Source of the DNA: Flavivirga amylovorans
GTDB lineage: Bacteria > Bacteroidota > Bacteroidia > Flavobacteriales > Flavobacteriaceae
Reading direction: 5' to 3'
Assembly: GCF_030540875.1 (NCBI RefSeq)
Contig: NZ_JAUOEM010000004.1
Coordinates: forward strand, 383,533-447,532
DNA: 64,000 bases
Of this stretch, positions 1-64,000 are shown one piece after another (position 1 is the first letter of the stretch; every line of letters starts with the position of its first letter). Made by a program: the position numbers and the translations under genes. Under the pieces are notes generated by a model. That model was given only the letters and a program-made list of their open reading frames with translations, made no database searches and was not told the origin of the DNA.

Positions 1-1254
1 CTCGTCTTCAACTTTTGCGATAACAGGTTCTGTAGTGAGTAATTCTAAATCCTTAGTGTATGAAGTATTGTAAGCTCTAGTCGCTTCAAATTTAAAATCA
101 CCATCTTTAAATCCGTCCTTTTGAGTTGTAATGCTATACGATTCAAAAGGAGTCACATGAAAGCTATAACTAGCATTAGTTTTAGTTCGTTGTCTTGAAA
201 TTTCTTTACCTTCTTCGTCTTTTAAAATAACTAAGGTATTAGGGAGTTTTATTTTGGTTTCTAAATCTAAAACCTGACCCTTTATTGTTTGAATTATTTC
301 ATCATTAGTAGCTGTATAAATATCGAAACCACCTTTTCCATTTGGTCTGTTAGAAGATACATAGCCTTTATTTTTAGCAGCTAAGAAATAAGCAACTTCA
401 TCATATCGCGTATTAATGGTGTTCCCCATATTTCTTGGAGTTTTATACCCGTTACTTAAAATTTTACTCGTAAAAAGATCAAATCCACCTATATTGTTAT
501 GTCCTTTTGAAGAGAAATATAAATATTTTGAATCTATAGAAAGGGATGGATATTTTTCATCTGAGCGTGTATTAATATTATCTCCTAGGTTTTTAGGGGT
601 ACTTAAAGTACCATCTGCATTTATGTCTGAAACGTAGAGGTCGTAACCCCCAATAGATTCTGGCATATTTGCCGAAAAATATAATTTATCACCTTTAGGA
701 CTTACAAAAGGGTTTTCTATTGAAACATTTGTCTTATTAATACTCAAAAGGGCTTCATTAATCCAATTACCATGAGAATCTTCTTCTAAAATAGCTTTAT
801 ATAATTTATACTCCATTGAGTTTTCTTTAGAACTCCTGGTATAATACACTGTTTTTTGATCTGGAGAAAATGTTAATTGGTCTTCACTGTTTTTTGTGTT
901 TAGTATTCTAGAAAACAAAAGCGGTAAGCTTAATGAACCATTTTTATCAATGTCTAGGCAAAATAAATCTTTATACGCTTCATTCGTATTAGGATCTATT
1001 TTTGCTAGTCCTCCAAGTTTTTTTGAGGACACCATAATAAGTTTATTTCTGAAAAAACCAGATCCAATTTCGGAATATTTAGTATTAACACCAGCGTCTA
1101 AAAGTTCGAACTCAAATCCGTTAGCATCAATGGAGTTTAATGATGAACGTGAATTGTTAAAAGAAAAATTATTCGATGCTATTAAATTAGAAGGTCCTTG
1201 ACTAAGTATAATGTTAGAGATAAGGAAAATGAAAAAAGATAATTTAGTTTTCAT
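1..1254 (-). CDS. PD40-repeat/OmpA-type envelope protein, C-terminus beyond window
   Basis: Open frame from an ATG at 1254 down to the window edge, 418 codons with no stop. The first residues (MKTKLSFFIFLISNIILSQG) form a Sec signal peptide. The middle carries WD40-like/PD40 beta-propeller motifs such as SPKGDKLYFSANMP, YLYFSSKGH and SSNRPNGKGGFDIY, then a carboxypeptidase-regulatory-like stretch (GQVLDLETKIKLPNT). It matches the complete neighbour at 1596-3152 closely along its whole visible length, so an OmpA peptidoglycan-binding domain probably follows outside the window. Family role: periplasmic/outer-membrane envelope protein. The exact function is not deducible. Confidence 0.85.
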   Translation of the reverse strand, partial: MKTKLSFFIFLISNIILSQGPSNLIASNNFSFNNSRSSLNSIDANGFEFELLDAGVNTKYSEIGSGFFRNKLIMVSSKKLGGLAKIDPNTNEAYKDLFCLDIDKNGSLSLPLLFSRILNTKNSEDQLTFSPDQKTVYYTRSSKENSMEYKLYKAILEEDSHGNWINEALLSINKTNVSIENPFVSPKGDKLYFSANMPESIGGYDLYVSDINADGTLSTPKNLGDNINTRSDEKYPSLSIDSKYLYFSSKGHNNIGGFDLFTSKILSNGYKTPRNMGNTINTRYDEVAYFLAAKNKGYVSSNRPNGKGGFDIYTATNDEIIQTIKGQVLDLETKIKLPNTLVILKDEEGKEISRQRTKTNASYSFHVTPFESYSITTQKDGFKDGDFKFEATRAYNTSYTKDLELLTTEPVIAKVEDE

Positions 1255-1595
1255 CTTTTGAGGGATTAGAGAGATTAAAATTAAATGGATGTTAAATGTA
1301 ATCCTGAACCTTAGTTTTTGAAAATTTCTTAGATGAATAGCTATTTAATTCGTTTACCAATTACTTTATTGAGAGTTCTAGTAAAAAAAAGACCTTTTGT
1401 TGTTCTAGTGTGATAACAAATTTAAGTAGCTATATTTACAACTATCTGTTATTGAATTTTTTATATGTGAAATTAAAATATTTGTAATTATATAATTCAT
1501 GTCTTTTTTAGAAAAGGATAAAAGTGAATCTAACTTTTAGATGCCCAATTATTCTAATACCACTTTTTCAAGATGAAATTGTTTTAAAGTATATT
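1255..1595. other. 341-bp intergenic region between two OmpA paralogues
   Basis: AT-rich spacer without a credible gene. On the minus strand a TAAATTTG (-7 like) lies at 1417-1424 with a TTG 14 bp further upstream, slightly short of the usual 17-23 bp spacing, so it is only a weak promoter candidate for the gene starting at 1254. No convincing hairpin terminator was seen. Confidence 0.4.
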
Positions 1596-3152
1596 TTATG
1601 GAGTAGTACTTAAAATAACAAATTCAACGCGCCTATTAGTTTGTAAGTCTTTTTTAGAACAATAATTTTTGCAATCAATTAATGGTTTACTTTCTCCATA
1701 ACCTTTAGACAAAAGTCTATTTTTTGAAATACCATTTTTAATTAAATAATTTAAAGCTGATTTAGCTCGTTTTTTAGATAGACTTAAATTAAAGGTGTCA
1801 GAGCCTTTATTATCGGTATGCGCATTAATTGCTAATCTTGTTTTTGGATGATTGTTGAGTACTTCTATTATTTTGTTTAAGGTGGCATACGATTCTTTTT
1901 TTATACTATGTTTAGCAAAGTCAAAATATATGTTTTTAGTTATCATTTTAAATTCATTAGTCGCTTCTGTTATGGGATTTGTAGCGATTATTTCTAAATC
2001 CTTGTTATAAGTTGTGTTTTCACTTTTATACGATGCAAAATCAAATGAGCCATCTTTAAAGCACCTTTTTTTAGTTGTAATTGTGTAAGACTCTAATGGA
2101 GCAACATCAAATCTATAAGTACCATCTTTGCTTGTAACTAACTGTTCAATTTCTTTTTGATTTCTATCTTTTAGAATAACGATGGTATTGGGTAATATAG
2201 CCTTAGTGTTAAAATCTAAAATTTTACCTTCAATGGTTTGTTTGATGTGATTCGTAGTAAAGTAATAAATATCGAAACCACCTTTTCCGTTTGGTCTATT
2301 TGATGAAAAATATCCTGCACTTTTGTTTATATTAAAATAAGCAACTTCATCATACCTTGAATTGATAGTATTACCCATATTTATAGGAGTTTTATAACCA
2401 TCTCTTGAAATTTCACTAACAAAGAAATCAAACCCTCCCATGCCCTTGTGGCCTTTTGAGGAAAAGAATAAATACGCATTATCCATAGAAACATATGGGT
2501 GCTTATCATCAAAAGGAGTATTTATTTTTTCACCTAAATTTTTAGGAGTCGCTAAAGTGCCATCAGGATTAATATTAGAAACGTAGATGTCATAACCGCC
2601 AATGGCATTAGGCATGTTAGCAGAGAAATATAGTTTATCGCATTTAGCGTTAACAAAAGGGTTTTCTATGGATACGTTTTCTTTGTTAATACTTAACAGT
2701 TTTTCGTTAACCCAATTGCCGTGTGAACCTTCTTCTAAAATAGCTTTGTAAAGTTTAAACTCTAAAGAGTTTGTTTTACTGCTTCTAGAGTAGTAGACCG
2801 TTTCTTGATTTGGTGAAAAAGAAATTTGACCTTCACTATCGTTTGTATTTAAAATTCTTGAAAATAACAACGGATTAGCTAAAATCCCTTTACCTAAAGT
2901 ATCTAAACAATATAGTTCCTTATAGGCTTCATTTGTATTGGGGTCTATTTTTGCTAATGCTCCAATTTTTTTTGAAGATACCATGATAAGCTTGTCTTTA
3001 AAAAAACCAGATCCAATTTCTGAGAATTTAGTATTAATACCAGTATCGGAAATTTTAAACTGAAAGCCATTAGTTCCTATAGTAAGTTTAGTAGGTTGGC
3101 TAAATAAAAGGGTACATTGAAGGCATAGGATAATTAAAAAATAAGTTTTCAT
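1596..3152 (-). CDS. PD40-repeat OmpA-family protein
   Basis: 518 aa. Signal peptide (MKTYFLIILCLQCTLLFSQ), then PD40/WD40-like propeller motifs (SPNQETVYYSRS, CDKLYFSANMP, YLFFSSKGHKGMGGFDFF, SSNRPNGKGGFDIYY), a carboxypeptidase-regulatory-like segment near residues 310-375, and a C-terminal OmpA domain from about residue 400 (FDFAKHSIKKES, INAHTDNKGSD, NLSLSKKRAKSALNYL, TNRRVEF). The last motifs are the diaminopimelate-contacting part of OmpA-like domains, so the protein probably anchors to peptidoglycan. This architecture is common in Flavobacteriia and is shared by some T9SS- and gliding-associated proteins, but nothing here assigns that role. It is a tandem paralogue of the gene at 1-1254. 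Confidence 0.9.
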   Translation of the reverse strand: MKTYFLIILCLQCTLLFSQPTKLTIGTNGFQFKISDTGINTKFSEIGSGFFKDKLIMVSSKKIGALAKIDPNTNEAYKELYCLDTLGKGILANPLLFSRILNTNDSEGQISFSPNQETVYYSRSSKTNSLEFKLYKAILEEGSHGNWVNEKLLSINKENVSIENPFVNAKCDKLYFSANMPNAIGGYDIYVSNINPDGTLATPKNLGEKINTPFDDKHPYVSMDNAYLFFSSKGHKGMGGFDFFVSEISRDGYKTPINMGNTINSRYDEVAYFNINKSAGYFSSNRPNGKGGFDIYYFTTNHIKQTIEGKILDFNTKAILPNTIVILKDRNQKEIEQLVTSKDGTYRFDVAPLESYTITTKKRCFKDGSFDFASYKSENTTYNKDLEIIATNPITEATNEFKMITKNIYFDFAKHSIKKESYATLNKIIEVLNNHPKTRLAINAHTDNKGSDTFNLSLSKKRAKSALNYLIKNGISKNRLLSKGYGESKPLIDCKNYCSKKDLQTNRRVEFVILSTTP

Positions 3153-3279
3153 CTGAGGGGCTATTGTAGGTTTGTGATGCTATTAAACTTGTTATCAACA
3201 CTTTAAAAATATAATTTTTGAAGATAATAAACAATATTAATCGACCAAGCGCTTTGTGAATAATAAAAAACCTACAAAA

Positions 3280-4794
3280 TTATTCGTTTAAACGTAATAG
3301 CTCATCCATATAATCCCTCGTGTTAGAAAGTCGAGGTATTTTATGTTGTCCACCCAGTTTATTGTTTTGTTTCAGCCAATCATAAAACAAATGTTCTCTG
3401 GCTATATTAATTTTGGGTTTGTTAAGTGTTAAATTATTATAACGTTTAGCTTCGTAGTCAGAATTTAATGCCTTTAGAGCATTATCAAATAATTCATTAA
3501 AATAATGGATGTCTTTAGGAGGTGTTTTAAATTCAATAAGCCATTCATGAGCTCCTTTTTCTTTGTCTTTCATGAATATAGGAGCAGCTGTGAAATCTAC
3601 AATTTCGGCTTTGGTACGTTTACATACCTTTTTTAATGCGTTTTCGGCATTTTCAATAATTAGCTCTTCTCCAAAAACATTAATATGATGTTTGGTTCTA
3701 CCAGATACTTTTATTCTATAGGGACTTAATGATGTAAACCGAACAGTGTCACCAATCTTATAACGCCATAATCCAGCATTAGTAGTAATTATTACAGCAT
3801 AATTTTTATTAAGTTGGACATCACTTAAAGGAATCGCTCTTTCTTCAGAAGTAGCATAAATATTCATAGGAATAAATTCATAGAAAATACCATAATCCAG
3901 CATCAATAATAATTCATCAGAGTTGTTTTGATCTTGAATAGCGAAAAACCCTTCCGAAGCATTATAAATCTCATAATATTTAAAATCGGTTTCAGGAAGA
4001 ATTTTTTTGTACTGATCTTTATATGGTGTGAAGCTAACCCCTCCATGAAAATAGACTTCTAAATTTGGCCAGATGTCACGAAGACTTTCTTTTCCAGTAG
4101 TATCCAAAACGTTGTTGAGTAGTACAAGCATCCATGAAGGAACACCAGCAAGACTTGTTACATTTTCATCTATGGTTTCATTTACAATGGCTTGCATTTT
4201 ATGTTCCCAATCGCTCATTAAAGAAACCTTATTACTTGGTGTACTACTAAATTCTGCCCAAAAAGGCATATTATCAATTAAAATAGCAGATAAGTCACCA
4301 AACACAGTACCGTTTTCTTTGTATAATTCTTTACTGCCCCCTAATCGTAAACTCTTTCCAGTAAACAATTGTGAGTCTTCATTATTATTAAGATACATGC
4401 ATAATAAATCTTTACCAGCGGCGTAATGACAATCTTCAAGCGATTCTATACTTACTGGAATAAACTTACTTTTTGCTCTGGTAGTACCGCTAGATTTTGC
4501 AAACCATTTTATTGGACTGGGCCAAAAAATATTGGTCTCACCTTTTCTGGACCGTTCAATAACATCTTGCCAGCCATCATAATTTTTAATGGGAACGCGT
4601 TCAGAAAATGTCCTGTAGTTTTTTACTGTAGAAAAATCGTATTTTTTGCCAATTTCAGTGTCTTTAGCAATGTCTATAAGGCTTAATAGTAACTCGTTTT
4701 GTACTTCGTTAGGGTATTTTAAAAACAATTCTATTTGATGGAATCGTTTTTTTAAGAACCAAGAAGCAATCGAATTTACTATAGGTATTGGCAT
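3280..4794 (-). CDS. GH3 (auxin-responsive promoter) family acyl-adenylating enzyme
   Basis: 504 aa, the usual length for bacterial GH3 proteins. Motifs of the ANL adenylating superfamily are visible: SSGTTRAKSKFIP (nucleotide-binding loop), YNASEGFFAIQ, and GLWRYKIGDTVRFTS. Plant GH3 enzymes conjugate acyl acids to amino acids through an acyl-adenylate; the substrate of the bacterial members is unknown to me. No signal peptide or membrane segment, so cytoplasmic. It is transcribed away from the DUF2797 gene, with only 42 bp between the two starts. Confidence 0.88.
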   Translation of the reverse strand: MPIPIVNSIASWFLKKRFHQIELFLKYPNEVQNELLLSLIDIAKDTEIGKKYDFSTVKNYRTFSERVPIKNYDGWQDVIERSRKGETNIFWPSPIKWFAKSSGTTRAKSKFIPVSIESLEDCHYAAGKDLLCMYLNNNEDSQLFTGKSLRLGGSKELYKENGTVFGDLSAILIDNMPFWAEFSSTPSNKVSLMSDWEHKMQAIVNETIDENVTSLAGVPSWMLVLLNNVLDTTGKESLRDIWPNLEVYFHGGVSFTPYKDQYKKILPETDFKYYEIYNASEGFFAIQDQNNSDELLLMLDYGIFYEFIPMNIYATSEERAIPLSDVQLNKNYAVIITTNAGLWRYKIGDTVRFTSLSPYRIKVSGRTKHHINVFGEELIIENAENALKKVCKRTKAEIVDFTAAPIFMKDKEKGAHEWLIEFKTPPKDIHYFNELFDNALKALNSDYEAKRYNNLTLNKPKINIAREHLFYDWLKQNNKLGGQHKIPRLSNTRDYMDELLRLNE

Positions 4795-4836
4795 ATTTAT
4801 TTTATCTTTAAGATTTTAAAAATAATACTTTTTTTT

Positions 4837-5631
4837 ATGACTTACCAAGGTGTTTTAACAAAAATGGAAACAGAGTTTGCTAATCCAATTCAATACTATT
4901 TGGTGTTTGAAAATGATTTTTTAAACATGAACCAACTATTGAATAAAAGCATGACGATTCAATTTGTTAAATATCAGTGTTTAAACTGCGGATTAGATAA
5001 GCCTATTTTTAGACAAGGGTTTGATAAACAGTGCTTTTACGAAGTGCCTCAAGCTGCCGATTGGATTATGCGTCCTGAGTTAAGTACAGCTCATTTAGGT
5101 AAGGAAGATCGGGATTTAGAATTTGAAAAACGCGCTCAGTTACAGCCGCATATTGTGTATTTAGCAAATTCAAGCAATGTAAAAGTTGGCGTTACAAGAA
5201 AAAACCAAGTGCCAACACGTTGGATAGATCAAGGGGCTCATGAGGCTATTGAAATTGTTGAGGTTCCTAATCGTTATTTAGCAGGTATTACTGAGGTTGC
5301 TTTGAAAGATTATGTAGCAGATAAAACGAACTGGAGAAAGATGCTTAAAAATGATATTAAGGATGAAAGTTTAGTAGAGTGGCGTGGACGTTTAAAGCAG
5401 TATATCCCTGATGAAGCTAAAGATTATTTTATTGAAGCAAACACAGAAACTAATTTAGAGTTTCCAGTACATAAATACCCTGAAAAGCCTAAAAGTTTAA
5501 ATATAGTTAAACAACAACAGTATTCAGGCAAATTGGTTGGCATAAAAGGGCAGTACCTTATTTTTGAAGATGAAACTGTTTTTAATGTTCGTGCTAATGA
5601 GGGATTGGTTGTTAATATCACTATTAATTAA
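4837..5631 (+). CDS. DUF2797 domain protein
   Basis: 264 aa, cytoplasmic. It has a short zinc-ribbon-like group (C48, C51 and C66) followed by a GIY-YIG-like core (PHIVYLANSSNVKVGVTRKN, then PTRWIDQGA). This is the DUF2797 family, whose biochemical role is unknown. The stop overlaps the convergent LysE-type gene by a few bases, so the two transcripts collide. The ATG at 4837 is the first in frame after the divergent promoter region. Confidence 0.8.
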   Translation: MTYQGVLTKMETEFANPIQYYLVFENDFLNMNQLLNKSMTIQFVKYQCLNCGLDKPIFRQGFDKQCFYEVPQAADWIMRPELSTAHLGKEDRDLEFEKRAQLQPHIVYLANSSNVKVGVTRKNQVPTRWIDQGAHEAIEIVEVPNRYLAGITEVALKDYVADKTNWRKMLKNDIKDESLVEWRGRLKQYIPDEAKDYFIEANTETNLEFPVHKYPEKPKSLNIVKQQQYSGKLVGIKGQYLIFEDETVFNVRANEGLVVNITIN

Positions 5632-6251
5632 ACGACATACAATTTCGCAGCTTGTACAAAAGCAATAACGATTAATAAAACACCAGTTACTTTATTGATA
5701 ACAAGTGATATGTTTTGAACCTTGTTTTTAATCAATATGCTAAACCTGCTATAAGAGTACAAGGTGAGTAACTTGCCTAAGTAAACGCCACAAAAAAATA
5801 AAAATAGTACGGAGAATGATGACTGTAATGATAACATGACATCATTGTTATTTATAATCCCAAAAGCGATGACCCAATAGATTAAGACAGGAGGGTTTAA
5901 TATACCAAGAAAAAAACCAGTCGCATATTTAGATTGTGTTATCGTTCTTTTTTTTGGTTTTCTTTCAGATTGCTTTTTAAAGAATAAATAAATGCCAGCA
6001 ACAAATAAAAGTAAGGCAACGGTTATTTGTACCCATAAATTATTATTAAAAAAATCTTTGACCTCTAGATTGCAATGTAAGGCGTAATATGATAACATGA
6101 CTTCTGCAATTCCAGCAGCAACGGCAATTTTAAAAGCTTTCTTTGCATTTTGCTTCAAAGTTGTATTAATAACAGCAATGTTAGAAGCGCCTAAAGGAAG
6201 CGCTCCAAGAATAGCAGCTAATATGCCTATTAATAAATAGATTGAAATCAT
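5628..6251 (-). CDS. LysE/RhtB-family transporter
   Basis: 207 aa, about six transmembrane segments, with an N-terminal small-residue motif (LGALPLGASNIAVINTT) at the place where LysE-type exporters carry their conserved glycine/proline motif. The family exports amino acids or related small molecules from the cytoplasm; the substrate is not predictable. A basic cytosolic loop (KKQSERKPKKRT) separates the two halves. Convergent with and overlapping the DUF2797 gene at its 3' end. Confidence 0.75.
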   Translation of the reverse strand: MISIYLLIGILAAILGALPLGASNIAVINTTLKQNAKKAFKIAVAAGIAEVMLSYYALHCNLEVKDFFNNNLWVQITVALLLFVAGIYLFFKKQSERKPKKRTITQSKYATGFFLGILNPPVLIYWVIAFGIINNNDVMLSLQSSFSVLFLFFCGVYLGKLLTLYSYSRFSILIKNKVQNISLVINKVTGVLLIVIAFVQAAKLYVV

Positions 6252-6328
6252 AAAGCTTTTGTAGTGATTAAACTTAAAAGCTTACATGAATTTTAATAAG
6301 AATGCGCTTTTTTGAAGATGTTATATAC

Positions 6329-6364
6329 TGAACTCATTTAGACTTTTTCAATTTGTTAAAATAT
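6329..6364. repeat. single-end fragment of the TGAACTCAT inverted-repeat element
   Basis: Starts with TGAACTCATTTAGACTTTT, identical to the 19-bp terminal repeat of the element at 54769-54932. The identity continues inward (CAATTTG, then TAAAA and ATG) with about two mismatches before it stops. No second end is found nearby, so this is a solo or truncated copy. Confidence 0.7.
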
Positions 6365-6384
6365 GATCTTGAAATTATTGCAAT

Positions 6385-6424
6385 AAAAAAGCCGCATTTG
6401 TTTTAAATCAAATGCGGCTTTTTT
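6385..6424. terminator. rho-independent terminator after rpsU
   Basis: Perfect 16-bp inverted repeat AAAAAAGCCGCATTTG with an 8-nt loop. It is flanked by A- and T-runs, so it can work in both directions. It lies 13 bp past the rpsU stop on the minus strand. Confidence 0.9.
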
Positions 6425-6437
6425 ATAATAGGGAATT

Positions 6438-6632
6438 CTAAATATCTTCTTGATCTCTTAAGTTTTGAATATACGCAGCTTTTTGAATTTCGCGACGTCT
6501 CTTAACAGATGGTTTTGTGAAAAACTGACCATCTCTCAAGTTTTGCATAACTTTAATGTTTCTGTGTTTTCTTTTGTAGCGTTTTAAGGCACGCTCAATA
6601 TTTTCACCTTCTTTAATAATAATCTTTAGCAT
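6438..6632 (-). CDS. rpsU: 30S ribosomal protein bS21
   Basis: 64 aa, highly basic, with the bS21 pattern from MLKIIIKEGENIERALKRYK to KPSVKRRREIQKA. It binds the small subunit near the 3' end of 16S rRNA and assists initiation. The ATG at 6632 is preceded by AAAAATCACAC with no purine-rich Shine-Dalgarno run. A good promoter lies at 6814-6843, giving a leader of about 170 nt, and a strong terminator follows the stop. It is a single-gene unit. Confidence 0.95.
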   Translation of the reverse strand: MLKIIIKEGENIERALKRYKRKHRNIKVMQNLRDGQFFTKPSVKRRREIQKAAYIQNLRDQEDI

Positions 6633-6813
6633 GTGTGATTTTTAAATTCGTTCGTTTTTAGGACTATCCGCAAATACGTTTTTAATACTTTGTTTTTTAA
6701 AGTATGTTTTAACCATGCTATTCGTTTTATTAAATTCATAGAAGTGGTTAATAACAATAATAACTTTTTTAAATTAGTATCCTAATAAAAAAGGATTTAT
6801 TTAAAATAATGTG

Positions 6814-6843
6814 CAAAAATACGGATTTATTTTTTTGTATCAA
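6814..6843 (-). promoter_or_regulatory. Bacteroidota-type promoter for rpsU
   Basis: On the minus strand TTG (6843-6841), a 19-bp spacer, then TATTTTTG (6821-6814). This fits the Bacteroidota consensus TTTG/TAnnTTTG with 17-23 bp spacing. It overlaps the stop codon of the AsmA-like gene. Transcription would begin near 6807. Confidence 0.6.
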
Positions 6844-9512
6844 CCTTTTTTCTTCCTACCACCTAATAAACCACCAAGAGCATTTTTTACGGCATCTTTC
6901 GTAGCGTCTGTTTTGGTAGAATCTTTTGGTGTTTTTTTGCTTTTAATAATATCTCCTAAAACCTTTTCAACTGAGCTGCTTTGTTCTTTTTTTATAGAGT
7001 CGGTTTTGCTTTTATTCCCACCAATAACGCCACTAATCAAATCTTTTACTTTGTCTTTACCTTTATTGAGCGCTTTTTGTTTTTCAATTTCTATAAGTTG
7101 CTTTGTTAGGTTTTTAACACCGCTTGTTAAATCTGTTTTTACCGAAGGTTTTGTATATGTACCTCCAATGTTAGCAGTAACAGGAATTGTTATATTTTTT
7201 GCGTCCTCATCATTAATTTTACCAATTAATTGATTAACATCGCTTCCTAAGTACTTAGCAGGTACATTAAAAACGGCACTGTACTCTAGTTTTTTATCAA
7301 AACCGTGAGATCCCGAAACATCAATAGTAATATCGTCGTATTTTAATTGGAATGGTTTTACACTAACTTTTCCATCTGCGAATTCTAATGTCGTTTTAAG
7401 AGCCTTCAAATCTAATTTATCAAAATCTATAAAACTTAAGGAACCTTCTAGCTGATTAAATAATTCGCCTTTATTTTCATTAATTTTAGTCGTTAATAAT
7501 TCAGCAAGGGCATCACCAGAAACACTGCTTAATTCAGGTGAAAATTCACTATCTAAATGACCTGCCAAATTAATATTGGTGTTTAGTTTTCCTTGAAGTA
7601 TTTTGGCAACAGGAGCAAGACTCCTTAAAAGTTCTAATTCTTTAAATGACTGACTAATATCAAAACCATCTACACCTAAATTTAAATTAAAAGTAGGTGT
7701 TTCGTTTTTTGTAGAAACATCTCCAGAAATAGCTAAAGCACCATCAAATAAATTTGAGGTCATATCTTTAAGTGTTGCTCGCTGATCTTTAATTATAAGC
7801 GTGCCTTTTAAATCTTTTAAATTTAAATTATCATAAAGTACCGTTTTTGCATTGGCATTAATAGTGCAATCTAAAAAAGCCGGAATTTTTAACGATTCAC
7901 TATCGCTAGTAGTTTTATTATTTGTTGAGGCGGTTTCATCTTCAGACATAAAATCACTTACTTTAAAAAAAGTAGAATTCACATTAAAATACCCTTGAAG
8001 CGTATTATCACTTAATAAAAAGCCTAATAAACTTTTAATAGTACCAGACGCATTTATATCGCTATTCCCAGTCCTGGCTTTAAAGCTATTAAGGGAAACC
8101 GTTCCTGGGTTAAAAGACATATTCGCTTCAAAAATATGAATCGGATTTACAATATCTTCCGAAGAAAATACAAAATCGCTAATACTAGCAGAGCCATTAT
8201 TTTTTATACGTTCGTAAGTATTTGTCTCAATGGCATTCATGTCGAAAGCAGTGTTAATAGTTGCTTTTAAGGTACCGGTTAATGTATTTTCTAATTCAAC
8301 AGGATATACTTTAGTTACGTTTGCTAAATTTAAAGAGCCATCAATGCTGGCATTTACAGACATGTTTTTAGCAATATTTTTTAAAGAAGCAGACGATTTA
8401 AACATATCTTCGTCTATACTAAAATTAAGTGCTTTAATATCAACATAAGTATCATCAACATGTCCTGTGGTATTTTTTATAACTGTATTTATAGTAATGT
8501 TTTTTACACGTTTTGGTAAATCGGGATATTTAAAAGACGCGTTGTTCGATGTTAAACTAATATCTAACGTAGGAATTGTTTCTTCAGAACTTAAACCTTT
8601 AACAATACCTTTTACTTTAAAATCACCCGTAGTTTGAACACCTTCAATATTTTTTGAAAATTCTTCAGGAATAACTGCTAAGAAATTCTTGAAAGATGTT
8701 TCAGGATTTCCGAAAGTAATATCTATTTCTTGGCCATTTTCTAATTGCTGTACATAGCCATGAAACTCTAGAGGTAATTTATTTATAAGCGCCTTATTAT
8801 CTTTAAAAGTGTATTTGTTATTTGCTAGATCTAATCCTATTATGGCATCAAGTTTAATAGGATTATTGCTTAAATAGGTGCTGCTATCTATAGAGAAACT
8901 AATATTTGCTTCACTTTTTGTATCTAGTTCTGACGTTTCTGCGGAAAAGATACCTTTACCTTCATGATTAAGTTCAGATATGTAAACGGTCATTTTCGAT
9001 CCTTCATCTATATACGCCAAAGCACTATTGTTGATGCTATAATTTTCAATATCAAAAGAAAAGCCACTTGTTTCTGTTTCTATTTCGGTTGATGTATTTT
9101 CTTCATCTTTTTTAGCGATATCATAATTAGTGTTGCCGAATTTATCTGTTTTAAGCGTTAGTAAGGTTTCATCAACAGTAATAGAGTTTACTATAATGGG
9201 GTCTCCGCCTGACATTTTAAACAATTCTTTAATAGACATTGTAAGCGCAATATTCTTTGATGTTAGGAAGGTCTCATCTTTAAAAGGCTTAAAATTAGTG
9301 ATCACCAAATCAGTTACAGAGACATGTGCTTGGGGAAAACTTGTTAAAAAACTTAAACTCACATCGCTAAATTCTACTTGCGCATTTAAGTTGTCATTTA
9401 TAGACTGTTTTACCATGTCTTTAATTTGCCCTTTAAAAGCAAAAGGAATAGCAATTAAAAGGGCTAGTATGATTAGCAAAGTAATACTTAATATTTTTAA
9501 AGCTTTTTTCAT
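6840..9512 (-). CDS. AsmA-like outer-membrane biogenesis protein
   Basis: 890 aa. One N-terminal transmembrane helix (about residues 5-27, LKILSITLLIILALLIAIPF) is followed by a long, repetitive beta-rich region typical of AsmA/TamB-like bridge proteins, including an AsmA-like C-terminal region (NLGVDGFDISQSF, LEFADGKVSVKPFQLKYDDI, VPAKYLGSDVNQLIG). The last 130 residues are Lys/Asp/Ser-rich and low complexity. Family members are inner-membrane-anchored proteins implicated in lipid transport or outer-membrane assembly. The gene stands alone, with rpsU downstream under its own promoter. Confidence 0.85.
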   Translation of the reverse strand: MKKALKILSITLLIILALLIAIPFAFKGQIKDMVKQSINDNLNAQVEFSDVSLSFLTSFPQAHVSVTDLVITNFKPFKDETFLTSKNIALTMSIKELFKMSGGDPIIVNSITVDETLLTLKTDKFGNTNYDIAKKDEENTSTEIETETSGFSFDIENYSINNSALAYIDEGSKMTVYISELNHEGKGIFSAETSELDTKSEANISFSIDSSTYLSNNPIKLDAIIGLDLANNKYTFKDNKALINKLPLEFHGYVQQLENGQEIDITFGNPETSFKNFLAVIPEEFSKNIEGVQTTGDFKVKGIVKGLSSEETIPTLDISLTSNNASFKYPDLPKRVKNITINTVIKNTTGHVDDTYVDIKALNFSIDEDMFKSSASLKNIAKNMSVNASIDGSLNLANVTKVYPVELENTLTGTLKATINTAFDMNAIETNTYERIKNNGSASISDFVFSSEDIVNPIHIFEANMSFNPGTVSLNSFKARTGNSDINASGTIKSLLGFLLSDNTLQGYFNVNSTFFKVSDFMSEDETASTNNKTTSDSESLKIPAFLDCTINANAKTVLYDNLNLKDLKGTLIIKDQRATLKDMTSNLFDGALAISGDVSTKNETPTFNLNLGVDGFDISQSFKELELLRSLAPVAKILQGKLNTNINLAGHLDSEFSPELSSVSGDALAELLTTKINENKGELFNQLEGSLSFIDFDKLDLKALKTTLEFADGKVSVKPFQLKYDDITIDVSGSHGFDKKLEYSAVFNVPAKYLGSDVNQLIGKINDEDAKNITIPVTANIGGTYTKPSVKTDLTSGVKNLTKQLIEIEKQKALNKGKDKVKDLISGVIGGNKSKTDSIKKEQSSSVEKVLGDIIKSKKTPKDSTKTDATKDAVKNALGGLLGGRKKKG

Positions 9513-9646
9513 GGTGTAGGTGTTTTTACTTTTGGTTATGAATAGATTAGTGGAGTGTTGATATTGAACACGTTATGAATATACGTAAAAATGGCATTAG
9601 AAAGATGATACTTGTTTTTATTTAATATAAATTTATTATTAAGGTT

Positions 9647-10351
9647 TTAAAGTAGATCAATTTCTTCGTTCACTTTTAAGTTGAAACGTCTTCTAAACAA
9701 ATAAACGCCCAAATATAGAAAAGGTGTATCACAAGCTGCAACAAAAACCTTAAATAAAAACCCACTAATTAATAAACCTTTAAAATTCGACCAGTCGATA
9801 ATACCAAAAGAGCATAATAAGGTTACTATAGTAAACGTATCTACAAATTGAGAAAACCAAGTAGAAAAATTATTTCGTAGCCAAAGGTGTTTGCCTTTAG
9901 TGAGTCGTTTCCAAAAATGGTAAATTTGAATGTCTACAAATTGTGCAAATAAATAGGTGAGCATACTTGCAAACACAGCAATAATAGAATTACCAAAAAC
10001 CGTATTAAACATATCGTCTTTAACGTAAGACCAGCTTGTGGCAGGAACGCTGTCTGCAACCAATATTATTAAAAGTGAAAAAAGTGAAGCGAAAATACCT
10101 GTTACTACAACATCATTAGCACGCTTTTTACCATAAATTTCACTAATTAAATCGGTGATTAAAAAAGTGATAGGGTAGGGTAAAATACCAACAGAGATTT
10201 CAAAAAGCTTGCTTCCGAAAATTTCAATGTCTAATGGGTACCAATAAAAAAACTTCTGAAAAATGAGATTTGATACCACCAAGGATGTTATAAATAAAGC
10301 ACCAAGAAGTATGTAGATACGCTGAGCAGCAAGTTTGTCTTTTAGTGTCAT
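9647..10351 (-). CDS. queuosine precursor transporter (YhhQ/VUT family)
   Basis: 234 aa with about six transmembrane helices. The pattern LPYPITFLITDLISEIYGKKRA early in the protein, and the later FAQFVDIQIYHFWKRLT and NNFSTWFSQFVDT, are hallmarks of the DUF165/YhhQ family, which imports queuosine precursors (preQ0/preQ1) in enterobacteria. The inner-membrane uptake role here is inferred from the family. No queuosine biosynthesis gene is adjacent. Confidence 0.88.
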   Translation of the reverse strand: MTLKDKLAAQRIYILLGALFITSLVVSNLIFQKFFYWYPLDIEIFGSKLFEISVGILPYPITFLITDLISEIYGKKRANDVVVTGIFASLFSLLIILVADSVPATSWSYVKDDMFNTVFGNSIIAVFASMLTYLFAQFVDIQIYHFWKRLTKGKHLWLRNNFSTWFSQFVDTFTIVTLLCSFGIIDWSNFKGLLISGFLFKVFVAACDTPFLYLGVYLFRRRFNLKVNEEIDLL

Positions 10352-10388
10352 ACAATTTGTTAATAAAAGGGTTATGTCGGTTCGAGTG

Positions 10389-10415
10389 TCTCGCCTAAGC
10401 GAGATGTATCGAGAA
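10389..10415. repeat. REP-like palindrome at the 3' end of the GIY-YIG gene
   Basis: TCTCGC-CTAA-GCGAGA forms a perfect 6-bp hairpin (10389-10404), followed by TATCGAGAA (10407-10415). The latter is the exact inverse of TTCTCGATA at 10730-10738 on the other side of the nuclease gene. It abuts the GIY-YIG stop codon directly. Confidence 0.65.
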
Positions 10416-10712
10416 CTAATTCTTACTAAATTTCTTTTTGGCTAAGTTAGGAAGCTTTTCAAACTCGTTTTTAATTAAAGCCTCTTTTTTAACTCGGGAC
10501 CACTTTTTAATTTGCTTTTCAGTTTGTATTGCTAAATCAACATTTGTGAACTTGGCATAAAATTCTAAATTTATTGGTCGGCGTTTATAAGTGTAACTAT
10601 CCATGTGTTTTCCGGATTTATGTTCTACAATACGTTTAGTTAAATTAGATGTTATACCCGTATAATAACTTTTGTCGGAACATTTTAAAATATAAACATA
10701 ATAAATTTTCAT
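10416..10712 (-). CDS. small GIY-YIG nuclease (UPF0213-like)
   Basis: 98 aa. Contains YYVYILKCSDKSYYTGITSN, giving the GIY-YIG motif as YVY...YTG, then the RIVEHKSGKH block, and a basic C-terminus. These one-domain proteins are common in Bacteroidota; their cellular role is not established. The gene is bounded on both sides by palindromic repeats (10389-10415 and 10730-10838), an arrangement that resembles REP elements with an associated nuclease. Confidence 0.88.
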   Translation of the reverse strand: MKIYYVYILKCSDKSYYTGITSNLTKRIVEHKSGKHMDSYTYKRRPINLEFYAKFTNVDLAIQTEKQIKKWSRVKKEALIKNEFEKLPNLAKKKFSKN

Positions 10713-10729
10713 ATTTATAGAAGTAAAGC

Positions 10730-10838
10730 TTCTCGATACAATTTTTCTTCATTTAGTTTCGAAAAATTACTCGAAGTGACATGCTAACTCTATTCATGTC
10801 TGTTCGAGTATTTCGATTTTTTGAAGTACTTCGAGACA
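10730..10838. repeat. cluster of REP-like palindromes upstream of the GIY-YIG gene
   Basis: TTCTCGATA (10730-10738) is the inverse of the copy on the other side of the gene. A long imperfect hairpin pairs TACTCGAAGTGACATG (10768-10783) with CATGTCTGTTCGAGTA (10795-10810), 14 of 16 positions with an 11-nt loop. Further TTCGA-type units continue to about 10838. Confidence 0.65.
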
Positions 10839-10906
10839 ATTTGTGAATAAATCACCAAGGTAAATATAAACGATTAAAAATTGTTTTAGTTATTTTGCCA
10901 ATACTT

Positions 10907-12037
10907 ATGATAAAACCAACAACATTTCATATTGCTTTAGGCAGTAATAAGGGAGATAAACTTAAGAACCTGCAAAATGCTATTGATTTAATACATGTTA
11001 GAGCAGGCAATATAAAATTGATTTCCAAAGTATATAAATCGCCTGCTTTTGGATTTGAAAGTGATGATTTTTTTAATGCTTGTCTGGTTTTAGAAAGTCA
11101 CCTTGATCCTAAAAAATTACTACAGGTTTTATTGACTATTGAAAAGGACTTGGGGCGTACTAGGAAAGATTCTGAAGACTATGAAGCACGTGTTATTGAT
11201 TTAGATATTCTTTTTGCAGAAGATCGTATTATTGAAACTAAAACACTCCAAGTGCCACACCCAGAAATGGAAAAACGTAAGTTTGTATTATTACCACTTC
11301 ATAATATAGCGTCTAAAGTAAAACATCCAAAACTAGATAAGGAAGTGTCGGTTTTGTTAGAGGAGTGTGATGATGAAAGTGTTTTAGAACCTATTAATAT
11401 TTGGTTGAAAAATCCAAGAAAATCTTTTGATTTTTCTAAGTACAATTACATTGCTGTTGAAGGTAATATTGGTGCTGGTAAAACTAGTTTGGCAAATAAA
11501 ATAGCATATGATTTCAATGCGAAGCTTATTTTAGAACGTTTTGCCGATAACCCGTTTTTGCCTAAATTTTATGAAGACCCTACTCGTTATTCCTTTCCTT
11601 TGGAAATGTCTTTTTTAGCGGACCGTTATCAGCAAATATCAGACGATTTATCACAACTCGATTTGTTTAAAGATTTTATTGTGAGTGATTACGATGTCTT
11701 TAAATCACTCATTTTTTCGAAAATCACATTGCAGGAAGATGAGTTTAAGTTGTATAGGAAGTTATTTTACTTAATGTACAAAGAGATCGCAAAACCCGAT
11801 TTGTATGTCTATTTATATCAAAATACTGAACGTTTACAAGAGAATATTAAAAAGCGGGGACGTGATTACGAACAGAATATTGAAAACGACTATTTAGAAA
11901 AGATTAATGCAGGGTATTTAGATTTTTTAAAATCACAACCTGATTTTAATGTGAAAATCATTGATATTTCGAATAAGGATTTTGTTGATAATAGATTGGA
12001 TTACTTGTGGCTTTTGGGTGAGATTTGTGGGGAGTGA
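10907..12037 (+). CDS. folK: HPPK (FolK) fused to a deoxynucleoside kinase
   Basis: 376 aa from the ATG at 10907; an in-frame TTG at 10895 would add only four residues and lies in promoter-like sequence. Residues about 1-160 are 6-hydroxymethyl-7,8-dihydropterin pyrophosphokinase (HIALGSNKGDKLKNL, EARVIDLDILFAED, VPHPEMEKRKFVLLPL), a folate step. Residues about 175-376 are a deoxynucleoside kinase with P-loop EGNIGAGKTSLANKIA, FLADRYQQ and the lid RGRDYEQNIENDYL. Both activities are cytoplasmic. I know this fusion from other Bacteroidota. It couples folate and nucleotide salvage enzymes in one chain, with no obvious metabolic link between the two reactions. Confidence 0.92.
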   Translation: MIKPTTFHIALGSNKGDKLKNLQNAIDLIHVRAGNIKLISKVYKSPAFGFESDDFFNACLVLESHLDPKKLLQVLLTIEKDLGRTRKDSEDYEARVIDLDILFAEDRIIETKTLQVPHPEMEKRKFVLLPLHNIASKVKHPKLDKEVSVLLEECDDESVLEPINIWLKNPRKSFDFSKYNYIAVEGNIGAGKTSLANKIAYDFNAKLILERFADNPFLPKFYEDPTRYSFPLEMSFLADRYQQISDDLSQLDLFKDFIVSDYDVFKSLIFSKITLQEDEFKLYRKLFYLMYKEIAKPDLYVYLYQNTERLQENIKKRGRDYEQNIENDYLEKINAGYLDFLKSQPDFNVKIIDISNKDFVDNRLDYLWLLGEICGE

Positions 12038-12123
12038 TTTTTGGGGTTCCGTTTATCGTGTTTGTATATGGTTTATTGCACGGTTAAGTACCTAATTCAG
12101 CAAATAAAAACTGAATAGAAAAT

Positions 12124-12166
12124 CCGCTAGGACTTTCCTAAGTAGGCGGTAGGTTTTATTTTTTTG
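12124..12166 (+). terminator. probable terminator after folK
   Basis: CCGC-TAGGA pairs with TCCTA...GCGG through a small bulge, then a T-rich run. The T-run overlaps the 3' end of the convergent gene at 12156-12671. It is preceded by about 80 bp of non-coding sequence that looks like an intergenic repeat. Confidence 0.5.
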
Positions 12167-12671
12167 GGTATATTATGTGATTTCGGTCATACCAAACTAC
12201 ATAAAAAACTCCCTTATATAAAAATCCGACAGCACGTGCTTCGATTTTATATTGTAAGTCAAATTGGTAAAGTGTGGGAAGTTCATCTTCTGTCATTCCA
12301 CGATAGCTTGGTGCTAATACTTTAAGAAAATCAGAAGGGTTTAAATTGACTTTTTTGTCTAATAAATTAATAGAGTGAAATCTTAACGCTTTCGTCAAAC
12401 GCATTTTTTCATAAGTGAAACATGAAACTTTTTTTAAACCTTCTAAAAAGCCCAATAAATCTTCTCGGTCATTGGACTTAACATTAAAGCACAATTCTGT
12501 TTCGTTGAGAGACAAATAATCAAATGCGAAAATTGGCTTTAAATTTTTCACAGAATGAAAAGGGATGCCTTGCTCACCGACTTTATATTTGGACAATGAA
12601 TTTATTGCACTTTCGAGTTGATTTTTAGGATCTGGAATTTCAAATCCTTTTTTCCTACTCTTTTTAGCCAT
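12156..12671 (-). CDS. partner of Panacea antitoxin, putative toxin (family unassigned)
   Basis: 171 aa, basic N-terminus (MAKKSRKKGFEIPDPKNQ). I do not recognise a named family. The C-terminal part (LQYKIEARAVGFLYKG, then FYVVWYDRNHIIYP) has the hydrophobic-strand plus W-x-D-x-x-H layout often seen at the end of small RNase-like phage or toxin-antitoxin proteins. The ATG follows the stop of the upstream Panacea gene directly (TAA then ATG), so the two are one operon and presumably translationally coupled. Because Panacea antitoxins pair with many unrelated toxins, this partner is the best toxin candidate. That is inference from position only. Confidence 0.6.
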   Translation of the reverse strand: MAKKSRKKGFEIPDPKNQLESAINSLSKYKVGEQGIPFHSVKNLKPIFAFDYLSLNETELCFNVKSNDREDLLGFLEGLKKVSCFTYEKMRLTKALRFHSINLLDKKVNLNPSDFLKVLAPSYRGMTEDELPTLYQFDLQYKIEARAVGFLYKGVFYVVWYDRNHIIYPKK

Positions 12672-13160
12672 TTATGCAATCAATTGAGCAGAATAGAATT
12701 CTTTCATTCTATCTTTTGGGATAATATTTGTGCATCTTTCGTGAGGTGGAAAACCTTTTCTTGCTTCAATCCAAGGTTGCTCACTATGAGTTAACATTTC
12801 GAGCTCAAACGAACTTAAAGTCCCATACTTGTTTAATACTGAATAAATAAGTTCAATTTGGTCTTCAGTTAAATTATTTTCTTTAGCGACTTTCTCGATT
12901 CTTTCTTCTGAAGAGTCAAGCTCATCATTAATTACTTGAATATCATTATATCCAAATTTTTTTAAATCTTGATATAATTCAGGAACTACTGGTCCGTGAA
13001 CCCAAGCTTCAAAATTTTCGTCTATTAATTCAGAATCGAAATGAACTAAATGCCAAGCTTCTATGTAATAAACAAGTTTCTGTAATTTTTTCGGTGATAC
13101 AGTTACTCCTTTACTATTAACATAGTCAGTTATTATATGTCCTAATGCTGTCGCTTTCAT
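12672..13160 (-). CDS. Panacea (SocA-like, DUF4065) antitoxin
   Basis: 162 aa. The DUF4065 pattern is clear: KKLQKLVYYIEAWHLVHF, then ENFEAWVHGPVVPELYQDL. Panacea proteins are promiscuous antitoxin domains that neutralise varied toxins; the founder SocA also works as a proteolytic adaptor. First gene of a two-gene operon with the protein at 12156-12671, in the order antitoxin then putative toxin. It sits between housekeeping genes, as mobile toxin-antitoxin cassettes often do. Confidence 0.85.
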   Translation of the reverse strand: MKATALGHIITDYVNSKGVTVSPKKLQKLVYYIEAWHLVHFDSELIDENFEAWVHGPVVPELYQDLKKFGYNDIQVINDELDSSEERIEKVAKENNLTEDQIELIYSVLNKYGTLSSFELEMLTHSEQPWIEARKGFPPHERCTNIIPKDRMKEFYSAQLIA

Positions 13161-13356
13161 TTTGCAAAAGTAATGAATATTAAAATCTTAACCTAAAATT
13201 ATTCTATTAGTAATGTTTTTCCAGCTTACTGCCAATTTTAAGATATAATTCCGTTTTAATGAATTAAATTGATTGATAGGCGAAGTTATAACTTTGTAAG
13301 CTTAGAACCAAATAAAATTGTAAACAAAAAGCTACAAATTAAAATCTGTTAAGTGC

Positions 13357-13785
13357 CTACATTCCCAACAAAGGTAGGTGCTTCACTTTATGATATATTA
13401 AAGCTACAGCAATACAATTTTTTAATGGCTCTTTAGGAAGTTCTTTATGTAGTTGTAAAATGATGGCTCTTTTGCCTTCAAAATCTAGTGTGTTTTTATA
13501 AACGGTTCTGAATGTAGAGACCAACCTGCTAGTACATTGGAAATACATAGCATATTGATCGGGGTTTTTAGAGCTCCAATTTATTCTAATGGTGCTCCCT
13601 TTTTTGGTTAAATAACTTGGTTCTCCCCATTTAAGCGTTTCTTCCAGATGGGTTACTCCTTCTATGTCATTTGCAGTTTCAACAATCAATTCCCGAAGGT
13701 TTGTCATTTTCTTTCTAACGGAATCAGGGTAATTATTGAAAATTGATTCAACTCTAGGATCTGTTTTTACTTCTAAATGTGTCAT
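13357..13785 (-). CDS. DUF1801 domain protein
   Basis: 142 aa, soluble. The pattern TLKWGEPSYLTKKGSTIRINW is typical of DUF1801 (YdhG-like) proteins. Function is unknown; structurally characterised relatives have an alpha/beta fold without clear catalytic residues. Monocistronic. Confidence 0.8.
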   Translation of the reverse strand: MTHLEVKTDPRVESIFNNYPDSVRKKMTNLRELIVETANDIEGVTHLEETLKWGEPSYLTKKGSTIRINWSSKNPDQYAMYFQCTSRLVSTFRTVYKNTLDFEGKRAIILQLHKELPKEPLKNCIAVALIYHKVKHLPLLGM

Positions 13786-13934
13786 TCAGTTTTAGTTTCG
13801 AAAATATACGATACCCTAATAGGTACATTGATAAACGAAGTTATGATTTTCAAGTTTTTCAATCAAGTTAAATCATGACTAAATACCATATTGCAAGCCG
13901 TTTAAACCAGAAAATTTGTATTTAAGCGAATTTT

Positions 13935-13967
13935 TTTGAGGCTATAGAAGGTTAGTATATACATTTG
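13935..13967 (+). promoter_or_regulatory. Bacteroidota-type promoter for the 14009 operon
   Basis: TTTG (13935-13938), 21-bp spacer, TACATTTG (13960-13967), fitting TTTG-N17-23-TAnnTTTG. The expected start site is about 35 bp upstream of the ATG at 14009. Confidence 0.6.
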
Positions 13968-14008
13968 ACGGCACCCTCATTTACTTTGTTAAACTTAATT
14001 TATAATTT

Positions 14009-14887
14009 ATGAAAACTCTTTTCATATGGTCAGCTCTTATATTTTTAACGGTTTGTAATACGTATTCTCAAGAAAAGCACTACGAATTTAACAGGCTCAA
14101 CACTAGAAAACAAACGTTAAAAGGGCAATCTACTTCAGAAATTTATGACGTCTCTTATATAAAAACTGAGGGATCATTAAATCCAGAATACACTAAATTA
14201 AAAAGTGAGTTAGAGAAGGTCATGGCCGATAGTATTTCTAAAGCGGCAGATTATTATAAGACGCTTGATAGATTTAATGATATATCGACTATTAAAAGTA
14301 AAGTTGTTGCTTTTAATAGCTCAAGTAAATCTTTCAGAAATAAAGTAACGCTTTTAAAAGAAGCACAAATTCTAGCTTCAAAACATCATATTAAAGATCT
14401 TTTTTATTCCGATAGCTACATAAATAAAGAAATGAAGGCTGGTTTTTTACTTCTTAGTTTAAATCCTGAGAATATGAAAGCACATTTAAACAAGGTTTTA
14501 TTGAAATTAGATAATAAAATTAAAGTTCCAGAAAAACCTACTTATGAATCAATTGCAACTTTAAGAGAGACATTATCCAATACTAAGAAAATAAAAGATA
14601 TTAAAAACCTAAAAAATAAAAAGGGTTATACGTTACAAAATAACATAGTGCCTCCCGAAGAGATAACAGGAGATTTCTCGGTTGTAGGTGAGTATTTTGT
14701 ATTAAGTAAGCCAACCAATAGGTTTTTGAAAGATCAATTAATATCAAAAAAAACGGTTTTAAATTTACGTATAGCTAAAGAGAAATTATACACTAAAGAA
14801 GAGCGCGTATTAATTCAAAATAAGCGAACTAAAGAAATGTATTTGGTAGATAATAATTTTTTAAACGGCTTTTCTGTTAAAAGTTAA
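14009..14887 (+). CDS. secreted hypothetical protein
   Basis: 292 aa with a clear signal peptide (MKTLFIWSALIFLTVCNTYSQ). The rest is Lys/Ser-rich, predicted mostly helical, with no cysteine pattern and no recognised domain. It is followed after 51 bp by the secreted beta-helix protein at 14939 in the same direction, so the pair is probably one operon under the promoter at 13935-13967. No T9SS tail is visible. Function unknown. Confidence 0.75.
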   Translation: MKTLFIWSALIFLTVCNTYSQEKHYEFNRLNTRKQTLKGQSTSEIYDVSYIKTEGSLNPEYTKLKSELEKVMADSISKAADYYKTLDRFNDISTIKSKVVAFNSSSKSFRNKVTLLKEAQILASKHHIKDLFYSDSYINKEMKAGFLLLSLNPENMKAHLNKVLLKLDNKIKVPEKPTYESIATLRETLSNTKKIKDIKNLKNKKGYTLQNNIVPPEEITGDFSVVGEYFVLSKPTNRFLKDQLISKKTVLNLRIAKEKLYTKEERVLIQNKRTKEMYLVDNNFLNGFSVKS

Positions 14888-14938
14888 GAAGGTTCTATGA
14901 AGTCTAATAAAGAACTATTTTAATAAAAAACATGTATC

Positions 14939-16258
14939 ATGAAAAATTTTACTAAAATAATATGGTTGCTAATAGTTGTTTCTGTAAGTGTTAGTGCGCA
15001 ACAAGAAAGAGGTATCATAGGAACTAATAATTGGTTTAATACCTGGGCAGAATTTAAGCCCAATACAGTAGATTACGGAGAAAGTACTCATACATTGACT
15101 GGCAATATAACAGAAGATACAACACTTTATAAAAAACACACTTATTTGTTGTTAGGAAATGTTTTTGTTACAAATAATGCCATTCTTAGTATAGAACCAG
15201 GAACAGTGATTATGGGAGATTCCAAATCTAAAGCAACGCTTACTATTACTGTAGGAGCTGCTATAATAGCCGAAGGGACTTTAACCGATCCTATTGTTTT
15301 TACTTCAAATGAAACCACAAAAAAGGCAGGAGATTGGGGAGGTGTAATAATACTTGGAGATGGGCATACTAACAAATTAGAGAAAAGTTCTGGAACTTCT
15401 TTTTATGCAGACATTGAACCCTCAAATTATCAACACACAAATTTTGGAGGAAAGGGACTAAAAGACAACTCTGGATTTATATCATATGTAAGAGTGGAAT
15501 ATGCAGGAGCAAAAACGAAAAGGTCTCATGCTTCCAATGCTTTATTGTTAGGTGGTGTCGGGGCGAAAACTACAATAAATAATGTCATGGTAAGCTATTC
15601 TGCGGGCAACTCCTTTAACGTTATTGGAGGAGAGGTTAACTTGGATAAAATGGTTTCATATAAATCTAATGGGAATGATTATAATTTTAGCTATGGGGCA
15701 GTATGTCATATAAATAACTCATTGGCTGTTCGATCACCTTATATATCATCCGGTGAATCTAGATGTATTAATGCAGTCTCTTACAATAGTGTTAAAGAAG
15801 TCGATTTTACTAAAGAAGAAACAGAGGTAATAGCAAACAACATGACACTTTTAACGGATACTAAAAACTTAGATTATGAAGTTGAAGTAGGCTTGATAAA
15901 GGAATCTATATATATAGGAGAAAACACAAATTTTAAAATTAACAGAAGTGTCATATCTGGTTTTAGTAAAGCAGTAATACTTGATGAAAATATCAAAATT
16001 AACGAGGCCAGTTTGACAAGGATACAAATTGAAAATACCTATTTTAATAATTGTAAAGGAACAGTTTTTTTTAATTTTAACGATAACAATGAAGATTTAG
16101 AAAGCTGGTACAAAAACCCTTCTTTTTTTAATACCTACTCTAAGGCTAATCCTTCCGAATTATTTGTTGATTTAAACAATGGTAAAAGGCCAGATTATAG
16201 ATTGCTTAAAAACAAAATAATAGCCATGAGTAATGGTTCAAAAATAACTAATAATTAA
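14939..16258 (+). CDS. secreted right-handed beta-helix protein
   Basis: 439 aa. Signal peptide (MKNFTKIIWLLIVVSVSVSA), then repeated short beta-strand units such as LSIEPGTVIMGDSKSKATL, GTLTDPIVFTS, GDWGGVIILGDG and NNVMVSYSAGNSF. This layout, with GDWGGVIILG following a 'from outside, reserve of the potential' coil, is common in Bacteroidota surface proteins with a parallel beta-helix. No lyase catalytic residues and no T9SS C-terminal domain were recognised, so an adhesive or structural role is as likely as an enzymatic one. Probably co-transcribed with the gene at 14009. Confidence 0.72.
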   Translation: MKNFTKIIWLLIVVSVSVSAQQERGIIGTNNWFNTWAEFKPNTVDYGESTHTLTGNITEDTTLYKKHTYLLLGNVFVTNNAILSIEPGTVIMGDSKSKATLTITVGAAIIAEGTLTDPIVFTSNETTKKAGDWGGVIILGDGHTNKLEKSSGTSFYADIEPSNYQHTNFGGKGLKDNSGFISYVRVEYAGAKTKRSHASNALLLGGVGAKTTINNVMVSYSAGNSFNVIGGEVNLDKMVSYKSNGNDYNFSYGAVCHINNSLAVRSPYISSGESRCINAVSYNSVKEVDFTKEETEVIANNMTLLTDTKNLDYEVEVGLIKESIYIGENTNFKINRSVISGFSKAVILDENIKINEASLTRIQIENTYFNNCKGTVFFNFNDNNEDLESWYKNPSFFNTYSKANPSELFVDLNNGKRPDYRLLKNKIIAMSNGSKITNN

Positions 16259-16377
16259 TCGTTGAAAATCCTTGTGTGAATTATTAGTTAAATATGATAG
16301 AAACGAATTATAAGGGGTATCATTTTATGTTCATTTGGTGTTAAACATAAATTTTTAGATTTTAGCTCCATAGTGTT

Positions 16378-16911
16378 CTATGAGTTATTCAACTTAGAGA
16401 ACACATCCCAAACCACAACGCCACAACTTACAGAAATATTTAATGAGTGTTTAGTCCCAAACTGTGGAATCTCAATAACAGTATCGCTAGCACTAACCAC
16501 ATTTTGAGCAACCCCTTTTACTTCATTGCCAAAAACTAAAGCGTAAGTCGTGTTAGTTTCAGGTTTAAAATCATTTAACATGGTAGCGTTTTCAGCTTGT
16601 TCAATAGCACACACCTTTATACTTTCAGCCTGCAACATTTCAACTAATTGCATGGTATCTTTAATATATTCCCAATCTACAGTATCCGTGCTTCCTAAAG
16701 CGGTTTTATGAATGTCTTTATGAGGAGGCTTAGCTGTGATGCCACAGAGATAGATTTTTTCAATTAAAAAAGCATCACTCGTTCTAAAAACGGAGCCAAT
16801 ATTATTAAGACTTCTAATGTTGTCTAAAACAATAATAATCGGTGTTTTTTTTACCGATTTAAAATCATTGACACTCAATCGGTCTAATTCACTATTTTTT
16901 AGTTTGCGCAT
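16378..16911 (-). CDS. TrmH/SpoU-family RNA 2'-O-methyltransferase
   Basis: 177 aa, the size of a catalytic domain alone. All three SPOUT motifs are present: motif 1 around NIRSLNNIGSVFRTSDAF, motif 2 YALVFGNEVKGV, and motif 3 IEIPQFGTKHSLNISVSCG. It uses S-adenosylmethionine bound in a trefoil knot to methylate a ribose in tRNA or rRNA; the target is not predictable. Monocistronic, on the strand opposite to mutS. Confidence 0.9.
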   Translation of the reverse strand: MRKLKNSELDRLSVNDFKSVKKTPIIIVLDNIRSLNNIGSVFRTSDAFLIEKIYLCGITAKPPHKDIHKTALGSTDTVDWEYIKDTMQLVEMLQAESIKVCAIEQAENATMLNDFKPETNTTYALVFGNEVKGVAQNVVSASDTVIEIPQFGTKHSLNISVSCGVVVWDVFSKLNNS

Positions 16912-17470
16912 TAAAAATTGTTTTCTTTCATTTCTGTCTTTCGACTATCGCTCAAGATAAATTTCGGTGGAAATCTTATTGTTTATGTCATTGCGAGGAC
17001 GAAGGACGTGGCAATCTGTTAAATTAAAAGATTCTTCCTTAGCTTCTCTATGCATCTTCAGACAAAATATATTTTGTTTTCGATAATGTTCATAATGAAC
17101 TCATCTCGACTTTTTCTATTTCCTAAAAAATGGCTGAAATTCGCCCATATTTTGTTACTTTTTTTATGCTTAGCACTGCTATGCCTTGCAAAAAATGCCT
17201 CATCTGAACAAATTTCATCTCATTCCTGCCCGTCCGGCAGGCGGGTTCGGTTAAAAACAAAAAGTCAAGATGAGTTCAATGACAATTACATTTTTGACTT
17301 AATCATTGTTAAAATCTTATCATAATTGTAGATAACTTCTATTATCTGAATTTCAAATAAAATCAAAATAATACTACATTAGCAATCTTACAATATCTGC
17401 AAAAATAACATTTAAAAACCACTTTGCTATTGGTAGATTTCTGTCTTCACGGAAATAAAAAAAAGATTAA
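16912..17470. other. 559-bp gene-free region containing repeats
   Basis: Holds a GTCATTGCGAGGACG-type intergenic repeat near 16988, the inverted-repeat element at 17096-17278, and about 190 bp of AT-rich sequence before mutS. The open frame at 17050-17325 lies within the element and is not supported as a gene. Confidence 0.6.
17096..17278. repeat. MITE-like inverted-repeat element, copy A
   Basis: 183 bp bounded by TGAACTCATCTCGACTTTT (17096-17114) and its inverse AAAAGTCAAGATGAGTTCA (17260-17278), 18 of 19 positions matching. Interior blocks (CTAAAAAATGGCTG, CTGCTATGC) are shared in the same order with the reverse complement of copy B at 54769-54932. A GC-rich palindrome (CCTGCCCGTCCGGCAGGCGGG region, about 17225-17245) sits inside and is absent from copy B. 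Confidence 0.75.
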
Positions 17471-20083
17471 ATGAAGAAAAAATCAAAAAAAGAGACGCCT
17501 TTAATGAAACAATACAATGCGATTAAGGCAAAGTACCCAGATGCTTTATTGTTGTTTCGTGTTGGCGATTTTTACGAAACTTTTGGAGAAGATGCTGTTA
17601 AAACCGCGGGTATTTTAGGAATTATTCTAACCAAACGTGGTGCTGGTAGTGAAAGTGAAACCGAATTAGCAGGATTTCCACATCATTCCTTAAATACGTA
17701 TTTGCCTAAATTGGTTAAGGCTGGCGAACGTGTAGCTATTTGCGATCAGTTGGAAGACCCTAAGCAAACCAAAACAATTGTAAAACGTGGTGTAACAGAG
17801 TTGGTGACTCCTGGTGTTGCTTTAAATGATGAGGTTTTAGTCTCAAAATCAAATAATTTTTTGTGTTCGATTTATTTTGATAAAAAATACATAGGCATTT
17901 CGTTTTTAGATATTTCTACAGGAGAGTTTTTAACCTCACAAGGAAATGCGGAGTATATTGATAAGTTGTTGCAGAATTTCAGACCTAGTGAAGTTTTAGT
18001 CTCTAAGAAGAAACGTACCACGTTTAATGAAACGTTTGGAGACGATTTCCATACATTTTATATGGAAGATTGGATCTATCAAACGGATTATGCTCATGAA
18101 ACATTAATAAAACATTTCGATACTAAAACACTTAAAGGTTTTGGTATTGAAGATTTGTACGAAGGCATCATTGCATCGGGGTCTATTCTTCATTATTTAT
18201 CGGAAACGCAGCATAACAAACTACAACATATTACGTCTATTTCTAGAATAGCAGAAGACGAATATGTGTGGATGGATAAATTCACTATTAGGAACTTAGA
18301 ACTTTATAATTCGACTAATAATAATGCTGTTACCCTTTTAAATGTGATTGATAAAACCATTTCACCTATGGGCGGAAGGTTATTGAAACGGTGGTTGGCA
18401 TTGCCGTTAAAAAATGCTGAAAAGATTAAACAGCGTCATGAAGTCGTTAGTTTTTTAACTCATGAACATACGGTCCTTCAAGACATACAAAATCATATTA
18501 AACACATTGGTGATTTAGAGCGACTCATTTCTAAAATAGCAACGGGTAAGGTAAATCCGCGAGAAGTTATTCAGTTAAAAAATTCTTTAGAAGCTATTGT
18601 TCCTATAAAGTCGTTAGCATCGAATTGTGATAATGATTCACTTAAAACCATCGGTGATAACCTTCAAGGTTGTGACGTGCTTCGTGAAAAAATTAAAGAA
18701 ACACTTAATGAAGATGCTCCTGTAAATGTATTAAAAGGAAATAGTATTGCCCCTGGTTTCTCATCAGAATTAGATGAGTTGAGAGATTTATCAAAATCTG
18801 GGAAAGACTATTTGGATAATATGCTAGAGCGAGAAAGTGAACGCACAGGGATTACATCTCTTAAAATAGCCTCAAACAATGTATTTGGGTATTATATTGA
18901 AGTTCGTAATACGCATAAAGATAAGGTACCCGAAGACTGGATTAGAAAACAAACTTTAGTAAATGCAGAAAGGTATATTACTGAAGAGCTTAAAGAATAT
19001 GAAGCTAAAATATTAGGCGCCGAAGATAAAATTCAGGCCATCGAGCAACAGTTGTTTTCAGAATTGGTTACCTGGATGAGCCTATACATAAAAGTAGTAC
19101 AGCAAAATGCCTATTTAATAGGGCAATTAGATTGTTTATGCGGATTTGCTCAACTAGCTAAAGACAATAATTATATATACCCAGTTATTGACGATTCTTT
19201 TGATTTAGTGATAAAAGATGGCCGTCATCCTGTCATAGAAAAGCAATTGCCTATAGGTGAAGCCTATATTGCCAATGATGTGTTTTTAGATAGAACAGCC
19301 CAACAGATTATTATGATTACGGGGCCTAACATGTCTGGTAAGTCGGCTATTTTACGTCAAACAGCCTTAATTGTATTATTAGCTCAAATAGGTAGTTTTG
19401 TGCCTGCAAATGAGGCTCGTATTGGTTTAGTAGATAAGATTTTTACTAGAGTAGGAGCCAGTGATAATATATCTATGGGAGAATCGACCTTTATGGTAGA
19501 AATGAATGAGACCGCATCTATTCTTAATAATATATCAGATAGGAGTTTGGTGTTACTTGATGAAATAGGGCGTGGAACAAGTACGTATGATGGTATTTCA
19601 ATAGCTTGGGCAATTAGTGAATATTTACATGAACATCCAGCAAAATCTAAAACGTTATTTGCAACGCATTATCATGAATTAAATGAAATGACTGGAACGT
19701 TTGATCGTATTAAGAATTTCAATGTATCAGTTAAAGAATTAAAAGACAATGTACTTTTTTTAAGAAAGTTAGTAGAAGGAGGTAGTGAGCATAGTTTTGG
19801 TATTCATGTGGCTAAAATGGCTGGCATGCCACAACAAGTATTGCATCGTGCAAACAAGATTTTGAAGAAATTAGAAAAGTCTCATTCCAGTGAAGAATTA
19901 ACAGATAAGGTTAAATCTATTGAAGATGAGATGCAGCTAAGTTTTTTTAATTTAGATGATCCATTATTGGAGAATATTAAAGAAGAAATACTATGTACTG
20001 ATATTGATACACTTACACCTGTTGAAGCGCTTATGAAACTCAATGAAATTAAGCGAATGTTGGTCAAAAAAAAGCGGGCGTAA
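17471..20083 (+). CDS. mutS: DNA mismatch repair protein MutS
   Basis: 870 aa, normal for MutS. The N-terminal mismatch-reading Phe-x-Glu lies in [13 protein letters not shown] (about residues 33-45). Walker A GPNMSGKS is at about residues 618-625 and Walker [15 protein letters not shown] about 75 residues later. The dimerisation segment ends in a Glu-rich C-terminus. It recognises mismatches and recruits MutL through ATP-driven clamp formation. Monocistronic, followed by the tRNA pair. Confidence 0.97.
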
Positions 20084-20112
20084 AATAAAATAAATTTATT
20101 TTACTAAAAGGC

Positions 20113-20142
20113 TTTGCAATTAATAGAAATATTTTAAATTTG
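20113..20142 (+). promoter_or_regulatory. promoter of the tRNA-Gly/tRNA-Leu operon
   Basis: TTTG (20113-20116), 18-bp spacer, TAAATTTG (20135-20142). An excellent match to the Bacteroidota consensus, about 60 bp upstream of tRNA-Gly. Confidence 0.75.
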
Positions 20143-20202
20143 CATCCGCAATCACGATATTGCATCGCCTGCTTAACGTAGGTAAGTTCATTAAAAATGA
20201 CT

Positions 20203-20274
20203 GCGAAAGTAGCTCAGGGGTAGAGCATCACCTTGCCAAGGTGGGGGTCGCGGGTTCAAATCCCGTCTTTCGCT
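20203..20274 (+). tRNA. tRNA-Gly (GCC)
   Basis: Cloverleaf reads clearly: acceptor GCGAAAG with CTTTCGC, anticodon arm CACCTTGCCAAGGTG with anticodon GCC, T-arm GCGGGTTCAAATCCCGT. The CCA end is not encoded. First gene of a two-tRNA operon. Confidence 0.97.
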
Positions 20275-20300
20275 CTGATACTTTCTTAAAATATACCAAT

Positions 20301-20384
20301 GCTGAAGTGGTGGAATTGGTAGACACGTTGGACTTAAAATCCAATGTCCATTAGGACGTACGGGTTCAAGTCCCGTCTTCAGTA
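20301..20384 (+). tRNA. tRNA-Leu (UAA)
   Basis: Class II tRNA: acceptor GCTGAAG with CTTCAGT (terminal G-U pair) and discriminator A; anticodon stem TTGGA/TCCAA with loop CTTAAAA, anticodon TAA; a long variable arm (TGTCCATTAGGACGTA) and T-arm with GGTTCAAGTCC. It lies 26 bp after tRNA-Gly. Confidence 0.97.
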
Positions 20385-20386
20385 CT

Positions 20387-20423
20387 AAAGCCTTTACAAG
20401 ATTTCTTGTAAAGGCTTTTTTTA
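20387..20423 (+). terminator. terminator of the tRNA operon
   Basis: AAAGCCTTTACAAG pairs with CTTGTAAAGGCTTT around a 4-nt loop, followed by a T-run. It starts three bases after tRNA-Leu. Confidence 0.9.
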
Positions 20424-20494
20424 TTCCCCAGATATAATAAATTCTCTTAAAATTTAAAAAAACAAAACGGATCATATCTTTGGATGAAAACGTC

Positions 20495-20850
20495 ATGTTC
20501 AAAGGCCATTGTTTTCCTAAATCAATTATTGCTCTGGTGGTATATTTTTAAATTTAGATTTGGACTAAGTTGTCGAGCAATTGACAAACAGGGAAATACC
20601 ATCGATTTCCTTCTAACCAGAAGAAAGAGAGTGAGTACCCAATCCTTTCTTATTAAAGCTATTGAGAATAATGGCAAACCTGAATTAATTAATATTGGAT
20701 AAGAGTGGTTCGAACAAACACGCTATTAGAATCTACAATAAGGGATCTTTTTCATGATTCAGATAAGACAGTGTAAACAAGAAAACTATTGCTATTCATT
20801 ATGTTAGACTCAGGTCTAATAGATGCGACAGAACCACAAAAGTGGGTTTA
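20495..20850 (+). pseudogene. decayed IS6-family transposase remnant
   Basis: Starts as MFKGHCFPKSIIALVVYF, the N-terminus of IS6-type transposases. An extra T near 20549 shifts the frame to KFRFGLSCR, which runs directly into AIDKQGNTIDFLLTRRKR, a DDE-core segment. In intact members these are about 50-60 residues apart, so an internal deletion has removed part of the core including the first catalytic Asp. A further frameshift near 20700 separates ELINI from DKSGSNKHAIRIYNK, and weaker traces (IRQCK, GFKTSG) continue to about 20850. Not functional. It lies between the tRNA terminator and PUL 1. Confidence 0.8.
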
Positions 20851-20871
20851 AGACCTCTGGTTTATAATCTT

Positions 20872-21732
20872 TTACCTCTTTATTTGATTGATATAATTAG
20901 TTCTAAATTGTTTTGGAGATACACCATGCTTTTTTTTGAAGGATCTGTTGAAGTTTGATAACGTGGTAAATCCAGTCATATATGAAATTTCACTAATAGG
21001 ACTGTTTGTTTCAGATAAAAGATTAGTAACTATACTTAGCCTATGCTCAAGTAAGTATTTTATAAAACTCTGACCTGTTCTTTTTTTGAAATAATGACTA
21101 AAAGCAGACTCAGACATATTAATCATTTCTGCTAATGTTGAAAGCTTAATTTGCTTGTGGTAATTGTTCTCAATATACTTGGTAACTATAGTAATTCGCC
21201 TGCTTTCACTTTTCTGATTGAGGTTATTACCAGCAGCACTACTTAATATTTTTTTATCCTCAGATTTAGATAAATCATGTAAAATTTCTAAAAATAAAAG
21301 AAAAGAGCCAAAATGATCAGTATCCTTTAGTTTTGATATTTTTTTTACAATTTTAGTTTTTGTTGGATTCTGGATAGAGATCCCTCTTTTAGATAATTCT
21401 AATAATGCCCTTATATCTTTAAATATCTTATAATCAAGAATTTTTGGAGGTAAGAATTGTTCTTGAAATTGAATTGTTGTAACATTTGCATTGCTAACTT
21501 CTTCATCAGATTTCCAGATGTGTTTTAAATCTGGGCCTAATAATGTTAGATCGACAGATTCGCATTTTTCTATAGCATCGCCTACTACTTTTTTTCCTTT
21601 AAAATTGGTGATTAAATTTAATTCAAACTCATTATGGTAATGAATAGAATAGTCGAATTTTGCATTTTTATGCCTTAATATAACAAATGGAGCGCTTGAT
21701 TTTAAAGGTGTTATCTCTTTAATAGTTTTCAT
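20872..21732 (-). CDS. AraC-family transcriptional regulator of PUL 1
   Basis: 286 aa. N-terminal cupin-like sensor (DYSIHYHNEFELNLI) and C-terminal double helix-turn-helix (IKLSTLAEMINMSESAFSHY, then ISEISYMTGFTTLSNFNRSF and GVSPKQFR). Cytoplasmic one-component regulator. It is divergent from the SusC gene at 21945, which is the usual position for a PUL activator responding to a sugar released from the glycan. Resembles the regulator at 49145-50020 in layout. Confidence 0.9.
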   Translation of the reverse strand: MKTIKEITPLKSSAPFVILRHKNAKFDYSIHYHNEFELNLITNFKGKKVVGDAIEKCESVDLTLLGPDLKHIWKSDEEVSNANVTTIQFQEQFLPPKILDYKIFKDIRALLELSKRGISIQNPTKTKIVKKISKLKDTDHFGSFLLFLEILHDLSKSEDKKILSSAAGNNLNQKSESRRITIVTKYIENNYHKQIKLSTLAEMINMSESAFSHYFKKRTGQSFIKYLLEHRLSIVTNLLSETNSPISEISYMTGFTTLSNFNRSFKKKHGVSPKQFRTNYINQIKR

Positions 21733-21944
21733 AATAAAGGATGCTTTTTTGGGGAATTAATAGTAATGTAAACTGTAAAACTAATAAATATAATTTTAAT
21801 TGATTATTTTTTAAATATTTGATAATGCTTAGGATTTTTGAAAATGAATAAATTCAATATAAGCATAGTTTTAGGTTGAAAAGAGTCATTCTTTACTATT
21901 CAAGTGATCTAATTTTGCTTTAGATAAATTTTATACCCTAATCA
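21733..21944. promoter_or_regulatory. divergent regulatory region of PUL 1
   Basis: 212 bp between the AraC and SusC starts. TAATTTTG at 21910-21917 matches the -7 consensus for susC, but no TTG occurs at the right distance upstream, which fits an activator-dependent promoter. ATGCTTA and TAAGCAT form a short inverted repeat (about 21825-21868) that could be an operator. Confidence 0.45.
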
Positions 21945-24900
21945 ATGAAAAAATTAAAGAACAAATCATTTGTAATATTTCTATTACTCAGTCTATATGC
22001 TAGTTTTTCTTTTGCCCAAAAAATAAAGGTATCAGGAACAGTTATGAGCGAATTGGGTTACTCCGTCCCTGGAACTTCAATTGTTGAAAAAAATACTCCA
22101 AATGGAGTATCCACAGATTTTGATGGATCTTTTTCTTTACATGTAAACGATAACGCTACTTTAGTAATCTCTTCAATGGGTTATAAAACTGTAGAAATAC
22201 CAATTTTAGGTAAATCAACTTTTAATATTGTCTTGTCAGAAGATATTTCGCAGTTAGATGAAATTGTTATTATAGGTTATCAAACGGTTAAAAAGAGCGA
22301 TGTTACAGGCGCTGTTAGTAAGATTAACACTGAAGACCTGTCAGAAATACCTGCGAACTCAGTAGAAGAGTTGTTAATAGGTCGTGTCTCAGGTTTAGTC
22401 ATTGGGAATCCTTCAGATGACCCTGGAGCTGGGTTAAATGTTAGAATACGTGGAGCAAGTTCGTTTACTGCTACAACACCTTTAATAGTAGTTGATGGAT
22501 TTCCTCTTGGTGACGCTGGTAATTTAAAACAAATTAATCCTGCAGATATTGTCTCTGTTGAAGTACTAAAAGATGCTTCTGCTGCTGCAATATATGGTTC
22601 CAGAGGAGCTAACGGTGTTATATTAGTAACCACAAGAAGAGGTAAGGAAGGTAAAATGGTCGTTGATTTTACAGCAAATGCTACTTTTAGTGATTTTGCT
22701 ACAGAATTTGACATATATAAAAATCCAGTAAATCTTGCTGTGTTAACAGATGAAGGCCGAGTAAATTCTGGTTTGCTTCCTATATATATAGGAGGAGAAG
22801 ATGTTAATGGGACTTATTTTCCATCTATCTCAGAAATAAGAGAAGGATACCCAACCACAGATTATGTTGATTATGTTTTTAGAACCACATTGAATAATAA
22901 TTATAACGTAAGTATTTATGGAGGAACAGAAAAAACAAAATATAATTTTGGATTAAACTTCAATACACAAGATGGTGTTGTAAGAGATAATGATTTATCC
23001 AAAGTAACGGTTAGTTTTGGAATAGATCAAAAACTCACAGATAAGGTTAGTCTCTCTACTAATATGAATTTTTCTAGAGGGGAGAGAAGTGATAACGGTG
23101 GGATTTCTTTTGACCGAAATATATTGTTTCCTATTTATGATGAGGATGGTAATTTTTTCAAAGCTAATGATAATGATTTTTTCAACCCAGCTGCACTTAC
23201 AGAGTTGAGGATTAATGAAACGACAACATTAGATTTAATTTCTTCATCTATATTTTTATGGGAAATAAACGAGAATTTAAAGTTTAAATCTCAATTTAAC
23301 TATAGTTTAGGTTCGTCATTTCAAGAACGATATTTTCCTGATACATATACGCAATTAGGTTTTGAAGGAAAAGGAGTGGCTTTTAATGACAATTTCCAAA
23401 ATCAACGCGTTGTGGCAGATGCATATTTTACTTATAATAAGGTGTTTGCAGAAAAACACGCCTTGACTTTACTTGCTGGTTATTCCAGTGAATATTTTGA
23501 GGTTAGAACATCGCAACTAAGATCTCAAGGATTTATAAATGGTTCTTTAGGTGCTGGAAACTTAAGTTTAGGTAATGAGCAACGTACTTCTAATAATTTT
23601 ATAGAAACAGCTTTATCTTCTGCAATCTCAAGGGTAAATTATACTTTTAAAGAAAAAGTATTACTTACGTTTACAGGTCGTTTAGATGGTTCTTCAAATT
23701 TTGGATCAAATAATAAGTATGCATTTTTCCCATCGGGAGCCATAAGTTGGAAAATGCAAAAAGAGCCTTTTATTGAAGATGGTGCACCATTTATAGATCA
23801 ATTAAAACCAAGATTAAGTTATGGAATTGTAGGTAACCAAGCAATAGGCCCATTTGAAACATTAAACAGATTAGGAAATGGACGTTATTTTACAAATGGT
23901 GGTTTTGTAACAACAATAGGACCAAACATTATCTCGAATAATGGCATCTTTATAGAATCAAGAGGTTTAGGTAATCCAGACTTAAAGTGGGAAACAACAA
24001 AAGTTCTTAACGCAGGACTTGATTTCTCTGCATTTAATCATCGCTTAGATTTTTCTTTTGACTTTTATAATAAACTTACTGATGATTTACTTGTAGATAG
24101 TGCATTGCCTCCAACTTCAGGTTTTGATTTTTTAAGAATTAATGCAGGTGAAATAGAAAATCAGGGTATTGAATTGAGTTTGAATTATGACGTTATAAGA
24201 AAAGAAGATTTTAAAATTTCTGCAGGCATTATATTCAATAAAAATGAAAATAAAGTAATAAGCTTAGGTTCTCCAGAAAGTACAAGAGTTTTAACGGACG
24301 ATTTTGGCAATCAATTTAGATTTACTGGTACTAATTTTAGAGATCAATATAGATCAAGGATTAATGTTTTTGCTATAGATCAACCTATAAATGTATTTTA
24401 TGGGGCAGTAGTTAGAGGGATTATTCAAAGCGAAGAAGAAGGTTTATTTAATGGTTTTACAGGAGCAGCTGCTCAACCTGGAGAATTCTTGTATGAAGAC
24501 ATAAATGGAGATGGTCAAATAGATCCTTTTGGAGCAGATAGAACTATAATAGGAGATCCGAATCCTGATTTTACAGCTAGTTTAACTTTCGATATGTCTT
24601 ATAAAAACTGGGAATTAACAGCTTTGTTTAATGGATCATTTGGAGGTGATGTCGCAAACATTAATAAATATAGTACAGGAGCTGGTGGCGGACAAACAAG
24701 TAATCTTTTACAAAGATGGTCAACAGATAACCGTTCAACAGCATTTCCTTCTTTAAGAGAGAATAGAAACGTCGCATTTTCAGATTGGTGGATCGAAGAC
24801 GGAAGCTTTGTTAGGATTCAAAATGTTCGATTAGGGTATAATTTGCCTGTTAAAGGTATTAAAGCAATCAATAAGGCCAAGGTTTATTTTAGTGGAGATA

Positions 24901-25019
24901 ATTTATACAATTTCACTAACTACAATGGTATTGATCCTGAAGTTAATTTACAAGGGACTGACCAAAATAGAGTGCCAAGATTAAGACGATTAACATTAGG
25001 TGTAGATATAACATTTTAG
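21945..25019 (+). CDS. SusC/RagA-type TonB-dependent outer-membrane transporter
   Basis: 1024 aa. Signal peptide (LLSLYASFSFAQ), carboxypeptidase-regulatory-like domain (VSGTVMSELGYSVPGTSIVE, about residues 28-110), TonB plug (VSGLVIGNPSDDPGAG, LNVRIRGASSFTA, LIVVDGFPLGDAG, VLKDASAAAIYGSRGANGVI), then the 22-strand barrel ending in the terminal phenylalanine (LGVDITF). It imports oligosaccharides across the outer membrane with its SusD partner, starting 11 bp downstream. First gene of the PUL 1 operon. Confidence 0.95.
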   Translation: MKKLKNKSFVIFLLLSLYASFSFAQKIKVSGTVMSELGYSVPGTSIVEKNTPNGVSTDFDGSFSLHVNDNATLVISSMGYKTVEIPILGKSTFNIVLSEDISQLDEIVIIGYQTVKKSDVTGAVSKINTEDLSEIPANSVEELLIGRVSGLVIGNPSDDPGAGLNVRIRGASSFTATTPLIVVDGFPLGDAGNLKQINPADIVSVEVLKDASAAAIYGSRGANGVILVTTRRGKEGKMVVDFTANATFSDFATEFDIYKNPVNLAVLTDEGRVNSGLLPIYIGGEDVNGTYFPSISEIREGYPTTDYVDYVFRTTLNNNYNVSIYGGTEKTKYNFGLNFNTQDGVVRDNDLSKVTVSFGIDQKLTDKVSLSTNMNFSRGERSDNGGISFDRNILFPIYDEDGNFFKANDNDFFNPAALTELRINETTTLDLISSSIFLWEINENLKFKSQFNYSLGSSFQERYFPDTYTQLGFEGKGVAFNDNFQNQRVVADAYFTYNKVFAEKHALTLLAGYSSEYFEVRTSQLRSQGFINGSLGAGNLSLGNEQRTSNNFIETALSSAISRVNYTFKEKVLLTFTGRLDGSSNFGSNNKYAFFPSGAISWKMQKEPFIEDGAPFIDQLKPRLSYGIVGNQAIGPFETLNRLGNGRYFTNGGFVTTIGPNIISNNGIFIESRGLGNPDLKWETTKVLNAGLDFSAFNHRLDFSFDFYNKLTDDLLVDSALPPTSGFDFLRINAGEIENQGIELSLNYDVIRKEDFKISAGIIFNKNENKVISLGSPESTRVLTDDFGNQFRFTGTNFRDQYRSRINVFAIDQPINVFYGAVVRGIIQSEEEGLFNGFTGAAAQPGEFLYEDINGDGQIDPFGADRTIIGDPNPDFTASLTFDMSYKNWELTALFNGSFGGDVANINKYSTGAGGGQTSNLLQRWSTDNRSTAFPSLRENRNVAFSDWWIEDGSFVRIQNVRLGYNLPVKGIKAINKAKVYFSGDNLYNFTNYNGIDPEVNLQGTDQNRVPRLRRLTLGVDITF

Positions 25020-25029
25020 AAAATTAATT

Positions 25030-26499
25030 ATGAAAAATATATATATAGCAATATTCGCATTCGTGTTGGTTTCATGTTCTTTAGATCCAGAACCAACAAC
25101 TTTTTTGTCAGATTCTAACTTTTATAATACAGCAGAAGAAGCAAATTCAGCGGTACTACATAGTTATCAGACAATGACTTTTTTGGATTATTTAAGACCT
25201 TATTTGAATATTCCAACAACAGCGTCAGAAGAAACATTTCCAAAAGAAGGAGAAGGTTTAAATATAGACCAATTTGAAATCTTTAACGTCGATGATAAAA
25301 ACCAGAATTTAGAACAGTTCTTTAGACTGTCTTATATTGGATTAAATAGAGCCAATACAGTTATTGAAAAGACTGAAGAAGTTAGTTATAACAAAGATTT
25401 AGGAAATAAATTTCAAGGAGAAGGCCTATTCCTAAGGTCTTGGCATCATTTTATGCTTGTAAGGTTATTTGGTGAAGTGCCATTAAAAACAAGTGCAGTA
25501 GATGAGTTGAGTGAAGTATTTGGCGCTGAAAATGCTTCTATAGAATCTATTTATAATACAATAATATCAGATTTAAATACCGCCATAGACTTACTTCCAA
25601 TAGAGCGAGTGGGAGGAAGAGCAGATAAAGTTGCAGCACAGGCACTGCTTTCAAAAGTATACATCACAATGGCGTCAGCAAAAAGTACAGGAAGTCCAAG
25701 ATATGAATGGGTTTCTAGTGCCGATACGTATTATAATTTAGCATCTCAAACAGCTTCAGAGGTCATCAATAACCAATCGGTTTATACATTCGATCCAGAT
25801 TTAATTCATATTTATGATGTGTCGACTCCTGAAGCATTTAACGGTCCAGAGCATATCTTTTTTATACCTCAAGATAGAAGTGGATTAATTGAAGGAGAAT
25901 TTTCAAAACTATCAAAATTCTTTATTCCGGCAAATGCACCTAGTTCCTCTTTCTTACCAGATGGAACAGCCACACATGGAGGGTTTGGAGTATATGTTAC
26001 AGAACTTCCTTTTTTATCATCTTTTAATACTAATGATAGAAGAAGAAATGAATTAGTAATTGATGAACTACATGACGCAAGTGGGAATATCCGGTGGACA
26101 CCATCAGGAGGAGAGTCTCAGCCTTTTTCTAGAAAATACATCGACCCAGAATTTATTGGAGATAATACAAGTACACATCCATTTTTATTAAGGTACTCAG
26201 ATATTCTTTTAATCTATGCAGAAGCACAAGGGCCAACAACCGAAGGTTATAATGCAGTTAATAGAGTTAGGAATAGAGCTGGCTTAGTTGATTTATTACC
26301 AGGATTGTCTGTAGCAGATTTTAGAGACAAAATTATAGAAGAACGTTCTTTTGAATTAGCTTTTGAAGGTCATAGACTATATGATTTAAGAAGAACAAAT
26401 AAAATACAATCCGTCCTAACTGGTGTTTATGGGAAAACAATCACAAATAGCGCTTATTTTTTCCCAATCCCAGCAATTGAAGGCGAGTTAAATAACTAA
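25030..26499 (+). CDS. SusD/RagB glycan-binding lipoprotein
   Basis: 489 aa. Lipoprotein signal ending VSCSLDPEP, so anchored to the outer membrane. SusD-type TPR-like helices and the C-terminal RagB/SusD signature are visible (YSDILLIYAEAQGP, AVNRVRNRAGL, IIEERSFELAFEGHRLYDLRR). It caps the SusC barrel and binds the glycan. The 10-bp spacing to SusC implies co-transcription. Confidence 0.94.
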   Translation: MKNIYIAIFAFVLVSCSLDPEPTTFLSDSNFYNTAEEANSAVLHSYQTMTFLDYLRPYLNIPTTASEETFPKEGEGLNIDQFEIFNVDDKNQNLEQFFRLSYIGLNRANTVIEKTEEVSYNKDLGNKFQGEGLFLRSWHHFMLVRLFGEVPLKTSAVDELSEVFGAENASIESIYNTIISDLNTAIDLLPIERVGGRADKVAAQALLSKVYITMASAKSTGSPRYEWVSSADTYYNLASQTASEVINNQSVYTFDPDLIHIYDVSTPEAFNGPEHIFFIPQDRSGLIEGEFSKLSKFFIPANAPSSSFLPDGTATHGGFGVYVTELPFLSSFNTNDRRRNELVIDELHDASGNIRWTPSGGESQPFSRKYIDPEFIGDNTSTHPFLLRYSDILLIYAEAQGPTTEGYNAVNRVRNRAGLVDLLPGLSVADFRDKIIEERSFELAFEGHRLYDLRRTNKIQSVLTGVYGKTITNSAYFFPIPAIEGELNN

Positions 26500-26511
26500 A
26501 AAAAGAGAATT

Positions 26512-27459
26512 ATGAAAAATCAAATTTTAAAATTAGTACTTTTTATTTTCGTTGCGACTTCTGTTATATCATGTCAAGATGATCCTTTAGAGGGTGTTGT
26601 AAGTAATGATAGGCAATTTTTATCTTTTAAGATTGATGGACAAGTAGGACCAGCAATAATAAAACCAGAAGGAGAAGGTTCAGGAACCATAGAGTTATTT
26701 GCTTTTGGAGAAGATATAGACTTAAGTAGTATTACACCAAAATTTGAAGTATCTGAAAAAGCAACAGTTTCTCCACAAAAAGGAGAGGCAGTAAATTTTG
26801 ATAATGGAGGTTCGCATACTTTTCAAATTGTTTCAGAGACTGGTAAAATTAGGGAATGGACTGTGAAGATTAGTATATACGAGCCTATTTTAGATGGTGA
26901 GTGGAAGATACGTTCATTTCTATACGATTGGCATATAGGCTTAAATAATGACTGGGGTTGGGGTGTTTTTGGAGCCTATGATGTTGCAACAAGTTCTTAT
27001 GATCCTGCCAATTATGTGCCAGAAGTACTAGCAAAAGATTTTCCTGATGCAGCTTTCGAAGAAGACAATACTATTGAATTTAAAACTGTTTTAATTAATG
27101 AAAAAGGGAATCCTGAAGGAACCTTTTCTTATGAAGCAGGAGACGATAATAGCTTTTCTTCCTTTGTATTAAATCCAGATCATCAAGGAAATGCAAGAGA
27201 CTATTCGCACAGGTTCAGGAAAATGCCAAAAGGAAATGGTGTTTGGGAATTTAATGAGCTTGGAAACGTAATAACTCTCTGGGAAGGTAACAAAAATGGA
27301 CCTAGCGTAAAGGGTAATGTAACAGTTGATGCACAAGGCAATATTAGTATAGCTTTTGATATTTGGGAAAATTCCTTTACATGGGATCATTGGGATGCAG
27401 AATCTCACATACAAAACGCCTATACAATTTATTACAATTTTGAATTAGATAATATATAA
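26512..27459 (+). CDS. surface lipoprotein, putative glycan-binding protein (DUF5018-like N-terminus)
   Basis: 315 aa. Lipobox ISCQDDP. Residues about 30-125 look like the DUF5018/Ig-like domain found in PUL lipoproteins (QFLSFKIDGQVGPAIIKPE, ITPKFEVSEKATVSPQKGEA, REWTVKISIYEP). The C-terminal 190 residues are aromatic-rich and beta-like (DWHIGLNNDWGWGVFGAYD), consistent with a carbohydrate-binding or lipocalin-like fold. By position directly after SusD it is probably a surface glycan-binding protein. No catalytic motif. Confidence 0.75.
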   Translation: MKNQILKLVLFIFVATSVISCQDDPLEGVVSNDRQFLSFKIDGQVGPAIIKPEGEGSGTIELFAFGEDIDLSSITPKFEVSEKATVSPQKGEAVNFDNGGSHTFQIVSETGKIREWTVKISIYEPILDGEWKIRSFLYDWHIGLNNDWGWGVFGAYDVATSSYDPANYVPEVLAKDFPDAAFEEDNTIEFKTVLINEKGNPEGTFSYEAGDDNSFSSFVLNPDHQGNARDYSHRFRKMPKGNGVWEFNELGNVITLWEGNKNGPSVKGNVTVDAQGNISIAFDIWENSFTWDHWDAESHIQNAYTIYYNFELDNI

Positions 27460-27467
27460 TTAAAGAG

Positions 27468-29012
27468 ATGAAGAAAGGATATATAAAAACTCGTTATAAA
27501 CTGAGTTTACTATTTGTAGTAATAACTTACTTTGTAATAATCATGACGGCCTTTGGCTGTGATGATGACGAATATGATGTTAAAATTGAAGAACAATCAA
27601 AAGATCTGGTTGTTAAAACGGGAGAGGTATTAATAGAATCTTATATAGGTAATGGTGTACAATGGGATCCATATCCGCAAGCATACCGTTATTGGAATCA
27701 ACCAATACAAGATGCAGACTGGAATAAGATGTATACACGTTTGGATTACATGAAACCGAGCTTTATACGTGTTGTATTTGGTTCTTACGATAAATATGCA
27801 ATATCTGGTGCAGATAATTATGAACCAACAGCAATGTATGAAGGATTAGGTAAGATTTTACAATACTGTCAAGATAATGACATTACTGTTATGCTAGGGG
27901 ATTGGGGTTATAATCAGGTAGACTCTGGAAATGATATGATTTTTGAAAGCAGAATTGATAATGCTGTTAATTACTTAGATTACCTGGTAAATACACAAGG
28001 TTTTACATGTATTAAATATTATACAACAATAAATGAGCCTAATTTAAACGGATCGGCAGCCAACGGTAATTATAACGTTTGGAAAAACGCAACGGCTTAC
28101 TTTTATGATAAAATGGTTGATGCAGGACTAGATAGTAAAGTGAAGTTAGCTGGGCCAGATATTGCCATTTTTAATGATAATGATGTGTCTTGGATTTCAA
28201 ATACAGAAACAGATTTAGGAAATAAAATAGACTTATATGATATTCATACGTATCCATCAAAAGGCTCTTTGTTTAGTGGAGAGTTTGAAGCATTGCTAAA
28301 GGCCTATAAATCTCAAATGCCAGAAGGGAAACAAGCAGTAATTGGAGAATTCGGTTTTAAATATGAGACAGGTTTTTCTGTGATGGATATGGAATTAAGT
28401 AACGAGAATTTGAATAACATCAATTCAGATCCATTTGTTGGAACTGATTCTAACACCCTGGTAGATCAATATATACATGGCGTGGATTTAGTTGGATTAA
28501 ATTTAAAAATTATAAATTCTGGGTTTGCTGGTGCCATTAATTGGAACTTAGATGATGCGATGCATAGTAGTTCGAATACGGGTCAGGATTTAAAAGTTTG
28601 GGGATATTGGAATATATTAGGAGATGAACTGTTAGGGAAACCTGAAAAAGAGACTATAAGGCCCCATTTTTATTCTTTCTCTCTTATTTCAAGATACATG
28701 CAAAAAGGATCTAAAGTGTATAAAGTAGAAGTCCCAAAATTAGTAGGATTGGATGCTATTGCTGTGGAAAAAGATGGAAAATATATGATTGCTATTAACA
28801 ACATGAGTATTAATGAATACAATATAAACTTTTCATTAGATAACGGTACTGAACTTTCGGGGTTAAAAAAGTTCATATATAAAGAAGATAACAGATTAAC
28901 TGATGCTAATGGATTTCCTTTACCAGAAGAGCAAAACCTATCTATAGGAAAAGGAAATGAAATTAACATTAAACCTCAAACACTTACCGTATATACAAAC
29001 TTTGATTTTTAA
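27468..29012 (+). CDS. clan GH-A-like glycoside hydrolase lipoprotein (first paralogue)
   Basis: 514 aa lipoprotein (signal ending MTAFGCDDDE). A (beta/alpha)8 glycosidase is indicated by the two-glutamate layout of clan GH-A: E190 in TTINEPNLNGS as acid/base and E294 in VIGEFGFKYE as nucleophile, plus YDIHTYPSK between them. The exact CAZy family is not clear to me; GH5/GH39-type relatives come to mind. It shares conserved segments with the gene at 30099 (GNGVQWDPYPQA, FTCIKYYTTINEPN, INWNLDDAMHSS), so the two are paralogues. Genomic context suggests action on a mannose-containing glycan. Confidence 0.75.
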   Translation: MKKGYIKTRYKLSLLFVVITYFVIIMTAFGCDDDEYDVKIEEQSKDLVVKTGEVLIESYIGNGVQWDPYPQAYRYWNQPIQDADWNKMYTRLDYMKPSFIRVVFGSYDKYAISGADNYEPTAMYEGLGKILQYCQDNDITVMLGDWGYNQVDSGNDMIFESRIDNAVNYLDYLVNTQGFTCIKYYTTINEPNLNGSAANGNYNVWKNATAYFYDKMVDAGLDSKVKLAGPDIAIFNDNDVSWISNTETDLGNKIDLYDIHTYPSKGSLFSGEFEALLKAYKSQMPEGKQAVIGEFGFKYETGFSVMDMELSNENLNNINSDPFVGTDSNTLVDQYIHGVDLVGLNLKIINSGFAGAINWNLDDAMHSSSNTGQDLKVWGYWNILGDELLGKPEKETIRPHFYSFSLISRYMQKGSKVYKVEVPKLVGLDAIAVEKDGKYMIAINNMSINEYNINFSLDNGTELSGLKKFIYKEDNRLTDANGFPLPEEQNLSIGKGNEINIKPQTLTVYTNFDF

Positions 29013-29047
29013 ATTAAAAGATTAAAGTCTCTCAATCAGAAAAACTA

Positions 29048-30106
29048 ATGAATAATAATACAACAATAAATAAAGTGAGTACCATTCGTTTAAAGAAACA
29101 TGAAAACAACCCTATTTTAAGCCCTAATCCTCTAAACGAATGGGAAAGCTTAGTTGTTTGTAATCCTGGAGTTTGGTACGAAAACGGTAAATTTTCTATG
29201 TTATATAGAGCAGCTGGAGATGACGAAGAACATCTAATCCGATTTGGATTAGCAGAAAGTGTAGATGGTATTAACTTTGCAAGAGTATCAAACGATCCTG
29301 TATTTTCGCCTAGTGTTGATGGACCAGATATGGGAGGCGTAGAAGATGCCCGAATAATAAAGTTTGGAGATGAATTCTATATAACCTATGCATACAGGCC
29401 GTTTCCTCCAGGACAATATTGGAAATTTGAACATGATGTTATTCGGTTGCCGGAATCTGGAGAAGATACACCTTTAGTCTATAAAAATAATATAGCAAAT
29501 TCGGGATTGGTTATTTCAAAAGATCTTAGAACTTTTAAACGATTAGGACGAGTTACTTCTTCAAATTTGGATGATAGAGATGTTATTTTATTTCCTGAAA
29601 AGATAAATGGAAAATTTGCCATGCTACACAGACCAAAAGAATGGATTGGAGAAAAGTATGGAACAAATTATCCTGCAATTTGGATTCGTTTTTCAGAAGA
29701 TTTAATGGTTTGGGAAGAGCCAAGTACTTTATTACTTGCAGGAAGAGAAGATTCTTGGGAGGTGAAAATAGGAGGAAGTACCCCACCTTTAAAAACGAAA
29801 GAAGGCTGGTTAATTATCTATCATGGTGTAGAAAATGGAGGCTTAGGTTATTATAGAGTTGGTGCTGCACTACTAGACATTAACGATCCTACAAAAGTAA
29901 TAGGTCGCATTAAAGATTGGATAATGGAACCAGAGCATGATTATGAAATTAATGGTTATTATAATGGTTGTGTGTTTCCAACAGGAAATGTTATTATAGA
30001 GGATACTCTATATGTATACTATGGTGGTGCAGATAAGTATGTCGGCCTAGCCACGTGTAGTGTTAATGAATTGCTAGGTCAATTAAAAAACAGTTTAAAT
30101 GCCTAA
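29048..30106 (+). CDS. GH130 beta-mannoside phosphorylase/hydrolase
   Basis: 352 aa, no signal peptide, so probably cytoplasmic unless exported otherwise. Five-bladed propeller with GH130 hallmarks: HENNPILSPNPLNEWES, GGVEDARIIKF with the proposed catalytic D100, DDRDVILFPEKINGK, GGSTPPLKTKEGWLIIYHG, and YYGGADKYVGLA at the end. GH130 enzymes phosphorolyse or hydrolyse beta-1,2- or beta-1,4-mannosides. I could not decide between phosphorylase and hydrolase from reading alone. The stop overlaps the next start by 8 bp. Confidence 0.9.
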   Translation: MNNNTTINKVSTIRLKKHENNPILSPNPLNEWESLVVCNPGVWYENGKFSMLYRAAGDDEEHLIRFGLAESVDGINFARVSNDPVFSPSVDGPDMGGVEDARIIKFGDEFYITYAYRPFPPGQYWKFEHDVIRLPESGEDTPLVYKNNIANSGLVISKDLRTFKRLGRVTSSNLDDRDVILFPEKINGKFAMLHRPKEWIGEKYGTNYPAIWIRFSEDLMVWEEPSTLLLAGREDSWEVKIGGSTPPLKTKEGWLIIYHGVENGGLGYYRVGAALLDINDPTKVIGRIKDWIMEPEHDYEINGYYNGCVFPTGNVIIEDTLYVYYGGADKYVGLATCSVNELLGQLKNSLNA

Positions 30107-31652
30107 AGTTTTAGTTAGTTTCATATTGTTGATTGTTTTGTTTAGTTGTAAAGAAGCAAGTACGATTGATAAAAGTCATACGCTTAAGTTTAAGAAATCC
30201 AATATCATCGACCTGCCATTTATCGGTCATGGGGTGCAGTGGTCTGCTTATCCCCATGCCGATTCAGATGAAGCAGAATGGGGTTTCTTAATGACAGACG
30301 AAAAATGGAACGAATTATACAAACGACTAGATTTTGTAAACCCACACATTATACGTGTTATGGATGTTTCTACTTGGCGTTATTACAAAGGATTAGATGA
30401 AAATAATCAACCCATTTTGGATTTCAATACACAAGAGGTTAAAAGTTTATATAAACTTTTAGACTATTGCCAGAAAAAGGACATTACCGTTCTTTTTGGA
30501 GAATGGGGAGCGCCAGGGCTTTGGGAAACAGATAAAAATCCAAATAATATTAATAGAGCAGACGATGTTCGTTGGATTGAAATGATTACTAAATATCTTG
30601 ATCATTTAATTATTAAAAAAGGATACACCTGTATCAAGTATTATAACTTAGTTAATGAGCCTAATGGCTATTGGGCATCTACAGATGGCGATTGGGAGCA
30701 ATGGAAGACAGGCTACCAGTTACTAAATAATGCTTTAAAATCTAAAGGGTTAAATAAATATGTGACCTTAGCTGGACCAGATGCGGTAACACAATGGAAT
30801 CATCCAACGCATCCAAAAAAAGCAGAAGATTGGGTATATTCAACAATAACTGATCTGGATAGCATAACAGCTTTATACGATTTTCATATTTATGCAGACC
30901 AAGAGTTAATTAGAACAGGGAATTTTCAAACCTACTTAACACCATTTACGACCGAAGTTAAAAAGACAAAAAAACCATTAATTCTTGGTGAGTTAGGAAT
31001 GAAATACAGCGGTGATCTTAAGGAAGAAAACCTTAAGAAGGGAAAAGCCGATCCTTTTGCAGGTCCCGACGATTCCAGTATGTTTGTTTACGACTATTTT
31101 TACGGGGTCGATATGGCAGATGCAGCCATACAGAGCATGCTTGCTGGAGTAGGAGGGGCTGTTGCATGGGATCTAGATGATGCTATGCATACTGTAGGAG
31201 ATTTAGGTGAGAAAAGCCAATTAAAAAAATGGGGTATGTGGAATATTTTAGCCGAAGAATTTGGGAATCTTGAGGTAGATAAAATTCCAAGACCTTGGTC
31301 CTATTCATGGACTTTACTGTGTAATTTATTCCCTCCAAATACTAAGTTATACAAGCCAGAGTTTTCAATAAAAAATGATAGTATTCGGGCCATCGCCTCA
31401 ATTACAGATAAAAGTGTTACACTTGCAGTTGTTAATCAATCAGAGGGATATAAAACATTTAATATTGGAACTGAAGCATTAATAAAAAGTCAGAACCTAT
31501 ATGTTTACGAATATGTAGATGAAAAAAGAGCATTAAATACTCATGGGTTTCCAGTGCCATCAAAATCTTTTGAATACAATGAAAATGAGGTTGTAAACAT
31601 TACTGTACAACCAAGAAGTGTTTTGTTTTTGAGTTCTATCTTGCTCAAATAG
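30099..31652 (+). CDS. clan GH-A-like glycoside hydrolase lipoprotein (second paralogue)
   Basis: 517 aa, lipoprotein signal ending IVLFSCKEAS. Same layout as the gene at 27468: GHGVQWSAYPHADSDE, YTCIKYYNLVNEPNGYW with E187 as acid/base, YDFHIYADQ, and LILGELGMKYSG with E298 as nucleophile, then AVAWDLDDAMHTVGD. The C-terminal 80 residues look like a beta-sandwich. It differs from its paralogue through most of the loops, so the two enzymes probably have complementary specificities. The start overlaps GH130, so translation may be coupled. Confidence 0.75.
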   Translation: MPKVLVSFILLIVLFSCKEASTIDKSHTLKFKKSNIIDLPFIGHGVQWSAYPHADSDEAEWGFLMTDEKWNELYKRLDFVNPHIIRVMDVSTWRYYKGLDENNQPILDFNTQEVKSLYKLLDYCQKKDITVLFGEWGAPGLWETDKNPNNINRADDVRWIEMITKYLDHLIIKKGYTCIKYYNLVNEPNGYWASTDGDWEQWKTGYQLLNNALKSKGLNKYVTLAGPDAVTQWNHPTHPKKAEDWVYSTITDLDSITALYDFHIYADQELIRTGNFQTYLTPFTTEVKKTKKPLILGELGMKYSGDLKEENLKKGKADPFAGPDDSSMFVYDYFYGVDMADAAIQSMLAGVGGAVAWDLDDAMHTVGDLGEKSQLKKWGMWNILAEEFGNLEVDKIPRPWSYSWTLLCNLFPPNTKLYKPEFSIKNDSIRAIASITDKSVTLAVVNQSEGYKTFNIGTEALIKSQNLYVYEYVDEKRALNTHGFPVPSKSFEYNENEVVNITVQPRSVLFLSSILLK

Positions 31653-31698
31653 TAATCTACATTTTAAAACATAATTTAATACAGACGAAATCATCACT

Positions 31699-33294
31699 AT
31701 GGAATATAATTTAGGACTTGTAGATAATATTGTGCTTATTGTTTATTTTATTTTTATTGTATGGTTTGGTATTAAATATTCAAAAAAAGGGAGCGATTCT
31801 ACAGACAATTATTTCTTAGCAGGAAGAAAAATGACTTGGCCAATCATTGGTTTTTCATTATTTGCTGCAAGTATTTCAAGTACTACTCTTATAGGCAAAA
31901 GTGGAGATGCCTATTCCACAGGTATTGCTGTTTTTAATTACGATTTAATTTCGGTGTTGGTCATGGTATTTTTTGCGATGTTCTTCCTGCCGTTTTATAT
32001 TAAATCCGGAATTTTTACGATACCAGAATTTTTGGAAAAACGTTTTGATAAACGTTCTAGATATTATTTTTCATTCATTACCCTTTTAGGCTCAACGTTT
32101 TTAGATGCGGCAGGAGCATTATATGCCGCTTCATTATTGATGAAATTGGTATTTCCATCACTTTCAATAGTAGAATTATCTGTGATTTTTGCAATTATAG
32201 TGGCTGCTTATACAATACCAGGAGGACTGTCTGCTGCCATCCGTGTAGATTTAATTCAAGGCGTTTTACTGCTTTTTGGTACGCTTATTCTAACCTTTTT
32301 GGCAATGAATAATGGTGGATTAGACTATTTAAAGAGTTTACTTCTGGAAGGCGATATGATGATGAAACTTATAAGACCATTAAATGATAGTTCGGTGCCA
32401 TGGCTAGGTATGATTGTTGGGATTCCTATTTTAGGCTTTTATTTTTGGGGAAATAACCAGATGTTGGTGCAACGGGTGCTCACAGCAAAATCTGTAGACC
32501 ATGGAAGGAAAGGAATTTTAATGGTTGGTTTTTTGACTGTATTAATCCTTTTTATTATCATATTTCCAGCAGTTATAGGCAAGCATTTATTCCCTGGCTT
32601 ACCCAAAAATGATATGGTATACCCGAAATTAGTTATTGAACTAATGCCCATAGGTTTACTGGGCTTAATGCTAGCTGCAATGATTGCAGCATTAACCTCT
32701 ACATTAAGTGCCTTACTTAATTCGGTTGCGACCTTATTTACTATGGATTTTTATACTAAGTTTAAAAAAGACACCTCACAAAAAGAACAGGTATATGTTG
32801 GTAAAGTTGTTTCTATGGTTGTTTTAGTATTGGCTGTTGTATGGGTTCCTTTTGTATCTAAATTTGATTCTTTGTTAAAATACTATCAAGAAATGCTAAC
32901 TTATATTGCGCCTCCAGTAGTAGCAGTATTTATGCTGGGTGTTTTTTGGAAACGTATTAATAAACATGGAGCATTTTGGGGATTAATAGGTGGTGCTATA
33001 GCAGCTTTTTTAACTGTACTGCTAAAATATACATTAAATTATGAGCTATTGGGAGACATTCATTTTTTACTTAAAGTACCCGTGTATTTTGTTATAAGTT
33101 GTGTTATTATAATTATTGTAAGCCTGTTGTCCCCTCCAGATGATGAAAAGGCAATTGAAGACTATATCTGGACTAGAAAAATATATCGTGAAGAAACACA
33201 AGAATTGGCAGGTGTTCCTTTTTATAAAAATTTTAGATTTTGGTCTCTTGTACTTATAGCATTTTGTTTTGTGGTGATGTACCTCTATCAATAA
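31699..33294 (+). CDS. sodium:solute symporter (SSS family)
   Basis: 531 aa with about 13-14 transmembrane helices. SSS-type segments include NYFLAGRKMTWPIIGFSLFA, YTIPGGLSAAIRVDLIQG, WGNNQMLVQRVLTAKSV and VVAVFMLGVFWKRINKHG. It probably imports the mono- or disaccharide released by the PUL 1 enzymes across the inner membrane. It lies 46 bp after the second GH-A gene. A truncated SSS gene of a different subtype is at 41436. Confidence 0.9.
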   Translation: MEYNLGLVDNIVLIVYFIFIVWFGIKYSKKGSDSTDNYFLAGRKMTWPIIGFSLFAASISSTTLIGKSGDAYSTGIAVFNYDLISVLVMVFFAMFFLPFYIKSGIFTIPEFLEKRFDKRSRYYFSFITLLGSTFLDAAGALYAASLLMKLVFPSLSIVELSVIFAIIVAAYTIPGGLSAAIRVDLIQGVLLLFGTLILTFLAMNNGGLDYLKSLLLEGDMMMKLIRPLNDSSVPWLGMIVGIPILGFYFWGNNQMLVQRVLTAKSVDHGRKGILMVGFLTVLILFIIIFPAVIGKHLFPGLPKNDMVYPKLVIELMPIGLLGLMLAAMIAALTSTLSALLNSVATLFTMDFYTKFKKDTSQKEQVYVGKVVSMVVLVLAVVWVPFVSKFDSLLKYYQEMLTYIAPPVVAVFMLGVFWKRINKHGAFWGLIGGAIAAFLTVLLKYTLNYELLGDIHFLLKVPVYFVISCVIIIIVSLLSPPDDEKAIEDYIWTRKIYREETQELAGVPFYKNFRFWSLVLIAFCFVVMYLYQ

Positions 33295-33398
33295 ATTCAA
33301 AAAAGAGGGAGTTATTAGCAGTATTTAGTCATAGTCAGATTGTGTTTAGGTTTAAATTTACAAATCACATAAACTTATTAACCTATAAAAATATAATT

Positions 33399-34322
33399 AT
33401 GATTTGTAAAACTACTCAATTCCTATCAAGTTTTTTAATGCTAATACTTTTCTTGTCGTCGAGTGTGGTCAATGCGCAGGATCCAAATGGACCAACAGGT
33501 TTAGCTACTACAGATGGAACACCAAATCAATTTACATTAACTTGGGATGACGATCCATTAGCAACAGGAGGATTCAATATATTTATTATTGAAGGAAGCA
33601 GTGGAGACGTATATGTCGAAACAGTTCCAGCGGGATCTACTAGTTATATCTATACTGGTACATATGGTTCTGTTACAGTTACAGATGGGGGGACTTATAT
33701 AGCAAAAATTCAGGCGTTACCTGATGGTGATTTTAATGCTTATGCTGATATTACAACAACCGTTAATGCTACTCCACCTATGGATCCTGATGCGCCGACG
33801 GGTTTGGCACTTTCTTATAATAACCCAAACGAATTTACCTTGACCTGGGATGATGATCCTAACGCTACTAATGGTTTTAATATTTTTATTGTCCAAGGAG
33901 CAAGTGGCGATCAGTATATAACCACTGTGCCAGCTGGCACTACAAGTTACATATATTCAGGAGTTTATGGTAGTGTGACAGTGGCAGATGGTAATGTGTA
34001 TACAGCAAAAATACAGGCATTACCTGATAGTGATTTTAATGCATATGCAGAATTAGAAACTAAAACACTTTCAAACAATGATGTTGATGGTGTTCAATTT
34101 AGTGTATCCCCAAATCCTGCAAATGAAGTTGTTAATATTCAAGCCAGTGCCAAGACCTTAAATGACATATCAAAGATTTCAATATATTCATTAACAGGTC
34201 AATTAGTAAAAGAATCGAATACTTTTGAAATCGAAGTAGACCATTTAAGTTCTGGCTTATATGTGCTATCTGTTCAAGATGAAAATGGAAATACCACAAC
34301 TAAAAAATTTGTTAAAAATTAA
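33399..34322 (+). CDS. secreted protein with two tandem FN3-like repeats and a T9SS sorting domain
   Basis: 307 aa from the ATG at 33399; an earlier in-frame start would lie inside the symporter gene. Signal peptide ends VVNAQ. Two near-duplicate repeats of about 90 residues follow (GPTGLATTDGTPNQFTLTWD... and APTGLALSYNNPNEFTLTWD...), each with SYIY and AKIQALPD blocks. The end is a type A T9SS C-terminal domain (FSVSPNPANEVVNIQA, ISIYSLTGQLVKES, GLYVLSVQDENGN, TKKFVKN). It is probably exported to the surface by T9SS. No catalytic domain, so a glycan-binding or adhesive role in PUL 1 is inferred. Confidence 0.82.
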   Translation: MICKTTQFLSSFLMLILFLSSSVVNAQDPNGPTGLATTDGTPNQFTLTWDDDPLATGGFNIFIIEGSSGDVYVETVPAGSTSYIYTGTYGSVTVTDGGTYIAKIQALPDGDFNAYADITTTVNATPPMDPDAPTGLALSYNNPNEFTLTWDDDPNATNGFNIFIVQGASGDQYITTVPAGTTSYIYSGVYGSVTVADGNVYTAKIQALPDSDFNAYAELETKTLSNNDVDGVQFSVSPNPANEVVNIQASAKTLNDISKISIYSLTGQLVKESNTFEIEVDHLSSGLYVLSVQDENGNTTTKKFVKN

Positions 34323-34350
34323 TTTAGAGATTAGTATTTGCAAATTAAAG

Positions 34351-34385
34351 CACTGCTTCTGTTAAAGGAAGTGGTGTTTTTTTTT
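34351..34385 (+). terminator. terminator after the T9SS protein gene
   Basis: CACTGCTTC pairs with GAAGTGGTG (two G-U pairs) around an 8-nt loop, followed by nine T. It separates the SusC-to-T9SS transcript from the GH2 gene. Confidence 0.8.
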
Positions 34386-34482
34386 AACCATGTGTGCTTA
34401 ATATTTTGCTTTTTCGGATTTATACTTAAGATTAGCTAATCCCAATTACTACTTTAAATAGATTATCCAGTATTTAATAGTT

Positions 34483-37068
34483 ATGTTTTACAAATTTTTT
34501 AAATATTTTTTAGTTTTTTTATGTTTGTCTGCTTGTTGTGAAAATGAGTCAAATCAATATGAACAGACAATAGATGAACATTGGACTTTTAAAAATGTTG
34601 AAGATGTTGGTTGGCTCCCAGCAACTGTGCCAGGGTCAGTTCATACAGATTTAATAACTAATAAAATTATTGAAGATCCATTTTATCGTATAAATGAAGA
34701 TACTTTACAATGGATTGATAAAAAAGACTGGGAGTATAGAAAAACGTTTACCATTCCTAATAATATTTTAGAGAAAGAGCATGTTCAACTTCATTTTGAG
34801 GGGTTAGATACCTATGCTAATATTTATTTGAATGATTCTCTTGTTCTAAAAGCTAATAATATGTTTTTAGGCTGGCAAGTACCATGTAAGCCCCTATTAA
34901 AGGAAGGCGTAAATGTATTGCGAATTGTTTTAGAATCACCAATTAAAATAGGCTTAAAAAAAAGAGAAAGATTAGGGTATGAGTTGCCTAATGCGGTTAA
35001 TGACCAATCTGAAAAAGGAGGGGTAGGTAAAAAACAAGTCGCCGTATTTTCAAGAAAACCAGGATATCATTTTGGATGGGATTGGGGCCCAAGATTAGTG
35101 ACTAGTGGTATTTGGAAGCAGGTGAAGGTAGTTGCTTGGGATACAGCAAAACTTACTGATGTGTTTATTCATCAAAAAAAATTAGACGAAACTGAGGCTA
35201 GTTTAATTGCAGAAATAGAAATTAAAGCTAGTAAAGATTTTCAAGCCGATATCGAAATTTTAATTGATTCAACAAGAAAAATAAATAAAGAAATTACATT
35301 AAAAAAAGGTGTAAATAATTTAGAAATTCCTATAACAATTCATAGTCCGGAATTGTGGTGGACAAATGGCTTAGGGAATCAAAAATTATATACTATAGAA
35401 ACAATCATAAAAGAGAACAATACTATAATTGATGCTGTTTCAAAAAGGGTAGGCCTCCGTACTATAGAAGTTATACAGAAAAAAGATGATTTAGGAAAGA
35501 GTTTTTACTTTGAGCTAAATGGTGCGCCTGTTTTTATGAAAGGCGCTAACTATATTCCCCAAGATGTGTTTTTGAATAGAGTCTCTAAAGCAGATTACGA
35601 ACGTATTATTAAAGCAGCAGTAGAATCTAATTTTAATATGATTCGTGTTTGGGGAGGCGGTATCTATGAAAAAGATATTTTTTATGATCTGTGTGATGCG
35701 TATGGTATTCTTGTTTGGCAGGATTTTATGTTCGCATGTGCCATGTACCCTGGAAATGATGCATTTTTAGACAATGTAAAAAAAGAAGCAGAATATAATG
35801 TGAAACGTTTGCGTCAACACCCCAGTATTGCCTTGTGGTGTGGTGATAATGAAATTTTAACAGCTTGGAATAATTGGGGATGGATAGATCAGGTTACTAA
35901 AAGCCAGGGAGAAGCTGTAAAGAATAGAATATGGAAAGCTTACGAGGATGTATTTCATGATATTTTACCAAATACCGTAAATAAATATGATCGTGATAGG
36001 CTTTATTGGTCATCATCGCCAAGTTCTGGTTTTGGTACCTTAGATAGTTTAACCGCTGGAGATTACCATTATTGGAAAGTATGGTCCAATAAAGAACCGT
36101 TTTCTAAATACAACGAAGTGATTCCTAGATTTATGTCTGAATATGGTTTTCAGTCTTTTCCAGAATTTGAAAGTGTAAAAAAATATACTGAAGAACAAGA
36201 TTGGGACATCTATTCGGAAGTTATGAAATCACATCAACGTTCATCTGTGGGGAATGAGAATATTGAATACTATATGCTTCAAAACTATAAAAAACCTAAA
36301 GACTTTGAGTCTTTTTTATACGTTGGGCAATTATTGCAAGCTAAAGGCATTACAACAGCTATCGAAGCGCATAGACGAAATATGCCCTATTGTATGGGCT
36401 CCTTATATTGGCAGTTTAACGATTGTTGGCCAGCGGCCTCTTGGTCAAGTATGGATTATTATGGTAATTGGAAAGCGTTACAATATGGTGTGAAAGAGGC
36501 TTTTAAACCCACTTCAGTTATACCGTTTCAAAAAGGTGATAGTTTAGAAGTATATGTGGTTTCGGATGAACTAAAGAATCAAAATGCTATTTTAAGCCTT
36601 AAAGCTTTAGATTTCAATGGAAAGGTTCTATTCAATGAAGAGAAAGTAATTTCGATTAAGTCAAATTCAAGTACCTTATATTTTTCTGAAGATATTTCGA
36701 ATATTGTTAAAAAGAAGCTTTTAAAAAAATCGCTAATTCACATAGAGTTAATAGGGGAGGAAAATACAGAAATTGATGATAACGTTTTTTATTTTACAGA
36801 ACCAAAAGATTTAAAACTAACCAATCCAAATGTGAGTTTTAATTGTATTAAAAAAGATGATACTACTTTTGAAATCACTATGAATAGTAATATTTTAGCT
36901 AAAAATGTATGTTTAAGAAGTGACGTAAAAGGACGTTTTTCTCAAAACTTTAAGGATATTTTACCTGCTAAAAATTATAAAATTTTATTTTACTCAGAAG
37001 GGAAAGATATTACAATTGATGCATTTAAAAACAGTCTAAAAATAATGTCGTTGTTTGATTCTTTTTAA
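34483..37068 (+). CDS. GH2 beta-mannosidase lipoprotein
   Basis: 861 aa. Signal ends LFLCLSACCENES, so probably a lipoprotein. GH2 architecture: sugar-binding jelly roll (WLPATVPGSVHTDLITN, VQLHFEGLDTYANIYLN), Ig-like domain, then the TIM barrel. The acid/base is E457 in LWCGDNEIL and the nucleophile E553 in FMSEYGFQSFP, both in the beta-mannosidase pattern. LYWQFNDCWPAASWSS near residue 640 also fits. It removes terminal beta-mannose, which with GH130 defines the probable substrate class of PUL 1. It has its own unit after the terminator at 34351. Confidence 0.92.
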   Translation: MFYKFFKYFLVFLCLSACCENESNQYEQTIDEHWTFKNVEDVGWLPATVPGSVHTDLITNKIIEDPFYRINEDTLQWIDKKDWEYRKTFTIPNNILEKEHVQLHFEGLDTYANIYLNDSLVLKANNMFLGWQVPCKPLLKEGVNVLRIVLESPIKIGLKKRERLGYELPNAVNDQSEKGGVGKKQVAVFSRKPGYHFGWDWGPRLVTSGIWKQVKVVAWDTAKLTDVFIHQKKLDETEASLIAEIEIKASKDFQADIEILIDSTRKINKEITLKKGVNNLEIPITIHSPELWWTNGLGNQKLYTIETIIKENNTIIDAVSKRVGLRTIEVIQKKDDLGKSFYFELNGAPVFMKGANYIPQDVFLNRVSKADYERIIKAAVESNFNMIRVWGGGIYEKDIFYDLCDAYGILVWQDFMFACAMYPGNDAFLDNVKKEAEYNVKRLRQHPSIALWCGDNEILTAWNNWGWIDQVTKSQGEAVKNRIWKAYEDVFHDILPNTVNKYDRDRLYWSSSPSSGFGTLDSLTAGDYHYWKVWSNKEPFSKYNEVIPRFMSEYGFQSFPEFESVKKYTEEQDWDIYSEVMKSHQRSSVGNENIEYYMLQNYKKPKDFESFLYVGQLLQAKGITTAIEAHRRNMPYCMGSLYWQFNDCWPAASWSSMDYYGNWKALQYGVKEAFKPTSVIPFQKGDSLEVYVVSDELKNQNAILSLKALDFNGKVLFNEEKVISIKSNSSTLYFSEDISNIVKKKLLKKSLIHIELIGEENTEIDDNVFYFTEPKDLKLTNPNVSFNCIKKDDTTFEITMNSNILAKNVCLRSDVKGRFSQNFKDILPAKNYKILFYSEGKDITIDAFKNSLKIMSLFDSF

Positions 37069-37107
37069 AATACGAAAAAGGGTGGCTTCTAATCGTTCTA
37101 TAAGCTA

Positions 37108-37830
37108 TTATTCTTCAGAGCTGATTTTAATAAAGCTACAGGGCTTTATTTCAGACTGAATAATGGTTTTGGTTATAGAATTCATATATACGCCTTCAAA
37201 TATTGGATGTTTACTAGCACTTATAAAAAAATCAATGTTATTATTGAGTCTGGTATAATGAACAATTGATTTTTCATTTTTATAGAAAATATAGTCTTTA
37301 CAATTGCATGGCCTCTTAAATTCTCTTAGAACGATCTCTTGTGATTTATTTTCATTAACTACTTCAGAACATCGTACCTTTTTATAATGATCATTAACCC
37401 ATATCATGCAGTCTTTTTTGTAATATTTCGAAATAAATAATACTAGCATTATTATTAAAGGCAAGCAGGTGAATAAACCTATCTTTTTTATTTTAATCAG
37501 TTTGTTATTAATACTTATAATTTCTTTTCTTAGTTCATTCTTTACTATTTCGTATTCACGATTCTGCTGGAATTTCCTGTAATTTTCATGACCTAAATAT
37601 TGGCTTAGAATATTTAGATTATGTTCGCTTGGAGTTCTTCGTTCGCTTTTTTTATCTAAAATATAACCATCGTAATATCTGGTGAGAGTTCTTTCTGTAA
37701 TTTTTTCATTTAATACGTCTTCAAGATATCTTGAAATTCCATAAGCCTTCGTTTTTTTAGATGCTTTTATGGCTTTTACAAATACCAATTCAATTAATTC
37801 CTGAATTAATTCGTCTTTTCCTAGTTCCAC
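37108..37830 (-). CDS. membrane protein with possible N-terminal DNA-binding region
   Basis: 240 aa from a GTG start; no ATG is available upstream in frame. Residues 1-90 are helical and charged, and a stretch near 27-55 (YGISRYLEDVLNEKITERTL) resembles the helical N-terminal domain found in several Flavobacteriia regulators, which could be a helix-turn-helix. One transmembrane helix follows near 119-137 (IGLFTCLPLIIMLVLFIS), then a Cys-containing extracytoplasmic part (CMIWVN, CSEVV, CNCKDYIFY). A cytoplasmic DNA-binding region joined through one helix to a sensor domain would be a ToxR-like layout, but that is inference. It is divergent from the lipoprotein/kinase operon, and its upstream region carries a TGTCAA array. 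Confidence 0.65.
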   Translation of the reverse strand: MELGKDELIQELIELVFVKAIKASKKTKAYGISRYLEDVLNEKITERTLTRYYDGYILDKKSERRTPSEHNLNILSQYLGHENYRKFQQNREYEIVKNELRKEIISINNKLIKIKKIGLFTCLPLIIMLVLFISKYYKKDCMIWVNDHYKKVRCSEVVNENKSQEIVLREFKRPCNCKDYIFYKNEKSIVHYTRLNNNIDFFISASKHPIFEGVYMNSITKTIIQSEIKPCSFIKISSEE

Positions 37831-37893
37831 TATTATGTTCTTTTAAGGGTTTAATGTATTGTAGGTCAGCGCTTTAATTAAATTTGGTTTCTG

Positions 37894-37932
37894 TGTCAAA
37901 AAGATGTCAAAAAGTTGACAATAGCGTGTCAA
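37894..37932. promoter_or_regulatory. array of four TGTCAA half-sites at helical spacing
   Basis: TGTCAA at 37894 and 37905, its inverse TTGACA at 37915, and TGTCAA at 37927. The last two form a perfect palindrome (TTGACA-N6-TGTCAA, 37915-37932). Start-to-start distances are 11, 10 and 12 bp, so all sites face nearly the same side of the helix. They lie 64-102 bp upstream of the GTG at 37830. Confidence 0.6.
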
Positions 37933-38020
37933 CAATTGTTTTTAATAACCTTACGTAATTCGCTTCAGAATCAATTCAAGTTATATCGTGCTAACATAAT
38001 AAATGTGTAAAACTGAATTG

Positions 38021-38036
38021 TGCGGAAAACCGTAAA
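38021..38036 (+). promoter_or_regulatory. 16-bp CGG-N4-CCG motif, upstream copy
   Basis: TGCGGAAAACCGTAAA, a near-palindrome around CGG-AAAA-CCG. The exact reverse complement occurs at 40783-40798, just after the response regulator gene. It is a likely binding site of the LuxR-type regulator encoded between them; this is inferred. Confidence 0.6.
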
Positions 38037-38134
38037 GTGATAAACGAATGGTTGCATTGGGAAGTAATTATTTGTTATCACTATACAGTCTCCACTTCCC
38101 AAAACAACAAAAATTAATAACCCAAAAGGGGTTG
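38036..38134 (+). promoter_or_regulatory. structured leader upstream of the 53-residue lipoprotein gene
   Basis: Three inverted repeats: AGTGATAA (38036-38043) with TTATCACT (38075-38082); TTGGGAAGT (38057-38065) with ACTTCCCAA (38094-38102); AACCC (38119-38123) with GGGTT (38129-38133). The first two interleave, so in RNA they would be a pseudoknot or mutually exclusive hairpins. No ORF is present here. Confidence 0.45.
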
Positions 38135-38201
38135 CTGTTGCTGTAAACAAAGTTATCTGAGTAAAAGCTCGGACAGGGATCTCTTTGCAAAATTTTAAAT
38201 T

Positions 38202-38363
38202 ATGAAAACCATTTTATATGTATTTGTATTTCTTTTAATTGGAGCTAACTTTATGTCATGTACACCTCAAAACACGACTGATGCTGACGTACAAGGGATA
38301 AATATTCAAGATCTCCCAGATTGTTGTGGAGACGGAGGGAATATTCCTCCGCCAACGTCGTAA
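38202..38363 (+). CDS. 53-residue lipoprotein, possible signalling peptide precursor
   Basis: ATG at 38202 to TAA at 38361-38363. Residues 1-20 are a lipoprotein signal (KTILYVFVFLLIGANFMSC), with the predicted lipid-carrying cysteine at position 20. The mature part is about 34 residues, acidic, with a vicinal Cys pair and a Pro-rich end (DLPDCCGDGGNIPPPTS). It lies 41 bp before the histidine kinase gene, in the same direction, and is probably co-transcribed. No family recognised. The position suggests a ligand or regulator of the kinase; that is inference. Confidence 0.72.
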   Translation: MKTILYVFVFLLIGANFMSCTPQNTTDADVQGINIQDLPDCCGDGGNIPPPTS

Positions 38364-38404
38364 AAACTGATTGCTGAATAAAAATTAGTTATTACATTAG
38401 GGGA

Positions 38405-40078
38405 ATGAAATATACCATATTATCATTCCTCTTTTTTTTTGTTGTTAAAAATGGGTTTGGAGCTAAGGTTATTAACAGTAGGCAATTAGATAGCTTGAGC
38501 TATTATAGTCATATGGCCAATAATCCTACAACAGATTCAAGTCTTATAACAGCGTATGCTTTTTATGAACGAAAAAAAAATGAAAGTATTAAGTCAAATG
38601 ATACTGGATCTACAATTCGTCATTTAAGACAAATAGCTATTATACAGAATGAGTTAGGAGATTATTTTGGAGCCGAAATATCGGTTGTCGAGGCATTAAA
38701 ACTGCTGGAGACTATAAAGGATTCTAAGAATGTTATAAATAATAAGATTGGTTTGTATAACCAGTTAGGGCGAATTTATTTGGCGTTGTTAGATTATGAA
38801 GGAGCTATTAGATACTTTGATGAAGGGTTAAAGATCGCTAAGCTTAAAGATTACATTAATATTATTCAGAATAACAAGGCGTTGGTATATATCCGACAGC
38901 ATAGATATGAATTGGCCGAAAATGAATTTTTAAAAGTCTATAAAAATAGCCTTTTACAAGATGACAAAAAACAATTATCGAGAGCTTTAGATAATTTAGG
39001 GTTTGTTCAATCAAAACTCAATAAACCAGAAGGGGTAGAGAAATTAATGACAGCCTTGAAGCAGAGAATAGCCATAAAAGATAATGCAGGAATCTATTCA
39101 AGTTATAAGCATTTGGCAGAGATTTATAAAGATCGGGAAGATTTAGAAAAAGTTGCTTATTACGCTCATAAAGGCTATGAGGTAGCAAAAACGATTAATA
39201 GCCCATCCTTTATAAAAGATGCTTTGTCAGGCCTTATAAATTTAAATCAAGATAACAATATTGCTGAATACGTAAAAATTCTAGATAGCATAACTTTAGC
39301 AAAGCAAGTACAGGAGAATAAGTATGCTAAAATGAAATACGATTATACTGAAAAGGAGAAATTAGCAAAAGAGAATGAGCTTGCTAGAGAAAAGGAAAAA
39401 GGTTTAAAAATCTTTTATTTGTTTATAGCAGGTTTTATTTTATTGATATCAGTATTCTTATTCTTCATTTTAAAATCTAGACATAAAAAAGAGAATATCA
39501 AGAAAGTGTACAGGGCAGAAACGCGTATGTCTAAAAAAGTTCATGATGAGGTTGCAAATGATGTGTCAAGTCTTATGAGTTTTGTTGAAAATGATTTGGA
39601 AATTAAGGCAGATAAAAAGATAGAATTATTAGATGTTTTAGAAGATATTTATTTGCGTACACGAGATATATCGACTCAAACTGCTAGTATTGATTTAATT
39701 AATTTCACTGAAAGTCTTGAATATTTGCTAATTCAGCATAAGCGAAAAGGAACAAAAATTATTACGAATAAAATAAGTACTATTAATTGGTCAAAAGTTC
39801 CCGATCATAAAAAAATGGCCATTTTTAGAAGTGTTCAAGAGTTATTGGTTAATATGAAAAAGCATAGCCAAGCTAAAGTGGTGAGTTTAGTGTTTAAAGA
39901 AGATCGTCGTAAAAAGGAGATTATCTATTCAGATGATGGGATTGGTGTTTCAATAAAGGATGTTAAATTGAATGGATTGCTAAATGTGGAATCCCGTATT
40001 AATAATATTGGAGGAAGTTTTAATTTTATCACTTCAAAAGGAAACGGCTTTAAAGCTGTATTAAAGTTTAATAGTTAA
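38405..40078 (+). CDS. TPR-containing sensor histidine kinase
   Basis: 557 aa. Signal peptide (MKYTILSFLFFFVVKNGFGA), periplasmic TPR-like helices (about residues 70-300: YNQLGRIYLALLDYEGAIRY, ALVYIRQHRYELAENEFLKV, HLAEIYKDREDLEKVAYYAH), a coiled region, one transmembrane helix near 337-357, and a HisKA_3-like dimerisation helix with the phospho-acceptor H380 in KKVHDEVANDVSSLM. The ATPase domain has DDGIGVSIKDVKLNGLLNV and an N-box-like MKKHSQA. This is the LuxR-partner type of kinase widespread in Flavobacteriia. It is followed after 10 bp by its response regulator. Confidence 0.9.
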   Translation: MKYTILSFLFFFVVKNGFGAKVINSRQLDSLSYYSHMANNPTTDSSLITAYAFYERKKNESIKSNDTGSTIRHLRQIAIIQNELGDYFGAEISVVEALKLLETIKDSKNVINNKIGLYNQLGRIYLALLDYEGAIRYFDEGLKIAKLKDYINIIQNNKALVYIRQHRYELAENEFLKVYKNSLLQDDKKQLSRALDNLGFVQSKLNKPEGVEKLMTALKQRIAIKDNAGIYSSYKHLAEIYKDREDLEKVAYYAHKGYEVAKTINSPSFIKDALSGLINLNQDNNIAEYVKILDSITLAKQVQENKYAKMKYDYTEKEKLAKENELAREKEKGLKIFYLFIAGFILLISVFLFFILKSRHKKENIKKVYRAETRMSKKVHDEVANDVSSLMSFVENDLEIKADKKIELLDVLEDIYLRTRDISTQTASIDLINFTESLEYLLIQHKRKGTKIITNKISTINWSKVPDHKKMAIFRSVQELLVNMKKHSQAKVVSLVFKEDRRKKEIIYSDDGIGVSIKDVKLNGLLNVESRINNIGGSFNFITSKGNGFKAVLKFNS

Positions 40079-40088
40079 TGTTTTCATT

Positions 40089-40757
40089 ATGTTTCAAAAG
40101 GTTTTAATTGCAGAAGATCAGAATTCAATTCATAAAGGTTTAGAGAATATACTTAAGGATTTAAAAATTAAAGAAATAGCTACGGCTCAATATTGTGACG
40201 ATGCACTCTTGAAAATTAAAGCATCTTTAAATACGGCAAATCCAATTGAGCTTTTAATAACAGATTTATCTTTTAAGGAAGATCATCGAGATAGAACATT
40301 AACATCGGGGCAAGAATTAATACGAGCAGTCATGGATGTGCAACCTGAATTAAAGATTATTGTATTCTCAGTAGAGCATCGTATTGGCAAAATAAAAAAA
40401 TTGATAGAAGTTTCTAAAGTAGATGCTTATGTTGAGAAAGGACGAGAAGAATCAAGAGAGATGATAAAAGCAGTCCGAGCAGTGTTAAAAGACGAAATTT
40501 ATTACTCGCATAATCTGGCTCAATTAATTCGAAGTGCTGATGATATATCCCAAACAGATATATATGATGAATTACTTTTGCAATTATTAGCAAAGGGATT
40601 AAAAAGAAACCAAATTGCTTCATATTTTGAAGAAAAAGATTTACCTGCACGTAGTTTAAGAAGTATTGAAAAACGTATTAATAAGCTTAAAGTACTTTTC
40701 GATGCTAATACATCCGAACAACTCGTTGCTATTGCTATAGATAGAGGCATAATTTAG
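40089..40757 (+). CDS. LuxR/NarL-type response regulator
   Basis: 222 aa. Receiver domain with acidic pocket E9/D10 in VLIAEDQNSIHKGL, phospho-acceptor D59 in LLITDLSFKEDH and conserved Lys in VDAYVEKGREE. The C-terminal helix-turn-helix region (LLQLLAKGLKRNQIASYF, RSLRSIEKRINKLKVLF) is a divergent GerE/LuxR-like domain. It is phosphorylated by the adjacent kinase and presumably binds DNA; the 16-bp motif flanking the operon is the obvious candidate site. Confidence 0.88.
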   Translation: MFQKVLIAEDQNSIHKGLENILKDLKIKEIATAQYCDDALLKIKASLNTANPIELLITDLSFKEDHRDRTLTSGQELIRAVMDVQPELKIIVFSVEHRIGKIKKLIEVSKVDAYVEKGREESREMIKAVRAVLKDEIYYSHNLAQLIRSADDISQTDIYDELLLQLLAKGLKRNQIASYFEEKDLPARSLRSIEKRINKLKVLFDANTSEQLVAIAIDRGII

Positions 40758-40782
40758 ATTATTTTAAAACTATTTTTTTGTA

Positions 40783-40798
40783 TTTACGGTTTTCCGCA
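40783..40798 (-). promoter_or_regulatory. 16-bp CGG-N4-CCG motif, downstream copy
   Basis: TTTACGGTTTTCCGCA on the plus strand, the exact inverse of the copy at 38021-38036. It starts 26 bp after the response regulator stop. Confidence 0.6.
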
Positions 40799-40799
40799 T

Positions 40800-40827
40800 A
40801 AAACTATTGTTTAATAATAATAGTTTT
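40800..40827 (+). terminator. weak hairpin after the response regulator
   Basis: AAAACTATT pairs with AATAGTTTT around a 10-nt AT-rich loop. There is no GC-rich stem and only a short T-run, so terminator activity is uncertain. Confidence 0.35.
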
Positions 40828-40975
40828 GAAATGCTATTAATGATTATCAATAATTATCATAAGCAAAAATAACTATTGGCATGGGTTAGAGCGTGCGTTT
40901 CGTTATCATGCTTGGGGGTTGATTGATTTTAGAAGTGTTTTAGGTTTACATATAATTAATTTTTAAGAATAAAAT

Positions 40976-41281
40976 ATGGAAAGAAAGCCAAACACGGATA
41001 AAGTTGGTAAAAAGTGGAGTGAATTTCAAAAAGTGGCAGTTTGGAAAAAAGGAAAGGTCATTTCTGGGATAGATGCAGATATTTGTAGAAATGACGAGTT
41101 AGGAAAAAGAATAAAATGGGGGCATCACGGTAATAGAGAATCTTCTTATGGGTGGGAAATTGACCATATAAACCCCGTATCAAATGGTGGAGCCGACAAT
41201 ATTGATAATTTACAGCCTCTTCATTGGAAAAATAATACTGAAAAAGCAGATAAGCTAGACTGGATAGAAGTCCTTAAATGA
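40976..41281 (+). CDS. HNH endonuclease
   Basis: 101 aa, single domain. HNH motif: WEIDHINPVSNGGADNIDNL followed by QPLHWKNNTEKADK. The first His (IDH), the Asn pair and the last His (LHW) are all present. Basic N-terminus (MERKPNTDKVGKKWSEFQK). Such stand-alone HNH proteins are found in mobile elements and defence regions; the target is unknown. It opens the accessory patch that ends with the Abi gene. Confidence 0.88.
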   Translation: MERKPNTDKVGKKWSEFQKVAVWKKGKVISGIDADICRNDELGKRIKWGHHGNRESSYGWEIDHINPVSNGGADNIDNLQPLHWKNNTEKADKLDWIEVLK

Positions 41282-41435
41282 AATAAGATAGTTACTATCC
41301 ATATTTCAAGGAAAGCACCAGTATGTAAGGTGTCGTGAACATGATTTTTAAGACATTTCAACACTTTTTGTGTTAAGTATAGCAAATACTAGATGCAATA
41401 ACTTTAAATTCTATGTGTGTTTAGTGTTCCTATTT

Positions 41436-41942
41436 CTACCACAAAAAACCATAGATGGCAGAAAGAATAATAAGAATTATGTACGCTATCATGTTAAAAG
41501 ATTTTTCAGTTTTAAAAATTTGAGGATCAAGTACAATGGCTTTTCTATTATTGGTTTTATTAGAAAATACAAAATACAGACAAACAACATTCATAAATAA
41601 AAGTAATGCACCAAACCAAGAGGGAAGAATAATATCATTAGTGAATATTCTAAGAACAAATGGAATGGAGGTTAGTAACATCGTACCGAGAATAACCAAT
41701 GCAGATTTCGAATCTGTTTTTTTGTCTACAGAATAAGGTTTATCAAGATAAGATAAAGAAACTATTAGCGTGGATAATACAACAAACGAAATAGTCATAC
41801 GGTAGAAAAAAGGTAAATCAGTCATCAAAAATAACCCTATGGACAAAGGGATACATAATAGTGCAACCCATAGTGCTGCTTTTGCACTGGTTCGTTTCCA
41901 AAACATGCCAAATATAATAGCAACAAACGCACCAGGACTTAT
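41436..41942 (-). pseudogene. 3' fragment of a sodium:solute symporter gene
   Basis: The C-terminal quarter of an SSS transporter reads from SPGAFVAIIFGMFWKRTSAKAAL to an intact end (AIYGFLW then stop). The N-terminal part is missing: upstream of the Ser-Pro-Gly (near 41935-41945) the sequence turns into the opposite-strand transposase remnant. About 168 residues are left, with four to five membrane segments. It does not belong to the symporter at 31699, which is complete and only distantly similar. Non-functional. Confidence 0.8.
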
Positions 41943-42351
41943 AGAACGAAACGGCAAAGTCGTTCTAAAACATGTTCCTAGTGCTGATCTAAATAATGTA
42001 GGCAAGCTTATTAGTAAGCACGTTCCTAAAGGTTCTACTATATATTCTGATGAAGCACCAGTATATAATCACTTGAAAAAGTTTTATACGCATGACAATG
42101 TTAAGCATTCACTTAATATTTATGTTGAGGGTTCTGTACATACCAATACTATTGAAAACTTTTGGAGTGTTTTAAAGCGTGGTTTATATGGTATATATCA
42201 CCAAGTAAGCGATAAACATTTAGAACGCTATTTAGATGAATTTAGCGCACGTTTTAATACTATAGATTTGTCTAGTCAACAGCGTTTTGAAAAGTTTTTG
42301 GTGGATAGTGAGAGTGTTTTGAGTTATAAAAGGTTAACCTTAAAACACTAA
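41941..42351 (+). pseudogene. 3' fragment of an IS1595-family transposase
   Basis: In-frame from IERNGKVVLKHV at 41941 to a stop at 42351. This is the C-terminal part of an IS1595/ISXO2-like DDE transposase: GSTIYSDEAPVYNHL (an acidic catalytic residue), HTNTIENFWSVLKRGLYGIYH (the N/E region), YLDEFSARFN. The N-terminal half including the zinc-binding and first catalytic residues is absent. The join to the truncated symporter is abrupt, as expected from an IS-adjacent deletion. No clear terminal repeat was seen downstream. Confidence 0.85.
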
Positions 42352-42426
42352 AATTAATTCTCATACTCAAAGGGTTAAATGACTGACAATGTGATTTTTA
42401 TAATTTATTAAATGTTAAAATTTATC

Positions 42427-42460
42427 AAAAAAAGGGTAAAAAAGGGTAAAAAAGGGGTAA
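42427..42460. repeat. phased A-tract tandem repeat upstream of the Abi gene
   Basis: 10-bp unit AAAGGGTAAA repeated exactly twice (42431-42450), then AAAGGGGTAA. It gives A-tracts separated by one helical turn, which is the classic arrangement for intrinsically bent DNA. It ends 7 bp before a TATATTTG. Confidence 0.7.
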
Positions 42461-42467
42461 ATTTTTG

Positions 42468-42475
42468 TATATTTG
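42468..42475 (+). promoter_or_regulatory. -7 element of the Abi gene promoter
   Basis: TATATTTG fits TAnnTTTG. The expected -33 TTG is replaced by the A-tract repeat. Transcription would start near 42482, downstream of the TTG at 42465, so that codon cannot be the start. Confidence 0.5.
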
Positions 42476-42548
42476 TACACAACAAACCACTCCCGCCTAT
42501 CTACGATGCGCATTAGGAGTGGTAATTTATTTTATAGCCTTACTTAAA

Positions 42549-43574
42549 TTGAAGATATACGTTAAACCACCTCTTTCTTATCAAGAGCAATTAGATAAAC
42601 TCATTGAACGCGGTTTAACTGTAGAGCATCCAGATAAAGCACTTCACTTATTAGAAAATTTAAGTTACTATAGATTAAGCGGATATCTTTATCCTATGCT
42701 CTCTGAACCAAAGGAAGCGCATAAATTCAAGGAAAACAGTACTCTTGAAAATGCTTTTAAAATATATTGTTTTGATAGAGAATTAAAGCAATTACTATCT
42801 AGTGAAATAGAAAAAATAGAAGTGTCTTTCAGAGCGAAAATAACATATGTTCTTTCGCATAAGTATGATGCTTTTTGGTATACTTATGAAAGGTTATTTA
42901 AATCAAATGATACGCATAGAAGAAGTTTAGATAGTACTTATGCTATGGTTAACGAAAGTACTGAGGACTTTGCAATAAAATTTAAACAAAACTATGTGAA
43001 TACTTATTTACCTAGTTGGATGGCGTTAGAAATAGTTACTTTCACGCATCTTTCTAAACTATACAGTAATCTTATAGACTCATCTGCTAAAACCGAGATT
43101 GCTGCCTTTTATGGAGTTAATACTCCTATTTTAGAAAATTGGTTAATGATAATAACTTATACTAGAAATATTTGTGCTCATCACTCACGTTTTTGGAATA
43201 GAAGATTGTCTTATAAATTATCTAAATTTAAAAAGCAGCCAATTTATGATTGGGTTGACATGACAGATATTCCAAAAAACTCGTCTTATGCTTATATTTG
43301 TATAGTTAAATATTTATCAGATAGAGTAAACCCTAAAAATACCTTTAAAGAAAAAATACTTGGTCTTTTAGATAAATATCCAAATATAGATAATTATAAA
43401 GGAATGTCATTTCCTCAAGATTGGAGAGAACAACCTTTATGGAAAAATAATTTAAACAATACTGCTTTGGTTAAAGAAAAAGAACAAAAACCTAAAGAAG
43501 AACCTTTAAAAATAAACACTTCTTTAGACGACGTATTAAAAGCTTCCATTCCTAAGCCAAAAGAAAAGGAATAG
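42549..43574 (+). CDS. Abi_2 (AbiD/AbiF) abortive infection protein
   Basis: 341 aa from a TTG at 42549, chosen because it lies downstream of the likely promoter and begins just before the conserved Abi_2 start (KIYVKPPLSYQEQLDKLIER). Other Abi_2 features: LLENLSYYRLSGYLYPM, LKQLLSSEIEKIEVSFRAKI, PSWMALEIVTFTHLSKLY and RNICAHHSRFWNRRL. The last contains an R-x4-H motif of HEPN ribonucleases. Family members block phage propagation, probably by RNA cleavage upon infection. The C-terminal 60 residues are Lys/Glu/Pro-rich and look disordered. Acquired recently by its context (HNH gene, IS remnant). Confidence 0.88.
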   Translation: MKIYVKPPLSYQEQLDKLIERGLTVEHPDKALHLLENLSYYRLSGYLYPMLSEPKEAHKFKENSTLENAFKIYCFDRELKQLLSSEIEKIEVSFRAKITYVLSHKYDAFWYTYERLFKSNDTHRRSLDSTYAMVNESTEDFAIKFKQNYVNTYLPSWMALEIVTFTHLSKLYSNLIDSSAKTEIAAFYGVNTPILENWLMIITYTRNICAHHSRFWNRRLSYKLSKFKKQPIYDWVDMTDIPKNSSYAYICIVKYLSDRVNPKNTFKEKILGLLDKYPNIDNYKGMSFPQDWREQPLWKNNLNNTALVKEKEQKPKEEPLKINTSLDDVLKASIPKPKEKE

Positions 43575-43735
43575 CATCGGTTTTGACCGTAAGTTAGAGT
43601 TAAGCGTTACGCTAACATTAACTAGTGCGACACGTTATTTGAGATAATACACCTTTAATTTGATTTATTCGGCAAGATGCTCACGCTCTGGAAATCTGAA
43701 TAAGTAGATTCTATACGTGGATTAAAGGACTTCGC

Positions 43736-44296
43736 TCAAAAAAATAGCCGTTCTGGGCTAGATTCAAAAACTATTCTTGTTTGTGGTAAGTTGTATATAG
43801 ATGCCGAAAAACTTAATGCTAACCCTATAATTTGAATGGTGATTATTGATACTTTTATAATCCAATATTCTATATAAGCAAAAGAATTTTCAGTAAGAAA
43901 ATAGTGATCCCTTAAAGTTAAATCTCCCAGCAAAATGTAGTACGATTTTATGAAAAAATAGCAAAACATAATACAAAAAAACATGAATAATAACTGAAAT
44001 GCTTTTTTATGAGATAAAGGCTTCACATTGTGAGAGATTAAGGTTAGTTTGTAAAGTGCAATTGGTGTGAATGCTGACCAAGGGAGGTAAGCAAGGGTGA
44101 AATTTGGAGAATAAAAAAATAGATTAAATAAGCCAACATAGTTAAATAAATCTAATACAATAGATAGTACAAGTGTGCTATACCAAAGCGTTAATTTTTT
44201 GTCGGAATAAGAAAGAAGTAAAATATATAAAAGAAACAAATTAAGCAGCCCGAAAATATGATAATGCTTTAATATTTCTGACAGGATATGAGACAT
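43736..44296 (-). CDS. multi-pass membrane protein, possibly truncated
   Basis: 186 aa with about five transmembrane helices (ILLLSYSDKKLTLWYSTLVLS, AFQLLFMFFCIMFCYFFI, YWIIKVSIITIQIIGLALSF). It resembles the membrane sensor half that in Flavobacteriia often precedes an AraC or LytTR DNA-binding domain, but no such domain follows. The final residues (SSPERLFF) look like read-through into intergenic sequence, so the gene may have lost its 3' part next to the accessory patch. Function unknown. Confidence 0.55.
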   Translation of the reverse strand: MSHILSEILKHYHIFGLLNLFLLYILLLSYSDKKLTLWYSTLVLSIVLDLFNYVGLFNLFFYSPNFTLAYLPWSAFTPIALYKLTLISHNVKPLSHKKAFQLLFMFFCIMFCYFFIKSYYILLGDLTLRDHYFLTENSFAYIEYWIIKVSIITIQIIGLALSFSASIYNLPQTRIVFESSPERLFF

Positions 44297-44557
44297 TCTA
44301 CTAATCTAGTATTTAAATTAAAATGTTGAATTTAATATAATTTATTTAATCTTAAATAGAATAATGAACCTTGTGTTATGCATATATAAGAGTTTGTGGT
44401 ACAAAATAGTTTTTTGATAAGCTAAATGAAAGAATAATATCGGATTTGACAGAAAAAGTATTTAACTTGATACCATGAAATAGCTAATTTAACCTCCAAT
44501 TAACTGATTAAACATAAGTGCTAACAAGGCTTGTTTAATTTTAAGAATAATGTGTCT

Positions 44558-46159
44558 ATGATAAAAGATAGAGTCTCAATAAAAGAAAAAATAGGATATG
44601 CTTTAGGAGATGGGGCTGCAAATATAGCTTGGAGAGGCGTTGCGACATTTTTGTTTATATTTTACACCGATGTTTTTGGGTTAAACCCAGCAACAGTGGG
44701 TGTGTTATTTTTAGTAGCTCGATTTAGTGATGGTATCAGTGATATAGTAATGGGAATTATAGGAGATAGAACGATATCTAAATACGGGAAATTTCGCCCC
44801 TGGATTTTATGGACTGCGATTCCATTAGCAACTATTCTATCATTACTTTTTACAAGCCCAGAGTTAAGTGATTCGGGGAAAATAACATATGCCTATATCA
44901 CCTATATCTTATTCACACTTATTTATACCGCTAATAATATTCCTTATGGAGCGTTAATGGCTGTTATGACTGGAGATGATAAAGTGAGAACAAGTATAGG
45001 ATCTTATAGAATGGTTGGTGCTTTTGGGGGTGGAATGCTGGTCCAGGGCGTGTTACTTTTTTTAGTTGCATATTTTGGGAATATAGATCCGACCATTAAG
45101 GTTGATAAATTAAATGAAAAGACGTATAGAGTTGAGGTGTCTGCGCCATCAGATGTATCTAATGTTAATATAAAAACAGAAGACGGCATTGCTTTGTTTA
45201 CTTGGGATGATAGAACTATTAGTAAAAGAGAAAATACGCCTACACATGCGAAAAGTTTTTCTGTTGAAGCGAATAAATCATATAGATTTATTGTAACTGG
45301 AGAAGCAAATATTAATGCTGATAAAATCTCTATCATTGATCAAAAACAAGGTTATGGTAATTCTATGTACTTGCTTTCAGTGTTTTTGGCTGTTTTTATG
45401 TTTATAACATTTTACACAACAAAGGAAAGGGTTAGACCTCCTAAAGATCAGAAAAGTGACCTAGGAAAAGATATAAAAGATTTAATAACTAATAAGCCAT
45501 GGTTGGTTTTATTAGCGGTTGGTTTGTTGTTTAATATTTATAATTCAATAAAGCAAGGTATTGTTGTTATCTATTTTACTCATTATTTAAACGATCAATT
45601 ATTAGCTGCAAGTTTTTTAGTAGGATTGATGCTGGCTTCTATCGCTGGAGCCATAATAACGGCGCCTTTAGGAAAAAAATTAGGCAAACGAAACCTGTTT
45701 ATTTATGCTCTAATTTTGTCTGGTTTGGTAAATGCATTACTGGTTTTTTGTGGCCCAAATGATGTCGTCACTATTTTTACTATAGGTATCGTTTCAGAGT
45801 TTTTAGCAGCTATTTTCCCTACATTGTTTTTTGTAATGCTAGGAGATGCGGCAGATTACTCAGAGTTTAAAAATGGTCGTCGTGCTACGGGGCTTATATA
45901 TTCAGCAGGATCATTTGCTACAAAGTTTGGAGGTGGTATAGCTGGTGCTATTATCGGTTTTGTTTTGGCTAGCTTTAGTTATGATGGTCAAGATGCTGTA
46001 GCTATTAGTGGAGCCATTCCAGGTATCATTATGTTAATGAGTTGGATTCCAGCAATAGTATCTTTAATTGCTGCAGGCTTCATGTTTTTCTATCCGTTAA
46101 ATAAAAAGAAATTAGACGAGGTAACTTTAGAGTTAAATGCTAGAAGAACATCAGAATAG
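44558..46159 (+). CDS. GPH-family (MelB-like) sugar:cation symporter with periplasmic insert
   Basis: 533 aa from the ATG at 44558; a TTG at 44531 is in frame but less likely. Twelve transmembrane helices of the major facilitator type, with KIGYALGDGAANIAWRG at the start and RFSDGISDIVMGIIGDRT (the Asp/Arg cation-sugar motif region) after helix 2. Between helices 5 and 6 there is an additional stretch of about 95 residues (about 180-275; DPTIKVDKLNEKTYRVEV, IKTEDGIALFTWDDRT) that looks like a small beta-sandwich domain on the periplasmic side. Usual GPH proteins are 450-480 aa. It probably imports the sugar released by the PUL 2 enzymes. Confidence 0.85.
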   Translation: MIKDRVSIKEKIGYALGDGAANIAWRGVATFLFIFYTDVFGLNPATVGVLFLVARFSDGISDIVMGIIGDRTISKYGKFRPWILWTAIPLATILSLLFTSPELSDSGKITYAYITYILFTLIYTANNIPYGALMAVMTGDDKVRTSIGSYRMVGAFGGGMLVQGVLLFLVAYFGNIDPTIKVDKLNEKTYRVEVSAPSDVSNVNIKTEDGIALFTWDDRTISKRENTPTHAKSFSVEANKSYRFIVTGEANINADKISIIDQKQGYGNSMYLLSVFLAVFMFITFYTTKERVRPPKDQKSDLGKDIKDLITNKPWLVLLAVGLLFNIYNSIKQGIVVIYFTHYLNDQLLAASFLVGLMLASIAGAIITAPLGKKLGKRNLFIYALILSGLVNALLVFCGPNDVVTIFTIGIVSEFLAAIFPTLFFVMLGDAADYSEFKNGRRATGLIYSAGSFATKFGGGIAGAIIGFVLASFSYDGQDAVAISGAIPGIIMLMSWIPAIVSLIAAGFMFFYPLNKKKLDEVTLELNARRTSE

Positions 46160-46376
46160 TTATGGGAATAAATGAATTATATTGATTTCTGTTGGCGTTA
46201 TTAAAAGATGCAGGTTTGTATTAAATATAAAATATGTTTGCGTTGCGTGTATTTGGAGTCCCTTAACTAGAGGTTTTGAACACACGCTTCCTAATTATTA
46301 GGAAAATGTTGGAAATTTAAGTGAATAATAATTGAATGTAAATTTTAAAGAATCATTCAAAATAAAACCAAAAGAA

Positions 46377-46412
46377 AAAGAAACACTAACATGGTTGGTG
46401 TTCCTTTTTGCA
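46377..46412. terminator. bidirectional hairpin after bglX
   Basis: AACACTAAC (46382-46390) pairs with GTTGGTGTT (46394-46402) with one G-U position, flanked by A- and T-rich runs on both sides. It lies between the convergent transporter and GH3 genes and terminates at least the latter. Confidence 0.7.
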
Positions 46413-46432
46413 AAATGATTAAGTGTTGTTTG

Positions 46433-48736
46433 CTACTTTAGCTCAAAATGAGTGTTTAAAGTTTTGTTAGAACTACCTCCTACAAAAATTTCAAAGTCTC
46501 CAGGCTCTATAATAAAATCACCTTGATTATTATAAAAACCTAAACTAGCTTTATTTAAAGTGAAATTAACTATTTTAGTTTCGTCAGGTTGCAATTCAAT
46601 TAGCTCAAAACCTTTTAATTCTTTTACAGGGCGTGTTGTGCTTGCTACAAGGTCTCTAATGTAAAGTTGAACAACTTCTTTGCCAACTACTTTGCCGGTA
46701 TTGGTAATGTTGATAGAAACATGAATATCCTCATCGAGATTAAACACCTTTTTATTAAGAGCCAAATTACCATATTCAAAAGTTGTATAGCTTAAACCAT
46801 ACCCAAACGGGTAAAGTGGTGTGTTTTCAACATCGCTATAATGAGACCAGAAAACTAAGTTAGGATTGTCTTTATCCTTAGCAGGTCGTCCTGTGTTTTT
46901 GTGGTTATAGTATATTGGTATTTGCCCGACGTTTCTGGGGAAAGTCATAGGAAGCTTGCCACTTGGATTATAGTCTCCATATAAAACTTGTGCCACAGCA
47001 TGCCCTGCTTGTGTGCCAAGTTGCCATGTTTCAAGAATAGCTGGTATATGCTTATCTGCCCAGTTTATAGATAGAGGTCTTCCGTTGTTTAATACTAAAA
47101 CAATGTTTTTGTTTGCTTTGTAAACGGTTTCTAGTAGCTCTTGCTGAACTCCGGGTAAATTAATATCGGTTCTACTCCTGGCTTCGCCACTTTGAAAACC
47201 ATGCTCTCCTAAAACCATTACGACCACATCTGCATTTTTGGCTGCATTTACAGCATCTGTAAATTCACTTTTATCAGTTGTGTTTATTTTAATTTCATTT
47301 ACGAATTGGGTACCACCAACAGTTACATCTGCCCCTTTTTTATAAACTAAATTATTGCCTTTGTAGTTTTGCATTCCTTCTAGTACGGAAACTGCAGTAC
47401 TGTCTTTGGATGCTATTCTCCAGCTACCTAATGGACTGTTTTTTTCATTTGCTAAAGCTCCAATTAAGACAATATTTTGACCTTCTTTTTTTAGAGGTAA
47501 TAACTGATTTTCATTTTTAAGTAGAACAATAGATTTTTTGGCCATATCTAATACATCACTTAAATGTTTTGGGCTGTTTACAACTTCTTTCTCTCTAGTT
47601 TCATCGCAATACCTGTAGGGATCGTCGAACAATCCTAATTCAAATTTTACAGTTAAAATTCTACTAACTGCATCATTAATAACCTCTTCTTCGATAACAC
47701 CATCCTTTACCAATTGCTCTAATTCGTTTACGTAAATATGTGATTCCATGTCCATGTCAGAACCTGCCAATGCCGCCATTTCTGCAGCACTTCTGTTGTC
47801 TTTTGCATATCCCCAAACAACAAGTTCTTTTATAGAGGCCCAATCTGAAATTACAAAACCTTTAAAGTCCCATTTGTCCTTTAAAATATCTCTTAGTAGA
47901 TGCTTATTTCCAGTAGCAGGTACACCATCGTACTCATTAAACGCGTTCATTAAAGTTTTAACATCGGCTTCTACAGCTGCTTTAAACGGAGGTAGTACCA
48001 CATTGTGCAATGTAGAATTTCCTATGTCTACTGTATTGTATTCTTTTCCTGCTTCAGAAAATCCATAAGCGGCAAAATGTTTGGCGCAAGCAGCTATGGT
48101 ATTTACAGCAGATAAATCATCTCCCTGAAAACCTTTAACTCTTGCAACTGCAATTTTGCTTCCCAAAAAAGGATCTTCTCCTGCACCTTCCATGACACGT
48201 CCCCATCTGGCGTCTCTAGAGATATCTACCATTGGCGCAAACGTCCAGTTTATACCAGCAGCAGATGCTTCGGCTGCAGCAACTTGAGCAGATTTCTCTA
48301 TAGCTTCTAAATCCCAACTAGCGGCTTCTGCTAAGGGTATGGGGCTTAATGTTTTGTAACCATGAATAACATCAAAGCCTATTATTAATGGAATTCCTAA
48401 TCTAGATTCTTCAACAGCAATTTTTTGTACAGCTCGAACTGCTTTTGTCCCTCTTACAGAAAGCATAGAACCGACAAGCCCATTTTTTAAGTGCTCGTAT
48501 TTTTTTTCGGCATCTCCACCATTAGGAACAGGACCAGTGACATCCCAAAAACCATTATATTGGTTCATTTGACCAATTTTTTCTTTTAGTGTCATTATTT
48601 TAATGAGAGAATCTACTTTTTCATTGATTGAATCTACCTTAGAATAGGTTATAGTATTTTCATTGTGATTATCGGTGCAAGCCATAAACATTATTGTTAC
48701 TATTATATATGTAATAAGTTTAAATTTCATATTCAT
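46433..48736 (-). CDS. bglX: GH3 beta-glucosidase lipoprotein (BglX-type)
   Basis: 767 aa, close to E. coli BglX in length. Lipobox FMACTDN. GH3 N-terminal barrel: SRLGIPLIIGFDVIHGYKTL, CAKHFAAYGFSEAGKEYNTV, and the nucleophile D298 in FVISDWASIKEL. The C-terminal sandwich contains LGEHGFQSGEARSRTDINLP and the last 120 residues are the Fn3-like domain (NITNTGKVVGKEVVQLYIRD). It cleaves terminal beta-glucosides, presumably on the periplasmic or outer face. In PUL 2 it indicates a beta-glucan or beta-glucoside substrate. Confidence 0.92.
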   Translation of the reverse strand: MNMKFKLITYIIVTIMFMACTDNHNENTITYSKVDSINEKVDSLIKIMTLKEKIGQMNQYNGFWDVTGPVPNGGDAEKKYEHLKNGLVGSMLSVRGTKAVRAVQKIAVEESRLGIPLIIGFDVIHGYKTLSPIPLAEAASWDLEAIEKSAQVAAAEASAAGINWTFAPMVDISRDARWGRVMEGAGEDPFLGSKIAVARVKGFQGDDLSAVNTIAACAKHFAAYGFSEAGKEYNTVDIGNSTLHNVVLPPFKAAVEADVKTLMNAFNEYDGVPATGNKHLLRDILKDKWDFKGFVISDWASIKELVVWGYAKDNRSAAEMAALAGSDMDMESHIYVNELEQLVKDGVIEEEVINDAVSRILTVKFELGLFDDPYRYCDETREKEVVNSPKHLSDVLDMAKKSIVLLKNENQLLPLKKEGQNIVLIGALANEKNSPLGSWRIASKDSTAVSVLEGMQNYKGNNLVYKKGADVTVGGTQFVNEIKINTTDKSEFTDAVNAAKNADVVVMVLGEHGFQSGEARSRTDINLPGVQQELLETVYKANKNIVLVLNNGRPLSINWADKHIPAILETWQLGTQAGHAVAQVLYGDYNPSGKLPMTFPRNVGQIPIYYNHKNTGRPAKDKDNPNLVFWSHYSDVENTPLYPFGYGLSYTTFEYGNLALNKKVFNLDEDIHVSINITNTGKVVGKEVVQLYIRDLVASTTRPVKELKGFELIELQPDETKIVNFTLNKASLGFYNNQGDFIIEPGDFEIFVGGSSNKTLNTHFELK

Positions 48737-49144
48737 GATAAAAGATTAACAACTCTATTAAAATGTTAATTATCAGCAACTTGTGTTTTTTAAATGCTGT
48801 AAAAATTATTAGATGTTATATTATTTATGTTTTGTATAATACTATTTTTTCATTTTAATAAACAAAAATAGTCACACTTTAATAATGATCTAACATAATT
48901 CTATGCGGTGCTTTTTGATACATAGAACCTCTTGTATCTCGCTGATATATTGATTTTAATGAATTTTTGTTTTTATGATAAAAGCTCAAGCTGTTATTTT
49001 TACGAATATGTTTTACAAAAATAGATGTATTAGCACGTATTAAATTGCCTTTTATAATCAAATAATGATACTATTTTTTATTCATATAAGTAAAAAAAGG
49101 AAGTGTGTAATTTTTAAATAAGCGAATTTATAGAAGGATAAATT
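48737..49144. other. 408-bp intergenic region between bglX and the AraC gene
   Basis: Very AT-rich. On the minus strand TATTTTTG (48870-48863) matches the -7 consensus for bglX, without a TTG at the expected distance. A small inverted repeat GATACA/TGTATC occurs at 48917-48938. A 60-codon open frame (48879-49061, minus) has no recognisable features and is not called. Confidence 0.4.
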
Positions 49145-50020
49145 CTACAATACTCGCTTGATGCAAGCGTTAAAGTCTTCTCTAAATTCACTAGGGGTCG
49201 CATTTTTTTCCTTTTTAAAAATGCGATTAAAGTTTGCTATATTATTAAATCCACATTTAAAACTTATTTCGGCAATACTTAAATCTGTTTCTAAAAGTAA
49301 TTTGCTGGCTTGACTAATACGGGTGCTGTTTACATATATTACAAAGGTTTTACCTGTTCGCTTTTTTATAAACCGATTAAAGGAAACAGGAGTCATGTTT
49401 ACTAGGGACGATATTTCATCAAGAGATATTTTTTTGTCGAAATTATTTTGAATATAGTCGTAAACCTTTTTTATTTTTGAACTATTTTCAAAGTCTCTTT
49501 TTTGTGTAGTCGAATTAGATAGCATACGTTGTTTTCTTGAATTTGCTAAATCGTAAAGTATAGATATAAACTCTAAATAATAATCTATACCATCCGTTTT
49601 TGTTAGCTTTATGAGTCTTGGAGCCATTTCTGTAGAAACCTTTTTTGAAAACAGAATACCATGAGCGGCTTTTTCAAACATATCCTTTATAGGTTTAAAT
49701 ATGTTTCTTGCTAATAGTTTTTCGTCAAGCAGATCGTAATTTATATGTACCGTAATTTCGTGAATTTTTTTGCTCTGGCATTTATGTAGTTCCCATCCGT
49801 GAACTAGATTTGAGCCCACAAAGACAAGTTCTATGTCGTCTATTTCTTCAATACTGTCTCCGGCTATTCTCCTAACCCCTTTGCCGTTCTGTATAAAGTT
49901 TAATTCGTATTCTGGGTGAAAGTGAATAGGAAAATCGAAATCATCTTTTATCCTGTCAAATACTAAAAAACTATCTTCTGGTGTTAGCTGTGTTATTTCT
50001 CTGTGTATATTATCTAGCAT
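49145..50020 (-). CDS. AraC-family transcriptional regulator of PUL 2
   Basis: 291 aa. N-terminal cupin-like domain (DFPIHFHPEYELNFIQNGKG) and C-terminal AraC helix-turn-helix pair (KISLDEISSLVNMTPVSFNR, LSIAEISFKCGFNNIANFNR, ATPSEFREDF). One-component activator, divergent from the SusC gene at 50234. Same layout as the PUL 1 regulator. Confidence 0.9.
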   Translation of the reverse strand: MLDNIHREITQLTPEDSFLVFDRIKDDFDFPIHFHPEYELNFIQNGKGVRRIAGDSIEEIDDIELVFVGSNLVHGWELHKCQSKKIHEITVHINYDLLDEKLLARNIFKPIKDMFEKAAHGILFSKKVSTEMAPRLIKLTKTDGIDYYLEFISILYDLANSRKQRMLSNSTTQKRDFENSSKIKKVYDYIQNNFDKKISLDEISSLVNMTPVSFNRFIKKRTGKTFVIYVNSTRISQASKLLLETDLSIAEISFKCGFNNIANFNRIFKKEKNATPSEFREDFNACIKRVL

Positions 50021-50030
50021 TCGATTTGTT

Positions 50031-50117
50031 TTTGTGATATTGTGAAAAATATATATTAATAATTGATAAAATCATATTATATGCTTGATTATTTTGATGT
50101 TAAATTTGTATCACAAA
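50031..50117. promoter_or_regulatory. divergent regulatory region of PUL 2 with an inverted repeat
   Basis: TTTGTGATA (50031-50039) and its exact inverse TATCACAAA (50109-50117) flank an AT-rich centre. TAAATTTG at 50101-50108 matches the -7 consensus for the SusC gene and abuts the right copy. No matching TTG upstream at the right distance. The left copy lies 11 bp upstream of the regulator start. Confidence 0.5.
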
Positions 50118-50233
50118 CTAAATGTTAACTATTCATTAAATAATATAGGTTATAATATTTGTTCTTTACAAATCTACTCTATTTAATGAAATTATTAAAA
50201 ATTATTTTTTAATAAACTAATTTACAATTACTT

Positions 50234-53200
50234 ATGAAGAAAAAATTATTTAAAAAATTACTTTTTTTGACAGTTTTTATTTTGAGTCTGTCTATGCATT
50301 CTCAAAACATTACTGGTACTATTTCTGACTCAAATGGTCCATTGCCTGGTGCTAATGTTATAGTAAAAGGAACTTCTAATGGAACTGGGGCAGATTTTGA
50401 TGGAAAGTATAGTCTAACTAATGTAGATGCGAACGCTACATTAATTTTCAGTTATGTCGGATATGAAACGCTTGAAATAGCTGTTGATGGAAAATCGGTT
50501 ATTGATGTTGTTCTTGTTGAAGACATGAGCGCTTTAAGTGAGATAGTTGTAGTAGGTTACGGAAAAACGTCTAGACGTTTGGTGACAGGGGCAATTTCTT
50601 CAGTAAAATCGGAGGATATTAATAGAACGCCAATTACATCTGCAGATCAAGCTTTACAAGGTCAAGCACCTGGGGTTACGGTTATTAATGGAGGGTCTCC
50701 CGGGACAGCGCCACAAGTTCAAATACGTGGTTTAGGGACTTTTGGAAACAGTCAGCCATTGTATGTAATAGATGGTATTGTATCTGCTAGTATTAATGAA
50801 ATTAATCCAAATGATATAGAAACGATGGATGTGTTAAAAGATGCATCTACTGCGGCCATTTATGGATCTAGAGCTTCTAATGGTGTTGTTATCATTACGA
50901 CTAAAAAAGGTAAAACTGGAAAAACGAAAGTGACTTTCGATTCTTATATATCTTCTCAGAGTGTTCCAAAAACATTAGACTTGCTAGATACAAATCAGTT
51001 CAGACAGTATGCTGAAGGAACCTATGGGTTGCCTCCAAGATACACTACGGATGAAGCGTCTACTAGAATTAATACCGATTGGCAAGATGAAGTGTTTCAA
51101 ACGGCTTTTGTACATAATAGCAATTTAAGTGTCTCTGGAGGAAGTGATACTGCGGTATTTAATATCTCTGCAGGTTATATTGATCAGGAAGGTATCATTA
51201 TTAACACTGGTTTCAACAGAGCATCTTTAAGAGCGAATAGTGAGTTTAAAATAGGGAACAAATTTAAAATAGGAGAAACCTTGACTATTGCGGATTCTGA
51301 AATGAAAAACGAAGAAGAGAATGGAGATAGAACGTTAATAGAGCATATGATTAAATCATTGCCTTATACGCCAGTTTTTAACCCAGCTAACCCTGGAGGT
51401 TTTGGAGGAACAGATACGACTTTAGATAATGGTTCAGATCCAGAAAACCCAGTGAGACTTCAAACGATAAGTAGTAATACAACCGATGTATCAAAAATAT
51501 TAGGATCTTTATACGCTTCTTATGAGTTTATTGATGGTTTAGAGTATAAGTTTCAATATGGTTTTGAAAGAACTTCAACGTCGACAAATATTCACCGTCC
51601 TTCTTTTGATGAAGGAATAAATCAGCGTACGGCAGCACAGCTCGATCAGCAAGCAAATATTTTTAACTCAGATACATATACAAATTCGTTAACATACTCA
51701 ACTACATTTAATGAAGTTCATAATTTGGACTTGTTGGCAGTTGTTGAAAAATTTGAAACTAAAGCTCGAAATAACCGTTCGCAAGCTACAAACCCATTAA
51801 CAGATGCTGTTACGGTAATTCAAGGGAATGGACAGATTACTAATCAGCTTTTTGAATATGGCTTAATTTCTTATATAGGTAGAGTTAATTATAATTATAA
51901 TAACAAGTATTTATTATCAGCATCACTTCGTCGAGACGGAACTTCTCGTTTTGGTAAAGGGAATAAATGGGCAAACTTTCCAGCTGTGTCTTTAGGTTGG
52001 GTGTTAAGTGAGGAAGAGTTTTTAAAAGACTCTAATACAATAAGTAACTTAAAACTTAGAGCATCTTGGGGAGTTACAGGAAATGATGGATCTGTAGAAT
52101 ATGCTTTTGAATCAGGTTTAATAAATACATATAATTACATAGGTGTAGCAAGGAATGTAGGAGCTTCTAATTTTGGTAGTCCAAATCCAGATTTAAAATG
52201 GGAAGAAGCGACTATGACTAATATAGGTTTAGATTTAGGACTTCTTAATAATGCTCTTAATGTATCTTTAGAATATTATAATAATGATATTGAAGACGTT
52301 ATTGTGCCAATTCCTAATGTGACGTCAGACGGGTTAGGGGCTCTTTTTACGCAACGTAACGGTGCATCTACAAATACTAAAGGATTTGAGTTTAATATTG
52401 GTTATAATCATGATAAGGGTGGAGATTTTAGCTGGTCTGCTAATCTAAATCTAGGAACCTCTAAAAATGAAGCAACCAAGCTTAGTGACGACTTATCTTT
52501 TATAGAAAGTTCTGTTTTTGAGGGTGAGAATTTATCTAGAATAACAGAGGGAGAATCATTATTCTATTTTTATGGACTTCAAACTGATGGCTTATTTCAG
52601 CAAGGTGATGACACTAGTGCGCAACCAAATGCCGCACCAGGGGATATTCGTTTTGTAGATCAAAATGGAGATGGCAGCATAGATAGTAATGATAATGTGA
52701 AAATAGGAAACCCTTTCCCTGAATTTACATATGGTATAAATTTATCTGCAAATTATAAAAACTTTGATGCTACGTTATTTTTTAGTGGTGTAAGCGGTAA
52801 CGATATATACAATACAAATCTATATGATCTGGAAGGTATGACGCGTTTGTTCAATGCTGGAACTGCAGTTTTAGATAGGTGGACACCAACAAATACTAAC
52901 ACATCAGTTCCTAGGTTTACAGCTGATCATTCTGATAATGTAAACCGTTCAGATCGTTTTATAGAAGATGGATCTTATGCTAAACTTAGAAACCTAACTA
53001 TTGGGTATAGTTTGTCAAAAGCTACATTGTCATCAATTGCAAATGGCGTTTTTTCTAAATTTAGAGTGTATGCTACAGGACAAAACGTATTTACAATAAC
53101 AGACTATTCTGGTTATGACCCAGAGATTGGAGGAAGCTCCACAGTAACTCCAGGACAGCAATCTGCTGCCGCAGGAGTTGGTATAGATAGAGGGGTTTAT

Positions 53201-53245
53201 CCCCAGCCTAGATCGTTTATTCTTGGTGTTCAACTAGCATTTTAA
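50234..53245 (+). CDS. SusC/RagA-type TonB-dependent outer-membrane transporter
   Basis: 1003 aa. Signal peptide (LLFLTVFILSLSMHSQ), carboxypeptidase-regulatory-like domain (ITGTISDSNGPLPGANVIVK), plug with ISEIVVVGYGKTSR-like TonB box, VQIRGLGTFGNSQPLYVIDG and LKDASTAAIYGSRASNGVVI, and the barrel ending FILGVQLAF. It pairs with the SusD at 53271. It is not a close duplicate of the PUL 1 SusC; the shared parts are the family motifs. Confidence 0.95.
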   Translation: MKKKLFKKLLFLTVFILSLSMHSQNITGTISDSNGPLPGANVIVKGTSNGTGADFDGKYSLTNVDANATLIFSYVGYETLEIAVDGKSVIDVVLVEDMSALSEIVVVGYGKTSRRLVTGAISSVKSEDINRTPITSADQALQGQAPGVTVINGGSPGTAPQVQIRGLGTFGNSQPLYVIDGIVSASINEINPNDIETMDVLKDASTAAIYGSRASNGVVIITTKKGKTGKTKVTFDSYISSQSVPKTLDLLDTNQFRQYAEGTYGLPPRYTTDEASTRINTDWQDEVFQTAFVHNSNLSVSGGSDTAVFNISAGYIDQEGIIINTGFNRASLRANSEFKIGNKFKIGETLTIADSEMKNEEENGDRTLIEHMIKSLPYTPVFNPANPGGFGGTDTTLDNGSDPENPVRLQTISSNTTDVSKILGSLYASYEFIDGLEYKFQYGFERTSTSTNIHRPSFDEGINQRTAAQLDQQANIFNSDTYTNSLTYSTTFNEVHNLDLLAVVEKFETKARNNRSQATNPLTDAVTVIQGNGQITNQLFEYGLISYIGRVNYNYNNKYLLSASLRRDGTSRFGKGNKWANFPAVSLGWVLSEEEFLKDSNTISNLKLRASWGVTGNDGSVEYAFESGLINTYNYIGVARNVGASNFGSPNPDLKWEEATMTNIGLDLGLLNNALNVSLEYYNNDIEDVIVPIPNVTSDGLGALFTQRNGASTNTKGFEFNIGYNHDKGGDFSWSANLNLGTSKNEATKLSDDLSFIESSVFEGENLSRITEGESLFYFYGLQTDGLFQQGDDTSAQPNAAPGDIRFVDQNGDGSIDSNDNVKIGNPFPEFTYGINLSANYKNFDATLFFSGVSGNDIYNTNLYDLEGMTRLFNAGTAVLDRWTPTNTNTSVPRFTADHSDNVNRSDRFIEDGSYAKLRNLTIGYSLSKATLSSIANGVFSKFRVYATGQNVFTITDYSGYDPEIGGSSTVTPGQQSAAAGVGIDRGVYPQPRSFILGVQLAF

Positions 53246-53270
53246 TATATTAATTAGTAATATAAAAAAC

Positions 53271-54686
53271 ATGAAAAAAATTAAAATCTTTTTAACTAGC
53301 ATCGTAGCAATCATTGGAATTCTAATTTCCTGCGATGAATCAGAAATAGACTTAACTAACCCAAATCAATCGTCGCCAGAAGCATTTTTTAAATCTAGTG
53401 TGCAATTAGAGGCGGCTGTAACTGCGGCTTATACATATTTACAAGAAGTAGGTAATTATGCCAGATATCAATTCTATATTAATGATAATGTTGCAGGTGA
53501 AAACTATGCAGCAGGTAATTTAGAAGCAGATAAAGTTCAAATGATTAATAGGGATATTGATGAAGCTAATAATGGTAATAATCAGTATTGGCAACATAAC
53601 TATCAAGGTATAGGACGTTGTAATTTTGTTATTGAAAATGAAGCGAACTTTGAAAATATATCTGCTACTGAAATAGCATCAAGATTAGGAGAAGCGAGAT
53701 TTCTAAGAGGACTTTTTTATTTCAATTTAGTAACTAAATATGGAGAAATACCACTAGTACAGGACTTAGAAATCGTTAGAGGTGGTAGAGCTAAATCATC
53801 GGTTGCAGATGTTTACGGTGCTATAGTTGCTGATTTGCAGTTTGCAGCTGATAATTTACCAGCAAAAGGGTCACAAGAGATTGGTAGACCAACTTCAGGA
53901 GCAGCATGGGCATTATTGGGTAAAGTATTATTACAAAATGGAGATGCTGTTAGAGCAAAATCTGCTTTGGCAAATGTAACTGGTTACAATCTGGTAGATG
54001 ATTATAGAAATAATTTCACGGTAGAAGGTGAGCATAATGACGAGTCTATATTTGAGGTGCAGTTTGATGAGTCTACAGGTGATGGAGATTCTTGGAATCA
54101 GGATGGAAGAGGGAATTCTGAAACATCGTTTAGAGCCCAAGAATATTCAGGGTGGTATAATGTAAAACCAAGTCAAGCACTTTTAGATGAATTTGAAGAT
54201 GGAGATACGCGTTATGCAGATACTTTTTATTCTATTGATGATAGTGATAACGGAACTATGACTAATACGTTTAATGAAGGAAGAAATACATTTGTTTCTG
54301 GTGGTATAGGTCCAGATGATAACCCGGCTTGGAGAAAATATCAAAATTTAGACGACAGAGATACAGAAACACCAAATAGCGGTATTAATGCTAGAGTACT
54401 TCGTTATGCAGACGTTTTGTTAATGCAAGCAGAAGCAGAAATACGTTCAGGTGGAACAGAGGCTGACGCTTTGGCTTTTTTAAATCAGGTAAGAGCAAGA
54501 ACATCAGTTTCTATGCCGGCTGTTAATGTGTCTGGAGAAACAGCTATATTAGATGCTATAAAGCATGAACGATGGGTAGAATTAGCAGGAGAACAATCCA
54601 GGTGGTTAGATCTACAAAGGTTCGATAATGATTCGTATTTGATGCCCATACCAAATATAGAACTACAGGGTAATACTAATTTGTAA
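53271..54686 (+). CDS. SusD/RagB glycan-binding lipoprotein
   Basis: 471 aa. Lipobox ILISCDESE. RagB/SusD features: SPEAFFKSSVQLEAAVTAAY, ARFLRGLFYFNLVTKYGEIP, LLGKVLLQNGD, LRYADVLLMQAEAEIRSGG and IKHERWVELAGEQSRWLDL. It forms the outer-membrane complex with SusC, 25 bp upstream. Followed by a strong terminator. Confidence 0.94.
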   Translation: MKKIKIFLTSIVAIIGILISCDESEIDLTNPNQSSPEAFFKSSVQLEAAVTAAYTYLQEVGNYARYQFYINDNVAGENYAAGNLEADKVQMINRDIDEANNGNNQYWQHNYQGIGRCNFVIENEANFENISATEIASRLGEARFLRGLFYFNLVTKYGEIPLVQDLEIVRGGRAKSSVADVYGAIVADLQFAADNLPAKGSQEIGRPTSGAAWALLGKVLLQNGDAVRAKSALANVTGYNLVDDYRNNFTVEGEHNDESIFEVQFDESTGDGDSWNQDGRGNSETSFRAQEYSGWYNVKPSQALLDEFEDGDTRYADTFYSIDDSDNGTMTNTFNEGRNTFVSGGIGPDDNPAWRKYQNLDDRDTETPNSGINARVLRYADVLLMQAEAEIRSGGTEADALAFLNQVRARTSVSMPAVNVSGETAILDAIKHERWVELAGEQSRWLDLQRFDNDSYLMPIPNIELQGNTNL

Positions 54687-54725
54687 ACATTGAGTTTAGT
54701 TTTTATATTAATTTGATTTATTAGT

Positions 54726-54757
54726 AAATCCTGTATATACGCTATACAGGATTTTCT
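54726..54757 (+). terminator. terminator after the PUL 2 SusD gene
   Basis: AAATCCTGTATA (54726-54737) pairs perfectly with TATACAGGATTT (54743-54754) around a 5-nt loop, then T-rich sequence. Confidence 0.85.
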
Positions 54758-54768
54758 ATATTTGTTAA

Positions 54769-54932
54769 TGAACTCATTTAGACTTTTAGGATTTATAAGC
54801 GAAAATTAGAAGTTTTTGCCTATGTTGAAGACTCTTTAGAGTTGCATAGCAGAGCTACGGAAGGAAAAAAAGACTAAGACAGAGCTGAAAACAGCCATTT
54901 TTTAGCAAATTGAAAAAGTCTAAATGAGTTCA
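54769..54932. repeat. MITE-like inverted-repeat element, copy B
   Basis: 164 bp with perfect 19-bp terminal inverted repeats, TGAACTCATTTAGACTTTT (54769-54787) and its inverse (54914-54932). Its reverse complement shares interior blocks (CTAAAAAATGGCTG, CTGCTATGC) with copy A at 17096-17278. It lies between the SusD terminator and the first ASPIC gene, ending only 23 bp before that start codon. Confidence 0.8.
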
Positions 54933-54955
54933 ATACCCCAAAAATTAGTTTCATT

Positions 54956-57900
54956 ATGAAATTATTCAAAAGTTTTTTACTTTTTACTGTCATTGTTTCT
55001 TGTTCAAAAGATATTGGTAAAAAACAGTTTACACTATTAAGTGCAGAAGCATCAGGCATTGATTTTGAAAATACATTAACAGAATCAGACACTCTAAACT
55101 ATTTTAACTACCCATATATTTACATGGGAGGAGGGATAGCAGTAGGTGATTTTAATAATGATAATTTACAAGACCTGTATTTTACAGGTAATATGGTTAG
55201 TAATAAACTATATATCAATAAAGGAACTTTGGCTTTTGAAGATATTACCCAAAAAGCAGATGCAGGTTTATCAAATGACGATTGGTTTTTAGGGGCTACC
55301 ACAATAGATATAAATAATGATGGATGGTTGGATATTTATTTAAGCGTATCAGGGAAAAAAGAAGCATGCCCCAATAAATTATTGATAAATCAGGGCTTAA
55401 ACAAAGACGGTTATATAAGTTTTAAAGAAGAAGCCGAAAAATACGGTATTGCAGATAAAGGGCATAGTACGCAGAGTACTTTTTTCGATTATGATAATGA
55501 TGGAGATTTAGATTTATATGTTGCCAATTATCCTATTACGCCTTTTCAAACAACGCCATACATATTTAAACAGCATATAAAACATGCAGTTTCAAGGCAT
55601 TCAAACCATTTGTATGAGAATAAAGGTCATGGCGTATTTACTGATATTACAAAAGAAGCAGGTTTACTGTCATATAGCCTGTCTTTAAGTGCAAGTGTTA
55701 GTGATTTAAATAATGATGGCTATAAAGATATTTATGTAAGTAACGATTTTGCCAGTGCAGATTTTTGTTATATAAATAATGGTGATGGAACGTTTAGAAA
55801 TACAATTGAAGAGTCTTTAAAACATACGGCTTTATATGGCATGGGAGCTGATATAGCCGATTTTAATAACGATGGTTTTTTGGATATTTTCCAAGCAGAT
55901 ATGGATGCATCGACCAACAAACGGTCTAAAGCAAATATGGCAAGTATGAATCCTCAGGTATTTTGGGATACTTATAATTCTGGGCTTTATTACCAATACA
56001 TGCACAATTGTTTACAGCTTAATACAGGTGTTTTAAATTCGGAAAATACACCACAGTTTAATAATGTTTCCAGAATATCTAATACGTCTAGTACTGATTG
56101 GAGTTGGGGACCCGTTTTTGCAGATTTAGATAATGATGGTTGGAAAGATTTGTACGTATCTAATGGAACCCGAAGAGAAATAAATAATACCGATTTTTTT
56201 AATAATATTAAGAGCGCTAAAAATCCATTTGGAAAAAAGGAAAAAGAAGATAATAGCCTCAAGAATACTTTGAAAATGCCATCGGAGAAAACAGATAATT
56301 TTGTGTTTAAGAATTCTAAGGATCTAACATTTGAAAAAATAAACAAGGACTGGGGGTTAGAGTTTAAAGGCTTTTCCAATGGTATTGCTTATGCAGATTT
56401 AGATAATGATGGTGATCTTGAAATTATTTTAAATAATATTGATGACAAGGCCGTTATATTTGAAAATAATAATAGTGAAAACAACAACTACATTACTGTC
56501 CGATTCAATGGTAAAGAATTAAACCCAAAAGGCATAGGGACAAAATGCACAATTTTTACAAAAGAGGAAAAGCAATTTCAAGAATTAAGTTTGGAACACG
56601 GATATATTTCTTCTATGGCTTCACAACTTCACTTCGGAATTGGAAAAGAAACCATAATAGATTCCCTGAAAGTTGAGTGGCAAGATGGTAAAACACAGGT
56701 TTTAACTAATATTTTGGTTAATAAAGTATTAGTATTGAATTATAAAGATGCTACATTAAAAGCTATAAAAAAGGAATTAGAAAAAGAATTCTTTTTTAAT
56801 TCAAAAAGCACGGAATTAGATTCTTTGTTTCTGCATATAGAAAATAGGTATAATGATTATGCAAAAGAAATATTATTGCCTCACAAAACATCCACTTTTG
56901 GACCATATATATCAGTTGGAGACCTAAATAAAGATGGATTAGATGATTTTTATGTAAGTGGTGCTTCAAATCAAAAAGGTGGATTGTTCTATCAGAATAA
57001 GCACGGATTATTTGATAAAAAGGAATTTAATTTTGAGAATGATGCCATTTGTGAAGATATGGGGTCTTTAATGTTTGATGCAGACAATGATGGCGATCAA
57101 GACTTATATGTAGTAAGTGGAGGAAATGAATTTGAACCTCACTCTAATTTACTTCAGGATAGACTTTATAAAAATGACGGTTCAGGTAATTTATCATTAT
57201 CTAAAGAAGCTCTGCCAGAAATGATTACCAGTGGTTCTCGTGTTTATAATTTCGATTATGATAAAGATGGTGATCAAGATTTACTTATTTGTGGCAGATT
57301 AGTTCCGGGGAACTATCCATCACCAGCAAAAACCTATATTTTAGAAAACGTTAGTACGCCAGAAACTATTAAATTTTTAGATGTTACAAATGTTTTAATC
57401 TCAGAATTCAATAAGCTGGGATTAGTAACCTCTGCAAGTATTGAAGATGTAGATAAAGATGGTTGGAAAGATATTGTTGTTGTTGGAGAGTGGACGCCCA
57501 TAAAAGTTTTTAAAAATAATCAAGGAAAAAACTTTGAAGATATCTCTGAAAGTTTAGGATTGACAGATACAACAGGATGGTGGTTTAGCTTTGCGAGTGG
57601 CGATTTTGATAATGATGGAGATATCGATTTTGTCGCAGGAAATCTAGGGCTTAATTATAAATATAAATCATTTGAAGATGAAACCTTCGATATCTATTTC
57701 AATGATTTTGATGATAATAATAGAAATGATATCGTTCTTAGCTATTACAACGAGGGTAAAAAATATCCAGTTAGAGGACGTTCATGTTCATCTTCTCAGG
57801 TTGGAGAAATCAAGAAAAAATTTAAAACCTATAACGAATTTGCAGAAGCCACTCTAGTGGACGTATATGGGGAAGAAGAGTTGGAAAACTCATTGCACTA

Positions 57901-58276
57901 TCAAGTAAATACATTTGCAACCTCATACATCGAGAATAAAGAAGGCACTTTTGTTTTGCATAAACTGCCCAATGAGGTGCAGCTATCAAGTATCAATCAG
58001 ATACTCGTAAAAGACTTTAATAATGATGGAAATTTAGACTTGGTAGTAGCAGGGAATTTATATGGTTCAGAGATTGAAACGCCTAGAAATGATGCAGGAA
58101 CAGGTGTGTTTTTGGCAGGAAACGGTCAAGGTGCATTTACGCCTTATAGTATTAAGGAAAGTGGATTTTATGTGCCAAAAGATGTTAAGGATTTAGCACT
58201 GATACAGGTTGGTGAAAAACAAATGATTATTGCTTCAAATAATAATGACTTCCTTAAGTTTATTGAGGTTAAATAA
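54956..58276 (+). CDS. ASPIC/UnbV and FG-GAP repeat lipoprotein (first of pair)
   Basis: 1106 aa. Lipobox VIVSCSKDIG. Repeated calcium-binding FG-GAP/VCBS units (IAVGDFNNDNLQDLYFTGNM, DYDNDGDLDLYVANYP, VSDLNNDGYKDIYVSNDF, ADLDNDGDLEIILNNID, LNKDGLDDFYVSGASN, DKDGDQDLLICGRLVPG) suggest two seven-bladed propellers. An ASPIC/UnbV domain sits between them (GYISSMASQLHFGIGKE, VEWQDGKTQVLTN). Surface lipoprotein, presumably binding a glycan or protein; families of this type often accompany SusC/SusD pairs. Followed by its paralogue after one base. Confidence 0.88.
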   Translation: MKLFKSFLLFTVIVSCSKDIGKKQFTLLSAEASGIDFENTLTESDTLNYFNYPYIYMGGGIAVGDFNNDNLQDLYFTGNMVSNKLYINKGTLAFEDITQKADAGLSNDDWFLGATTIDINNDGWLDIYLSVSGKKEACPNKLLINQGLNKDGYISFKEEAEKYGIADKGHSTQSTFFDYDNDGDLDLYVANYPITPFQTTPYIFKQHIKHAVSRHSNHLYENKGHGVFTDITKEAGLLSYSLSLSASVSDLNNDGYKDIYVSNDFASADFCYINNGDGTFRNTIEESLKHTALYGMGADIADFNNDGFLDIFQADMDASTNKRSKANMASMNPQVFWDTYNSGLYYQYMHNCLQLNTGVLNSENTPQFNNVSRISNTSSTDWSWGPVFADLDNDGWKDLYVSNGTRREINNTDFFNNIKSAKNPFGKKEKEDNSLKNTLKMPSEKTDNFVFKNSKDLTFEKINKDWGLEFKGFSNGIAYADLDNDGDLEIILNNIDDKAVIFENNNSENNNYITVRFNGKELNPKGIGTKCTIFTKEEKQFQELSLEHGYISSMASQLHFGIGKETIIDSLKVEWQDGKTQVLTNILVNKVLVLNYKDATLKAIKKELEKEFFFNSKSTELDSLFLHIENRYNDYAKEILLPHKTSTFGPYISVGDLNKDGLDDFYVSGASNQKGGLFYQNKHGLFDKKEFNFENDAICEDMGSLMFDADNDGDQDLYVVSGGNEFEPHSNLLQDRLYKNDGSGNLSLSKEALPEMITSGSRVYNFDYDKDGDQDLLICGRLVPGNYPSPAKTYILENVSTPETIKFLDVTNVLISEFNKLGLVTSASIEDVDKDGWKDIVVVGEWTPIKVFKNNQGKNFEDISESLGLTDTTGWWFSFASGDFDNDGDIDFVAGNLGLNYKYKSFEDETFDIYFNDFDDNNRNDIVLSYYNEGKKYPVRGRSCSSSQVGEIKKKFKTYNEFAEATLVDVYGEEELENSLHYQVNTFATSYIENKEGTFVLHKLPNEVQLSSINQILVKDFNNDGNLDLVVAGNLYGSEIETPRNDAGTGVFLAGNGQGAFTPYSIKESGFYVPKDVKDLALIQVGEKQMIIASNNNDFLKFIEVK

Positions 58277-58277
58277 A

Positions 58278-61200
58278 ATGAGAAAGACTATGTTGCTAAC
58301 AACTCCCTTTAATAAAACCCTTTGGTTATACGTTTTTTGTCTATGGATGCTTTTTGGGTGTAAAAAAGAAAAGGCTAAGAAAGAAATTATTTTTGAAAAA
58401 GAAACACTGTTTAAAAGCTTGTCTTCAAAAGAAACAGGAATCAGTTTTAATAACACTATAGAAGAAAACCCAGGAAACTTCTTTATTGTTTATAATTATG
58501 CTTATAATGGAGGAGGTGTCGCTATAGGAGATATTAATAATGATGGGCTTTCAGATATTTACTTTACCGGTAATCAGGTTGAAAATAAGTTATACTTAAA
58601 TAAAGGGAATTTTCGATTTGAAGATATAACAAGTTCAGCAGGTGTTGGAGGAGGAGACGGTTGGGATAACGGAGTTGTTATGGTAGATGTTAACGGTGAT
58701 AGTTTTTTAGATATCTATGTATGTAAAGGTGGCTGGAGAGGTACAGATGCAGAACGTACTAATTTGCTTTACATTAATAATGGTGATAATACTTTTTCTG
58801 AGCAAGCAAAACAATATAACATAGCAGATACAGGATTTTCTATGATGGCTTCATTTTTCGATATGGATAATGATAATGATCTGGACATGTATTTAATTAA
58901 CCGCCCAAAACGTTTTTTCCTTTCTCATGATGATATTAAAAAAGGAAAAGAAGAACAAAGTCCTTTGTATAGGGATAAACTTTACGAAAATGTAAATGGG
59001 GTTTATAAAGAAATTGGCTTAAAATCAGGAATCAACCAAACATACGCTTATGGATTAGGTTTATCGACTTCCGATTTAAATAACGATGGCTTTAGCGATA
59101 TTTATGTCGCTAACGATTATTTTGAAAGTGATTACTTTTTTAAAAACAAAGGCAATAAAACCTTTTCGCAAAACATTCAATCGATAACCAATCATGTCGC
59201 ATTTTATGGTATGGGTATAGATGTTGTAGATTTCAATAATGATGGGTATGAAGACCTTGTCGAATTGGATATGACATCATCCGATCATGTACGAGCAAAA
59301 ACAACTATGGCTTCGATGAATGTAGATGCTTTTTATCGCATTTTGGAAGCAGGCAATCATTATCAATATATGCATAACATGCTTCAGATAAATAATGGAA
59401 ATGGCTTTTTTAGTGAAATAGGTCAGTTTGCTGGTATCGATAAAACCGATTGGAGCTGGTCTTGTCTCGGTAGTGATTTTGATAATGATGGGTTACGAGA
59501 TTTGTTTATCTCTAACGGTTTTAGACGGGATATTTTTGATAAAGATGCTACTAGTAAATTTTCAAGTTATATAGAATCTAAAGAAAAAAAGAAGCGTTCT
59601 AAAAGTGAAAATGTACAACATATAGTGAGCCTGTTTAATGAAAATAAAATCTCTAATTATATTTATAAAAATAACGGTGATTTAAAATTTTCTAATAAAA
59701 TAAAAGATTGGGGGTTAGAAGCTATTAGTTTTTCTAACGGGGCAGCTGTAGGTGATCTGGATAATGATGGCGATTTAGATTTAATTGTAAATAATATTAA
59801 TGATGCTGCTTTTGTTTACAAAAATAATTCAGAAAAATCAGGAAATAATTATCTAAAGGTAAAATTAAAAGGCCCAAAAAATAACACACTGGGATTAGGT
59901 GCAAAAATCACGGTGTTTAATAAAGATAGTATTCAATATCACGAATTAAAGAACGTGCGGGGCTATTTGTCTTCGGTAGAACCCATAGCGCATTTTGGTT
60001 TAGGAAAAACAAATGTTATTGACTCTGTAAAGGTTGTTTGGCCAGATAAAAAAGTGAACCTGCACAGTAATTTAAAAGTAAATACAGTTTTAACAGTAGA
60101 TTATAAGGAAGCCAATAGGCTTAAACTAAAAAAGGAACAATACAATCCTGTTTTTAAAGACATAACAAAGCATGCGTTTTTGGGAAAGCAGGTTACTCAT
60201 AAAGAAAATGAGTTCGACGATTTTAAAACTCAAATATTATTGCCTCATAAACTTTCAACCGAAGGCCCTTGTATTTCGGTTGCAGATGTTAATAATGACG
60301 GATTTGAAGATTTTTATCTAGGAGGAGCAGTAAATCAAAGCGGCAGGCTATTTTTGCAAAAAAAGCACGAAACCTTTGTTGAAAGTAAACAGACGAGTTT
60401 TTTAAAAGATAAAAACTATGAAGATGTTGCATCTGTGTTTTTTGATGCCAATAAGGATGGAGCTGTGGATTTATATGTGGCTAGTGGAGGTAATGAATTT
60501 CATGAAAAATCTCCAGAATATCAAGATAGATTATATTTAAATGATGGAAAAGGACATTTTGTTAAGTCAAATAATTTCCCTGAAATAACCTCCAGTGGAG
60601 GTTGTGTTTTACCTTTAGATTATGATGATGATGGTGATTTAGATTTATTTGTCGGTGGGCGGTTAGTCCCTAATCGCTATCCAGCTCATTCTAAAAGCTA
60701 TTTATTGCAAAACAATTCAGGTTTTTTTACCGATGTTACGTCTCAATTTGCTAAAGATCTAGAGTTTATAGGGATGGTAACCGATGCTGTGTGGCAGGAT
60801 ATAGATGGAGATTCTAAAAATGAATTGTTAGTAGTTGGTGAATGGATGCCTATCAGCTTATTTCAAATTAAAGATGGTGTCTTTGAAAAACTAGAGCATC
60901 CAACTTTAAATAAAACAAATGGTTGGTGGAACACTATTGAAGCAAAAGATATAGATCTGGATGGTGATATAGATTTTATTGTAGGGAATCTTGGTGAGAA
61001 TTATAAATTTAAAGCAAGTGAAGAAAAACCATTCTATGTTTTTGCTTCCGATTATGATAAAAATGGAACAAATGACGTGTTCCTGGCTAAAGATTATAAA
61101 GATAAAATTGTTCCTGTACGTGGCAAAGAATGTTCAACGGAACAATTGCCAAGCTTATCTAAGAAATTCGCAACATATAATGAATTTGCAATTTCAGATA

Positions 61201-61625
61201 TAGGAACCATATTGGACGATAAAGCGCTTACATCACAAAAGCATGAAGCATATACGTTTCAGTCCGTGTTTTTAATTAACAATGGAGGTGTTTTAGAAAT
61301 TAAAAAACTTCCAAATCAGGCACAATATTCTACAGTACAAAGTATTGTTGTAAATGATTTTAACAAAGATGGTATTAATGATGTTTTACTTACAGGAAAT
61401 AAATTTAATGTTGAAATTGAAACAACCCGAGCCGATGCTTCTGTTGGATTATTATTAAATGGCATTAAAAATTTTGATTTTAAGGAAGTAAAACCTACTT
61501 CAAGTGGTGTCTTTTTACCCTTTAATGTTAAGGAGTCTAAAGCTATAAAACTTGGTGAAAATGCTCAAGGCATTCTGGTTGGAATTAATAACGGTTCTAT
61601 ACGTCTGCTAAAAGCGTCTAATTAG
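58278..61625 (+). CDS. ASPIC/UnbV and FG-GAP repeat lipoprotein (second of pair)
   Basis: 1115 aa from the ATG at 58278, one base after the stop of the first copy; an earlier in-frame start would overlap that gene. Lipobox LWMLFGCKKEK. Same architecture: AIGDINNDGLSDIYFTGNQ, DMDNDNDLDMYLINRP, VDFNNDGYEDLVELDM, AVGDLDNDGDLDLIVNNIN, the ASPIC domain (GYLSSVEPIAHFGLGKT, VVWPDKKVNLHSN), and a second set of repeats (VADVNNDGFEDFYLGGAVN, DYDDDGDLDLFVGGRLVPN). The two proteins are clear paralogues with moderate identity and are co-transcribed. Confidence 0.88.
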   Translation: MRKTMLLTTPFNKTLWLYVFCLWMLFGCKKEKAKKEIIFEKETLFKSLSSKETGISFNNTIEENPGNFFIVYNYAYNGGGVAIGDINNDGLSDIYFTGNQVENKLYLNKGNFRFEDITSSAGVGGGDGWDNGVVMVDVNGDSFLDIYVCKGGWRGTDAERTNLLYINNGDNTFSEQAKQYNIADTGFSMMASFFDMDNDNDLDMYLINRPKRFFLSHDDIKKGKEEQSPLYRDKLYENVNGVYKEIGLKSGINQTYAYGLGLSTSDLNNDGFSDIYVANDYFESDYFFKNKGNKTFSQNIQSITNHVAFYGMGIDVVDFNNDGYEDLVELDMTSSDHVRAKTTMASMNVDAFYRILEAGNHYQYMHNMLQINNGNGFFSEIGQFAGIDKTDWSWSCLGSDFDNDGLRDLFISNGFRRDIFDKDATSKFSSYIESKEKKKRSKSENVQHIVSLFNENKISNYIYKNNGDLKFSNKIKDWGLEAISFSNGAAVGDLDNDGDLDLIVNNINDAAFVYKNNSEKSGNNYLKVKLKGPKNNTLGLGAKITVFNKDSIQYHELKNVRGYLSSVEPIAHFGLGKTNVIDSVKVVWPDKKVNLHSNLKVNTVLTVDYKEANRLKLKKEQYNPVFKDITKHAFLGKQVTHKENEFDDFKTQILLPHKLSTEGPCISVADVNNDGFEDFYLGGAVNQSGRLFLQKKHETFVESKQTSFLKDKNYEDVASVFFDANKDGAVDLYVASGGNEFHEKSPEYQDRLYLNDGKGHFVKSNNFPEITSSGGCVLPLDYDDDGDLDLFVGGRLVPNRYPAHSKSYLLQNNSGFFTDVTSQFAKDLEFIGMVTDAVWQDIDGDSKNELLVVGEWMPISLFQIKDGVFEKLEHPTLNKTNGWWNTIEAKDIDLDGDIDFIVGNLGENYKFKASEEKPFYVFASDYDKNGTNDVFLAKDYKDKIVPVRGKECSTEQLPSLSKKFATYNEFAISDIGTILDDKALTSQKHEAYTFQSVFLINNGGVLEIKKLPNQAQYSTVQSIVVNDFNKDGINDVLLTGNKFNVEIETTRADASVGLLLNGIKNFDFKEVKPTSSGVFLPFNVKESKAIKLGENAQGILVGINNGSIRLLKASN

Positions 61626-61626
61626 A

Positions 61627-61878
61627 ATGGTGTTTCCTAAAAAAATGTTGAAACCATTAAAGTGTTTATCAAAAACCTTATTTTTTATATTAGTTATCGT
61701 GGCTTATGCGAAAGAAGAGACTAACATGCAAGAATTACTCAAGAAGGTAGCTAGAGAACAATTTTTTACTCCAGATAATGACTATGCATCCTCGGTGAGA
61801 GTAGCGTATTTTGATAGTATCATTAAAACGGTTTCTGCCAATAAAAAAAGACTGCCATATAGCAGTCTTTTTGTTTAA
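61627..61878 (+). CDS. 83-residue protein, probably a truncated gene
   Basis: Starts one base after the stop of the second ASPIC gene, so it is in the same operon. Hydrophobic N-terminal segment (KTLFFILVIVAYAKEE) like a signal peptide, then about 50 residues (MQELLKKVAREQFFTPDNDY, VRVAYFDSIIKT) without a recognised family. The last 10 codons run through the hairpin of a terminator (61845-61872), so the natural 3' part has probably been lost or the stop mutated. Function unknown. Confidence 0.5.
   Translation: MVFPKKMLKPLKCLSKTLFFILVIVAYAKEETNMQELLKKVAREQFFTPDNDYASSVRVAYFDSIIKTVSANKKRLPYSSLFV
61845..61874. terminator. bidirectional terminator at the end of PUL 2
   Basis: AAAAAGACTGC (61845-61855) pairs perfectly with GCAGTCTTTTT (61862-61872) around a 6-nt loop. 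It serves the PUL 2 operon and possibly the convergent lipoprotein gene. Confidence 0.88.
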
Positions 61879-61893
61879 AAGATATGTTGGTAT

Positions 61894-62235
61894 TTAGTGA
61901 CCAGCTTCTTTCTTTATTGCATCAACTTTGCTTTTAGCAGCGTCTGCAGCAGCATCAACTGCATCTTCAGCAGTTTTAGCAGCACCATCTACAGCGTCTC
62001 CAGCAGCATCTACGGCTCCTTCAACAGCTTCAGTAGCACTTTCTACAGCAGAATCGGCAGCATCTCCAGCGGCGTCAGCAGCAGCTTCAACAGCGTCTCC
62101 TGCAGCTTCAGCAGCTTCTTCTGCAGCATCGGCAGCAGCTTCTACAGCATCTTCAGCTTTTTTAGTATCTCTACATGAAGTAAAAGATAAACTTAGTACA
62201 AGTAATAGAGCGGTACTTAATAATAATTTTTTCAT
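61894..62235 (-). CDS. Ala/Asp/Glu-rich repeat lipoprotein
   Basis: 113 aa. Lipobox SFTSCRDTKK. The mature part is a low-complexity series of units such as DAVEAAADAAEEA, DAADSAVESATEA, GAVDAAGDAVDGA, with about 11-residue periodicity, which forms an amphipathic helix or coiled coil as in LEA- and Lpp-like proteins. Almost only A, D, E, V, S, G and K are used. Probably an abundant envelope protein; role unknown. Three open frames on the other strand are shadows of the repeats. Confidence 0.8.
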   Translation of the reverse strand: MKKLLLSTALLLVLSLSFTSCRDTKKAEDAVEAAADAAEEAAEAAGDAVEAAADAAGDAADSAVESATEAVEGAVDAAGDAVDGAAKTAEDAVDAAADAAKSKVDAIKKEAGH

Positions 62236-62380
62236 TGTTCTTTGTTTTAGTGTTAATTATTTGAGTATTAAAATACTGATTACTAATCAAGTATTAAAAT
62301 GTTAGTTACGAATTTAGTAACTTTTAGTATATTCTAAGAATTTTATGTTAATTTTTTTAACAATTATTCTACGAAATACA

Positions 62381-63661
62381 TTATATACGCAGATAGTCTA
62401 TAATTTGGATGACGGCACCTTTGTTTTTTTGGATATAATCACTATTATTTTTCCCACAAGACAATCGTTTTACCTTGTTTAGAATCAATTCGTCTAGAAC
62501 GCTATTAAATTCTTGTTGGTTGGAAATAGAAAACATGCCATTAATAGTTATCATGGCTTTGGCTTCTGGAAACTTTTCATGATTAGGGCCTATAATAATA
62601 GGAACTCCAAACACAGCCGGTTCTAAAGTATTGTGTAATCCAGTATGTCCCATAGCTCCACCCACATAGGCAATATTTGCATAACTGTAAACCTTAGTGA
62701 GTATTCCAATAGTGTCTATTATAAAAACTTGGGCATTAATTAACTGTTTATCATTCTTTTTAGAATGCAATACCGATTTAGTATTTAACTTTTCTTGGAT
62801 GTTATTTATTTGTGAAGCTTTAATGTTATGAGGAGCAATAATAAATTTTACGTTTTTATGCTTACAGGAATTAATATAATTAATCAATACGTTTTCATCG
62901 TCAGGCCATGTACTGCCTGCAACTATACATAATTTATTGTCTTTAAAAGTTTCAAGAAAAGGTAAATTGTTATTTAATTCCAATTGACTAGATACACGAT
63001 CAAAACGGGTATCTCCACTAACAGTAACTTTATTATAGTTTATTGATTCAAGTAATGCTTTTGAAGTATCATTTTGAGTGAAAATATGCTCGAAAGTAAA
63101 TAAGGCACGTCTCAATTCTGCACCATAGAATTTAAAGTAGGTTTGGTTTTTTCTAAAAGCAGCCGAAATTAAAATAGCACGAAATTTTTTTCTTTTTAGT
63201 TCATTTAATAAATTAGGCCAAATATCGTATTTAACAAAGATGCTGAGTTCAGGATTAACAAGGTTTACAAAACGTTTTGCTTGTTTTTTGCTATCTAAAG
63301 GTAAATAAATAACAACATCTGCAATGGGCGAGTTTTTACGAATCTCATAACCAGAAGGAGAAAAAAAGCTAAGTACGATTTTATGATGTTTATAGAGTTT
63401 TCTTAGCTCCTTAAATACAGGAAGACCTTGTTCGTATTCGCCTAAAGACGCACAATGAAACCATAAAGTTTTATCATTAGGCTTTAAATGACTTTCAAGA
63501 GTCTTAAAAGTATTTTGACGACCAACAACCCCCTTTTTAATTTTTTCATTAAATAAGGAAGCACATTTTAATCCGAAATGTGCTATATCAATACCTATGT
63601 TGTAAATAAAACCCAATGCTTTTCTTTGGTGTAAAAATACATTTCTTTGAAACAAATTCAT
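62381..63661 (-). CDS. waaA: 3-deoxy-D-manno-octulosonic acid (Kdo) transferase
   Basis: 426 aa, GT30 family. Visible features: N-terminal membrane-associated helix (ALGFIYNIGIDIAHFGLKC), the catalytic base in FHCASLGEYEQGLP, VKYDIWPNLLNELKRK, VAGSTWPDDENV, and the sugar-nucleotide end GGAMGHTGLHNTLEPAVFGVPI with GPNHEKFPEA. It adds Kdo to lipid A precursor on the inner face of the inner membrane. Divergent from the aminotransferase gene at 63745. Confidence 0.94.
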   Translation of the reverse strand: MNLFQRNVFLHQRKALGFIYNIGIDIAHFGLKCASLFNEKIKKGVVGRQNTFKTLESHLKPNDKTLWFHCASLGEYEQGLPVFKELRKLYKHHKIVLSFFSPSGYEIRKNSPIADVVIYLPLDSKKQAKRFVNLVNPELSIFVKYDIWPNLLNELKRKKFRAILISAAFRKNQTYFKFYGAELRRALFTFEHIFTQNDTSKALLESINYNKVTVSGDTRFDRVSSQLELNNNLPFLETFKDNKLCIVAGSTWPDDENVLINYINSCKHKNVKFIIAPHNIKASQINNIQEKLNTKSVLHSKKNDKQLINAQVFIIDTIGILTKVYSYANIAYVGGAMGHTGLHNTLEPAVFGVPIIIGPNHEKFPEAKAMITINGMFSISNQQEFNSVLDELILNKVKRLSCGKNNSDYIQKNKGAVIQIIDYLRI

Positions 63662-63744
63662 TGGTTAACGTGAAGGAATTTTGTAATTTCGTAGACTGTT
63701 AGCCCACAATGGGTATTCATTAAAATTAGTCTTAATTTTTTTAG

Positions 63745-64000
63745 ATGAAGAAAATTCAAATGGTTGACCTTAAAGGTCAGTATAATGGCATAAAAGATGT
63801 TGTTAATCCTTCTATTCAGGAAGTTATAGAAAACACCTCATTTATAAACGGTCCTAAGGTTCATGAGTTTCAAAAGAATTTAGAGCAATATTTAGGAGTT
63901 AAGCATGTTATTCCTTGTGCAAATGGTACAGATGCGTTGCAAATAGCCATGATGGGATTGGGTTTAAAGCCCGGAGATGAGGTTATTACTGCCGATTTTA
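63745..64000 (+). CDS. DegT/DnrJ/EryC1/StrS-family sugar aminotransferase, 3' end outside the window
   Basis: ATG at 63745; 85 codons are visible. MKKIQMVDLKGQYNGIKD, FINGPKVHEFQKNLEQYLG and CANGTDALQIAMMGLGLKPG followed by DEVITADF are the N-terminal pattern of PLP-dependent sugar aminotransferases. They make amino sugars for polysaccharides such as O-antigen, consistent with the adjacent waaA. The catalytic lysine lies beyond the window. Confidence 0.92.
   Translation, partial: MKKIQMVDLKGQYNGIKDVVNPSIQEVIENTSFINGPKVHEFQKNLEQYLGVKHVIPCANGTDALQIAMMGLGLKPGDEVITADF

Follow-up and report, generated by a model that had tools for sequence, protein, structure and literature searches.

A lipoprotein gene within a kinase–regulator operon is known from QseG–QseE–QseF of E. 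coli; in the sections of PMC6075780 used here, QseG activates the kinase via a periplasmic loop, QseF uses sigma-54 promoters and drives a small RNA, and a section heading gives transcriptional autoregulation of the qseEGF operon as absent. The NarL/LuxR-type systems (RcsB, LiaR/VraR, spr1814) offer a second comparison, through their regulator fold and palindromic operator. In the RRNPP systems of Firmicutes, peptide–TPR regulators act in the cytoplasm, where they themselves contact DNA or phosphatase targets.

The locus described here likewise carries a lipoprotein gene in its kinase–regulator operon, but its regulator is of NarL type, and its predicted targets have the sigma-A -7 box TAnnTTTG rather than the sigma-54 promoters of a QseEGF-type system. 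Further differences from QseEGF are a TPR sensor kinase, a structured leader RNA and a putative operator inside the kinase gene. The locus shares fold and palindromic operator with the NarL/LuxR-type systems, from which it is set apart by its TPR sensor, its lipoprotein partner, a uniform 22-nt promoter grammar and a local, variable cargo regulon. As in RRNPP systems, TPRs are presumed to read an exported protein of small size, but here they are predicted to lie outside the cytoplasm and on a kinase. The module would link TPR kinases with such a protein.

We studied a 64,000-nt window (the whole stretch of DNA analysed) from the 4.86-Mb genome of Flavivirga amylovorans (GCF_030540875.1, NZ_JAUOEM010000004.1, 383,533–447,532, forward strand). 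As stated in the original prediction, TGCGGAAAACCGTAAA at 38021–38036 (plus strand) recurs as an exact inverse at 40783–40798, and the pair encloses ORFs for a lipoprotein (53 aa), a TPR histidine kinase (557 aa) and a response regulator (222 aa). The operator at 39985–39998 and the conserved divergent gene X had been overlooked. The features are as follows.

37108–37830, minus strand: gene X, divergent, conserved, single-TM, GTG start
37991–37998, minus strand: predicted -7 box TATGTTAG for X transcription, at 22 nt from U and differing from TAnnTTTG at one position
38021–38034, minus strand: putative operator U, TACGGTTTTCCGCA read towards X (motif search, comparison)
38056–38201, plus strand: leader of the lipoprotein gene, a structured RNA with hairpin P1 followed by P3, which encloses P4
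38202–38363, plus strand: small lipoprotein of 53 aa, with lipobox MSC and CCGDGGNIPPPTS at its C-terminus
38405–40078, plus strand: TPR histidine kinase, 557 aa (Pfam, conservation in 103 kinases, hydropathy)
39985–39998, plus strand: putative operator H, TGTGGAATCCCGTA, within the kinase gene, one mismatch to TRCGGNNNNCCGYA
40021–40028, plus strand: -7 box TAATTTTA of the predicted internal regulator promoter, one mismatch, 22 nt after H
40089–40757, plus strand: response regulator, 222 aa, receiver plus NarL/LuxR-type HTH
40785–40798, plus strand: putative operator D, TACGGTTTTCCGCA (motif search, comparison)
40821–40828, plus strand: predicted -7 box TAGTTTTG, exactly 22 nt after D, predicted start ~40833
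40976–41281, plus strand: first cargo gene, 101-aa HNH endonuclease-like (Pfam PF01844, E 1.1e-8)

The regulator family is widely distributed in Flavobacteriales, with 484 relatives in the candidate stretches that one scan yielded, and the layout of the Flavivirga module is repeated across relatives in this order. The sensor circuit is common to many flavobacteria, and the literature searched held no description of it. For comparison we gathered 106 modules, 104 of them with a kinase ORF (window included). Seven loci were excluded by hand (L035, L043, L045, L049, L062, L063 and L064), L035 and L043 being duplicates of L094 and L124. The set contains near-duplicates, and cluster counts refer to 89 clusters by ungapped identity.

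The module is probably a self-contained three-component switch, in which the regulator at TRCGG-N4-CCGYA activates X, itself and downstream transcripts while the leader tunes the lipoprotein. The lipoprotein would be anchored by its N-terminal lipid, and the kinase's TPR domain, in the periplasm, would meet the short tail at its C-terminus. The kinase would phosphorylate the NarL-type regulator, as the conserved H380, D59 and K117 suggest, and the phosphorylated regulator, on its operator at -41.5, would activate sigma-A promoters in which the operator takes the place of the -33 box. Site U (minus strand) would serve divergent gene X; site H, through a promoter within the kinase gene, would serve the gene of the regulator itself, providing positive feedback; and site D would serve the downstream transcripts, in the window the HNH cargo. 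The promoter architecture emerged from comparison, whereas activation, binding, the lipoprotein–kinase contact, the signal and the role of the RNA are elements that we infer.

The kinase has an N-terminal signal-like stretch (by eye), a TPR domain and a TM segment at ~332–361. Its catalytic part features an H-D-E phosphoacceptor and weak similarity to VraS (E 0.0028), with HATPase_c under the Pfam cut-off; H380 (the phosphoacceptor), N483, D510, G512 and G514 are conserved in 95–99% of 103 kinases. The regulator's receiver matches Response_reg (PF00072) above cut-off, and all 27 sequences of alignment A1 have D10, D59 and K117. Its C-terminus comprises four helices of a NarL/LuxR-type HTH (AlphaFold mean pLDDT 90.8), and the best Foldseek matches are spr1814, RcsB (DNA-bound), LiaR and VraR. 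Pfam GerE was not found in the regulator and DUF5932 only below threshold; NCBIfam named both proteins only below cut-off. The receiver Asp and Lys, the four-helix HTH and the kinase His and ATP motifs are those of NarL/LuxR-type systems.

The small lipoprotein, proposed in the original prediction to partner the kinase, is present by a strict rule in the operons of 57 of the 104 modules (58 matches, of which that in L137 was judged spurious), and some other modules have a small ORF lacking a clear lipobox. Among species with the module, Dokdonia pacifica (L111) and Winogradskyella luteola (L095) have a clear lipoprotein; F. johnsoniae, represented by strain CI04 (L154), likewise carries the module. 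It appears to be a conserved and frequent partner of the kinase; in viral contigs, no lipoprotein relative was confirmed. The protein combines a variable linker with a short conserved tail motif (G[DN]xGxIPPP-like), which L182 bears twice, as does L183 with one change. These same properties could indicate a released peptide signal, a pheromone read by the TPR kinase instead of a fixed envelope ligand. We regard this as unlikely, though the strongest of the alternatives; a membrane-anchored ligand, as QseG is, accounts equally for the short conserved tail, the variable linker and the tail duplication. Whether tethered or released, a tiny leader-made exported protein with this tail that is the activating ligand of a TPR kinase, paired with a regulator that activates itself from within the kinase gene, a short RNA and exchangeable cassettes, might constitute a new Bacteroidota envelope signalling class, a proposal that we make tentatively. 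If it is true, cargo cassettes with the same promoter grammar would be switched on alongside a short RNA.

The leader of the lipoprotein gene folds with a z of -2.69 in the window (equally stable shuffles, 3/200), and covariation is seen in the alignment. Since the leader has a conserved RNA fold, the lipoprotein level is probably tuned post-transcriptionally. The leader alignment, A2, retained 43 of 57 leaders that passed a P1 pairing filter, which biases P1 pairing by selection; removal of six more (L115, L126, L136, L138, L144 and L169) left 37. RNAalifold on A2 returned P1 and P4 only, P3 came from a separate pairing scan of A2, and P2, found mainly in relatives, was set by eye. Model R1 locates the leader ahead of small ORFs (25 of the 35 matches of one search were opened), and no consistent -7 box precedes it (5 instances at 17–20 nt among 44 leaders). 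The leader is a candidate class of cis-regulatory RNA, with 0 Rfam matches at E ≤ 1 (window 37000–42000, 4227 families).

The exact 16-bp pair, which the original prediction had called very unlikely by chance, is only moderately improbable when taken alone: a comparable exact pair arose in 6 of 1000 Markov simulations of a 3-kb stretch, and in the real sequence 7 of 61 overlapping three-kb windows, including those around this pair, hold a comparable one. No further TGCGGAAAACCGTAAA match exists in the window at ≤3 mismatches, where shuffles average 0.52 such matches. The 14-bp core TRCGG-N4-CCGYA is found at three places in the host genome, two of them in the module, and is not over-represented there (reversed control 7 vs 3). 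It lies exactly 22 nt ahead of the Bacteroidota -7 box TAnnTTTG. The composite of operator and box, TRYGG-N4-CCGYA-N22-TAnnTTTG (≤1 mismatch), occurs at three places in the host genome, all within the module, with 0 in the reversed control. It is this context that makes the motif certain: operator plus -7 box is found in the host only here, and relatives keep the same arrangement.

Near related operons, where the original prediction had advised looking, the motif is present. Of 66 noncoding D sites, 47 have a box TAnnTTT[GC] that begins 22 nt past the palindrome, and the same holds for 39 of 46 H sites. Allowing ≤2 operator mismatches and ≤1 in the box (window included), a composite promoter is found at H in 93 of 104 modules, at D in 76 and at either in 99, leaving five with neither; by regulator cluster, the counts are 79, 65 and 85 of 89. 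Under a stricter rule (window excluded), strand bias is pronounced, with 88 plus and 3 minus at H, 90 and 3 at D, and 1 and 26 at U; by that rule, kinase bodies (165 kb) and regulator genes (74 kb) contain no composite. Over 60 genomes the composite occurs 158 times vs 48 in the reversed control (sums of the table), the reversed composite being as frequent or more so in certain relatives, such as G009, G010 and G017. The exact palindrome has no site in seven clade loci (L039, L040, L041, L057, L058, L062 and L064). The exact grammar TRCGG-N4-CCGYA-N22-TAnnTTTG can be scanned across genomes.

This comparison supports the near-palindromic operator that had been proposed for a LuxR/NarL-type regulator, and TRCGG-N4-CCGYA appears to be what the NarL/LuxR-type response regulator uses as its operator. 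Class II activators are usually centred at -41.5, and the 22-nt spacing gives the same centre for the operator, which fits such an arrangement. The -7 box itself is placed at -12 to -5 in the part of PMC9723704 used here. A repressor that covers the -35 region and blocks polymerase, with phosphorylation relieving or strengthening the block, is improbable. The operator does sit at the -33 box position, where occupancy could block, and NarL-type regulators can both activate and repress; however, the -41.5 centre is the usual class II activator place, and the strict 22-nt spacing suggests productive polymerase contact.

A genome-wide regulon based on the 14-bp palindrome alone was considered and rejected: among the matches listed for 60 genomes, counts are mostly near or below the reversed control, the exceptions being G040 (17 vs 0) and G053 (22 vs 8). 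Several other palindrome sites that we opened sit within unrelated genes, one of them presumably an HSP90-like ORF.

Autoregulation, as originally predicted, is supported, but would run through the third site, H, inside the kinase gene. The spacing at H is in frame and fixed by the protein, so that independent evidence at this site comes from codon choice only. Among 96 of the 104 kinases (kinases whose box has a different residue were excluded, among them L057 and L058, with ACA), Thr is encoded by ACG in 27/27, Ala by GCG in 25/25, Val by GTG in 31/32 and Arg by CGT or CGC in 92/96, against background rates of 0.11, 0.10, 0.18 and 0.24. A scan of all loci for GLxN[TAVMI]ENRI, made without sorting by gene, yielded 57 contexts; 52 have ≤1 operator mismatch and five have 3–4. 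Synonymous kinase codons thus seem nearly fixed to preserve operator H, and an operator held in coding sequence in this manner is unusual. The residues encoded at H are conserved kinase residues in frame, as expected if H reflected protein-coding conservation of the N-x-E-N-R-I box and nothing more; this is very unlikely, given that the synonymous codons are nearly fixed to the palindrome and that a paralogous module has the Thr codon ACA with matching changes in its own noncoding D operator. In this second module of the Flavivirga genome, whose site is of TACAG type, the operators are shifted at H and D alike, and both keep the 22-nt distance to a -7 box. The window copies are imperfect: H is mismatched in operator and box, U in the box.

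The two 16-bp copies had been read as bracketing a unit; they are instead predicted promoter elements that face outward. Site U is likely such an element facing divergent gene X: at exact U sites, a minus-strand box (≤1 mismatch) lies at 22 nt in 17/21 and at 13 nt for 8, and composite places upstream of the kinase number 34 on the minus strand and two on the plus strand. Control of the lipoprotein by U gained no support: a plus-strand -7 box at 22 nt was found at 0/21 U sites. Of the 106 modules, 73 have a member of the X family upstream, encoded on the minus strand (also alignment A3). The X protein (AlphaFold mean pLDDT 85.6) has a helical N-terminal domain and, in its C-terminal domain, W-M-x-W and H-P motifs, with no Pfam match at E ≤ 1 and no PDB match to its fold at E ≤ 0.001. 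In seven Chryseobacterium/Epilithonimonas-type loci (L107, L109, L120, L127, L137, L163 and L168) the neighbours are quite different, and neither X nor the lipoprotein was found in their module lists.

Site D is the corresponding candidate outward promoter element, facing downstream cargo. That the inverted repeats bound a mobile unit, as also raised originally, is scarcely credible: the 16-mers are exactly inverted, downstream genes differ among relatives and an ORF that we take to be transposase-like lies farther downstream (41839–42351), but Pfam found no transposase family in any of the three genes that the repeats enclose, the layout recurs in Flavobacteriales relatives, and the repeats are predicted promoter elements, each with its -7 box at a fixed position, and have a third copy inside. 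In relatives, the outward-facing D promoter would often lead to a short RNA that ends in a terminator; beyond it lie small cargo genes, which vary and of which some have a promoter copy themselves. A terminator-like hairpin plus T run follows the D1 promoter within 130 nt in 25/65 cases vs 55/650 shuffles; the D1 small RNA stays a lead because inspection by eye shows no clear terminator at the window copy. Pairing between the D1 RNA and the leader, likewise judged by eye, was dropped. The HNH cluster lies downstream in eight modules (window included). Given the kinase, X, the HNH protein, the ORF at 42465–43574 and three cargo proteins, PADLOC named nothing but that ORF, as AbiD, and gave one cargo protein a weak match to LmuB.

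The 16-bp motif of the original prediction lies at 38021-38036 with its inverse at 40783-40798, and the window holds no other match with up to three mismatches. As had been described, three genes lie between the two copies, encoding a small lipoprotein (53 aa), a histidine kinase with TPRs (557 aa) and a response regulator (222 aa). Such a pair is only moderately improbable, less so than the original prediction contended: an exact inverted 16-mer pair arose in 6 of 1,000 Markov simulations of this 3-kb stretch, and of 61 overlapping 3-kb segments of the real sequence 7 contain one, so by itself the pair is no more than suggestive. Genome-wide, the 14-bp core is not enriched (three places, against seven for a reversed control).

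Among 60 genomes scanned, seven of the same genus have close regulator orthologues (77–94% identity), more distant ones occur in the family and order, and 34 genomes show some match. A scan of named genomes listed at least 484 relatives among at least 589 candidate stretches, of which relatives the best 80 were kept; 106 modules were assembled, 104 with a kinase ORF. As the original prediction had anticipated, the motif recurs near homologous kinase/regulator pairs: across 104 loci, TRCGG-N4-CCGYA peaks 5' of the lipoprotein, ahead of the regulator start within the kinase gene, and right after the regulator. The 0–250-bp bin past the regulator holds 65 sites in the 104 loci (2.5 per kb); measured from the regulator end, bins beyond 750 bp on the downstream side or beyond 3.5 kb on the upstream side have densities between 0 and 0.16 per kb, setting aside the last bin, of two loci. 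The exact palindrome is absent from eight loci of more distant paralogous regulators (L065-L072, one without a matched regulator ORF) and also from seven loci of the module's own clade.

The palindrome is part of a predicted composite promoter. A -7 box, TAnnTTT[GC], starts exactly 22 nt past it at 47 of 66 noncoding sites downstream of the regulator (D) and 39 of 46 sites inside the kinase gene (H). The sigma-A -7 box TAnnTTTG of F. psychrophilum spans -12 to -5 (PMC9723704); with the 22-nt spacing, this would put the operator's centre at -41.5. The scan located three operators in the window:

38021-38034, minus strand, towards gene X: operator U
39985-39998, plus strand, within the kinase gene: operator H
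40785-40798, plus strand: operator D

In the 4.86-Mb genome, TRYGG-N4-CCGYA-N22-TAnnTTTG with at most one mismatch occurs exactly at U, H and D, and the reversed control nowhere; summed over 60 genomes there are 158 composites versus 48 for the control, some single genomes not exceeding it. When two mismatches are tolerated in the operator and one in the box, H promoters are seen in 93 of the 104 modules, D promoters in 76 and at least one of the two in 99; a U promoter directed at gene X (minus strand) is present in 34, as against 2 with one on the plus strand. Among 89 regulator clusters the counts are 79 (H), 65 (D), 85 (either) and 27 (U). Under a stricter rule, leaving the window out, plus versus minus counts are 88 versus 3 (H), 90 versus 3 (D) and 1 versus 26 (U), with none in the kinase body (165 kb) or regulator gene (74 kb) and 3 plus and 7 minus in the region further upstream (432 kb).

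Because H overlaps codons of the conserved N-x-E-N-R-I box, protein constraint could be the source of its spacing. Synonymous codon choice nevertheless fits the operator: Thr is ACG in 27/27 cases (background in the same kinases, 0.11), Ala GCG in 25/25 (0.10), Val GTG in 31/32 (0.18), Arg CGT or CGC in 92/96 (0.24) and Asn AAC in 56/64 (0.28), and 89 of 96 kinases have at most one operator mismatch here. Codon comparison thus shows that H is not only a protein effect.

The same genome contains a second complete module (L058; L187), with a lipoprotein, a kinase, a regulator 40% identical and the following leader:

C6:375695-375849, own genome: leader RNA of the second module

This module and its G007 relative (L057), neither of which entered the 96-kinase codon test, have shifted operators at both H (TACAGAAAAGCGTA in each) and D (TACAGATATCTGTA and TACACATATCTGTA, respectively), each 22 nt ahead of a TAnnTTTG box; the second module's types are TACAG..CTGTA at D and TACAG..GCGTA at H. 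Since coding and noncoding sites have shifted together, these loci support one regulator that would read both. The two modules of this genome are a natural specificity pair. Comparison of relatives shows the operator with its spacing and orientation, the constraint on codons, the fold of the RNA and the gene association; we infer that the regulator binds the operator and activates rather than represses the predicted promoters.

The regulator model (mean pLDDT 90.8) agrees with the proposed LuxR type, having a receiver and a four-helix HTH, with best matches to spr1814, RcsB, LiaR and VraR. The kinase retains H380 and the N and G boxes, and would phosphorylate the regulator. Its N-terminal signal-like stretch (signal peptide by eye) and single transmembrane helix (~332-361) predict periplasmic TPRs. 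The small lipoprotein expected near related pairs was found under a strict rule in 57 of 104 modules; its linker varies and its C-terminus retains a CCGDDGxIPPPP or ATEGDDGxI type motif. Where the leader is matched in Chryseobacterium and Elizabethkingia, the small protein has no clear lipobox, several of these proteins ending in GNTGQ/GDTGQ-PPP type tails, and seven Chryseobacterium/Epilithonimonas-type loci have other neighbours, with neither X nor a lipoprotein among the listed genes. Gene X, a single-TM protein found in 73 of 106 modules, received no assigned fold from its predicted model and structure comparison. We infer contact between the lipoprotein tail and the TPR domain, and likewise the signal of the module and the function of cargo and gene X. 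Ahead of gene X, repeated TTGACA/TGTCAA elements (37892-37935), kept in six orthologues including the window, are possibly an operator for X or for another regulator.

The closest tested analogue is QseG-QseE-QseF, whose kinase is activated by an outer-membrane lipoprotein of the same operon and whose regulator drives a small RNA (PMC6075780). The Flavivirga module is not a member, because its promoters are of sigma-A type. A literature search, whose coverage left out most subscription papers and all preprints, found no description of the module.

The stretch 5' of the lipoprotein folds into helices P1, P2, P3 and P4. When 37 leaders are aligned by sequence alone, 82.2% of cells pair versus 38–48% with partners slid, 19 of 28 pairs change on both sides, and 0 of 500 shuffles match the covariation score; P1 pairing had served in choosing the leaders, and the tested alignment was itself the source of the structure. 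P3 and P4 alone give 81.0% versus 36–43%, a covariation score matched by no shuffle and a number of doubly changed pairs matched by 15 of 500. RNAalifold alone recovers P1 and P4, and the window's own leader has a fold z of -2.69. A covariance model gives 25 matches in 20 of 60 related genomes and matches loci not used in building it, including Chryseobacterium, Elizabethkingia and Aquimarina; in some of 72 loci searched no leader was found, and Rfam yields no match at E≤1. Each of the 25 matches opened runs up to the start codon (ATG) of a small ORF, an end that the model, itself closing on ATG, favours. Of five matches away from collected modules plus the second module, five of the six lie directly ahead of a small lipoprotein, and one weak match does not. 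L182 and L183 place the leader ahead of a 79-aa lipoprotein that carries its C-terminal motif ATGDQGDI twice (exactly in L182, with one change in L183); downstream is what looks like a different kinase-like/regulator-like pair. In L185 (G022, contig C26), leader and lipoprotein precede an array of cargo genes, and the ORFs listed there include neither a kinase nor a regulator.

Many loci carry plus-strand runs of variable genes after the regulator (HNH, DUF1508, HSDR_N, TerB-like (below cut-off), DUF6804, the nucleases SNase and Exo_endo_phos, DUF2188, YidD, DUF4236, unknowns); in others, six Chryseobacterium/Epilithonimonas-type loci among them, the genes that follow are on the minus strand. 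More than 350 bp downstream, the plus strand carries 35 further composites and the minus strand 2 (21 versus 2 up to 2.5 kb, 14 versus 0 beyond), four of the 35 (L124) belonging to a second module. In 17 of the 35, an ORF of 45 aa or more starts 15–32 nt past the -7 box. Cargo genes thus seem to bring their own promoter copy along. Two or more D promoters occur in 23 modules, most commonly 120–129 nt apart (14/23), in many with a terminator-like hairpin between them; such a hairpin lies within 130 nt of the first, D1, in 25 of 65 cases versus 55 of 650 shuffles. In relatives D1 appears to drive a short RNA, often beginning near TGCTATTAAT and ending in the terminator hairpin, ahead of a second promoter for cargo. 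No clear terminator was found in the window's copy of this interval (40829-40976).

Further downstream in the window, within 41436-42351, a minus-strand transporter gene (578 aa in L033 and L034) is just a fragment, beside an ORF (41839-42351) that we take to be transposase-like. An AbiD-like abortive-infection protein (42465-43574; PADLOC E 1.5e-71) is directly downstream of the module. TACGG-N4-CCGTA palindromes at L080 3001, L089 10124 and L085 3001 lie 55–91 bp ahead of ORFs that look like Cas9 and Cas1; the L080 palindrome has its matching -7 box on the opposite strand, directed away from the Cas9-like gene.
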